38,391 bases of DNA from assembly GCA_902578675.1 (NCBI GenBank), contig CACHDV010000011.1:1-38391 (forward strand), written 5' to 3'. Shown in pieces: positions 1-38,391 of the stretch. Each line of letters starts with the position of its first letter. Position 1 is the stretch's first letter. The position numbers were made by a program, and so were the translations under genes. The notes beneath the pieces were generated by a model. The model did no database searches. It had not been told where the DNA came from and saw only the letters and a list, made by a program, of their open reading frames with translations. The DNA is from an uncultured Alphaproteobacteria bacterium (GTDB lineage Bacteria; Pseudomonadota; Alphaproteobacteria; Thalassobaculales; Thalassobaculaceae).

Positions 1-900
1 TATGCACCTAATGGCAGCATAGCTAGCTGCCTTAGTGAAGGATAAAGTGTTATTTATAGCTGCTTTGACTTGTTGTGCTGTTCCCTCCCAATCGACCTTG
101 AAACTATCGCCAATTTTTTCAATTGTTACAAAAAGTCGAATAGGTTTTCCGTGCTCAACCCCATCATCATCTATCCAATCTTCAAAGCTCACTTTTCCAT
201 CGGGTATCTTAGAAATTTCAGCGCGCGCAACTCTTTCTGCATAGTCAGTTAAATCACGCATAAGTTTCATTGTGACTTCGCGGCCATGCTTATCAACCAC
301 TTCTAAAAACTGAGTTTCAGCGGTATGGCAAGCAGACAGCTGACCCCTTAGATCACCAAAATAAAGGGTGGGTGCTCTTACATTTTTCTCAATAATTCGA
401 AACAGGGTATCATTTGGTTTCCCGTCTGCATAAAGTTTAGTTGGGGGGATCCGCAATCCCTCCTGATATATTTCGGTTGAGTCGGCAGCATTTGACCCTG
501 GAACCCTCCCGCCTGTATCCACATGATGTGATGAAACACATGCAAAGGCGACCCGGTGACCCTCATGAAAAATTGGTTTTATGACAAATAAATCAGGGAG
601 ATGCATACCACCTTCATAGGGATCATTAAGACAGAAGACGTCACCTTCATTAATGTCATCTTGGTATCTAGATAGCACTGCTCCTAGAGCGGTTGGAACA
701 GATCCTAAGTGCCCAGGGAGAGTGAGACCTTGTGCCACGAGGGTGCCTTCTTCATCACAAAAGGCTGTCGCAAAATCCATATTATCCCTTAGAACACCTG
801 AATAACTGGTTCTAACAACAGTCAGGGCCATTTCGTCAGCGATCGAGTGCATCGAATTTTTAAATATTTCGAAAAGAACAGGGTCTGCTTCTTTCTTCAT
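1..900 (-). CDS. Hydantoinase B/oxoprolinase family protein, 3' end cut by window
   Basis: An open frame runs from ATG at 900 down to base 1 without a stop, giving 300 residues of a protein family that is usually about 500-600 aa, so the C-terminal half lies outside the window. The start reads MKKEADPVLFEIFKNSMHSI and is followed by E-M-A-L-T-V-V-R-T-S-Y-S, a family hallmark, then LPGHLGSVP, DVFCLNDPYEGGMHLPD and HHVDTGGRVPGSN. These are characteristic of the HyuB subunit of ATP-dependent N-methylhydantoinase, 5-oxoprolinase and acetone-carboxylase-like enzymes. The partner HyuA subunit is not visible and could lie beyond the left edge. The substrate cannot be told from sequence; amide-ring hydrolysis such as hydantoin or oxoproline is the family norm. 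The gene is transcribed divergently from the heptose genes; the 233 bases between them show no clear promoter or RNA to my eye. Confidence 0.9.
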   Translation of the reverse strand, partial: MKKEADPVLFEIFKNSMHSIADEMALTVVRTSYSGVLRDNMDFATAFCDEEGTLVAQGLTLPGHLGSVPTALGAVLSRYQDDINEGDVFCLNDPYEGGMHLPDLFVIKPIFHEGHRVAFACVSSHHVDTGGRVPGSNAADSTEIYQEGLRIPPTKLYADGKPNDTLFRIIEKNVRAPTLYFGDLRGQLSACHTAETQFLEVVDKHGREVTMKLMRDLTDYAERVARAEISKIPDGKVSFEDWIDDDGVEHGKPIRLFVTIEKIGDSFKVDWEGTAQQVKAAINNTLSFTKAASYAAIRCI

Positions 901-1133
901 CCGCCTTCCACTTCAATTGATTTTTTCATGCAATATAACCCAATAAACAGCTGCGGAGTGAAAATAAATTTGTTTACTCTGAAGTTGTCATATTAATCAT
1001 TGATCGAAGAGCCATATGTTACTTTTTAATGCTCGTTATTTTCTTGTGTCCGGTCTGATTAACTCTTGATTTGATATTTGAAACTAAAAGTAAGTTCTTT
1101 AAAAACAATTTAAGATGCTAATGTTATTCTGTT

Positions 1134-1691
1134 TTGGTGATAGATCCGAAGCTTGGTAATCTTTTTATGATGTCAAAAGTATCAAAAAGTCCTTCAGTTT
1201 TTTTAGACAGAGACGGCGTTCTCAATAAGGATATCGGCTATGTCCACAAACCGAGCCAAATTAATTGGATCCCTGGAGCAAAGGAGGCTGTGGCATTACT
1301 TAAAAATCAAGGTTATCTGGTTTTTGTGGTAACGAACCAATCTGGGATCGCTAGAGGCCTATATACTGAAGATGAGGTTGAGTACCTGCATGCCTGGATG
1401 AATGGGCAATTATTGAAATCTGGGGGCAGTTCTATTGACGATTTTCGTTACAGCCCCTACCACCCAGCCTTTGAGAATGAGACCTATGCTTACTTTAAAA
1501 ATTGGCGTAAGCCTGGCGCTGGAATGATTTTAGATATTATGGAAAAGTGGCCGGTTGATAATCTTCAATCCTTTTTGATTGGAGATAGACAGTCTGACAT
1601 TAAGGCAGCTGAAGCGGCTAATATTGCAGGTTTTTTATTTAATGGCGGTGACCTACTCACTTTTGTAGAAGCTATATTGGCATCCCGTTAA
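1134..1691 (+). CDS. gmhB: D-glycero-D-manno-heptose 1,7-bisphosphate phosphatase-like HAD hydrolase
   Basis: HAD-family phosphatase of the GmhB/histidinol-phosphatase type, 185 aa from TTG at 1134 (ATG at 1167 is an alternative; neither has a good Shine-Dalgarno). Motif I is LDRDGVLN with Asp25 and Asp27, motif II lies in VTNQSGIARG (67-75), the Arg-Lys pair is in WRKPGAGM (124-131), and motif IV is IGDRQSD with Asp151 and Asp155. The role inferred is removal of the 1- or 7-phosphate in ADP/GDP-heptose synthesis for LPS, strongly supported by the heptose-7-phosphate kinase gene 92 bases downstream. Oddity: the zinc loop of E. coli GmhB (C-P-H-H-P ... C-D-C-R-K-P) reads S-P-Y-H-P ... K-N-W-R-K-P here, so all four zinc ligands appear to be lost. 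The fold can still work without zinc in principle; this is inference. Confidence 0.85.
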   Translation: MVIDPKLGNLFMMSKVSKSPSVFLDRDGVLNKDIGYVHKPSQINWIPGAKEAVALLKNQGYLVFVVTNQSGIARGLYTEDEVEYLHAWMNGQLLKSGGSSIDDFRYSPYHPAFENETYAYFKNWRKPGAGMILDIMEKWPVDNLQSFLIGDRQSDIKAAEAANIAGFLFNGGDLLTFVEAILASR

Positions 1692-1783
1692 AAAACGCGA
1701 TAAGTTAGGGTTTACTTCATTATTCTATTGCGTGACTAAATAGAGTTCACTTCTTTAAGTAGCTACGGATTTTTTTGTAAGGC

Positions 1784-2776
1784 ATGTCCACTCAAAACCA
1801 TTATCTGGATTTAATAACCCGCTTTGGCGGAAAGAAAGTAGCTGTTATTGGCGATATAATGCTCGATCGCTCTCTTTTTGGTGTTACAGAGAGGTTTTCA
1901 GCTGAAGCACCTATACCAATTGTCGATGTTAAGTCAAAGGTAGAGCAGCTGGGCGGTGCCGCTAATGTTGCAAATAATCTAAGAGCGCTTGGAGATACAC
2001 CGATTCTATTCAGTGTGGTCGGCGATGATCAGGATGGTAAAATTCTAAGTAAATTAGTTGAAGATGAGATCCAAGGCGAACATTTTATCTTTCGAGAAAA
2101 TAATCGACCAACAACTGTTAAAATGAGAACTTTTGCTAGGGATCGTCAAATCGCTAGAGCAGATTTTGAAAGCAGAGAAGAGGTCAAAAAAGAAGCTATT
2201 GAAAAATTACTGATTGGATTAAGCAGTCTTGCAAAAGATATTTCTGCGATTGTGATTGAGGACTACAACAAGGGGTTGCTGACGGCATCCTTTATCAAGG
2301 AAATTTTAAAAATAGCAAAGAAATTTAAGTTAAAAGTACTTGTAGATCCAAAATTTGATAACTTTTTCGTATATGAGGGCGTTACTCTATTTAAACCTAA
2401 TATTAAGGAATTATCGGAAGCTACATCTATCGAGATCTCCGACGTTGCGCACGTTGAAGAGGCAGCCAGCATTCTTAGAAAAAAATTAAAAACCCAATAT
2501 GTCATGGTAACAATGGGTAAGGACGGTATACTTCTTATGGATGAAAACGAGCGCTCTGTAACGCGACCAGCCTTTGTTAGAGTTGTAAATGACCCTGCAG
2601 GTGCTGGCGACACTGTGATAAGTGTTATGGCATCTGCGCTCATGGCGGGCATCTCGCCAGAGGATGCAATGGTGATAGCGAACTACGGGGGCGGTGCTAT
2701 TTGTGAGAGAGTTGGAATACAGCCCATTACTCCGCAAGACTTGAAGGATGCAATCTGCAGAAATGAGAAGAATTAA
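1784..2776 (+). CDS. hldA: D-glycero-beta-D-manno-heptose-7-phosphate kinase (HldA / RfaE domain I)
   Basis: PfkB-family sugar kinase of 330 aa that phosphorylates heptose-7-phosphate at C1 on the way to ADP- or GDP-heptose for LPS core. The N-terminal IGDIMLDRSLFG (22-33), the glycine-rich LGGAANVANNLRALG (56-70), and the C-terminal PfkB signature with GAGD at 273-276 (catalytic base Asp276) are all visible. Length matches the kinase domain alone; the nucleotidyltransferase domain found in fused HldE (about 480 aa) is absent, so a separate HldC or GDP-type enzyme must exist elsewhere. It follows gmhB on the same strand and its stop is 3 bases from the next start, which suggests co-transcription. 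ATG start; the preceding TTTTTTTGTAAGGC gives a weak AGG-type ribosome site. Confidence 0.93.
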   Translation: MSTQNHYLDLITRFGGKKVAVIGDIMLDRSLFGVTERFSAEAPIPIVDVKSKVEQLGGAANVANNLRALGDTPILFSVVGDDQDGKILSKLVEDEIQGEHFIFRENNRPTTVKMRTFARDRQIARADFESREEVKKEAIEKLLIGLSSLAKDISAIVIEDYNKGLLTASFIKEILKIAKKFKLKVLVDPKFDNFFVYEGVTLFKPNIKELSEATSIEISDVAHVEEAASILRKKLKTQYVMVTMGKDGILLMDENERSVTRPAFVRVVNDPAGAGDTVISVMASALMAGISPEDAMVIANYGGGAICERVGIQPITPQDLKDAICRNEKN

Positions 2777-2779
2777 CTG

Positions 2780-3277
2780 ATGTGTTTTCTCTCAAAGGTT
2801 TTAATGTCCTTAACAATTTTCATACGATTTAAAGTATTAATTTTTGTTGTTACAATTATTGTGAGTACCTTTACATCGAGGCTCGACTTTACTGCCCATG
2901 TTGAGGCGTCAGAGATACGGTCTACTAATAAAAAACATTTTAGGCAGGGGCCCAACAAAGGGAAGCCGGGGATGTTTGGGGCCCAAGGTAAAAAGTATAG
3001 AACTAGGATAATAGAAGCACCTAAAAGGGGTATGATAGCGAGTAATCCACAACCATTATTAAAAGCCGCTTCCCTTGATCGAGTAGCAAGTAAAGCTTGC
3101 CGCGATGGAAAATTGCGGCGTTTTGGTGGTGGTGTGGCAGAATTTGGAGGTAGAATATATCCAGCTGCAACACTCACCGATATTGCTCGCCAAGCTGGAA
3201 TTGAATTAGAGCCAGGAATTTATATTTTCGTGAGCGAGGGATCGACTGGGTGCCAAGTTTTTTTCTTCGAGGAATAA
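2780..3277 (+). CDS. Small exported or membrane-anchored protein of unknown function
   Basis: I do not recognise this 165-residue protein. It starts 3 bases after the hldA stop, so it is probably translated from the same message. Residues about 10-32 form a hydrophobic stretch (FIRFKVLIFVVTIIVSTF) that would act as a signal peptide or anchor, possibly cleaved near V-E-A-S-E. The middle (45-90) is basic and rich in Gly, Lys and Arg. The C-terminal 60 residues look folded, with GGGVAEFGGRIYPAATL, a short helix (TDIARQAG) and IYIFVSEGSTGCQVFFFEE. There are Cys residues at both ends of this part, possibly a disulfide. An overlapping antisense frame (2773-3177) is shorter, lacks sensible composition and is taken as a shadow. 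Context gives no function beyond possible envelope association with the heptose genes. Confidence 0.6.
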   Translation: MCFLSKVLMSLTIFIRFKVLIFVVTIIVSTFTSRLDFTAHVEASEIRSTNKKHFRQGPNKGKPGMFGAQGKKYRTRIIEAPKRGMIASNPQPLLKAASLDRVASKACRDGKLRRFGGGVAEFGGRIYPAATLTDIARQAGIELEPGIYIFVSEGSTGCQVFFFEE

Positions 3278-3360
3278 ATAATAAGGCGAGAGTTTTTGTA
3301 ATAAAATTGCAATGAATAATCGCTAATATGTGCACCGGTATATCTTGGGGGTAAAGACTT

Positions 3361-4401
3361 TTGGTTCGAATTGGCATAAATGGCTTTGGGAGGATTGGTC
3401 GTCTGGCGCTGCGTTGCGCTTTTGAGGGTAGTCAAACCTCTCTTACTACGCAAAATCCCAAAAAATATAAAATAGTCCAAATTAACGAGCTCAATGGCGA
3501 TGCACGAACAAGTGCCCATCTTCTGAAATTTGACAGTATTCATGGTCGTTGGCATTTCGATATATCCTCCAATGACTCGGCAATTCAGGTTGAAAAAAAT
3601 CAAATAGGTTACGGTAGCAAGGCAACACCATCTGAGCTTGACTGGGGTAAGTCAAAAATTGACCTCGTAATTGATGCTACGGGGCAGTTTAAAACTATCA
3701 GTGATCTGCAACCTTATTTCGATCTAGGTGCTAAAAAAGTTGTGGTAGCGTGCCCTGTCAAGGATCATCAAGCGTTAAATATCGTTATGGGCGTAAATGA
3801 CCATCTTTATGACCCTAAAAAGCATGATTTAGTAACGGCTGCATCGTGTACAACAAACTGCCTCGCGCCATTGATAAAAGTATTACACTCAAAAGTTGGC
3901 GTGCGGCATGGACAAATTACAACAATTCATGATGTTACGAACACACAAACGGTCGTGGACAAACCGCATAAAGACTTGCGGCGTGCTAGGTCTTCTTTAC
4001 TGAATTTAATACCCACCTCTACTGGTTCCGCATCAGCGATTGGATTAATTTTTCCTGAATTAGAGGGTAAATTAAATGGGGTCGCAGTGCGCGTCCCGCT
4101 ATTGAATGCTTCCTTAACAGATGCTGTTTTAGAACTAGAAAAGCCAGTAGATGTTGAACAAATCAATAATTATTTTTTAGAAGCAAGCAAGGGAAGTCTG
4201 AAAGGAATATTAGGTTTTGAAATGATGCCTTTGGTGTCTACAGACTATGTGGGGGACCCTCGTTCATGCATAATAGATGGTCTCTCTACGAAGGTTGTTA
4301 ATCGTACGCAAGTTAAAGTATTAGCTTGGTATGACAATGAAATGAGTTATGCGCATCGCTTGGTAGAACTTATTGAAAAAATTGCTAAAGATCTAGATTG
4401 A
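3361..4401 (+). CDS. ArsJ-associated glyceraldehyde-3-phosphate dehydrogenase (arsenate detoxification)
   Basis: Type I GAPDH, 346 aa, starting at TTG 3361. An in-frame TAA at 3352-3354 rules out anything upstream, and a run of five G (3347-3351) can serve as ribosome site. The NAD-binding G-x-G-x-x-G is in IGINGFGRIGR (4-14), the catalytic Cys163 in ASCTTNC (161-167), the catalytic His190 in TTIHDVTNTQ, and the C-terminal WYDNEMSYAHR is intact. In the ArsJ pathway GAPDH uses arsenate in place of phosphate to form 1-arseno-3-phosphoglycerate, which ArsJ exports. The immediate arsJ neighbour 20 bases downstream, and the divergence of this protein from house-keeping GAPDH around NTQTVVDKPHKDLRRARS, identify it as this specialised paralogue rather than the glycolytic enzyme. 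No ArsR gene or arsC reductase is visible. Confidence 0.92.
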   Translation: MVRIGINGFGRIGRLALRCAFEGSQTSLTTQNPKKYKIVQINELNGDARTSAHLLKFDSIHGRWHFDISSNDSAIQVEKNQIGYGSKATPSELDWGKSKIDLVIDATGQFKTISDLQPYFDLGAKKVVVACPVKDHQALNIVMGVNDHLYDPKKHDLVTAASCTTNCLAPLIKVLHSKVGVRHGQITTIHDVTNTQTVVDKPHKDLRRARSSLLNLIPTSTGSASAIGLIFPELEGKLNGVAVRVPLLNASLTDAVLELEKPVDVEQINNYFLEASKGSLKGILGFEMMPLVSTDYVGDPRSCIIDGLSTKVVNRTQVKVLAWYDNEMSYAHRLVELIEKIAKDLD

Positions 4402-4404
4402 CCT

Positions 4405-4416
4405 GTTCCCGGGAAC
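4405..4416. promoter_or_regulatory. 12-bp perfect palindrome between the GAPDH gene and arsJ
   Basis: GTTCCCGGGAAC is a perfect palindrome occupying most of the 20-base gap between the two genes. Its right half, GGGAAC, is also the only Shine-Dalgarno-like purine stretch upstream of the arsJ TTG start (5 bases away). It could be a binding site for a regulator or affect arsJ translation; it could also be chance. No test is possible from this window alone. Confidence 0.35.
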
Positions 4417-4421
4417 CTTAA

Positions 4422-5642
4422 TTGACTGATATACGCAGTTATATAGTTGTAACGGCCTCATACTGGGGGTTTACGCTCACCGACGGCGCTCTCCGGATGC
4501 TTGTACTACTTTATTTCCACACACTTGGTTATTCCCCTCTCCAGTTGGCATCTTTGTTTCTGTTGTACGAGTTAATGGGAATAATCACCAACTTGCTTGG
4601 AGGATGGATCGGAGCAAGAGTTGGCATTAAAATAACCTTGTTTTTTGGGTTGATTTTACAAATTATTGCCTTGATGGGGTTGTCCGCACTAGACAATAAT
4701 TGGTCGGAACTATTCTCACTAAGTTATGTTTTAGTGCTGCAGGGTCTTTCAGGTGTGGCCAAAGACCTTTGCAAGATGAGTTCAAAAAGTGCAGTTAAAA
4801 TATTTGCTAGCAAAGACAACCCTTCTATGCTTTTTAAGCTTGTTTCTGTCTTCACAGGGTCGAAAAACGCTCTAAAAGGCGTTGGTTTCTTTCTGGGAGG
4901 TCTTCTGCTGGCAAGTTTTGGCTTCATCCACTCTCTCTGGATAATGTCTGGTGCATTAGGTTTGGTTTCAGTTGGCTGCGCTTTATTTTTTAGTAGTTCG
5001 GTCGTTAAACCGAATAGAAAGGCCAAACCTTCCGATATATTTTCGAATAGCGGGCCAATAAATAAGTTGTCTGCTGCCAGAGTTTTTCTCTTTGGTGCGA
5101 GAGATATGTGGTTTGTGGTTGCATTGCCAATCTTTCTCTATGAACAACTTAACTGGGGATTTTCGGAAGTTGGCAGTTTCCTCGCCTTATGGGTGATTGG
5201 CTACGGTTTGGTTCAGAGCTGTGTACCAGCCTTCATAAAAAGCTCTAACGATGGTTTATCCAATGAAGTAAAAGCGGCTAGGTTTTGGATAATCGTGCTT
5301 TTTTTGGTAACGGCTATATTGGCTTTATCATTGAATCACAGCTTAGATGTAAGCAAGATTGTTATGCTTGGTCTAGCCGCCTTTGGGCTTTGCTTTGCCA
5401 TTAACTCGTCTATTCATTCATACTTAATTCTAGGCTTTACGTCGGTCGATAAGGTGACCCTCTCTGTGGGGTTTTATTACAGTGCGAATGCAGCCGGTAG
5501 ACTTATTGGCACTTTCTTGTCTGGAATAACTTATCAATTAGGTGGATTAGAAGCGGCGTTATATGCTTCTGCGGGAATGTTATTAATCGCTGTTATTTTA
5601 ACTATTGTAATGGCGTCGTCGTTACGCAGGCTCGAAGGCTGA
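4422..5642 (+). CDS. arsJ: ArsJ, organoarsenical (1-arseno-3-phosphoglycerate) efflux MFS permease
   Basis: Major facilitator permease of 406 aa with about 12 hydrophobic segments. The N-terminus (RSYIVVTASYWGFTLTDGAL, then RMLVLLYFHTLGYSP and LLGGWIGARVG) and the middle (LQGLSGVAKDLCKMSSKSAVK, TGSKNALKGVGFFLGG) match the ArsJ family as I know it closely. ArsJ exports 1-arseno-3-phosphoglycerate, the unstable product of the neighbouring GAPDH, which then breaks down outside to arsenate. The start is TTG 4422, because an in-frame TAA sits directly before it at 4419-4421. The gene follows the GAPDH gene by 20 bases and is almost certainly in the same operon. It converges with the CoA-transferase gene, 30 bases away. 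Such a pair makes sense in phosphate-poor sea water, where arsenate leaks in through phosphate transporters; that ecological link is inference. Confidence 0.93.
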   Translation: MTDIRSYIVVTASYWGFTLTDGALRMLVLLYFHTLGYSPLQLASLFLLYELMGIITNLLGGWIGARVGIKITLFFGLILQIIALMGLSALDNNWSELFSLSYVLVLQGLSGVAKDLCKMSSKSAVKIFASKDNPSMLFKLVSVFTGSKNALKGVGFFLGGLLLASFGFIHSLWIMSGALGLVSVGCALFFSSSVVKPNRKAKPSDIFSNSGPINKLSAARVFLFGARDMWFVVALPIFLYEQLNWGFSEVGSFLALWVIGYGLVQSCVPAFIKSSNDGLSNEVKAARFWIIVLFLVTAILALSLNHSLDVSKIVMLGLAAFGLCFAINSSIHSYLILGFTSVDKVTLSVGFYYSANAAGRLIGTFLSGITYQLGGLEAALYASAGMLLIAVILTIVMASSLRRLEG

Positions 5643-5672
5643 ACGCTGTTGCCGAGGTAGTTCGGTGACAGC

Positions 5673-6866
5673 TCATATAATTTCAAGATCCCGAAGCTCT
5701 TTTATCCGAGTTTTACTTAAGCCAAGTTCGTCTAGTAAACGCTCTGTATCTGCACCAAGTTCAGGAGCAGGCTTGCGCAGAGGAGCATCCCCACCAGATC
5801 GGATTGGATGAGCAACCATTCTGAAAGTTTCATTGGGTTTAGATGGGTTAGCGAATTCGTGTATAGCGCTCCGTTCTTTAACAAATGGATTCTCCATTGC
5901 TTCTCGAATATTGTTGATTGGTGAAGCTGGAACACTTCCGGCAAAAATATTCAACCAATCTTCTGTCGATTTTTTTGACAACTCATTGTCGAGCATTTCC
6001 TGAAGAGTATCTCTATGTTGCAGTCGATCCTTAAATAATTTGAACCTTGCGTCATTCACCCAATCGTGACGGTTTAGTTTTTGGCATAGAATTGGCCAAA
6101 ACTTTTCTTTGTTACACATTATGAATATCCAGCCGTTCGCCGTTTTGTAAAGTTGACAGGGCGTTAGGGAAGGGTGCGCTGATCTTTGCAATCTCTCTGT
6201 AACAACGCCTTCATTCAAATACCAAGTGGCGAGATAATTTGTATTGTGAAGCGCAAGATCAAAAAGTGATACATCCATATCGCGGCCAGTTCCGCTGGAG
6301 CGAGCTGCTACAACCGCCGAAACTAACCCAAAGGCCATTGCCAGCCCCGTCATCATGTCAACCACGGATAAACCAAACCGCGCAGGAGGTGTCCCTGGTT
6401 CGCCAGTTACTGAAAACCATCCAGCCTCCGCCTGCATTAGGTAATCAAAGCCGGGCCAGTTGCTTCGGGAGCCGGTCCTTCCATATGCTGTAAGGTGGGC
6501 ACAAACGATCTTTGGGTTTACTGATTTCAGAGAAGTGTAATCGAGCCCTAATTTCTCTGGTACATCGCCTCTTAGATTATTGGATACAGCATCTGCAGTC
6601 TTTACCAATTCATGGAATAATTGCTGGCCTTCATCTTTTTGCAGGTCAATCGTCATGCTGTGTTTATTGGCGTTAAAGCTTTGAAAAAATTCACTATCGT
6701 CTGGTCCTAGAAAATAAGGGCCCACTGCCCTCGACATATCGCCCCCGTCTCGAGGGTTTTCTATTTTTATAACTTCGGCACCTTGATTGGCGAGATACAT
6801 CGTACCAAAGGGCCCAGCGCCATATTGTTCAACTGCTAAAACCCGGACCCCAGTCAATGGTTGCAT
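5673..6866 (-). CDS. Class III acyl-CoA transferase (CaiB/BaiF/formyl-CoA transferase family)
   Basis: 397 aa, the usual length for this family, which moves CoA between carboxylic acids through an aspartyl-CoA thioester. Visible family features are LAVEQYGAGPFGTMYLANQGAEVIKIENP at the N-terminus (split here as key parts: the conserved Gly-Ala-E-V-I-K-I-E-x-P), the N-L-R-G-D-V-P-E-K-L-G-L-D-Y segment (97-110), AYGRTGSRSNWPGFD (127-141) and catalytic Asp170 in GLSVVDMMTGLAMAFG. The tail GADTERLLDELGLS is typical. It is transcribed toward arsJ and lies downstream of the hydrolase and ligase genes on the same strand, after a 67-base gap. Substrate unknown; with the ligase next door, activation or exchange of CoA on an aromatic or succinate-like acid is plausible. 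Confidence 0.9.
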   Translation of the reverse strand: MQPLTGVRVLAVEQYGAGPFGTMYLANQGAEVIKIENPRDGGDMSRAVGPYFLGPDDSEFFQSFNANKHSMTIDLQKDEGQQLFHELVKTADAVSNNLRGDVPEKLGLDYTSLKSVNPKIVCAHLTAYGRTGSRSNWPGFDYLMQAEAGWFSVTGEPGTPPARFGLSVVDMMTGLAMAFGLVSAVVAARSSGTGRDMDVSLFDLALHNTNYLATWYLNEGVVTERLQRSAHPSLTPCQLYKTANGWIFIMCNKEKFWPILCQKLNRHDWVNDARFKLFKDRLQHRDTLQEMLDNELSKKSTEDWLNIFAGSVPASPINNIREAMENPFVKERSAIHEFANPSKPNETFRMVAHPIRSGGDAPLRKPAPELGADTERLLDELGLSKTRIKELRDLEII

Positions 6867-6933
6867 AGAATTTCCTATCGCATGTTAAGTTCTGTATTTT
6901 CGATATTTAGAATGCTTAAAACAACACTGTTAA

Positions 6934-7713
6934 TCAACGTCCTATGATAAAAATCTTTAACGCACGTAAAACACGTTCTGGTTGTTCTTTATGAGGGCTA
7001 TGACCTGTACCTTCTAGAACAAGCCTTGAACATTCAACTTTTAGATCTGTCTCAATAGCATCTAGTTGTTTCAAACTACCATAGACATCGTTTTCTCCCT
7101 GTATCAAAAGTACAGGTGCTGAAATATTTTTTACATAGTCCCGTATATTCCAATTTAAAAAGATTGGTTCTAGCCAAGCTTCGCTCCAATTTTTAAAGGT
7201 GCGGTCAGGATCATCGTGATACTTTTTGAGGCCGCGCTTCAACTTGCCATTTTCAAAGGCAAGTTTTGCCATTTCGATCCCCTCTATCGATATTTCTTCA
7301 ACGAAAACATGTGGGGCTTCTAGGATAACAGCTTCAATAATAGCGGTTGGCTTTGAACCGGCAAATATAGCGGCTATCGATGCCCCATCACTGTGACCAT
7401 ATAATATGATCCGGTCTAGTTGTAGACGTGAGATTAAAGCTGGCAATACCTTCAAAGCCTCATCGTGCATGTAGGAGCTGCAAAATCTTTGCTTAATGAA
7501 ACTGGACGAGCCATAACCGTGCCGTGAATATAAGAGAATAGGGTTGTGGATAGTGTTTGAGATTTGTTTTGGAAATTCTTTCCAAGTGGATATGGATCCC
7601 AACCCCTCATGCAACATTACCAGTGTTGGGAGATCTTTTTCCCCAGGAATGTAGATATATTCTAAAACGCCGCCGAGAATCTCCACCTGTTTCAAAGTGT
7701 ATTGATCGGACAA
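6934..7713 (-). CDS. Alpha/beta hydrolase
   Basis: 259 aa alpha/beta-hydrolase fold enzyme. The oxyanion region is VMLHEGLGS (32-40), the nucleophile elbow is GHSDGAS with Ser108, the acid is probably Asp209 in IQGENDVYG, and the base is His238 in GTGHSPHKEQP. No signal peptide is seen, so it should be cytosolic. The gene starts 9 bases after the stop of the CoA ligase gene and is therefore in its operon. The HEGLGS motif in place of the more common HGxG is seen in small esterase and ring-cleavage hydrolase groups. It may release an acid from an ester or a thioester for the ligase to activate, or cleave a ring-fission product; sequence does not decide. Confidence 0.88.
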   Translation of the reverse strand: MSDQYTLKQVEILGGVLEYIYIPGEKDLPTLVMLHEGLGSISTWKEFPKQISNTIHNPILLYSRHGYGSSSFIKQRFCSSYMHDEALKVLPALISRLQLDRIILYGHSDGASIAAIFAGSKPTAIIEAVILEAPHVFVEEISIEGIEMAKLAFENGKLKRGLKKYHDDPDRTFKNWSEAWLEPIFLNWNIRDYVKNISAPVLLIQGENDVYGSLKQLDAIETDLKVECSRLVLEGTGHSPHKEQPERVLRALKIFIIGR

Positions 7714-7722
7714 TTCAGTCTC

Positions 7723-9264
7723 TTATCTAGCTGTTCGCAACTTAAATCGTTGAATTTTCCCTGTAGCAGTCTTAGGAAGCTCATCCAAAAACTCGATCCA
7801 ACGAGGATACTTATATTCCGCCAGGTTAGTTTTAACAAAATTTATTAATTCAGAGGCCAATTCATCCGAGCCAGTAAAGTTTTTGTTTAAAACTATAAAC
7901 GCCTTCGGTTTGACGAGGCCGTCTTGGTCGTTATTGCCTACAACGGCAGCCTCTAAAACGGCCTCATGTTTAATTAATGCTGCTTCCACTTCGAAAGGTG
8001 AGACGTAAATACCTCCAACTTTCAGCATATCGTCATTTCGTCCCCCATAAGTCATCACGCCTTTTTCTGAAATGGAATAATTGTCGCCCGTCCTGGTCCA
8101 AGTTCCTTTGAAGGTGTCTTTAGTTTTTTGACGTTGTCTCCAATACATAAGGGCTGAGCTTGGTCCACTTACCTCCAAAACACCCATTTCACCAGGTGCA
8201 CAAACCTCGTTATTATCGTTTATAAGACGTATTTGATACCCTGGCACCACGCGCCCTGTTGATCCTGGTGTAATCTCATCTGGCCGATTTGAGACAAAAA
8301 TATGCAGCATTTCGGTAGTTCCTAGACCATCTAAGATATCGACTCCAAATGTGCCTTGCCATCGTGCTAATAGGTCTGACGGCAGTGGTTCTCCCGCAGA
8401 TATACACAGCCTAATATTATGTTCATCTTTTGTTGGGAGGTTATCACTTGCTAACAGTATTGCAAATAAGGTGGGAACGCCAAAAAAAAGCGTTGGCTTT
8501 TCTTCTAAAAAAATCTTGTTAATTATCTCTGGCTCTGGGGGGCCTTCAAGTAAAATGGCACTAGCTCCCACTGCCATCGGAAAGGTAAGTGCATTTCCTA
8601 GCCCGTAAGCGAAAAACAGTTTTGCTGCAGAAAAAACGACATCGCCCTCACTGATATCTAGAATAGGTATAGCATAGAGATCGGCGGTTGGTGCGAGGTG
8701 GGAATGAAGATGAACGACGCCTTTCGGTGACCCTGTTGTACCTGATGTGTAAAGCCAGAAACATACATCGTCCGGTTTGGTGTAGGCAGTTACCTTGGTT
8801 TCGTCAGCGGACCTTAAAGCCGAGGCGAGAGCCAAATAGGTGTTACTACTACCATCTACAAGTACATTGGCTGGTTTGGGAATATTTTTTAATGCAATGT
8901 CAACTAGATGTTCTGATATTACGCAAGCGTCTGCACGGCTATCTGAAAAAATATAGGCATAGTCTTCGGATGACAGTCGCGTATTTAAAGGAACAGGGAC
9001 TACTCCAGCTTTAATCGCGCCTAAAAAACATATGACGAACTCAGCAGAGTCCGACATAACAAGGATTAGTCTGGATTCTCGTTTGATATTCATGGAAATT
9101 AAGAGGTTGGCGAATTGGTTCGTTTTCTTCTCTATGTCGAGGTAGCTATGGACACCACTTCTGTCTCGAAAAGCTATTTTATTGCCGCGACCTGCCTTAA
9201 TATTACGTGAAATAAGATCATCGGCAGCGTTATAGTGGTCATGTGAGTGTGGGTTATTTTCCAT
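7723..9264 (-). CDS. Benzoate-CoA ligase family protein (AMP-forming acyl-CoA synthetase)
   Basis: 513-residue ANL-superfamily adenylating enzyme that would form an acyl-CoA from a carboxylate, ATP and CoA. The P-loop YTSGTTGSPKGVVHLH (about 170-185), GLGTTEMLHIF (A5), TRTGDNY (A7) and GRNDDMLKVGGIYVSPFEVE (A8) are intact, and the catalytic C-terminal Lys503 is in KTATGKIQR. The stretch FFAYGLGNALTFPMAVGASAILL and FFGVPTLFAILLAS is characteristic of the benzoate-CoA ligase subgroup (benzoate, hydroxybenzoate, aminobenzoate) rather than of acetate or long-chain ligases. It is the first gene of a three-gene (-) operon. Together with the hydrolase and CoA-transferase this suggests uptake and CoA-activation of an aromatic or aromatic-like acid; no ring-reducing or epoxidising enzyme is present here. 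Confidence 0.88.
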   Translation of the reverse strand: MENNPHSHDHYNAADDLISRNIKAGRGNKIAFRDRSGVHSYLDIEKKTNQFANLLISMNIKRESRLILVMSDSAEFVICFLGAIKAGVVPVPLNTRLSSEDYAYIFSDSRADACVISEHLVDIALKNIPKPANVLVDGSSNTYLALASALRSADETKVTAYTKPDDVCFWLYTSGTTGSPKGVVHLHSHLAPTADLYAIPILDISEGDVVFSAAKLFFAYGLGNALTFPMAVGASAILLEGPPEPEIINKIFLEEKPTLFFGVPTLFAILLASDNLPTKDEHNIRLCISAGEPLPSDLLARWQGTFGVDILDGLGTTEMLHIFVSNRPDEITPGSTGRVVPGYQIRLINDNNEVCAPGEMGVLEVSGPSSALMYWRQRQKTKDTFKGTWTRTGDNYSISEKGVMTYGGRNDDMLKVGGIYVSPFEVEAALIKHEAVLEAAVVGNNDQDGLVKPKAFIVLNKNFTGSDELASELINFVKTNLAEYKYPRWIEFLDELPKTATGKIQRFKLRTAR

Positions 9265-9412
9265 TTCTACCCCTGCTCTAAAATTTTAGTGCTAAATAGA
9301 ATTTATTTATTTCTTTTACCGAAATACTATCTTTAGAGAAGAATTGTCACAAACAAAGATTTTCCCATGAGGGCTGTTCATTTAAAATTATGGGCCTTTG
9401 AAGTTGTTTTAG

Positions 9413-10105
9413 ATGTTTGATAGAGCGTTAAACTACCCATACTCTACAATAGAGGGAGACTTCCTCTTTACTGATGGCGCTACTATTAAGCTCGAGGATG
9501 ATAGCTTTCTAAATAGTAGGCAAGCCGTATTAGCCGTTGGCTCAAATAGGTCTCCGGAACAATTAGTTAGAAAATTTGGTAGGAACGAGACGATTCCTGT
9601 AACCAAGGCGACGTTGCGTGATTATGATGTTTTTTATTCGGCCCATATTGCATCTTATGGATCTATTCCTGCGGTCTTAGGACGATCCGACGGCACGTCG
9701 GTTGATCTATCAGTAACCTGGTTATTGCCTCACCAATTGGAGCGCATGCACGAAACAGAGGCTCTCGGTAAAAGTTATGATTATGGAGAGTCTTCTTCTC
9801 TGCAACTTGACTTAGGTAATGATCGCTCTGCAAAAAGTATTGGTTGTTATTTGGGACGAAATGGGCGTGCGAATTTTGGCGGTGGTCCAATCGTTTTGAA
9901 AGAGCTAATGGCGTCAGACCGGAAATTTCCTTCTGCGGATCAAAAAACAATATTGACGCATTTCTATCACCTAAATTGTAAGAATAAAAGTTTTGAAAAA
10001 TGGTTGGAAACAATCATAAAGGATGATGATTTTCGAGCACAAGCATCAGAAGAGTTGGCTCGTTCTGCAATAAAAAATGATCTATCAGATTTCGAGGTAA
10101 TATAA
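9413..10105 (+). CDS. Gamma-glutamylcyclotransferase-like (GGCT/AIG2 fold) protein
   Basis: 230 aa cytosolic protein. The GGCT-like fold is suggested by VLAVGSNRSPEQLVRKFG (residues 40-57), the counterpart of the YGSNL substrate-binding loop, by SYGSIPAVLGRSDGTSVDLSVTWLL, and by LERMHETEALGKSYDYGE, where a Glu sits at about the place of the catalytic acid before a conserved Tyr. The first half of the loop has V-G-S-N in place of Y-G-S-N. The protein has about 60 extra C-terminal residues with a charged helical look. Its stop overlaps the next start by one base (TAATG), so the two are translationally coupled. I infer a possible cyclotransferase or amide-lyase activity with modest confidence; it could be a non-catalytic relative. 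Divergent from the CoA-ligase operon, 148 bases apart. Confidence 0.6.
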   Translation: MFDRALNYPYSTIEGDFLFTDGATIKLEDDSFLNSRQAVLAVGSNRSPEQLVRKFGRNETIPVTKATLRDYDVFYSAHIASYGSIPAVLGRSDGTSVDLSVTWLLPHQLERMHETEALGKSYDYGESSSLQLDLGNDRSAKSIGCYLGRNGRANFGGGPIVLKELMASDRKFPSADQKTILTHFYHLNCKNKSFEKWLETIIKDDDFRAQASEELARSAIKNDLSDFEVI

Positions 10106-10986
10106 TGCTGCGTCCGGATAGGTTGGGGTTAGTTGGATGCCTTCTTATATTTGCATTGTCATTTGTATTTCAGGACAGGGATAGCTCAGGAAGACACACG
10201 CCGTCGCCGGAAAGCTGGGAACCTCGCCGACCTGAAATTAGCGACACTCTAGAGCAAAGGCGCCCAAGAAGTGTTGGTCCAAAGCAGACCTTGCCAGAAA
10301 TTTCGAGTAGAGATCCTACATTGAAGCTGATGCCATCGGCAAAAGGAAATAGCACAGGTACAGCGTTTTCCATTGGAAAAGGTGTTTGGATGACAGCCAG
10401 GCATGTCATAGAGGGTTGCCGTAAATTTGGAATTAAGTCTGGCCCTAAAAAGATTTCGCGGGGACAAGACCCAGTTATTAATCCGCTCCATGACTTGGCA
10501 ATTTTTGATACTAGAACTACGGCACCAAATTTCTCATTCGGCAACGAAAACCTCTTCCTGGGGCAAGATGGATTTCACTTTGGCTATCCTCAGGGGAAAC
10601 CAGCGGCTATACATTCCTCCTTGCTCGGCCGAGCAAATATTAATCCTGGCCGACGCACCAGACATAAGGAACCTGTCTTAGCTTGGGCAGAAATTCGCCG
10701 TGTTCCAAACTTTTCTGGTTCTCTTGGCGGCATAAGCGGTGGACCGGTTGTTAATAAAGACGGAGAAATCATAGGCGTTTCAGTAGTTGAAGCGCGCCGT
10801 CGTGGGAGAATCTTCACTGCGGCTCCCAAAGGTTTAGAGGACATGCTCAGAAGAGATGCATCCTATAAACCTTCGGGTGGTGGAATCAAGTTTGATAATA
10901 CCATCAGTCCAAAACAGTTTTTTAAATTCGGTGAATCTTTAAGAAGGAAATTAGCCGTTTCTAAAGTGTTTTGTTGGGTTCAGTGA
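10105..10986 (+). CDS. Membrane-anchored trypsin-like serine protease
   Basis: 293 aa. Residues 7-23 (LGLVGCLLIFALSFVF) are a signal peptide or anchor, followed by a Pro/Arg-rich linker to about residue 78 and then a chymotrypsin-fold protease. The catalytic triad is visible: His100 in TARHVIEGC, Asp130 in HDLAIFD, Ser211 in GGISGGPVV. GYPQGKPAA (160-168) is typical of the family. The C-terminal 50 residues are outside the domain and end in CWVQ. There is no PDZ domain, so this is not DegP. It should act in the periplasm, processing or degrading envelope proteins. The gene is coupled to the GGCT-like gene by a one-base overlap, and it lies just before the repeat-protein genes of the type I secretion locus, but separate promoter elements follow it, so a link to secretion is only a possibility. 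Confidence 0.85.
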   Translation: MLRPDRLGLVGCLLIFALSFVFQDRDSSGRHTPSPESWEPRRPEISDTLEQRRPRSVGPKQTLPEISSRDPTLKLMPSAKGNSTGTAFSIGKGVWMTARHVIEGCRKFGIKSGPKKISRGQDPVINPLHDLAIFDTRTTAPNFSFGNENLFLGQDGFHFGYPQGKPAAIHSSLLGRANINPGRRTRHKEPVLAWAEIRRVPNFSGSLGGISGGPVVNKDGEIIGVSVVEARRRGRIFTAAPKGLEDMLRRDASYKPSGGGIKFDNTISPKQFFKFGESLRRKLAVSKVFCWVQ

Positions 10987-11005
10987 CTAGAGTTTAAACT
11001 CTAGT
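10986..11005. repeat. 20-bp perfect palindrome overlapping the protease stop codon
   Basis: The 18-bp core CTAGAGTTTAAACTCTAG, flanked by A and T, begins at the last base of the protease TGA stop. It is not followed by a T-run, so it is not a classic intrinsic terminator. It could be a regulator site or a 3' hairpin that stabilises the message. A second loose inverted repeat (GTAG...CTAC, about 11011-11025) follows it. Confidence 0.5.
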
Positions 11006-11097
11006 GCTGTAGATTTTAACTACTAGTGTTTCTATTGAGCCGCTTGTACATATTGCTTAGCCAAAGCTTAACTTGTCGTGGCCCGTTGGCAGTTCTA

Positions 11098-11113
11098 TGT
11101 GAGTTTTCACACT
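11098..11113. promoter_or_regulatory. CRP-like site upstream of the first repeat-protein gene
   Basis: TGTGAGTTTTCACACT fits the CRP consensus TGTGA-N6-TCACA at 8 of 10 positions; it can also be read as TGTGA-N4-TCACA, a perfect inverted repeat. Its centre (11105.5) lies about 42 bases before the start point expected from the -10 box at 11136-11141, the classic class II CRP position. It touches the -35 box. CRP binding is inference from this geometry and from the similar site at 12844. Confidence 0.45.
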
Positions 11114-11141
11114 TGACTCCTATACATCTACCACATTTAAT
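11113..11141 (+). promoter_or_regulatory. Sigma-70-type promoter of the first repeat-protein gene
   Basis: TTGACT (11113-11118), a 17-base spacer and TTTAAT (11136-11141) give a good match to the housekeeping consensus. Transcription would start near 11147-11148, leaving a leader of about 70 bases that ends in the Shine-Dalgarno AGGGAG at 11206-11211, 6 bases before the ATG. Confidence 0.65.
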
Positions 11142-11142
11142 T

Positions 11143-11159
11143 TCAAGCTAATAGCTTGA
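11143..11159. promoter_or_regulatory. Inverted repeat over the predicted transcription start
   Basis: TCAAGCT-AAT-AGCTTGA is a perfect 7-bp inverted repeat with a 3-base centre that spans the predicted start site. As DNA it resembles a repressor operator; as RNA it would form a 5'-terminal hairpin that could protect the message. Which, if either, is not decidable here. Confidence 0.4.
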
Positions 11160-11217
11160 GTGAGTTTTTAGGGCGTCTTACCACGTCAGAAATTCGCAGG
11201 AAAAAAGGGAGAAATAT

Positions 11218-12795
11218 ATGAGTGTAGAAGATGGAGGAGCCGCAGGAGCCTCGACAGAAGTTGCTCCAACAGCATTTACCGATGTAATGAGCGCTACTTT
11301 TCAACAAGCAGTTGCAGATGGTGTTCCTCCCGCGGAAGCATTTGCTCAGGCAGAGGCTGCTTGCACGGAGGTCGCTATTGAAATGGGTGTCCCTGCTGCA
11401 GATGTGGCAGCAAACTTGGCGACTGCACAAGCCACCTTTAATGATGCCGTGGCGAGTGGGACAGACCCCGCGGCTGCAATGACCAGCGCTGCAGGGCAGG
11501 CAGCAACTAATATGGGGATGGAGCCTGGCATAGGTGGCGGCGATGCAACCTCTTTGATATCCAACGCGATGGGTTCAGCTTACGATGCAGCCATTCAAGC
11601 TGGTTCATCTCCTGCCGAAGCTTTTGCAATAGGCAAAGCAGCAGCAGAAACAGCTGCTCAAGAAATGGGTATTGATCCAGCAGCGCCAGGGCCATTTTTG
11701 GATACGATGACCTCTGTGCAAGCCACTTTTACGGACGCTGTTGCCACAGGAGCAGACCCGTTGGCTGCGATGGCCGGGGCTCAAGGAATGATGAATGCAG
11801 GCCCTGCGTTATTAGGAGACCCCGCGTTAATCGCGGCAAGTCCAGCATTCCAAGGGCCGTTAGAGGCTGGTTTTGCTGGGGGTATGCCCGAGGGTTTTGT
11901 TGCTCCAGCTATGGCGCAGGGGCCAGATGGTACTTTAATCCAGCCTCCGGTTTTGGGCGATGCGATGATGTTAGGGCCGGGTGGTGTTCCAATGGTCAAT
12001 CCAGCAATGATGCAAGAAGGTGCGATGGTATTTGGTCCAGATGGTTCTAGTGTGGCCGCCGATCCAAATTTTTTCCCTCCTCCACCTTTTGGGGATCCAG
12101 CATTTATACCGCCAGAAGCAGGAATGCCGGGCTTTGAAGCCTTCTCAACCTTGGCAACTTCAGTTGGGTTGGACCCGGCAGCTGCGGGCGTTCCTGGCTT
12201 TGTGCCACCACCTGGCACGCCGGGAATGGATCAGCCGGGTATGCCAGCGGCGCCACAATTCGATCCAGCAGGGGGAGTATTTGCTCCACCGGAATTTGGA
12301 CTTCCGGATCCGAACCCAGAAGGTTTCACAGTACCGCAACCTCCGGGTGGGGACTTTTTTACAGCACCCCCAGCAGATTTTTTTGACCCGGGTGCATTGC
12401 CTCCAGTTGGCGGTAATGAGCTAGGCGTTGGCACTTTTGCAGGTCCGGGAGCGCCTTTAGTTCCGGGTCCTGATGGTGGGTTAATACAAGATCCTAGTTT
12501 TGCGCCTCCGCCAGTAGAGGGATTTATCGACCCTGGCGCAAATTTTGTTGGAATACCACCTGATACAGGTTCGGCACTTGATACGGCCTTTGGGCCTGGT
12601 CCAGATGCTGGGGCAGAGCCCATATCGTTCGATCCAGTTGCAGATGCTGTCGGAAGTGCTGCTGACGCTGCGGTCTCACAAGGGCCAGCACCGGCTCCTG
12701 ATCCAGTAGCGGCGCCGACTGCTCCTGATCCAGGTCCTGCGGCGCCGGATCCGGGTGACGTTCCGCCACCACCTGATGATCCAGTCGTTGGTTAG
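11218..12795 (+). CDS. Acidic Ala/Pro/Gly-rich repeat protein, probable type I secretion substrate
   Basis: Unrecognised 525-residue protein. Residues 25-197 hold four related blocks of about 35-40 residues with the pattern ATF-x-DAVA-x-G-x-DP-x-AAM ... MG-x-x-P (starting near 25, 70, 118 and 167), likely helical pairs. The remainder is Pro/Gly/Phe/Met-rich and probably disordered or polyproline-like (FFPPPPFGDPAFIPPE and similar). Composition is extreme: one Lys (140), no Arg, no His, no Trp, one Cys (49), very many Asp/Glu. There is no Sec signal peptide and no RTX nonapeptide. The tail PPPPDDPVVG resembles that of the next gene. It has its own promoter, a strong Shine-Dalgarno and an intrinsic terminator, as expected of an abundant product. 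Secretion through the adjacent ABC/MFP pair is inference from position, composition and tail. GC-rich codons set it apart from its neighbours. Confidence 0.8.
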   Translation: MSVEDGGAAGASTEVAPTAFTDVMSATFQQAVADGVPPAEAFAQAEAACTEVAIEMGVPAADVAANLATAQATFNDAVASGTDPAAAMTSAAGQAATNMGMEPGIGGGDATSLISNAMGSAYDAAIQAGSSPAEAFAIGKAAAETAAQEMGIDPAAPGPFLDTMTSVQATFTDAVATGADPLAAMAGAQGMMNAGPALLGDPALIAASPAFQGPLEAGFAGGMPEGFVAPAMAQGPDGTLIQPPVLGDAMMLGPGGVPMVNPAMMQEGAMVFGPDGSSVAADPNFFPPPPFGDPAFIPPEAGMPGFEAFSTLATSVGLDPAAAGVPGFVPPPGTPGMDQPGMPAAPQFDPAGGVFAPPEFGLPDPNPEGFTVPQPPGGDFFTAPPADFFDPGALPPVGGNELGVGTFAGPGAPLVPGPDGGLIQDPSFAPPPVEGFIDPGANFVGIPPDTGSALDTAFGPGPDAGAEPISFDPVADAVGSAADAAVSQGPAPAPDPVAAPTAPDPGPAAPDPGDVPPPPDDPVVG

Positions 12796-12803
12796 TAATT
12801 TAT

Positions 12804-12833
12804 AAGGCGGGGACTTATTCCTCGCCTTTTTTT
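12804..12833 (+). terminator. Intrinsic terminator after the first repeat-protein gene
   Basis: AAGGCGGGG pairs with CCTCGCCTT (one G-T wobble) around a 7-base loop, and the stem runs into seven T. It begins 8 bases after the stop codon, so the gene is normally monocistronic. Confidence 0.9.
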
Positions 12834-12843
12834 GAAAACTGAT

Positions 12844-12859
12844 TGTGAGAAAACTCACT
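12844..12859. promoter_or_regulatory. CRP-like site upstream of the Met-rich repeat gene
   Basis: TGTGA-GAAAAC-TCACT matches the CRP consensus TGTGA-N6-TCACA at 9 of 10 positions. A possible -10, TATGTT at 12899-12904, would put the site near -60, the class I position, but no clear -35 is seen, as expected of an activator-dependent promoter. CRP as the binder is inference. Confidence 0.5.
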
Positions 12860-12912
12860 AGACTTATGTTGGCTTTAGAGGCTAACTTCAACTTGGTATA
12901 TGTTTTTCAGGG

Positions 12913-12931
12913 CCATCAGGCCTTTTGATGG
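12913..12931 (+). promoter_or_regulatory. Leader hairpin before the Met-rich repeat gene
   Basis: CCATCA and TGATGG form a 6-bp stem with a 7-base loop, about 20 bases before the Shine-Dalgarno AAGGAG (12952-12957). It would lie at or near the 5' end of the message if the -10 at 12899 is right. Role unknown. Confidence 0.35.
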
Positions 12932-12965
12932 TTTCATATCTTTAATTTTTGAAGGAGAATTTTAG

Positions 12966-13922
12966 ATGCCAATTGGCGATAATATAGATCCGGCTACGCT
13001 GGACGCGGCTACAATGGCTGACATGCCGGCAGCCGACATGGGCGCTGCGACGGCCGCGGACATTGCAGCAATGCCTCCAGAGGCGATGCAGGGTATGGAC
13101 GCTGATATGATGGCGGCACTGCCGCCTGATGCCATGGGTGGTATGGATGCTGATATGATGGCTGCCTGCCCTCCAGAGGCGATGCAGGGTATGGACGCGG
13201 ATATGATGGCGGCAATGCCACCTGATGCAATGTCAGCTATGGGTCCTGATATGATGGCTGCCTGCCCTCCAGAGGCGATGCAGGGTATGGATGCGGATAT
13301 GATGGCGGCAATGCCGCCTGATGCAATGTCAGCTATGGGCCCTGAGATGATGGCGATGATGCCACCGGAAGCAATGCAGGGTATGGATGCGGATATGATG
13401 GCGGCAATGCCACCTGAAATGATGTCAGCTATGGGCCCTGAGATGATGGCGATGATGCCACCGGAAGCTATGCAGGGTATGGATGCGGACATGATGGCGG
13501 CAATGCCTCCAGGGGTAGCACCACCTCCAGGACCAGAAGGTATGGCACCACCGGCAGACGCTGGCGGGATGGGTGATATGGACGCTCTAGGTGCAGCTTT
13601 CGGCGCGCAAGGTGTTGAGCCAATGGCTGGACCTGATCCAATGGGAACTAATCCACCTCCTGGACCCGAAGGTGATCCAATGGCTAATATGGCATCTCCC
13701 GATCCAATGGGAACTAATCCACCCCCCGGACCCGAAGGCGATCCAATGGCCGGTCTTGATGCGGCCCTTGGAGGAGCTATGGATCAAGCTATGGACCAAG
13801 GCGCTGGTGGGGGTGCCCCCGATACAGGAGCGCCACCAGACGCGGGCGCAGAAGCTCCAGTAGATGCTCCAGACACTGCGCCAGAGCCTGCGGCGGGACC
13901 GGACGAGCCGATAGTTGGTTAA
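12966..13922 (+). CDS. Met-rich 16-residue-repeat protein, probable type I secretion substrate
   Basis: Unrecognised 318-residue protein. After a 35-residue lead, residues 36-179 are nine tandem 16-residue repeats of the form [MLC]PP[ED]AM[QSG][GA]M[DG][AP][DE]MMA[AM]; alternate units differ (AMQGMDAD versus AMSAMGP), giving a 32-residue higher-order unit. Two 18-residue Pro/Gly repeats follow (223-240 and 245-262), then an acidic tail ending GPDEPIVG, close to the PPDDPVVG of the previous gene. By my count about 61 residues are Met (19%). There is no Lys, Arg, His, Trp or Tyr, and only two Cys, both at repeat starts. No Sec signal. The start follows a strong AAGGAG with an 8-base gap. Met spacing M-x2-M-x3-MM resembles Cu(I)/Ag(I)-binding Met motifs, and Met may also quench oxidants, but a structural or adhesive role is equally possible. 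Export by the next genes is inferred. Confidence 0.8.
   Translation: MPIGDNIDPATLDAATMADMPAADMGAATAADIAAMPPEAMQGMDADMMAALPPDAMGGMDADMMAACPPEAMQGMDADMMAAMPPDAMSAMGPDMMAACPPEAMQGMDADMMAAMPPDAMSAMGPEMMAMMPPEAMQGMDADMMAAMPPEMMSAMGPEMMAMMPPEAMQGMDADMMAAMPPGVAPPPGPEGMAPPADAGGMGDMDALGAAFGAQGVEPMAGPDPMGTNPPPGPEGDPMANMASPDPMGTNPPPGPEGDPMAGLDAALGGAMDQAMDQGAGGGAPDTGAPPDAGAEAPVDAPDTAPEPAAGPDEPIVG
13071..13502 (+). repeat. Nine in-frame tandem repeats of 48 bp
   Basis: The units begin every 48 bases from 13071. Unit pairs starting at 13167 and 13263 (96 bp) differ at only a few, mostly silent, positions, and the AMQG units at 13359 and 13455 are nearly identical as well. This points to recent unit duplication or gene conversion, so repeat number may vary between strains and may be hard to assemble. 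It is coding, not CRISPR. Confidence 0.95.
13632..13751 (+). repeat. Two 54-bp coding repeats in the Pro/Gly region
   Basis: Bases 13632-13685 and 13698-13751 both encode PDPMGTNPPPGPEGDPMA, separated by four residues (NMAS). Differences between the copies are silent (for example cctcctgga against ccccccgga), so they are also a fairly recent duplication. Confidence 0.9.
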
Positions 13923-13941
13923 AAACTACTAAAGTTCATAG

Positions 13942-13972
13942 AGAGCCGGAGCAAATGCTCCGGCTCTTTTTA
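13942..13972 (+). terminator. Intrinsic terminator after the Met-rich repeat gene
   Basis: AGAGCCGGAGC and GCTCCGGCTCT form a perfect 11-bp GC-rich stem with an AAAT loop followed by TTTTTATTT. This is the strongest terminator in the window and isolates the gene from the transporter operon. Confidence 0.95.
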
Positions 13973-14003
13973 TTTATACTGCTAGAACTCAATAGTACCT
14001 CTG

Positions 14004-14026
14004 CTGTAGTTTCTACAGTCTGTAGA
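14004..14026. promoter_or_regulatory. Triple inverted motif upstream of the secretion operon
   Basis: CTGTAG-TTT-CTACAG-T-CTGTAGA alternates three copies of one 6-mer. The inner TCTACAG-T-CTGTAGA (14012-14026) is a perfect 7-bp inverted repeat centred about 44 bases before the expected start point, where an activator would bind. A GCTGTAG copy also occurs near 11008, upstream of the first repeat gene. It differs from the CRP-like sites, so a second regulator is possible. Confidence 0.45.
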
Positions 14027-14051
14027 CTTCCTGTTTGAATCACTTTAAAGA

Positions 14052-14057
14052 TATAAT
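14052..14057 (+). promoter_or_regulatory. Perfect -10 box (TATAAT) of the secretion operon
   Basis: TATAAT lies 33 bases before the ABC transporter ATG. No good -35 is found 16-18 bases upstream (TTCCTG at best), which together with the inverted motif at 14004-14026 suggests activator dependence. The short leader has no strong Shine-Dalgarno (GGTATTCCCT ATG). Confidence 0.55.
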
Positions 14058-14090
14058 GGCAAGCGCACGTTTATCGATAAGGTATTCCCT

Positions 14091-16229
14091 ATGAATGAAC
14101 GATCTATTAGATCCCTGTCCCTAAGCACGATTGCCTTGGCAAGACAGTTTGGAATTAGAGTTACAGCAGAGCAAGTCGAAGAGAAAATTTCGCGCGGACA
14201 TATCTCGTCAAAAAATGATCTTGAACAGACATTTAAAGAACAGGGTATAAAATTACAATATCTCAAACCCTCGCTACGCACGCTTATCGAGCGATCGTAT
14301 TATTTTCCTTGTGTCGCAATTCTGAGGGATGGAACTTCCAGGATCTTGATAAGTTGCAAGGTCAATGACGAGAATATAGCAGAATTTCAAACGATAGACC
14401 CGTTAGATCCCACGAATAAGGTGGTGCTAGAAAACGAAACTGAGTTTAAAAGCACTTGGAATGGGGCAGTTTTTCTCGTTAGCCGTGAAACTGGTGTCGA
14501 CTCTCAGGATCGCCTTTTCGACTGGAGGTGGTTTATTCCTGAAATTTACAGATTTAAAAGTTTACTTGGGGTCACATTTATTGTTTCGATTTTAACGCAT
14601 CTTTTGGGTCTTGCCCCTATTGTATTTATACAGATATCACTTGATAAGGTTCTAAATTATGGAGCAGTTGGAACTTTATACATTTTAGCTGCTGGGGTGG
14701 TTGGTGCCTTAATTTTCAACGGCATTCTCGGTTTTGTCCGTGATTATGTTATAAACTTTGTATCTACCTCGATAGAAGCTAGGCTTGCGGGCGATGTATT
14801 TGACAAGGTTATGTCGTTACCAGCATCTACATTTCAGACCGGGTCGCCAGCGGAATTCGAGGGGATTTTGCAATCGCCTTTAACGATCAAAAATTTTATA
14901 TCACGCCAAGTTCTTACGACCATTTTTGATGCTACAGGATTACTAGTATTTATGCCGGTCCTATTTGGCTATAGTCCCGCGCTTGCCTTGATCGTTGCAT
15001 GTTTCACGATTTTGATTGGAGCAATAACATTATTTAGTCGCTGGCGGCAAAAGGAAGAGGGTAAGATTACGGGACCGATAGAAGCCTCAAAAAGAAGAAC
15101 AGTTCAAGCTAGCGTTGCCGGTATCGAAACGATAAAGGCATTTTCTTTGGAGCCCACTCAACGTAAGGAATGGCGACAAATATCTTCGAGCAGTATTAGA
15201 CGGTCTGTTGCAGGTCAAATAGCAAACCTTGCAGTTACAAATATTAATTCTACTCTCACCCAAATTATGACAGTGGTATTGGTATTCACTGGAGTTCTAC
15301 TGGTCTTGGCGGGATCACTTTCAGCTGGAGCTATCATTTCATGTAACATGCTGGCAGGTAAGTTAGTTGCTCCAGTTACAGCCATTTTTACATTTTTCGC
15401 AGACTTAACAAATTTCAAAAATACAATTGACACAGTGGGGACAACTTGGAATGGGCCTACTGAACGTTTAGGGGCAGGTAATCAACATGTAGTCAAGGGT
15501 GGGGTAGTTTGCCGCGACGTAATTGTCAAATTTGATGACACGGCAGCACTAAATGGTCTCAATCTCGATATTGCACCTCGAACTAAAGTAGCGGTAGTAG
15601 GGCCATCTGGATCTGGGAAGACAACTTTTCTGAGGCTTTGCCAGGGTTTTTTGAGGCCTAATATGGGTGCAATGGAAATTGACGGGCAAAATATCAGGTA
15701 TCTCAGTCTGGATAATTACCGAAGCCAGACGACGTTGATCGATGCCAAGCCGGTCTTTTTTGGAGCAACGATCGAAGAAAATTTGAGAAAGGTGCAGCCA
15801 AATATAAGCGAGAGAGAGTTTCAGGAAATTCTTGATATATCCGGGTTATCAAAGGTGTTGGAGGAATTACCAGACGGTATTTCTACCGAAATAAATCAGT
15901 TTGGACTACCCTTATCGCAAGGAAATCGGGTTACCGTTGCGCTAGCGAGGGGGCTGATGGCAAAGCCAAAAATATTGTTATTGGACGAGGCGCTGGTTAA
16001 TTTTGATAAGTCTACACAGATTGGCTTTTTTGAAAATTTCCCTAAGATTGCCGAACATAAAACGGTGATGATGGCAACTCATGATATGCGGCTGACTGCT
16101 GAATTTGAGCAAATAGTTGTGCTTGAAAAGGGTGTGGTTGTTGGTCAAGGGAAGCACGAGGATCTTCTTAAGACATGTCCATTGTACAAAGAGTTATGGA
16201 CAATGGATCAGAAACTATCAGGGGCCTAA
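14091..16229 (+). CDS. Type I secretion ABC transporter with C39-like N-terminal domain (HlyB/PrtD type)
   Basis: 712 aa, the length of HlyB-type exporters. Residues 1-130 look like a C39-peptidase-like domain without the catalytic Cys motif, so it should bind rather than cleave substrate. Five to six membrane helices lie between about 158 and 445, and the ATPase from about 470 has Walker A GPSGSGKTT (504-512), Walker B ILLLDE (628-633) and His664 in ATHD. The ATPase is unusual: the signature reads LSQGN (608-612) rather than LSGGQ, the Q-loop reads IDAKPVFF (no Gln at 552), and Walker B is followed by A-L-V-N-F-D. It lies 35 bases before the membrane fusion protein gene and after two candidate substrates. 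No TolC-like partner is in the window. I infer a dedicated exporter for the two acidic repeat proteins. Confidence 0.9.
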   Translation: MNERSIRSLSLSTIALARQFGIRVTAEQVEEKISRGHISSKNDLEQTFKEQGIKLQYLKPSLRTLIERSYYFPCVAILRDGTSRILISCKVNDENIAEFQTIDPLDPTNKVVLENETEFKSTWNGAVFLVSRETGVDSQDRLFDWRWFIPEIYRFKSLLGVTFIVSILTHLLGLAPIVFIQISLDKVLNYGAVGTLYILAAGVVGALIFNGILGFVRDYVINFVSTSIEARLAGDVFDKVMSLPASTFQTGSPAEFEGILQSPLTIKNFISRQVLTTIFDATGLLVFMPVLFGYSPALALIVACFTILIGAITLFSRWRQKEEGKITGPIEASKRRTVQASVAGIETIKAFSLEPTQRKEWRQISSSSIRRSVAGQIANLAVTNINSTLTQIMTVVLVFTGVLLVLAGSLSAGAIISCNMLAGKLVAPVTAIFTFFADLTNFKNTIDTVGTTWNGPTERLGAGNQHVVKGGVVCRDVIVKFDDTAALNGLNLDIAPRTKVAVVGPSGSGKTTFLRLCQGFLRPNMGAMEIDGQNIRYLSLDNYRSQTTLIDAKPVFFGATIEENLRKVQPNISEREFQEILDISGLSKVLEELPDGISTEINQFGLPLSQGNRVTVALARGLMAKPKILLLDEALVNFDKSTQIGFFENFPKIAEHKTVMMATHDMRLTAEFEQIVVLEKGVVVGQGKHEDLLKTCPLYKELWTMDQKLSGA

Positions 16230-16264
16230 AAAAATCTGTCCCGTAAGCGACGAAGAGAGAAACA

Positions 16265-18040
16265 ATGTCGGGTGATCAAACTTTTTCTAGTGGGGAATAT
16301 ATATTTCGCGAAGGCGAGAGCGCAGTATATGGATATATCGTCAAGTCCGGTGTAGTTGAAATTGTGAAACATGGGTCTGGTGGGGACCAAGTGCTGGCAG
16401 AATTAGAGCCGCCTACTATTTTTGGCGAGATGGCGTTAATAGATGGTAATCCGCGAAGTGCTGGCGCTAGGGCGAAGGGTGACACCGTTGTAACAGAAGT
16501 CACGGCAGAAAATTTTGTGAACTATCTAAGACAAAATCCGGAAGCCGCTATTCGGATTATGAAGACAATATCAGAAAATTTAAGGGCGGCGAACCAGCTT
16601 GTAGCAAGATATGAAAGCTTGAGTGGAGACGCTTCGCAGATAGTGGAGGTCGGCATCAATGGAGCTGACGCGAGTCATGACCACGAGATAAATGACACTG
16701 ACGCAATTTACAAACAAGGCCCGTCAAAACCATTACTGATATCAACGATTAGTTTATTAGCATTCTTTATCTTGGGAGTAGTGTTTGCGGCCCTTAACGA
16801 AGTTGATACAACAATTTCAGCCAGAGGCGAGTTTATGACAGCAACGCCAAACTTAATTGTAGAAGCGAGTGCAAGCTCCGTCGTTAAAAGTGTTGAAGTT
16901 GAGCGGGGTGACGCTGTTTCCAAGGGTCAGATAGTTGCGTATTTGGATGACACTGTCGTAAAGGTAAACTTAAAACAAAACCAGGAAAAGATAGATAATA
17001 TTTACCAGTCATTGATCCGGCTTAACATGGAACAGTCACTCGTGGACAGGCCAAGTGAATTAAAGCCAACTATTAGTTTGGATAATCTCTACTATGATAC
17101 TGTTAAAAAGTTGGGGCTAAAAAATACCAGCAATTCACTTAGCGAACTCTATAAAAACACCTTAGTTAAAAAAGTTACAGAATACAGAGAAAAAAATAAC
17201 TCCTTTAATTCCAAGTTGACAAAACTCCAGAATGAATATGAAGCATCTAGGGAACTATTCAAAATATCTGAGAAGCAGTCCGAAATTAAACGAAAATTAA
17301 CAAAGGTTCAAAAAGATCTCTATGATCGTAAAATTGGTTCTCTGCTGAAGTACTTACAAGCAAAAGACCAGTTATTAAATGCGGAAAAAGCTCAGTTTAA
17401 TGCTCAGAGTGCAATAACAAAGTTAAGATCTGAAATTACCACATTGAACGCGGACAAGCAGGCTTTCATTGCGCAATGGGCCTCTAATCTGACAGCTGAA
17501 ATCACTGGCAAAAACGAAGAATTAATGCAACTTGAGCAGGAAAAGATCAAATTGCAGAGGTTAGTTGACAATATCGTTGTTAGATCTCCGGGTGACGGCG
17601 TTGTGCTTGATATACCGTCTGTTGCTAGCGGAGGAAACATCCGTGAAGGTGACCCAATAATTACACTTGTTCAAACAAATCAACCACTCTTTTTGGAGGT
17701 TGATATTGACTCGAAAGAAATTAGCGACATAAAGATTGGAATGCCAGTCTCTGTGAAGTTGGATGCGATGCCATTCCAAGAATTTGGTGGATTAGACGGA
17801 GAATTAGTATTTATCTCAAAAGATACATTTAATGAATCCCTTGCTGGTGATAAGGGTGTTTATTATCGGGGAAGGGTTAAAACCCAGAGCGTCAAAGACT
17901 CAAAAATGCCACAAGACTTTAACCTCTCTCAAGGCATGCTGGCGTCGGCAGATATCAAAGTAGGTAAACGAACATTGATTACATACTTCACTTATCCAAT
18001 AATGAAAGCTTTTGAAGAATCTTTTACGGATCCAGAATAA
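16265..18040 (+). CDS. Membrane fusion protein (HlyD family) with N-terminal cyclic-nucleotide-binding domain
   Basis: 591 aa. Residues 1-115 form a cNMP-binding domain: the phosphate-binding cassette FGEMALIDGNPRSAGARAK (53-71) aligns with E. coli CRP GELGLFEEGQERSAWVRAK and keeps the ribose and phosphate ligands Glu55, Arg64 and Ser65. A charged linker leads to one membrane helix (156-177), then a typical HlyD body: half-lipoyl motif VVKSVEVERGDAVSKGQIVAYLDD (here 206-229 in outline), a long coiled coil (about 290-440), the second lipoyl half VRSPGDGVVLDIP, and a beta-barrel end. The cNMP domain would therefore face the cytosol, beside the ABC ATPase. This is an uncommon architecture for a fusion protein. 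It is co-transcribed with the ABC gene (Shine-Dalgarno GAAGAGAG). Gating of export by cAMP or cGMP is inference; the domain might also serve only in assembly. Confidence 0.9.
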   Translation: MSGDQTFSSGEYIFREGESAVYGYIVKSGVVEIVKHGSGGDQVLAELEPPTIFGEMALIDGNPRSAGARAKGDTVVTEVTAENFVNYLRQNPEAAIRIMKTISENLRAANQLVARYESLSGDASQIVEVGINGADASHDHEINDTDAIYKQGPSKPLLISTISLLAFFILGVVFAALNEVDTTISARGEFMTATPNLIVEASASSVVKSVEVERGDAVSKGQIVAYLDDTVVKVNLKQNQEKIDNIYQSLIRLNMEQSLVDRPSELKPTISLDNLYYDTVKKLGLKNTSNSLSELYKNTLVKKVTEYREKNNSFNSKLTKLQNEYEASRELFKISEKQSEIKRKLTKVQKDLYDRKIGSLLKYLQAKDQLLNAEKAQFNAQSAITKLRSEITTLNADKQAFIAQWASNLTAEITGKNEELMQLEQEKIKLQRLVDNIVVRSPGDGVVLDIPSVASGGNIREGDPIITLVQTNQPLFLEVDIDSKEISDIKIGMPVSVKLDAMPFQEFGGLDGELVFISKDTFNESLAGDKGVYYRGRVKTQSVKDSKMPQDFNLSQGMLASADIKVGKRTLITYFTYPIMKAFEESFTDPE

Positions 18041-18096
18041 AAATACCATTTAATCATTTCTGCTAAACCGCAAAATACATTTTTGAAAGGGGACTA

Positions 18097-18951
18097 ATGG
18101 AAGTGAGACTGATAGATGCGCAGGTTCACGCATACGAACGGAATCATAAAGAAAGACCATGGTTTGATGAGTTGGTTGGGCCAGAAGAGGTTACCGGTGA
18201 TACTATGGTTGGGGAAATGGAGAGCGTTGGTGTGGATGGTGCAATTTTGGTCTCCCCCTGGACTATGTATAGATATGACGCCAGCTACGCTAATAGTGTT
18301 TATGAGAAATATCCCAATAAGTTTAGGTTGGTAAAGCCAGTAGATCCCAATAATCCAGAAGTCGGTGAAATCATACAAGAGTGGGCCAAAAATAAGGGAG
18401 CTGTGGCGATAAGGCTAATGTTGGCTTATGAGGAGCAGAGAAATTTGAGCGATCACGGCCTAGATGTGGTCATGAGGACAGCCTCAAGGTGTAACTTTCC
18501 TGTAAACCTCCTGTGTTGGGAAAATGTTGAGGAGGCTGGCCGCTTGGCAAAAAAATACCCCGATACTCGGCTGGTCATTGACCATTTGGGTATAAAACAA
18601 CCATTCAAACCACCAGTCCCCGACAATCCTTTCTCTAAACTAGGAAAGGTTTTAGAACTCGCAAGTCATGATAATGTTGTAATTAAGATTACGGGCGTCT
18701 GTACTCTATCACACCAAGCTTTTCCATTTTCTGACATCTGGGGTCCTTTAGAAGAAGTTTTCTCCAGGTTTTCGCTCGAAAGATGTATGTGGGGTACGGA
18801 TTGGACGCGCGCGATTAAGTTTGTTTCTTACAGAGAAAGTGTGGACTGCTTTCTTGACAGTGCACCGCTTAGTTTAAGTGAAAAAGCCCAACTGATGGGC
18901 AAGACCTTAGATAATATTTATGGTTGGTCAGCGCACCCTTCCCAGCTTTAA
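18097..18951 (+). CDS. Amidohydrolase 2 family (TIM-barrel, L-fuconolactonase-like) hydrolase
   Basis: 284 aa cytosolic metal-dependent hydrolase of the amidohydrolase-2 group. The N-terminal metal motif is DAQVHAY (7-13), where the usual D-x-H-x-H has Gln in place of the first His, as in several lactonase-like members. VIDHLGIKQP (190-199 region) and MWGTDWTRA near residue 230 hold the later conserved His and Asp. Likely reaction is hydrolysis or decarboxylation of a small ring compound or lactone; substrate unknown. A good Shine-Dalgarno (GAAAGGGG) precedes the ATG. It follows the secretion operon by 56 bases on the same strand with no terminator visible, but nothing ties it to secretion by function. 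Confidence 0.85.
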   Translation: MEVRLIDAQVHAYERNHKERPWFDELVGPEEVTGDTMVGEMESVGVDGAILVSPWTMYRYDASYANSVYEKYPNKFRLVKPVDPNNPEVGEIIQEWAKNKGAVAIRLMLAYEEQRNLSDHGLDVVMRTASRCNFPVNLLCWENVEEAGRLAKKYPDTRLVIDHLGIKQPFKPPVPDNPFSKLGKVLELASHDNVVIKITGVCTLSHQAFPFSDIWGPLEEVFSRFSLERCMWGTDWTRAIKFVSYRESVDCFLDSAPLSLSEKAQLMGKTLDNIYGWSAHPSQL

Positions 18952-18983
18952 ATAATTTGGTCGGTATGAGGCGATTTACTAAA

Positions 18984-19027
18984 CATCTAATAATAGATGC
19001 AGGGTTAATAGAGTGTTACTTAACCCT
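18984..19027. repeat. Two adjacent hairpins between convergent amidohydrolase and tRNA genes
   Basis: CATCTA-ATAA-TAGATG (18984-18999) is followed at once by AGGGTTAA and TTAACCCT (19001-19027, 8-bp stem, 11-base loop). Both lie in the gap where transcription from either side would end. No T-run follows on either strand, so termination is a guess. Confidence 0.4.
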
Positions 19028-19075
19028 ATTGGAAAAAGCTCTTTTCTGTAGACATAGTAATCGGTGTTTGGAAAG

Positions 19076-19150
19076 TGGTGCTGCCGGACAGATTTGAACT
19101 GTCGACCTCGCCATTACCAATGGAGTGCTCTACCCCTGAGCTACGGCAGC
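19076..19150 (-). tRNA. tRNA-Thr (anticodon GGT)
   Basis: The reverse strand folds as a full cloverleaf: acceptor GCTGCCG with CGGCAGC, D-stem GCTC/GAGC with a 7-base loop, anticodon loop TTGGTAA (anticodon GGT, threonine), T-stem GACAG/CTGTC with loop TTCAAAT, and an encoded 3' ACCA. The anticodon stem CTCCA/TGGCG carries one T-C mismatch at position 28-42, whereas most alphaproteobacterial copies have a full CTCCC/GGGAG stem. Confidence 0.97.
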
Positions 19151-19296
19151 GAATCGTAGGAATTTACCTTCAAATTTTGGAGCCACAATGCCATAGGCCT
19201 GACATATAAAGCAAGTTTATTTGATGATGTTAAGTACTTGAGATATCGTAAAATTTATTAACCCCTAGAACCAAACATTTACGAAGTATCTGAAAG

Positions 19297-19434
19297 ATGG
19301 TTAAAAGACACCCCGCAACTCAGACTAAGAAGAAAGAAATTGAAGCCAGGCGAGCTAAAGCTCTTAGGGCCAACTTGAAACGAAGAAAACTTCAACAGCA
19401 ACCTGACAGGGGCCGTGGCGACAGTTCCAATTAG
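19297..19434 (+). CDS. Small basic protein, 45 aa
   Basis: A short frame from ATG 19297 to TAG 19432-19434 encodes MVKRHPATQTKKKEIEARRA and then KALRANLKRRKLQQQ before a hydrophilic tail ending DSSN. The central part is a highly charged helix rich in Lys and Arg, with the pattern E-A-R-R-A-K-A-L-R-x-N-L-x-R-R-K. I recall short proteins with this kind of helix next to murA in other alphaproteobacteria, but cannot verify it here. Nucleic-acid or ribosome association would fit the composition. The start has only a weak purine stretch (GAAAG). It lies 122 bases upstream of murA on the same strand. Confidence 0.65.
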   Translation: MVKRHPATQTKKKEIEARRAKALRANLKRRKLQQQPDRGRGDSSN

Positions 19435-19556
19435 CTTTTTCTTAAAATCGTGGTAGTTATTTGATTCTGACAACAGTAGCCTTAGCTACAATTTAGATGA
19501 GTATCCCTAATCCAATGAAAAACTTTGGAAATTTTTAAAATGTATTCGAGGTGCGC

Positions 19557-20831
19557 ATGGATAAAATCATTTTAACCGGGGGATCAAAACTTTCGGGAAA
19601 AATTGATATTAGTGGGGCGAAAAATGCGGCTCTTCCACTCATGGCTACAACTTTGCTAACCAATGAGAAAATGTTTTTAGAAAACATACCACGCTTAGGA
19701 GATGTTAATTCTATGCGTGAATTGCTTGTGGGGGTTGGCGTTGAAATCGAGGATTTAACGAAAAGTCCCACATCTCTGGGGTTAAAGTGTGAAAAAATTA
19801 CAAATACAGAGGCGCCATATGATATTGTTCGCAAAATGCGCGCCTCAATTTTGGTGCTGGGTCCGCTGATTGCTCGCTCTGGGAAAGCTCGTGTTTCTTT
19901 GCCAGGCGGTTGTGCTATCGGGAATAGGCCGGTGGATTTACATTTAAATGCATTAATGCAAATGGGTGCCCAAATTGACTTGTCTCGTGGTTATGTGGAA
20001 GCAAAGGTAGCGAGAGGAAATCGTCTCCAAGGTAGTAGGATAAACTTCCCAATGGTTTCAGTTGGCGCTACGGAAAACATAATGCTCGCTGCGTCTCTAG
20101 CCGATGGTGAGACAGAGTTATCAAACGTCGCCCGTGAGCCAGAAATAGTAAATTTGGCTGAATGTTTAATAAAGATGGGTGCCGAAATAGAAGGCCATGG
20201 CACCGACACCATTCGAATTCAGGGGAAAGAAAGCTTGCGTGGAACCACTCATTCGGTCATTGCTGATAGAATTGAGGCTGGCACATTCGCTATAGCGGCC
20301 TGCATTACTGGGGGAAAATTAGAACTTGTTGGTGCAAATTTCAGTGACTTGAGAGCTGTACTAGACGTACTTTTAGCGTCAGGTGCAAGGATAGAAGAGA
20401 ATAGCTCCGGGATCCTTGTGGAAGGCCCTAGTGGTAGTCCCTGCGCTGTGGATATTATGACCGACCCATATCCTGGATTTCCAACGGACTTGCAAGCTCA
20501 AGTTATGGCGTACATGACCCGAGTCGATGGAGCCAGTATGATTACAGAAACAATTTTTGAGAATAGATTTATGCACGTACCGGAGTTAAACCGAATGGGG
20601 GCTAATATAAATGTGCACAACTCTACCGCGCTTATTAGAGGCGTGAACAAACTCATGGGAGCGCCAGTTATGGCAACTGACTTACGTGCGTCGGTCTCTT
20701 TGGTCCTCGCGGGATTAGCAGCTAGTGGCGAAACAACTATTAATAGAATTTATCATTTAGATAGAGGCTATGAGAACCTTGTGTCTAAATTAAAATCCTG
20801 TGGTGCAATAATAGATCGAGTAAGAACTTGA
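19557..20831 (+). CDS. murA: UDP-N-acetylglucosamine 1-carboxyvinyltransferase
   Basis: First committed enzyme of peptidoglycan synthesis, transferring enolpyruvate from PEP to UDP-GlcNAc. 424 aa from ATG 19557; a GTG six bases earlier (19551) is in frame, but the GAGG at 19547-19550 is better placed for the ATG. Lys22 (SGAKNA), the catalytic Cys119 in LPGGCAIGNRPVDLH and Arg-rich loop are present, so the enzyme should be sensitive to fosfomycin. ITETIFENRFMHVPELNRMGA and DLRASVSLVLAGLAA are typical of the family. It opens a (+) run of DUF2948, hisG and hisD genes, 26 bases before the next start. Confidence 0.97.
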   Translation: MDKIILTGGSKLSGKIDISGAKNAALPLMATTLLTNEKMFLENIPRLGDVNSMRELLVGVGVEIEDLTKSPTSLGLKCEKITNTEAPYDIVRKMRASILVLGPLIARSGKARVSLPGGCAIGNRPVDLHLNALMQMGAQIDLSRGYVEAKVARGNRLQGSRINFPMVSVGATENIMLAASLADGETELSNVAREPEIVNLAECLIKMGAEIEGHGTDTIRIQGKESLRGTTHSVIADRIEAGTFAIAACITGGKLELVGANFSDLRAVLDVLLASGARIEENSSGILVEGPSGSPCAVDIMTDPYPGFPTDLQAQVMAYMTRVDGASMITETIFENRFMHVPELNRMGANINVHNSTALIRGVNKLMGAPVMATDLRASVSLVLAGLAASGETTINRIYHLDRGYENLVSKLKSCGAIIDRVRT

Positions 20832-20857
20832 TGTGAAATGATAAGATGGTGTCTTAA

Positions 20858-21325
20858 TTGAAAGATAAATTCCAGCAAAAAGTACCCACCCGCTATTTGC
20901 GTTTGCAGGCAACCTCATCCGATGATCTGAACGTTCTTTCTGCATTATTGCAGGATTCTATTGTTCCAATTGCCGATATATTATACACCCCTTCACAAAA
21001 GCAAGTCATTATGGTCCTTCAAAGGTTCAGATGGGAGTTAACAAAAAACGCAGAGACTATAGGAAAACCAATTGTTTACCAGCGATGCCTATGCGGTTTA
21101 TTAATCGATAAAGTGGAATATATGCAAACACAACAAATTGATATAAATGATAGGTCACAATTTTTAAATTTTTTGAGTTTTTATGAGAGCGGTCAGAATT
21201 TGGATTTACAATTTTCCGACTCAAAGACGATAAGACTCAGTGTAAATAGCTTAAAATTAACGATTAAAGACTTGGGAGAAAGTTGGCCTACCACACAATG
21301 TCCAAAACATGAGGAATCGACTTAG
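20858..21325 (+). CDS. DUF2948 family protein
   Basis: 155 aa protein of unknown function found next to murA and hisD in many alphaproteobacteria. The features are LRLQATSSDDLNVLSALLQDS near the N-terminus, a central RFRWE motif preceded by hydrophobic strands, and the R-C-L-C-G-L-L repeat-like strand region. The start is TTG 20858, because an in-frame TAA sits directly upstream (20855-20857) and no usable ATG lies nearby. Its stop TAG abuts the hisG ATG without a gap, so the two are coupled. Assignment rests on gene position and overall pattern. Confidence 0.8.
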   Translation: MKDKFQQKVPTRYLRLQATSSDDLNVLSALLQDSIVPIADILYTPSQKQVIMVLQRFRWELTKNAETIGKPIVYQRCLCGLLIDKVEYMQTQQIDINDRSQFLNFLSFYESGQNLDLQFSDSKTIRLSVNSLKLTIKDLGESWPTTQCPKHEEST

Positions 21326-21997
21326 ATGGAGACTCAAAAACCATTGGTGCTCGCTATTCCAAAAGGGCGGATCCTCTCTGATGTAGCTCCGCTCATGTCA
21401 AGTGCAGGAATTGAGCCCGAGGATGAATTTTTTAATGAGAGTTCGCGTCGTCTTCAATTTTCAACTAAAGACCCGAGCATAGATTTAATTAGAGTAAGGA
21501 GCTTTGATACAGCAACATTTCTAGCTTTTGGAGCAGCGCATCTAGCTATTTGTGGGAGCGATGTGTTGATGGAGTTTGATCATTCCGAAATTTACTCGCC
21601 AGTTGATCTTAAAGTTGGGAAGTGTAGGTTATCTGTTGCAGGGCCCAAGGAATTAGCTGCTACGGAGGACCCAATGCGATGGAGTCATCTAAGGATTGCG
21701 ACAAAATACCCAAATATCACTAAACGATATTTTGCGGCTCGTGGGGTCCAAGCGGAGTGCATAAAACTTAATGGTGCTATGGAACTTGCACCGCGACTGG
21801 GACTTTGTCGGAGGATTGTTGATTTGGTTTCCTCTGGGGCTACGCTATCAGCAAATGGTTTGGTTGAAATGGAAAAAATTTCGGAGATCAGTGCGCGATT
21901 GGCGGTAAATAGGGCTACTTTCAAAACAAATCCACAGACAATAAATATGTGGATCGATCGTTTTAGAGAGGTTTCGGATGGCATCGAAAATAAATAG
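21326..21997 (+). CDS. hisG: ATP phosphoribosyltransferase, short form
   Basis: Catalyses the first step of histidine synthesis (ATP + PRPP). At 223 aa it is the short form, which lacks the C-terminal regulatory domain and in known cases needs HisZ for activity and feedback control. Family features: AIPKGRIL (9-16), the helical [27 protein letters not shown] and the PRPP loop [27 protein letters not shown]. No hisZ is visible in the window. It starts right after the DUF2948 stop and overlaps hisD by 20 bases. Confidence 0.95.
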
Positions 21998-23276
21998 TAG
22001 TAACCCTAACTTTTACGAGTTGTTTGAAAAGCTTTTGGCGCGGAGAGCGACAAGGGTCGAAGATGCTACTAAAGTTTCCGCAGGTATCATCGAAAAAGTG
22101 AGGAAAAGCGGAGACGAGGCGCTTATTAAACTCACCAAGGAGTTAGATGGGCTGGATCTAATATCAACGGGTTTAATTATAGATACCGACGAAATTGACG
22201 AAGCTATTAATAGAATAACTACTGATCAATACGATGCACTGAAATTTGCAGCAGATAGGATAACAGCGTTTCATCTTAAACAAATGCCGGATAATTTTGA
22301 ATACTTAGATGAGACAGAGGTAAAAATGGGAATGCGCTGGAGTTCAGTCGATTCTGTCGGTCTATATGTGCCTGGTGGTACAGCATCTTACCCAAGCTCG
22401 GTGCTAATGAATGCCATACCGGCAAAAGTGGCAGGGGTACCGAGACGGGTGATTGCCGTACCTCAAAGCCATGGATCTATAAACCCATTAGTTCTCGCTG
22501 CTGCAAAACTGGCCGATGTACAGGAAGTTTATCGAGTTGGAGGCGCTCAAGCGATAGCAGCGTTAGCTTATGGAACAGAGACGATTAACCCGGTCGACAA
22601 AATTGTTGGGCCAGGGAATGCCTTTGTCGCTGCCGCAAAAAAACTAGTCTATGGCGTTGTTGGAATAGACTCTATCGCGGGGCCGTCAGAAGTTTTAATT
22701 GTTGCGGATACATTAAACGATCCCAAATGGATAGCTTATGATCTGCTAGCGCAGGCAGAGCACGATGAAGTTGCTAGATCAATCTTAATAACTGACAGTG
22801 AAAAATTTGCCACAGAGGTAATCAATGCTGTGGAGGAAACCTTAATATCGTTAAAACGATCCGAAATTGCTAGGGCTAGTTGGGAGAAACAAGGTGCGAT
22901 AATCGTTATAAGTTCATTAGCTGAAGCGCCAGAACTTGTCGACCGCATAGCTCCCGAACATCTGGAGCTCGCTGTCGAAAAGCCTAATGAATTAATGAAA
23001 TTAATTAAGCATGCTGGAGCAATTTTCTTAGGGAGGTATACGCCGGAGGCCATTGGTGATTATGTTGCTGGTCCTAATCATGTTTTACCAACTGATCGAG
23101 CAGCAAGATTTTCATCTGGATTATCGGTCTTCGATTTTATGAAAAGGTCTACGTTTGTTGAATGCAATTTAAGGAGCTTGGAGAAGATTGGCCCATCAGC
23201 TGTAACCCTTGCTGAAGCTGAGGGTCTTCCGGCTCATGCAGAATCAATTAGAGTTCGTTTGAGCACCTTGAAGTGA
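21978..23276 (+). CDS. hisD: Histidinol dehydrogenase
   Basis: 432 aa, normal length, NAD-dependent enzyme for the last two steps of histidine synthesis. Visible: [22 protein letters not shown], the NAD/Zn-site region [47 protein letters not shown] and the catalytic [12 protein letters not shown], plus [18 protein letters not shown]. The start overlaps the end of hisG by 20 bases. In many alphaproteobacteria a UPF0262 gene and a low-molecular-weight phosphatase follow; here the next gene is infA after a 164-base gap. Confidence 0.97.
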
Positions 23277-23327
23277 TGTTCGTAAAAAATGTGCGTGGTC
23301 AGGTCTCCACTATCTAAACTTTATAGA

Positions 23328-23375
23328 CGGTTGCATGATAAACAACCGAAGAGGTTTTTTTGAGCTCAAAAAAAC
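23328..23375 (+). terminator. Hairpin and 22-bp A/T palindrome between hisD and infA
   Basis: CGGTTG and CAACCG (23328-23348) form a 6-bp stem with a 9-base loop, followed six bases later by seven T (23355-23361). Those T are the left arm of a perfect 22-bp palindrome (23354-23375): G, seven T, GAGCTC, seven A, C. This could terminate hisD transcription, or be a symmetric binding site ahead of infA. Another small hairpin GGGC-TATTC-GCCC follows at 23388-23400. Confidence 0.45.
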
Positions 23376-23440
23376 GGCTTGACCTTAGGGCTATTCGCCC
23401 GCAGGTTTAGAGAATGTTTTTAACATGATAGGAGTATAAG

Positions 23441-23659
23441 TTGGGTAAAGAAGATGTTTTGGAAGTTGCTGGTACAATTTCGGAGTTGCTACCAAATGCT
23501 ATGTTTAGGGTTAAGCTAGATAATGACCACGAAGTTTTGGCTCATACCAGCGGAAGAATGAGGAAAAATCGCATTAGAGTATTGGCAGGCGATAGAGTTA
23601 ACGTTGAGATGACGCCCTATGACTTAACCAAGGGCCGCATTACATTTAGATTCAAATAA
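23441..23659 (+). CDS. infA: Translation initiation factor IF-1
   Basis: 72 aa, the exact size of IF-1, an S1/OB-fold protein that binds the ribosomal A site in initiation. [39 protein letters not shown] and [20 protein letters not shown] are near-universal. The start is TTG 23441: the Shine-Dalgarno AGGAG (23430-23434) is 6 bases away and an in-frame TAG (23429-23431) prevents any earlier start. A TTG start on IF-1 is unusual and may limit its own translation. It precedes maf and the RNase gene. Confidence 0.97.
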
Positions 23660-23677
23660 AGTATTCCATAGAGTTTC

Positions 23678-24301
23678 GTGGAAAACGGAAAAAAACTATT
23701 TTTACCTCCAGATGGCCTAGAATTAGTTTTGGCGTCGGGGTCTCCAAGGCGAAGTGACCTTCTTAAACAAATTGGTCTAGAAAACTTTTTATCAGATGCG
23801 GCTGACATTGATGAAACTATAAGGAAGCTAGAAACCCCCAAAAAATATGCTGCTAGGGTTGCTTTGGAAAAAGCAGAAACAGTAAGGCATAGACACCAAA
23901 GATGCGTTATTTTAGCCGCTGATACGGTTGTAACATGCGGCACAAGGATCCTAGATAAACCGACCTCAAAGAATCAAGCAGAGAAATGTTTGCGAAGACT
24001 TTCTGGCCGTAGCCACAAGGTTTTGGGGGCGTTTGTCGTGATTGGAGCAGATAATCAATATGTAAAAAGGTTAGTTGTTTCTTCTGTAACTTTCAAACGT
24101 CTAGATGAGCAGGAGATCAATGATTATTTAGTCAGTGGGGAATGGATTGGAAAGGCTGGGGGGTACGCTATTCAAGGTAGGGGAGCTGCTTTCATAAAAA
24201 AAATACAGGGTTCGTATTCTAATGTGGTGGGCTTACCTCTTCATGAGGTTTACAATGCCTTGAGGGGATTGGGCTTTAACTATAAAGAATGTAATCGGTG
24301 A
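23678..24301 (+). CDS. maf: Maf-like nucleoside triphosphate pyrophosphatase
   Basis: 207 aa, starting at GTG 23678. Maf enzymes hydrolyse non-canonical nucleotides such as m7GTP, dTTP or UTP and so avoid their incorporation. The signature LASGSPRRSDLL (18-29), the catalytic Asp in LAADTVVTCGTRILDKP and GKAGGYAIQGRGAAFIKKIQGSYSNVVGLPL are all present. It lies between infA and the RNase E/G gene, the usual alphaproteobacterial order, with an 18-base gap before it and 10 after it. Confidence 0.95.
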   Translation: MENGKKLFLPPDGLELVLASGSPRRSDLLKQIGLENFLSDAADIDETIRKLETPKKYAARVALEKAETVRHRHQRCVILAADTVVTCGTRILDKPTSKNQAEKCLRRLSGRSHKVLGAFVVIGADNQYVKRLVVSSVTFKRLDEQEINDYLVSGEWIGKAGGYAIQGRGAAFIKKIQGSYSNVVGLPLHEVYNALRGLGFNYKECNR

Positions 24302-24311
24302 GAAGATTATT

Positions 24312-25625
24312 TTGATTTCTGACGAAAAAATAATTATCGATACATCGCCGGGTGAAAAAAGAGTTGCTGTTTTAAAAAATAATCGTCTCGCAAATTTATT
24401 TATAGAGCGACATCACGCACCATGGTTAAGAGGTGCTATCATACTCGCTAGAATAACGGCTACACGAAAGGAGTTAGGAGCAAGTTTTTTAGATCTAGGT
24501 ACTTCCTCCGGGTATATAGAGCATGGAAAAATTAACCAGCCCATTGATGGAGAGTCTCTACTTGTCCAAGTTTTAAGTGATGCGTATAGAAAAAAATCCG
24601 CTCGAGTAAGCTCGAATATTTGTCTTAGAGGAAAGTATTTTGACCTCTACCCAGTGATGGATACTTCGTCGATTTCACGAAAAATCAAATCAAAAAAAAA
24701 GAGAGGTTTGATAAAACAATTTATAGATGAGAATATTCCGAACGGCATAGGTGTTCATATAAGAGAATCTTTTGACGTGAGCAATTTGCTCTGTATGAAG
24801 GAAGTAACCTTGGCTGAATTACAAAAATGGAAAGACGTCGAAGAAAGAATTTCAAAAAGTTGTTCCCCCTCAATACTGATGCCATCACTTGGTGCGTTGG
24901 GTCATGCAATGGAAAAGTATCCAAACGCAAACGTTTATGAGGGTAGATATGGTGGTTTATTTAAAGATTATGGCGTAGACTTCGAGATAAATCGCGCACT
25001 CGAACGAAAAATATCATTAGATAGTGGTGCTTACCTCTTTTTCGATGAGACTGAAGCTCTTACTTCGATTGATATAGACATTGGAAGTGGCAGTAAGCCA
25101 AGATCAGAAACTACTTCTCTAGTCGCACATCTTGCTGAGGAAATTTTATGGCAGCTTCGGTTGAGAGAGATAGGTGGCATCATACTTATAGATTTTCCAA
25201 GATTTAAGAATTTCAAGATAAGAAATAACTTTCTGGAAAATCTGCAAAGTTTTGCCCTTAATGAAGAAGTGCCGTTAGTCATCCATGGTTGGACACGTAC
25301 AGGGCTGCTGGAAATAACAAAACCGCGAGAAGGAGTATCATTAAAAGAAGTATTAGTTGGAACAGTTGAAGACAACACACCGGCATTAGAAACGGTTGCG
25401 TTAAAGGTATTACGGTGTTTGATGAAAAAGACAACAGGAATAGCCTATCCCGAAGTTATATGTTCTCTGTCTTTAAAAAATGTAATAAACACCACTTTTG
25501 ATAAGGAGGTGCGAAATATAAACGACAAAATAGGCGCGAAAGTCTTAATAACAGAAGACAGCGAAATGACCGATAATGAGTTCTTAATAAAAAACGGGAT
25601 TAATTCAGAATATGACGTTAGGTAA
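24312..25625 (+). CDS. rng: RNase E/G family endoribonuclease, short form
   Basis: 437 aa, starting at TTG 24312. It is an endoribonuclease for RNA processing and decay. The DNase I-like catalytic part holds FFDETEALTSIDIDIGSGS, where Asp254 corresponds to the E. coli RNase E metal ligand Asp303, and IILIDFPRFKN with Asp294 for Asp346. Position Asn305 of RNase E is Asp256 here. The Zn-link cysteines (C-P-x-C) are absent, and there is no C-terminal scaffold. TRTGLLEITKPREG ends the core. The N-terminal S1-like part is somewhat diverged. It is coupled to yacG by a 14-base overlap. These differences fit the short alphaproteobacterial paralogue, but a full RNase E must exist elsewhere. Confidence 0.88.
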   Translation: MISDEKIIIDTSPGEKRVAVLKNNRLANLFIERHHAPWLRGAIILARITATRKELGASFLDLGTSSGYIEHGKINQPIDGESLLVQVLSDAYRKKSARVSSNICLRGKYFDLYPVMDTSSISRKIKSKKKRGLIKQFIDENIPNGIGVHIRESFDVSNLLCMKEVTLAELQKWKDVEERISKSCSPSILMPSLGALGHAMEKYPNANVYEGRYGGLFKDYGVDFEINRALERKISLDSGAYLFFDETEALTSIDIDIGSGSKPRSETTSLVAHLAEEILWQLRLREIGGIILIDFPRFKNFKIRNNFLENLQSFALNEEVPLVIHGWTRTGLLEITKPREGVSLKEVLVGTVEDNTPALETVALKVLRCLMKKTTGIAYPEVICSLSLKNVINTTFDKEVRNINDKIGAKVLITEDSEMTDNEFLIKNGINSEYDVR

Positions 25626-25818
25626 AAAAGCTGTATGCGCTTTATGTGATAAGCCACAAGCCGAGAGTTATAAACCGTTCTGCTCTGCAAGGTGCAAGCT
25701 CATTGATTTAGGAAACTGGATGAATGGAGGTTACAAACTACCCAGCGAAGAGGCTCCATCTCAAGCAGAAATATTGGATTTATCAGATTATCTATCACAT
25801 AAGAGACAGCAATTTTAA
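25612..25818 (+). CDS. yacG: YacG zinc-ribbon protein (DNA gyrase inhibitor family)
   Basis: 68 aa with the four-Cys zinc ribbon C-A-L-C (9-12) and C-S-A-R-C (27-31), then K-L-I-D-L-G-N-W, the family signature. E. coli YacG binds GyrB and inhibits gyrase; the alphaproteobacterial copies sit after rng. It overlaps the RNase gene by 14 bases and its stop overlaps that of the convergent puuE gene. The C-terminus (LDLSDYLSHKRQQF) is typical of a short acidic-to-basic tail. Confidence 0.92.
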   Translation: MTLGKKAVCALCDKPQAESYKPFCSARCKLIDLGNWMNGGYKLPSEEAPSQAEILDLSDYLSHKRQQF

Positions 25819-26750
25819 TAGAATATTTTCGATGTTTCTGGTTGCAACGGATGGGGGTGCGTTTTAAACCAATGTTTAGCTATGTCTATTCGATTGCATA
25901 CCCAAATATCATCAAAGTTAGCAATATAATCTAGAAATCGCTTAAGACCCATCGCTCGGGCGGGATGGCCAATCAACCTCTGGTGCAGGCCAACAGACAT
26001 CATCTTTGGTGCTGTCTTGCCTTCTTCGTAGAGTAAATCGAAGGCATCTTTGTTAAATTTAAAAAAATCATCTGAGGTGCTAAACCAACCGCGGCCAAAT
26101 TTTGAGTCATTCGTCGTCAGCGAATATGGGATCACTAAATGAGCTTTGTTGGGAAACTCAAGCCAGTATGGTAGCTCATCGTTGTACGCATCAGAGTCGT
26201 ATATAAATCCACCTTCTTCCAATAAAAGGCGCCTAGTATTTACACTAGGGCCCGTTCGGCAATACCACCCTAACGGTCGTTGGCCGAATAAATTTTGCAG
26301 CGATGCGACGGCTTTCTTGATGTGTTCTCTCTCCTCATCTTCACTAAGCTTATAGTGCTCGATCCAACGCCAGCCATGGCAACAGATATCCAATTCATAC
26401 TTTTTTATTGCTTCGACCACTCGGGGGTTACGTTCAAGTGCTAAAGCACACGCGAAAATTGTAACGGGAAATTTGTGTCGTAAAAATAAATTTAATAAAC
26501 GCCAAAACCCTACTCTTGAACCGTACTCAAAAAGTGTCTCTGCTGCTAAATCACGGGTTCCATGAGGAATAGTGGATGAAGGTGATTCGGTTAGACTCGC
26601 TTCGGAAAACCCATCTCCGTCTGGTATAGAGTACTCGGATCCTTCCTCGTAATTGATAACAAAGTTTACAGCTATGCGGGCGCCGTTTGGCCATTGTGGA
26701 TGGGGAGGGGTGTCAGCGTAACCAATGAGGTTTCGAGGGTATCCGTTCAA
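25815..26750 (-). CDS. puuE: PuuE-type allantoinase (polysaccharide deacetylase family)
   Basis: 311 aa NodB-homology protein. It resembles PuuE, the metal-independent or atypical allantoinase of uric-acid degradation: MNGYPRNLIGYADTPPHPQW, the family start, then VNFVINYEEGSEYSIPDGDG, YGSRVGFWRLLNLFL, ICCHGWRWIEHYKLSEDEEREHI and GWYCRTGPSVNTRRL. It would open the allantoin ring to allantoate in the cytosol, allowing use of purine nitrogen. No other purine gene is near, so a related cyclic imide or polysaccharide deacetylase activity cannot be excluded. It is downstream of the GNAT gene on the same strand with 141 bases between, and converges on yacG. Confidence 0.85.
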   Translation of the reverse strand: MNGYPRNLIGYADTPPHPQWPNGARIAVNFVINYEEGSEYSIPDGDGFSEASLTESPSSTIPHGTRDLAAETLFEYGSRVGFWRLLNLFLRHKFPVTIFACALALERNPRVVEAIKKYELDICCHGWRWIEHYKLSEDEEREHIKKAVASLQNLFGQRPLGWYCRTGPSVNTRRLLLEEGGFIYDSDAYNDELPYWLEFPNKAHLVIPYSLTTNDSKFGRGWFSTSDDFFKFNKDAFDLLYEEGKTAPKMMSVGLHQRLIGHPARAMGLKRFLDYIANFDDIWVCNRIDIAKHWFKTHPHPLQPETSKIFY

Positions 26751-26891
26751 GATTCATGTCCTTTCATTTGTGATACGAAGCTGAGCATCCAATTTATAAT
26801 ATATTTTTAAACGTCGAAAGCCATTGATACCTCTAAATTAGCTTCAATATTACAGGAGTGCCATTTTTGCAGAGGCTCGGCACGAATTAGC

Positions 26892-27329
26892 TTATAAAGC
26901 TTTTCTTGTAAGTTTTAACCACGCGGTTAGTTGCCCATTGAATTGTTCTGACCAGAGTTTTGTAACAGTAAAGTCTTTTTTTAAATACCACAAAATCGCT
27001 TTTTCGTTTCTGCATAAAACGTTTACTGAAATGGGGGTTTCGAGACGTCTTTGGACGTTCTCTAGGAGACAAGTGCCTACTCCGTTAGCTTGAAATAAAG
27101 GACTGACGAATAAATAATTTATGTGACTCTTGGAAATTGAGTAATCACAAAAACCGGCGGGCGTTTGATCGTAGAAGGCAATAAATCTCAAATTACTTCG
27201 AAGCGGTAATATTAGAACATCGTCTTTTAAAAATGATCGTGGAATATCTGCACTCACTAGAGCTCCCAGCATAATAGTGCCGCACAATTCATCGTCCGAG
27301 ATAGTACCTTCACGAATTTTTAGTTTCAT
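26892..27329 (-). CDS. GNAT-family acetyltransferase
   Basis: 145 aa with the GNAT fold: HINYLFVSPLFQANGVGTCLLENV (71-94 in outline) contains the acetyl-CoA pyrophosphate loop Q-A-N-G-V-G-T, and NVLCRNEKAILWYLKKDF is the typical C-terminal helix and strand. Its start overlaps the DUF1045 gene stop by 4 bases (ATGA), so the two are coupled. In phosphonate gene sets a GNAT called PhnO N-acetylates aminoalkylphosphonates; this could be an equivalent, but the sequence alone does not say. Confidence 0.85.
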   Translation of the reverse strand: MKLKIREGTISDDELCGTIMLGALVSADIPRSFLKDDVLILPLRSNLRFIAFYDQTPAGFCDYSISKSHINYLFVSPLFQANGVGTCLLENVQRRLETPISVNVLCRNEKAILWYLKKDFTVTKLWSEQFNGQLTAWLKLTRKAL

Positions 27330-28072
27330 TTTAAACCTAGCTTGAATTGATCAACCAACAAAAAAGGGGCCTGTCTGTTGGTTTGATGAAACAAACAAAC
27401 ATATTCAATTTTTATCCTTTTCTTTAATGATTTAGAAAAATGCCTCTGGATGGCATCGTGAATAATGGCTTGCTCCTTAGTTAATTGTATTTTAGCAGTT
27501 AGTGTCATATGAAATCGAAATTCCGAAAACACGTAAGGATAGCCCCATTTAATCAAATTTTTATCTTGTGAAGGGGTTAGGCCTTTTGATCTTCGTATTG
27601 CGAGTTCTTCTTTGGTGAGATGTTCTCTAAAAGCATCAATTTCTCTAACCATAATCTCGGCTAGACTTTGTATCTTTGGATTGGGTTTCGACAGCATTAA
27701 GGCGAAGAATTTGCCCAAGGTCGAAACGTCAAGTTTTACGTAAAACGGGCTTGTATCTTCGCACACTTGTCTCAGTGCATGCTTCAAGAGAGTTAATGAA
27801 GTTCCATGCTTTAATTGAAAAGGGGGTTTCAATGTCGCATGAAATCCATAATGTCTGGCACTTTTAGTTAATTCGGACAAACGCTCAGAGGCTATACCAG
27901 ATATAGAAGGCTGTTCTATGATTTTTCCAGTCGCGCTATCTCGTCCTAGCCAGGTACTTCCAAGTGAATGAAGCTCCGAAAATGGCGTCGGAGCGTAATA
28001 AATGGCAAATCGTCCGGATCTATTATTATTTGGGCCGATAGTTTTTTTATCTTTACTCAAGATATTACCCAT
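27326..28072 (-). CDS. DUF1045 family 2H phosphoesterase (phosphonate metabolism)
   Basis: 249 aa from ATG 28072. The longer frame up to 28273 would overlap the divergent phnM gene, and the family starts with the strand now seen as RFAIYYAPTPFSELHSLG, so the internal ATG is preferred. The two H-x-T motifs of 2H phosphodiesterases are present: GFHATLKPPFQL and FRFHMTLTAKI. STWLGRDSATGK near the start is the family signature. DUF1045 proteins accompany C-P lyase genes and have been proposed to replace PhnP, the phosphodiesterase that opens the cyclic ribose phosphate. The gene is divergent from phnM over an 80-base gap and is coupled to the GNAT gene. Confidence 0.85.
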   Translation of the reverse strand: MGNILSKDKKTIGPNNNRSGRFAIYYAPTPFSELHSLGSTWLGRDSATGKIIEQPSISGIASERLSELTKSARHYGFHATLKPPFQLKHGTSLTLLKHALRQVCEDTSPFYVKLDVSTLGKFFALMLSKPNPKIQSLAEIMVREIDAFREHLTKEELAIRRSKGLTPSQDKNLIKWGYPYVFSEFRFHMTLTAKIQLTKEQAIIHDAIQRHFSKSLKKRIKIEYVCLFHQTNRQAPFLLVDQFKLGLK

Positions 28073-28152
28073 CTGTAATTCCAAAAAGAGAGGTAAAACT
28101 CTATAGTTAATATAACGCATGGTATCAGAATTATTGATAATAAGGGTGACTA

Positions 28153-29319
28153 ATGACAAGTAAGGTAAACAAATTTTGTATCCAAGGGGGTCATGTTCTT
28201 TTACCAAGTGGTGAAACTCAAGAAACAGATATCGTGATTTCTGAGGGGAGAATTGATTCCATTGGAGTATCACCCGCCAAAACTGTTAAAAGAATAGATG
28301 CTTCTGGATGCATGGTTTTACCAGGCATTGTGGATCTTCACGGCGATGCCTTTGAAAGGCAAATAATGCCGCGGCCTGGGGTTACATTCCCTTTAGAACT
28401 TGCATTTTTAGACACGGACAGACAGCTGGTCGCAAATGGGATCACAACAGGTTTTCACGGGATAACTTACTCTTGGGAACCTGGGCTACGTGGTCGCGAG
28501 ACAGTAATTAAAGTTTTGACGGCTTTGAAGAAGGTTTCCGATGGGTTAGGGGCGGCTACAAAATGTCATCTACGATTTGAAACGTTTAATTTCGCCGCAG
28601 AAGACGAAGTTGTTGATTGGATCTCAAATGGAGAGATACACTTCGTGGCTTTTAATAACCATCTTCCTTCAATTCGCAAAAAAATTCGTGAAGACCAGCC
28701 TCTTTCGCAATTTTTAGAGCGCACCGGTCTGGCAAAAATAGACTTTTTGTCTTTAGTCGAAAGACTCTCAGAACGCGAAAGTGAAACTACCCAACTAATC
28801 GAAAAACTAGCAAAAACTGCAAGAAAAAATTCTATTTCCATGGCAAGCCATGACGACAAAACCGCTACCATAAGACAATTTTATGATTCCTTAGGCTGTC
28901 ATATTAGTGAATTTCCATTAACAATGGATGCAATCACTCAAGCATATGAATTAGGTAACTTCATTGTACTCGGAGCACCAAATATTATAAGAGGAGGAAG
29001 CCATATGGGAAAATCTGGCCTATCCGCCTCGAGAAATATAAAGGCTGGCATGGGAGATATATTGTGTTCCGATTATTATTACCCTGCTCTGATGCAAGCA
29101 CCTTTCAACTTATCAGAGAACAAAATTCTGGACTTTGGCTCCAGTTGGAGGATGGTCTCCAAGGCGCCAGCTGAAGCGGCGGGGTTAACGGATAGGGGTG
29201 AGATAATCGAGGGAAAACGAGCGGATTTGATATTAATCGAGCAGCAGGATTTTGGGGAACGGAAATTGATAGCAACTTTCGTAAATGGCAGCCCAGTATA
29301 TCGATCTTGTTGGCTTTAA
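28153..29319 (+). CDS. phnM: Alpha-D-ribose 1-methylphosphonate 5-triphosphate diphosphatase
   Basis: 388 aa amidohydrolase-superfamily enzyme that releases pyrophosphate in the C-P lyase pathway. The metal-site motifs are GIVDLHGDAFERQIMPRPG, SMASHDDKT, GAPNIIRGGSHMG and CSDYYYPALMQAPF, and the terminal KRADLILI-E strand is typical. ATG 28153 follows GGGTGACTA. No core C-P lyase gene (phnGHIJKL) is in the window, so this is a detached part of the pathway, or the enzyme serves another substrate. Divergent from the DUF1045 gene, so the shared 80-base gap should hold two promoters, but I see no clear boxes. Confidence 0.95.
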   Translation: MTSKVNKFCIQGGHVLLPSGETQETDIVISEGRIDSIGVSPAKTVKRIDASGCMVLPGIVDLHGDAFERQIMPRPGVTFPLELAFLDTDRQLVANGITTGFHGITYSWEPGLRGRETVIKVLTALKKVSDGLGAATKCHLRFETFNFAAEDEVVDWISNGEIHFVAFNNHLPSIRKKIREDQPLSQFLERTGLAKIDFLSLVERLSERESETTQLIEKLAKTARKNSISMASHDDKTATIRQFYDSLGCHISEFPLTMDAITQAYELGNFIVLGAPNIIRGGSHMGKSGLSASRNIKAGMGDILCSDYYYPALMQAPFNLSENKILDFGSSWRMVSKAPAEAAGLTDRGEIIEGKRADLILIEQQDFGERKLIATFVNGSPVYRSCWL

Positions 29320-29429
29320 AATCTTAGTTTGTTGACTCGCATTTTTTGTTCAAATAGTCCATATTTACACGGCCTTAAGTTTTTCCTTAGTTCGTACTTC
29401 AAACACTCCGGGTTTATGGTCCTTAGCAT

Positions 29430-31283
29430 ATGAGCTTTCCAGCTGATTTTCTTGATGAATTAAGGTCTCGGATTCGAATTTCCGAGGTTGTTGGTAAAAA
29501 ATTAAAACTTATTAAGAGAGGAAGAGAGTTTCTAGCTCTTTGTCCCTTTCACAACGATAGCAAACCCTCTTTATCTGTTGTGGATGAAAAAAACTTCTAT
29601 CATTGTTTTGCGTGCGGAGCACACGGGGACATAATCAAATTCACTATGGAAACTGAGGGGCTAAACTTTGTTGAAAGTGTAGATAAATTAGCCAACTTAG
29701 CTGGATTGGAAGTCCCCAAACAGGACCCAATAGAGCGTGCAAAAGAGGCCCGCCGAAGGACGTTAAGGGAAGTCCTAGACGAAGTTACAATTTATTTCGA
29801 GGAGTTTTTAAGGAAGGCACCGACTAAAGCTGGATTGGATTACCTGAAAGAAAGAGGATTGTCAGACAAGACGATTAAATCTTTTCGATTAGGGTTAGCG
29901 CCGGCCAATTCAAAGACCTTTCGCATGGATATGCAAGGCCGAGGTATTGAAGAAAAATTGCTAGAAGAGGCAGGTCTAATAAAAAAGTCAGCTGCATCTT
30001 CATCAACCTACGACTATTTTAGAGGAAGACTTATTTTCCCAATCAGCGATAGAAGAGGCCAAATTATTGGTTTCGGAGGTCGGGCACTAAATAACCAAGA
30101 ACCAAAGTACTTGAACTCACCTGAAACCAGCTTATTTCAAAAGGGTCAGATTTTATATCAAGGCCAAATGACAGGGGAGATAGCTCACAAAACCAATCAG
30201 CTGATAGTTGTCGAGGGATACATGGATGTCATTTCGTTAGCTGAAGTTGGCATGAGCAACGCTGTGGCACCCCTGGGTACGGCTCTGACTGAAGGACAAA
30301 TTAGGGAACTTTGGAAGTTTTCAACTGAACCAATTATATGTTTTGATGGAGATAGCGCCGGAATGCGTGCAGCAGTGAGAGCGTGTGACAGATTGCTACC
30401 AATGCTCGAACCAGGGTTCTCAGCGAGATTCGCTTCTTTGCCGCCAGGGGAGGATCCTGACGATATTGTCAGACGTGGAGGGGCAAACAAGTTTCGAGAG
30501 TTGCTTGAGTCATCAACTGGACTATCAGACTTCTTTTGGGAAACGGAACAAAGTAATGGATCGCTAGACACACCAGAGAAACAAGCAGCTTTTTTTAAGA
30601 GGATAAGGAAACGAGTTGGGGAAATAAAAAACCAGACAGTGAGAGAGGCCTATAAGGATTCGATAGAAGCAAAAATTATTAACTTTAGGGCTTCAATGCG
30701 AGCAGTAACCAGTGGAATGGCAGGTCCCTATTACGGTCATTCACGATCCAACCCATATAAATCTATTAGATCGTCTATAAGCAACAAAGCAGCTAGAGTA
30801 AACATCACTCAAATAATGGAAAGGCGTCAGAAGCAAGCTATTTTAGCAGCATTTTTAATGCACCCAAGTTTGGTTGAAGATTTCGGAGAGGCTCTAGGTT
30901 ATTTGGAATTAGGAGATCCATTTCTTGACAAACTCCGTCTAGACATTTTAGACATTCATGCTGATGGAGAGTCAGTTAATGCACAGTATTTAAAAAGACG
31001 TTTATTTGAAAGAGGCTATACGGATAATTTTGAGGGTGTTTTAGAAGATAAAGCTCTCGCCCACATAGCATTTGCGGGGCCAGGGGTGGCTATTCAGAAA
31101 GCGAGAGATGGTGTTAGAGAACTATTATCCAGGATAGGGAAATATCAGTTAGAGGAACAAATAGCCTTGGCCACAAACGCCGTAATGGATGACTTAAACG
31201 AAGTAAATTGGAATCGTTTGTCATCCCTAAGGGCTGCTTTGGTTTCGGTTAATGGTGGGTCAAACTTGGAAGACCCTGTTTAG
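29430..31283 (+). CDS. dnaG: DNA primase
   Basis: 617 aa, full length. The CHC2 zinc motif is Cys38-x2-His41 ... Cys59-x2-Cys62 in CPFHNDSKPSL and YHCFACGAHGD. The TOPRIM catalytic region has IVVEGYMDVISLAEVG and ICFDGDSAGMRAAVRA. The C-terminal helicase-binding part begins near residue 440 (RRQKQAILAAFLMHPSLVEDF). It makes RNA primers for lagging-strand synthesis with DnaB. It is followed 33 bases later by rpoD, the conserved dnaG-rpoD pairing. ATG start at 29430, with no strong Shine-Dalgarno. Confidence 0.97.
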   Translation: MSFPADFLDELRSRIRISEVVGKKLKLIKRGREFLALCPFHNDSKPSLSVVDEKNFYHCFACGAHGDIIKFTMETEGLNFVESVDKLANLAGLEVPKQDPIERAKEARRRTLREVLDEVTIYFEEFLRKAPTKAGLDYLKERGLSDKTIKSFRLGLAPANSKTFRMDMQGRGIEEKLLEEAGLIKKSAASSSTYDYFRGRLIFPISDRRGQIIGFGGRALNNQEPKYLNSPETSLFQKGQILYQGQMTGEIAHKTNQLIVVEGYMDVISLAEVGMSNAVAPLGTALTEGQIRELWKFSTEPIICFDGDSAGMRAAVRACDRLLPMLEPGFSARFASLPPGEDPDDIVRRGGANKFRELLESSTGLSDFFWETEQSNGSLDTPEKQAAFFKRIRKRVGEIKNQTVREAYKDSIEAKIINFRASMRAVTSGMAGPYYGHSRSNPYKSIRSSISNKAARVNITQIMERRQKQAILAAFLMHPSLVEDFGEALGYLELGDPFLDKLRLDILDIHADGESVNAQYLKRRLFERGYTDNFEGVLEDKALAHIAFAGPGVAIQKARDGVRELLSRIGKYQLEEQIALATNAVMDDLNEVNWNRLSSLRAALVSVNGGSNLEDPV

Positions 31284-31324
31284 CATATTGTTTTAGTACT
31301 AATGGTTTTGGGTGAGTGATTATA

Positions 31325-33298
31325 ATGGCAAAACAAGCGCTAGCAGCAAAAGTTCAAAATAGAAATGATCGGGAAGATCAAAATAGTGATGGTCCCCTTA
31401 TAGATACTATTAATATTGCCGTGAAAAACCTTATCAAAAAGGGGAAGGATAGGGGATTTCTTACGTTTGGCGAGGTCAACGCTGCCTTCTCACAAACTCA
31501 ACTGAACTCCGAACAGATTGAAGATATCCTTTCGTCACTTAGTGATATGGGAGTAACCGTTACAGAGAATGAAGAAAGCGAAGACAACAACACCAGCTCG
31601 AAGGAAGATCAAGAAGCTGGTGCATTAGGAAATGTTGCGGAAGACGACGTTGGTAGAACCGACGACCCTGTTCGAATGTATTTGCGTGAAATGGGTGGGG
31701 TAGAACTCCTTTCCCGCGAGGGGGAGATCGCAATAGCGAAGCGCATTGAAGCTGGAAGAGAGCTGATGATTGGTGGAATAGCTGAAAGTCCGCTTACCAT
31801 AAAAGCTCTCGTCAAATGGAGAGATGCAATTAAAGAAGGACAGGTGCTGCTCAGGGACGTAATTGATTTGGATGCAACCTATGGAGGAAACCCTGATGTC
31901 CAATCTGAAACAGGGGCACCAACATTACCGATTTCAGGCGAAGCCGAAACGGAAAAATCAGAGACCGTGAATGAAAACGACGGTATTGAATTAGATGAAG
32001 ACGATGACGACGAGGACATTGAAGAAAATAATATGTCATTAGCGGCTATGGAAGCGGCCCTGATGCCTGATGTAATGGAGACGTTCGATAAAATTGCTAC
32101 TATTTATGGAAAATTAAAGAAGGTACAAGATAGACGTTTGTCTCGAATGTTGAAAGGCGAGCCCGCTACAGCACAAAGCGAACAACGGTATGCAAAGTTA
32201 AAAGATGAATTAGTCGAACTAATGGACGGGGTTCGACTGAACGCTAGCCGTTTAGAAGCGCTGGTAGAGCAGCTATATAAACTGAATAAGCATCTGGTTG
32301 GGTTGGATATGCGGCTAATGAAAGCTGCGGAAAGTAATAAAGTCAAAAGGGCCGACTTTATGGCACAGCATTTTGGAAAAGAATTAGAGCCAAATTGGAT
32401 AGAAATGATTTCTGGTTTGCCAGGGAATAATTGGAAAAAATTTGCGGAGACTCGGGCAGACGAGATACTTACCACCCGGGAGAGCTTAGTCTCTATTGCG
32501 GAAGATTCAGGATTGCCGATACCAGAGTTTCGTAGGGTAGTTCAGACAGTTCAAAAGGGCGAGCGAGAAGCAGGCCGGGCAAAAAAAGAAATGGTAGAGG
32601 CAAACTTAAGGCTCGTGATATCAATAGCCAAAAAGTATACTAATCGCGGGTTGCAATTCTTAGACTTAATTCAAGAAGGCAACATAGGCCTTATGAAGGC
32701 AGTTGATAAGTTTGAGTATAGACGAGGATATAAGTTTTCAACTTATGCTACTTGGTGGATACGCCAAGCTATTACTAGATCAATAGCAGACCAGGCTCGT
32801 ACTATACGTATCCCGGTACATATGATCGAAACTATAAATAAATTAGTCAGAACCTCGAGGCAGATGTTGCATGAAATTGGCAGGGAGCCTACCCCGGAAG
32901 AGTTAGCTGAAAAGCTAGTGATGCCATTGGACAAGGTCAGAAAAGTCCTAAAAATTGCCAAAGAGCCAATTAGTCTAGAAACTCCAATTGGTGATGAGGA
33001 GGATAGCCATTTAGGTGATTTTATAGAGGATAAAAAAGCTGTGCAGCCTCTGGATGCAGCCATTCAATCCAATCTGAGAGAAACAACCACCAGGGTGCTG
33101 GCAAGTTTGACAGCCAGAGAAGAGAGAGTTCTGAGAATGAGATTTGGGATAGGTATGAATACAGATCACACACTAGAAGAGGTGGGTCAGCAATTTTCTG
33201 TTACTAGAGAGAGAATACGACAAATTGAGGCAAAAGCACTCCGAAAACTTAAGCATCCGTCTAGGTCAAGAAAGTTAAGAAGCTTTCTGGATTACTGA
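31325..33298 (+). CDS. rpoD: RNA polymerase primary sigma factor (sigma-70)
   Basis: 657 aa from ATG 31325. A GTG 9 bases earlier (31316) is in frame, but GGTGAG at 31311-31316 is the likely ribosome site for the ATG. Region 1.1 is at the N-terminus, region 1.2 in [20 protein letters not shown], an acidic insert ([15 protein letters not shown]) follows, then region 2 with [20 protein letters not shown] and [11 protein letters not shown] (-10 reading), region 3, and region 4 with the helix-turn-helix [24 protein letters not shown] for the -35 box. It should be the housekeeping sigma factor that reads the promoter at 11113-11141. No terminator is evident downstream. Confidence 0.97.
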
Positions 33299-33506
33299 TC
33301 CGCAGGTATATAGTTCCATCGCCATTGAAGTTAAGGTACTAAGTAAATAGTAACGACAGTATCCTGGTTCCCTTTCGGTGCATAGATTTAAGCTTTAAAT
33401 CAGCTTCGTCCCGTTATGGTGGGCTGACGACAAAATTTTGCCTCTCTTTCGGAAAATTGCTAATTAAAGCCTTCTTAAACCCCTTTTTATCTTATGGATA
33501 TGTTAT

Positions 33507-34253
33507 TTGAAAATAGAAACGAAAGATTTAGATTTTAGTGGAAAGAGAGTTCTTATCACTGGAGCGGCAAGCGGTATTGGCGCGGAAATGGCAAAAACTT
33601 TTAGTGAGCATGGAGCTTCCTTGATACTCGCAGATATTACGAAAATTCAAAAAGATGATTACAAGAGACTTTCGGGCTTAGTGAAAACAATTCAATTTGA
33701 TCAGGCAGATCCAACATCCATAGCAAAGATGTCAACAGAGGTAGGTAGGGTTGATGTTTTGCTTAACAACGCGGGTGTTGTGTGGATGGGCCCTTTTGAA
33801 GAGATGTCGGATTTAGATATCAATAGATTGATTGCAATAAATCTTGTAGGCCACATCACTGTCGCGCAAAAGATAGGAAGATCGATGTTGGAACAACGCT
33901 CGGGAGTAATTATTAACACATCATCTCAGCTAGCGTTTCATGGCGCTGCTGAAAGGGCAGTTTATGCTGCTACTAAAGCAGGTGTTTCCCAATTTACAAA
34001 ATCAATTGCGGCAGAATGGGCTTCTAAAGGAGTTAGAGTTGCGGGTATTGCTCCTGGGAGGACGCTCACAGCATTGAATAAAAACGCCTTGGATACTCAT
34101 TCCAAGCGAAATATTGCCTTGCAAGGTATTCCAGCTGGACGTTTTGCTGAAGCACATGAAATGGCAAAATTAGCTTTACTGCTATCGTCTGATTTATTGA
34201 ATTACGTGGTGGGTGAAACAATAATTTCAGATGGTGGCTATGTACTCCTCTAA
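33507..34253 (+). CDS. Short-chain dehydrogenase/reductase
   Basis: 248 aa classical SDR. The NAD(P) site is TGAASGIG (18-25), then NNAGVVWMG, the catalytic Ser in NTSSQLAFHG, and Tyr-x3-Lys in VYAATKAGVSQF. ADITK after the second strand suggests preference for NAD, from the acidic residue at that strand's end. The substrate is unknown. It starts at TTG 33507; the nearest ATG (33500) is out of frame. The 208 bases between it and rpoD contain one AT-rich hairpin (GATTTA-AGCTT-TAAATC, 33385-33401) and nothing else I can name. Converges with the EamA transporter. Confidence 0.9.
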   Translation: MKIETKDLDFSGKRVLITGAASGIGAEMAKTFSEHGASLILADITKIQKDDYKRLSGLVKTIQFDQADPTSIAKMSTEVGRVDVLLNNAGVVWMGPFEEMSDLDINRLIAINLVGHITVAQKIGRSMLEQRSGVIINTSSQLAFHGAAERAVYAATKAGVSQFTKSIAAEWASKGVRVAGIAPGRTLTALNKNALDTHSKRNIALQGIPAGRFAEAHEMAKLALLLSSDLLNYVVGETIISDGGYVLL

Positions 34254-34284
34254 TTGTGCGAGCTTTAGTTTTTTTGACGAAATC

Positions 34285-35190
34285 TTAGTTTGTAACAGAG
34301 GTTTCTTTTTTGAAGACATAGATTCCCGAAAAAACGATGGTCATGATCCCCACCCAAGAAGCAGGTGCTGGAAAGTCTCCGAATAGCAAAAATCCCAAGA
34401 ATGTGGCACCAATTATTTCAAGATACTGAAACGGGGCTAAGATACTTGCCTCAATATATTTTGATGCGAAAGCCAGAATAAAGTGTCCAAGGGTAGCTAT
34501 CACACCTATTAGAATAAGCAGTACCCACTCTTGCTTCTGGGGCATTTTTATTTCCAGCATGGGAATATCGAAACTCGAAAACGTTGCAAGCATAACACTC
34601 ATAAATATTAGCCCTGATAAGCCGGAATTAAATTGTAAAACACCCGCATTTTCCATTTGAGCGAGTTTTCTTGTAAGGATCATGTAAAATGCAAACGAGA
34701 ATGCAGCTAAAAAGGGTAAAAATGAAAGGAGCCCTAATAGCTTATGGTTTGGCTGAACAACCACTAAGGCACCAAAAAAACCGATAGTTGTTGCCGCTAG
34801 CCTTTTCCAACCAAGTCTTTCACCCAAAATTATTGCCGATAGCATGGTGACAAGCAGGGGTTCGATAAAAAAGATCGCTATTACTTCTGCCAACGGCATG
34901 AATTTAACCGAGGCAAAGATTAAAACAGTTGTACATGCGATCAAAGCACCTCGCATGAACTGCAAAAAAATTTTCTGTGTTTTATGTTTTCTTAAGCCCC
35001 AAAAGAATATTGGGCACATCAGTATGGTTTGTATTAAAAAACGGCTCCACGCTATTTGTCCAGCTGAAATACTATCACCCAAAAGTTTTGCAAGCGCATC
35101 TATGGTAGGTAAAAAAAGAAATGCGAAAATAATTAGAAATAAGGCTATTTTTTGGGGGGGAGAATTTAAACGGCGTCCCATAAATATCAT
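34285..35190 (-). CDS. EamA-family DMT transporter
   Basis: 301 aa with about ten membrane helices in two EamA halves, the drug/metabolite transporter plan. Conserved features include ARLSWSRFLI-like AGQIAWSRFLIQTIL (N-terminal half) and PLLVTMLSAIILGERLGWKRL, with the EAM-box-like GE-R motif, and GHFILAFASKYIEASILAPFQYLEIIGATFLGFLLFGDFP in the second half (parts of which are diagnostic for RhaT/EamA members). The substrate is a small metabolite, not identifiable. It is followed on the other strand by the YtoQ gene 154 bases away. Confidence 0.9.
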   Translation of the reverse strand: MIFMGRRLNSPPQKIALFLIIFAFLFLPTIDALAKLLGDSISAGQIAWSRFLIQTILMCPIFFWGLRKHKTQKIFLQFMRGALIACTTVLIFASVKFMPLAEVIAIFFIEPLLVTMLSAIILGERLGWKRLAATTIGFFGALVVVQPNHKLLGLLSFLPFLAAFSFAFYMILTRKLAQMENAGVLQFNSGLSGLIFMSVMLATFSSFDIPMLEIKMPQKQEWVLLILIGVIATLGHFILAFASKYIEASILAPFQYLEIIGATFLGFLLFGDFPAPASWVGIMTIVFSGIYVFKKETSVTN

Positions 35191-35344
35191 TGCTAATGAA
35201 CCTTATACTTTGAAATAAGCTGATAAAATGGTCTATATTACACATAACCCTAACGAACGAGCACGGAAAACTCTTGCCGTGTATATACCAATACATGTTG
35301 CAACAGGTAGATTAGATTTGCGCAATTGTTGAAAATGGAAAAAA

Positions 35345-35797
35345 ATGACGGCTCTGGAAGTTTATTTATCTGGTGAAATACACACTGATTGGCGTGAAAA
35401 AATTCAATCTGGAGCAGCAGATTTGAATTTATCAGTTAAATTTCATTCGCCAGTTACCAACCATGATAGCAGTGATGACTGTGGTGTTGTGATTTTGGGA
35501 CAAGAGGAATCGCCTTTTTGGAAAGATCATAAAGGCGCTAAACTTAATGCAATAAGAACAAGGACGCTCATAGAAAAATCTGACCTAGTTATAGTGCGTT
35601 TTGGAGATCAATACAAACAGTGGAACGCTGCATTCGATGCAGGCTATGCGGCTGCTCTTGGGAAGGCAATAGTTGTCCTTCATGATCCCAACTTGACGCA
35701 TCCGCTTAAAGAAGTTGATGCTGCTGCATTAGCGGTTGCGGAAACTCCAGAACAAGTTGTCAAAATTCTGGCATATGTCCTTTCTGGAAGACTGTGA
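35345..35797 (+). CDS. YtoQ family protein
   Basis: 150 aa protein of the YtoQ family, related in fold to nucleoside 2-deoxyribosyltransferases. It starts with YLSGEIHTDWREKI (7-20), has KFHSPVTNHDSSDDCG and ILGQEESPFWKDHKGAKLNAIR, then SDLVIVRFGDQYKQWNAAFDAGYAAALGK, where the D-A-G-Y motif is conserved. Actual activity is unknown in the family as far as I know. ATG start with no strong Shine-Dalgarno (GAAAATGGAAAAAA upstream). Converges with the MFS gene. Confidence 0.85.
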   Translation: MTALEVYLSGEIHTDWREKIQSGAADLNLSVKFHSPVTNHDSSDDCGVVILGQEESPFWKDHKGAKLNAIRTRTLIEKSDLVIVRFGDQYKQWNAAFDAGYAAALGKAIVVLHDPNLTHPLKEVDAAALAVAETPEQVVKILAYVLSGRL

Positions 35798-35825
35798 TTG
35801 ATTTACGATTTTAGTCGTAATTCAA
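35798..35825. repeat. Hairpin between convergent ytoQ-family and MFS genes
   Basis: TTGATTTACGA and TCGTAATTCAA pair over 11 positions with one mismatch and a 6-base loop. It begins next to the stop codon of the YtoQ gene. It is placed like a shared terminator, but no T-run follows on either strand. Confidence 0.4.
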
Positions 35826-35860
35826 CAAAAAACCTGCTGAATTTACGACCCAGATAGTAG

Positions 35861-37015
35861 CTATTTGTGCGCGACTTTTGGTAAGGTGCAGCAAATAACA
35901 GCCGCTATAGCAAAAGCAGAGCCGCCGATTGCGAAGATAAGCGTATAGTTGCCAGTAAGATTAAAAAGAGTGACTAGAAAAAAGCCACCTATTATCTGTG
36001 ACACCCCCACGGCCAGGACCATATATCGCCATAATTTAACCATTACGTCTTTTCCAGTAGCAAATTGAGCTCTGCCAGCTATTATCGCCGCGGATCCAGG
36101 CTGTGATCCAAAAAACAGGGATGATAATGTTAATGCCATAATACTAGTTAGGATAATTGGTGAAATAGCTGATAATGCTAGCGTGACAAAAACAAGAACC
36201 AATGAGATATTTAGTCCTATTCTATCAGCCAATTTTCCCCATAAAAAAGTTCCAATAAGGCCGCCCACCCCGACTAAGAGCCATTGCATAGATCCAAATT
36301 CTATAGGATTCCTGAGGTCGCGAACTAGATAATCAACCCAATAGATAGAATGAGGAATTAGGCCAATAGAAAACAAAGCTTGGACAACTACTAATTTCCA
36401 TCCACTGTTTGATAACTTTTGTCTTCTCAGGGTGTTCGAGGAGGTTGAGACTTCGAGGTTTGGGGCGTCCCTCCAGGACCATAAACCAACAATAGTAGCA
36501 AGAAGTCCAATAAAGGCACTTCCAGCCCAAGCCCATTCAACGCCAAACTTTAATAGGTACGGCAATATTGAGGACGATATTAGAATACCTGCTCCTACCC
36601 CTGTAAAACTGATAGATGTGGCCAGAGCAACCCTATTCTCTGGTGCAAACCTAGTAACGTAGGCTATACACAAAATCATTATTATAGCTACCAATACTCC
36701 TAGGCAAAAACGCCAAAAAGCCAGCCAGAAAAACCCAAGGGGTGCAATGCTAGCAAACAATGCCAAAAGGCCAACAATAAAACAGGTTCTAATTAATTTT
36801 GGTTCACTGCTCCAATTTCTCAATTTTGGTAAAAGCAACGCACCAAAAATGTAGCCACTTAAATTTATCGCGCCAATATAGCCAGTTTCTCCAGGTGAAA
36901 GATGGTTGGATTGAATTAGCATCGGAATAATTGGGGTGTAACTGAAGCGGCCCAGGCCCATCCCCAGCAAAAGGCCTGCATGGGCACCTATTGAATACCT
37001 CAACCACTGCTGCAT
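35861..37015 (-). CDS. MFS permease of the YbfB/YjiJ type
   Basis: 384 aa from ATG 37015 (the longer frame from 37105 would overlap the end of ubiB and starts with an unlikely charged stretch). The beginning, WLRYSIGAHAGLLLGMGLGR followed by FSYTPIIPMLI, is diagnostic of this MFS group. About twelve helices are visible; SLFFGSQPGSAAIIAGRA is also characteristic. Substrate unknown. It lies 75 bases downstream of ubiB on the same strand. Confidence 0.88.
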   Translation of the reverse strand: MQQWLRYSIGAHAGLLLGMGLGRFSYTPIIPMLIQSNHLSPGETGYIGAINLSGYIFGALLLPKLRNWSSEPKLIRTCFIVGLLALFASIAPLGFFWLAFWRFCLGVLVAIIMILCIAYVTRFAPENRVALATSISFTGVGAGILISSSILPYLLKFGVEWAWAGSAFIGLLATIVGLWSWRDAPNLEVSTSSNTLRRQKLSNSGWKLVVVQALFSIGLIPHSIYWVDYLVRDLRNPIEFGSMQWLLVGVGGLIGTFLWGKLADRIGLNISLVLVFVTLALSAISPIILTSIMALTLSSLFFGSQPGSAAIIAGRAQFATGKDVMVKLWRYMVLAVGVSQIIGGFFLVTLFNLTGNYTLIFAIGGSAFAIAAVICCTLPKVAHK

Positions 37016-37089
37016 TTTGAAATTCTCTACTCTTACCGAAGAATTATATTCATCAAAATGTGTTTTGCGTTCGGTTCGTTTCTGATATT

Positions 37090-38391
37090 TTACTTCATAA
37101 CACAATAGCCAGATAACATTAATATTATTACCAAACTAAAAAATATCCTGTTAACCCGACGGCGCTTTTTATTTTTTTTCTTGTTTAATAGCTCTTTCTC
37201 ATGTTCAACCGTTATGCCTTTATGGGCTAAATTTTCTAATGCCATTTCAAAGTTTTTGAACAGGCTTGGTAGTCGGTTAATTAATTCGGGTAATTCTTCG
37301 CTAAAACTCTGTAAAGGTATTTTTGGCGACTGGGTCTTCACCATCCAATCCCTTATCATTGGTTGCGCTAACTCCCATATATTAACTGTTGGATCGAGTT
37401 GCCTTCCTACACCTTCAGCAACAAGCATTGTTTTTTGGAGTAGCAAAAGTTGTGGTTGTATTTCCATTTCAAATTGTTTGGTTATGCGAAAAAGTTGGGA
37501 TAGTAAATTTGCTAAGGAAATTTCAGCTAGAGGGCGGTTTAAAATAGGTTCACCTATAGACCGACAAGCCTGAGCAAACATCTCAACCGATTGATCCTCT
37601 GAGATGTATCTTGCTTTAAAATGTAGTTTAGCAACCGAATGATAGTCCTTTGTCAGGAAACCGATAAGCATTTTTGCTAGAAAAACCCTCGTAGCCATAT
37701 CAAGGCGACCCATTATCCCGAAGTCAACTGGTGCAATCCTTCCATCTTCCAAAATAAAGACGTTTCCTGGATGCATATCACCATGAAAAAAACCATCCCT
37801 GAAAACCTGATTAAAAAAAATACGGGTTGATTTTTTTACGAGTTGCTGTGGGTCTAAATTCATCCTTTTAAGCTCTTCTCTGTTGTCAGGTCGGCAACCC
37901 GTGATTTTTTCGATGGTAAGCACGCGTTGGGATGTATAATCCCAATAAACTTTTGGTACCTTGAAATCGGTGTCTTCGGAAAAATTATCTGCTAATTCGG
38001 AGCCGGCACTTGCTTCCATGCGCAAATCCAACTCAAGTTTTATTGAGGTGCAAAAAACTTCGATAACATCTACGAGCCTTAATCTTCGGGTTGCTGGAAA
38101 GAAACGCTCAAGTAACTCAGCTAGCCAAAACAAGAGCTTTACATCTCGCTCAAATAATTCGTTGATATTTGGGCGAAGTATTTTTACAGCAACGTCTGTA
38201 CCATCAACAAGCCTAGCAAAGTGAACCTGAGCGATTGATGCTGCGGCTATAGGTTTTTTTTCAAAGTGTGAGAATAAATGTTCGATGTCACAGTTGAAAT
38301 CACTGCTTATAATACGTTCGGCCTGCTCGAAACTGAATGGAGTGAGATTATCCTGGAGTTGAGTTAAAGCTAAGGCGTTATCCCTGCCGAT
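37090..38391 (-). CDS. ubiB: UbiB / ABC1-family atypical kinase, 5' end cut by window
   Basis: The frame continues to the right edge without a start, so the first about 80-100 residues are missing; 433 are visible. Residues seen near the edge give LQDNLTPFSFEQAERII, then the Ala-rich loop AAASIAQVHFARLVDGTDVAVKILRP, which are UbiB hallmarks. The atypical kinase core follows: the invariant Lys in VAVKIL, RDGFFHGDMHPGNVFI with the catalytic Asp, and APVDFGIMGRL (DFG). The C-terminus has one hydrophobic helix (FFSLVIILMLSGYCV), probably a membrane anchor. UbiB is needed for aerobic ubiquinone synthesis and likely acts as an ATPase in the lipid-handling step. It is upstream of the MFS gene. Confidence 0.95.
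   Translation of the reverse strand: MGRDNALALTQLQDNLTPFSFEQAERIISSDFNCDIEHLFSHFEKKPIAAASIAQVHFARLVDGTDVAVKILRPNINELFERDVKLLFWLAELLERFFPATRRLRLVDVIEVFCTSIKLELDLRMEASAGSELADNFSEDTDFKVPKVYWDYTSQRVLTIEKITGCRPDNREELKRMNLDPQQLVKKSTRIFFNQVFRDGFFHGDMHPGNVFILEDGRIAPVDFGIMGRLDMATRVFLAKMLIGFLTKDYHSVAKLHFKARYISEDQSVEMFAQACRSIGEPILNRPLAEISLANLLSQLFRITKQFEMEIQPQLLLLQKTMLVAEGVGRQLDPTVNIWELAQPMIRDWMVKTQSPKIPLQSFSEELPELINRLPSLFKNFEMALENLAHKGITVEHEKELLNKKKNKKRRRVNRIFFSLVIILMLSGYCVMK

Follow-up and report, generated by a model that had tools for sequence, protein, structure and literature searches.

The 38,391-nucleotide stretch of uncultured alphaproteobacterial DNA analyzed here (the window; source genome 62% complete) encodes a 318-residue protein in which nearly one residue in five is methionine, which raises the question of where such a protein acts and what its methionines do. 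The original prediction had counted about 61 Met and no Lys, Arg, His, Trp or Tyr, and a recount of the open reading frame (ORF) agreed exactly: the protein contains 61 Met (19.2%), 71 Ala, 56 Pro, 39 Gly, 37 Asp, 15 Glu and 2 Cys, none of the five excluded residues, and a single Phe as its only aromatic. We propose that it is one of two cargoes that leave by type I secretion, with export probably tuned by a cyclic nucleotide (cNMP), and that it may form an acidic polymer with a methionine core and functional thioethers, a reading to which we give an even chance.

A constrained gene of extreme composition

Chance can be excluded as the source of this composition, because the rest of the window is far lower in Met and richer in Lys, Arg and His. 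The other genes average 2.2% Met and 13.2% Lys, Arg and His combined, and the longest run free of Lys, Arg, His, Trp and Tyr in their 10,558 residues is 52. Leu, Ile, Val and Phe account for just 4.4% of the Met-rich protein in total, and Met is also abundant outside its repeats. The protein had further been described as cheap in nitrogen and costly in sulfur, which is correct: side-chain nitrogen amounts to 0.038 atoms per residue versus 0.342 in the rest of the window, and sulfur to 0.198 versus 0.032. Since it has no Lys or Arg, the protein would be invisible in a tryptic proteome.

The ORF is a real, constrained gene, as indicated by its Shine-Dalgarno sequence, the terminator-like hairpin behind it (Table 1) and a low dN/dS (0.10–0.17 against same-genus orthologues, consistent with purifying selection, and ~0.04 for the non-repeat part against relative L003). 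Gene, composition and selection are all supported by computation. On the opposite strand, an ORF of 176 aa (12962–13492, − strand), rich in Ile, Ala and Ser, spans the repeats; it mirrors their ATG-rich codon pattern and was rejected as a gene.

Table 1 Features of the Met-rich protein locus (window coordinates).
Feature	Position	Strand	Basis or remark
Trypsin-like protease gene	10105..10986	+	PF13365; syntenic in relatives; system membership uncertain
Second cargo gene, Ala/Pro/Gly-rich and acidic, 525 aa, 1 Lys, no Arg/His; AFxxAxAxGxxPxxAF repeats; ends DDPVVG	11218..12795	+	
Intrinsic-terminator-like hairpin 3' of second cargo gene	12804..12828	+	
Shine-Dalgarno AAGGAG of Met-rich cargo gene	12952..12957	+	Read directly; 8 bases before ATG
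CDS, Met-rich cargo protein, 318 aa	12966..13922	+	ORF and composition; orthologues; dN/dS about 0.1
Nine contiguous 16-residue units (residues 36–179), each predicted as two 8-residue helical octads	13071..13502	+	AF2 period-8 helices; HeliScrew4 match with column-permutation control
C-terminal module (residues 254–318): short amphipathic helix (predicted, 262–277) and acidic Pro-rich tail ending DEPIVG; candidate type I secretion signal	13725..13919	+	Shared with sister cargo above shuffles
Intrinsic-terminator-like hairpin, 13 pairs, directly 3' of Met-rich cargo gene	13940..13969	+	
Type I secretion ABC transporter	14091..16229	+	PF00664 + PF00005; N-terminal domain in C39-like position
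HlyD-family adaptor with N-terminal cyclic-nucleotide-binding domain	16265..18040	+	TIGR01843 above cut-off
cNMP-binding domain, FGEMALID...PRSA phosphate-binding cassette	16277..16537	+	PF00027

Linkage to a type I exporter with a cyclic-nucleotide-binding adaptor

The original prediction mentioned neither the secretion operon around the gene, nor the sister cargo gene, nor the cNMP-binding adaptor. In the exporter, a candidate for the HlyB/LssB/PrtD kind, PF00664 and PF00005 score above cut-off, and the best NCBIfam models, TIGR03375 and TIGR01846, match near full length below their subfamily cut-offs; the domain in its C39-like position has no Cys near the usual catalytic site. The adaptor reaches 237.1 bits with TIGR01843 (cut-off 208.65), and its first 90 residues are a cyclic-nucleotide-binding domain. 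No TolC-like outer-membrane partner was noticed in the window; the TolC gene commonly maps apart from the exporter genes. OEP genes adjoin the distant operons L060, L085, L086 and L088.

A scan of 84,980 species genomes returned ten loci, by title from the SAR116 cluster, Rhodospirillaceae, Rhodobacteraceae and uncultured Alphaproteobacteria, and the gene is conserved in SAR116-like marine Alphaproteobacteria; the contigs of many relatives end inside the repeats. Wherever a relative's contig runs on, the genes stand in the sequence cargo, ABC transporter, adaptor, with L010 as the exception and with a cyclase gene inserted between cargo and ABC genes in L008. Within the same taxonomic order, the Met-rich protein occurs in seven of nine genomes with the ABC gene and in none of 27 without it (Fisher p about 4e-6); in the two exceptions the contig begins partway through the ABC gene. 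The count leaves out a match in G029 (an ALTTAQ-type protein) and a weak one in G015. This computed linkage makes the predicted secretion by the adjoining type I exporter well supported by context, and the earlier proposal of a secreted product is supported by the linked exporter rather than by a signal peptide.

We rejected a viral origin (no relative among viral contigs and no PHROGs match) as well as a plasmid origin (no plasmid relative of the protein); the plasmid-borne adaptors that were found aligned mostly only beyond the cNMP part. Two further observations concern relatives. One contig of a same-genus genome ends in another, diverged Met-rich N-terminus (L023; G003:C5:18500-18727, on a contig shared with L066), which is either a paralogue or contamination. 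In L010, a homoserine O-succinyltransferase gene for methionine synthesis (2082-3056) lies two genes after the Met-rich cargo; it was not seen elsewhere, and its proximity is perhaps chance.

The sister cargo is likewise rich in Asp and is poor in Met (4.4%, the second-highest fraction in the window). A terminator-like hairpin follows each cargo gene, which suggests that the cargoes are transcribed separately and would let them outnumber the exporter. The two proteins have a C-terminal module in common that none of 500 shuffles equaled; the Met-rich one ends in DEPIVG and its sister in DDPVVG. A profile HMM of the Met-rich C-terminus found no match among other cargo proteins, an evident relative included; because it missed that relative, probably through composition correction, we compared C-termini by pairwise alignment with shuffles. 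Those of L085, L086 and L088, from the distant genus g381, are strongly alike, and those of L085 and L086 resemble the alphaproteobacterial L060 and L061 (z about 4–6); direct likeness between alphaproteobacterial and g381 C-termini is weak (z about 1–2.6) and depends on the intermediate L060. Prediction supports the helix and acidic tail as a putative export signal. Upstream, a 230-aa protein without Pfam match and the trypsin-like protease (9413–10986) precede the cargo genes in two genera, and may have a part in processing or releasing the cargo.

The pairing of two cargo genes for proteins rich in small residues with a type I exporter, in an alphaproteobacterium, recalls Cdz of Caulobacter, a system of contact-dependent glycine zipper proteins in which two such cargoes leave by type I secretion (PMC5380434), and the locus could accordingly be read as a two-protein surface antibacterial of that kind. 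GxxxGxxxG is absent from the Met-rich protein (the Ala-rich one has two short isolated copies), both proteins are about 4–6 times larger, strongly acidic and not hydrophobic, and no small immunity membrane protein was seen at the locus. Lacking glycine zippers and differing in size, the pair is very improbable as a Cdz-like bacteriocin.

The proposed cargo system has a possible regulatory input. The 12 adaptors compared come from at least two classes, and each retains an intact phosphate-binding cassette, FGE(M/L)...R(S/N)A. In L008 and L009, the immediate neighbor of the Met-rich cargo gene codes for a nucleotide cyclase (PF00211, adenylate/guanylate; L008:2827-3735 and L009:6660-7547). Given the intact cassettes, which are supported by computation, and these neighboring cyclases, cAMP or cGMP probably tunes export in this branch. 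The cNMP-HlyD adaptor fusion is also present in another class of the phylum, and its occurrence in two classes suggests a nucleotide-controlled branch of type I secretion.

An octad repeat and the possible role of its methionines

Nine 16-residue units with Met fixed at positions 1, 6, 9, 13 and 14 had been predicted. The nine units stand, and positions 6, 9, 13 and 14 are Met in all of them; position 1 is Met in only six, with Cys in two and Leu in one. The unit divides into two octads, M-P-P-E-A-M-x-G and M-D-A-D-M-M-A-A. In phmmer searches, the protein matched HeliScrew4, a solved structure with LTPEQIAA-type octads (PDB 9zem), at 2.5e-14, and the distant homologue L009 matched it at 1e-12. 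Against the HeliScrew4 stretch the protein scored 55 bits, whereas none of 100 versions in which the 16 unit columns were permuted, with composition and periodicity kept, rose above 35 (median about 0), and fully shuffled sequences stayed at or below 5.5 bits. AlphaFold2 (AF2), working from shallow alignments of 8–10 sequences, predicted short helices that recur at intervals of about 8 residues in the Met-rich protein and in the L009 homologue alike; block-mean pLDDT was 81–87 for residues 11–80 of the former and up to 90 in L009, falling to about 55 in the later repeats of the Met-rich protein (pTM 0.38–0.41). An 8-residue periodicity with core positions 1 and 6 was thus found by autocorrelation and profile, by AF2 and against the permutation control, so the repeat is supported by computation, and prediction supports reading the 16-mer as two units of an ALTTAQ/HeliScrew-like helical repeat. 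Foldseek searches of the PDB and BFVD gave no match at E <= 0.001; the top PDB match, mesothelin, reached only 0.01–0.03 with low TM-scores and was set aside. We also discarded a UBM (PF14377) match at residues 40–55 as a pattern coincidence (21.0 bits against a curated cut-off of 23.3, over 16 residues).

This fold bears directly on the suggestion that M-x2-M-x3-MM binds Cu(I) or Ag(I). In the octads, the hydrophobic core falls on unit positions 1, 6, 9 and 14, where ALTTAQ proteins and HeliScrew4 have Leu or Ile; of the five fixed Met positions, four therefore belong to the core and only position 13 is extra. Because the spacing would follow from the fold, it is not by itself evidence of a metal site. 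It could even be that this is an unremarkable octad-solenoid surface protein, whose Met merely fills the hydrophobic core and became fixed through drift and the duplication of repeats: relative L064 opens with units that carry Leu, Ile or Phe at the core positions and turns Met-rich later, and among relatives Met varies to Leu, Val, Ile, Cys or Ala. Such a plain core accounts poorly for the high Met content beyond the repeats and for the scarcity of Leu, Ile, Val and Phe in the window protein.

More distant operons, traced with the adaptor as query, weigh against it as well. In genus g381, which belongs to a different class of the same phylum, all four transporter-bearing genomes found have a Met-rich neighbor protein with 11–16% Met, 16–23% Pro, 26–38% Asp plus Glu and 0–2 Lys/Arg. 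Their repeats are non-solenoid, Pro-rich and unrelated to the octads: QPPMDG in L085, PPMDGEGPP in L093, MDEMDEMEEMEGM in L086 and PPDPDGTMMGDGTM in L088, where the protein ends at the contig end. Met-richness is not universal for this transporter type, since Met reaches only about 5% in the L059 and L060 cargo, which also contains some Cys or His, and the L089 and L090 operons have ordinary cargo. Locus L060 encodes (1003-4008, − strand) a 1002-aa RTX-like cargo protein with, by eye, a FecR-like N-terminal part; it combines the second cargo's AFxxAxAxGxxPxxA module with a stretch rich in Met and Gly, MGMGPGMGMG. Met-rich composition thus appears to be kept where the repeat sequence, and presumably the fold, differ. 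Together with the Cys replacements at unit position 1, where Cys is the commonest substitute (9 of 16 non-Met residues, not nine independent events, as repeat duplication may have multiplied them), this conservation leads us to argue that the sulfur chemistry is under selection. We consider the plain-core explanation distinctly unlikely.

What the sulfur chemistry would serve is less certain. A Met-specific role survives in view of the unrelated Met-rich repeats and the Cys replacements, and an extracellular Cu(I)/Ag(I) binder, whose clustered thioethers and occasional Cys or His capture or buffer soft metals at the cell surface, would fit 11–23% Met maintained across unrelated repeats, a Met-to-Cys exchange that changes all three bases, HH/HHH-M-D clusters in L085, DHMDH in L060 and seven Cys in L059. 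Yet the Met spacings are family-specific (3/1/4/5 in the window protein, 6/7 in L085 and 8/5 in L093) with no common motif, the octad fold should bury most Met, and no copper regulator, chaperone or efflux gene was noticed among the window's ORFs; we judge dedicated metal binding unlikely, if worth keeping in view. A check of g381 for a methanotroph/copper link gave no PF02461 match, but the control genomes were likewise without one, which makes the result uninformative.

A sacrificial oxidant trap had also been suggested, and its precedent is MrpX/BcrX, Met-rich proteins that absorb hypochlorite and are linked to MsrP/MsrQ and an ECF sigma factor (PMC8315932). The window protein has very high Met in common with them, and shares short Met-rich repeats and a presumed non-cytoplasmic destination with their MXKDX-repeat peptides. 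In contrast to these, it has no Lys and no MxKD units and adjoins a type I exporter, and no link to MsrP/MsrQ, an ECF sigma factor or methionine sulfoxide reductase was noticed in the window. Past the outer membrane, moreover, such a sink would be beyond regeneration and subject to dilution. Because the linkage that marks MrpX/BcrX was not seen here, a similar function is improbable.

A proposed thioether polymer and its place among known systems

We infer an extracellular destination, nucleotide control, a polymer function and a role for Met itself, which together give the following proposal. With cAMP or cGMP tuning its activity, the type I exporter would move two acidic polymers onto or outside the cell, with the C-terminal helix and acidic tail as export signal. 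Once outside, the Met repeats may form a long helical screw with a core of Met, in place of the usual Leu/Ile, beneath a strongly acidic shell, and the product would be a polymer of the surface or matrix that is soluble, flexible and sensitive to oxidation; the self-assembling extracellular matrix of the original prediction stays plausible to the extent of a self-assembling repeat protein. The thioethers would most likely serve soft, redox-responsive assembly and possibly also Cu(I)/Ag(I) binding. More tentatively, and on balance doubtfully, a cNMP-gated type I branch spanning at least two classes may exist to export Lys/Arg-free, Met-rich acidic thioether polymers. Their repeats would be interchangeable, with helical octads in one lineage and Pro-rich loops in another, the combination of thioethers and acidic residues would be retained, and they would act through soft-metal binding or redox-controlled assembly.

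If the proposal is true, marine bacteria export a costly, sulfur-rich and nitrogen-poor polymer through a dedicated exporter, possibly under cyclic-nucleotide control, and the system offers a direct way to ask whether bulk Met helps to capture metals, sense oxidation or assemble surfaces outside the cell. A charge-skewed class of cargo distinct from RTX proteins would be gained as well, with the cNMP domain joined to the HlyD adaptor as a handle for finding more. In the literature covered by our search, which took in a minority of subscription journals, nothing was found on HeliScrew, ALTTAQ or the cNMP-HlyD fusion and nothing relevant on methionine-rich type I cargo, and no model in Pfam, NCBIfam or PHROGs scored above cut-off for a Met-rich cargo with cNMP-HlyD adaptor.

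Among known systems, the octad solenoids of ALTTAQ proteins (PF20080) and HeliScrew4 share with the Met-rich protein the 8-residue repeat with its core at positions 1 and 6, a predicted short helix per octad and an in-register match. The Met-rich protein differs from them in having Met for Leu/Ile, alternating octads, Pro at positions 2–3, no conserved Gln at position 5 and an acidic character. We do not place it in PF20080 despite this likeness, because the profile gave no match to it at E up to 1; true ALTTAQ proteins scored 1e-203 to 1e-220. ALTTAQ-type proteins of about 1600–1700 aa, consisting almost entirely of 8-residue repeats, were seen in other Alphaproteobacteria (L065, L072, L073 and L074). 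RTX-class cargo (HlyA-, LapA- and adhesin-like) resembles the two cargo proteins in lying beside ABC and HlyD genes and in being acidic, Lys/Arg-poor and repetitive with a putative C-terminal signal, whereas neither cargo protein has GGxGxD, and the Met-rich one has 19% Met and just one aromatic residue. Both type I secretion and the octad solenoid are familiar; what seems new is a cargo rich in Met and free of Lys and Arg, joined to a cNMP-HlyD adaptor.
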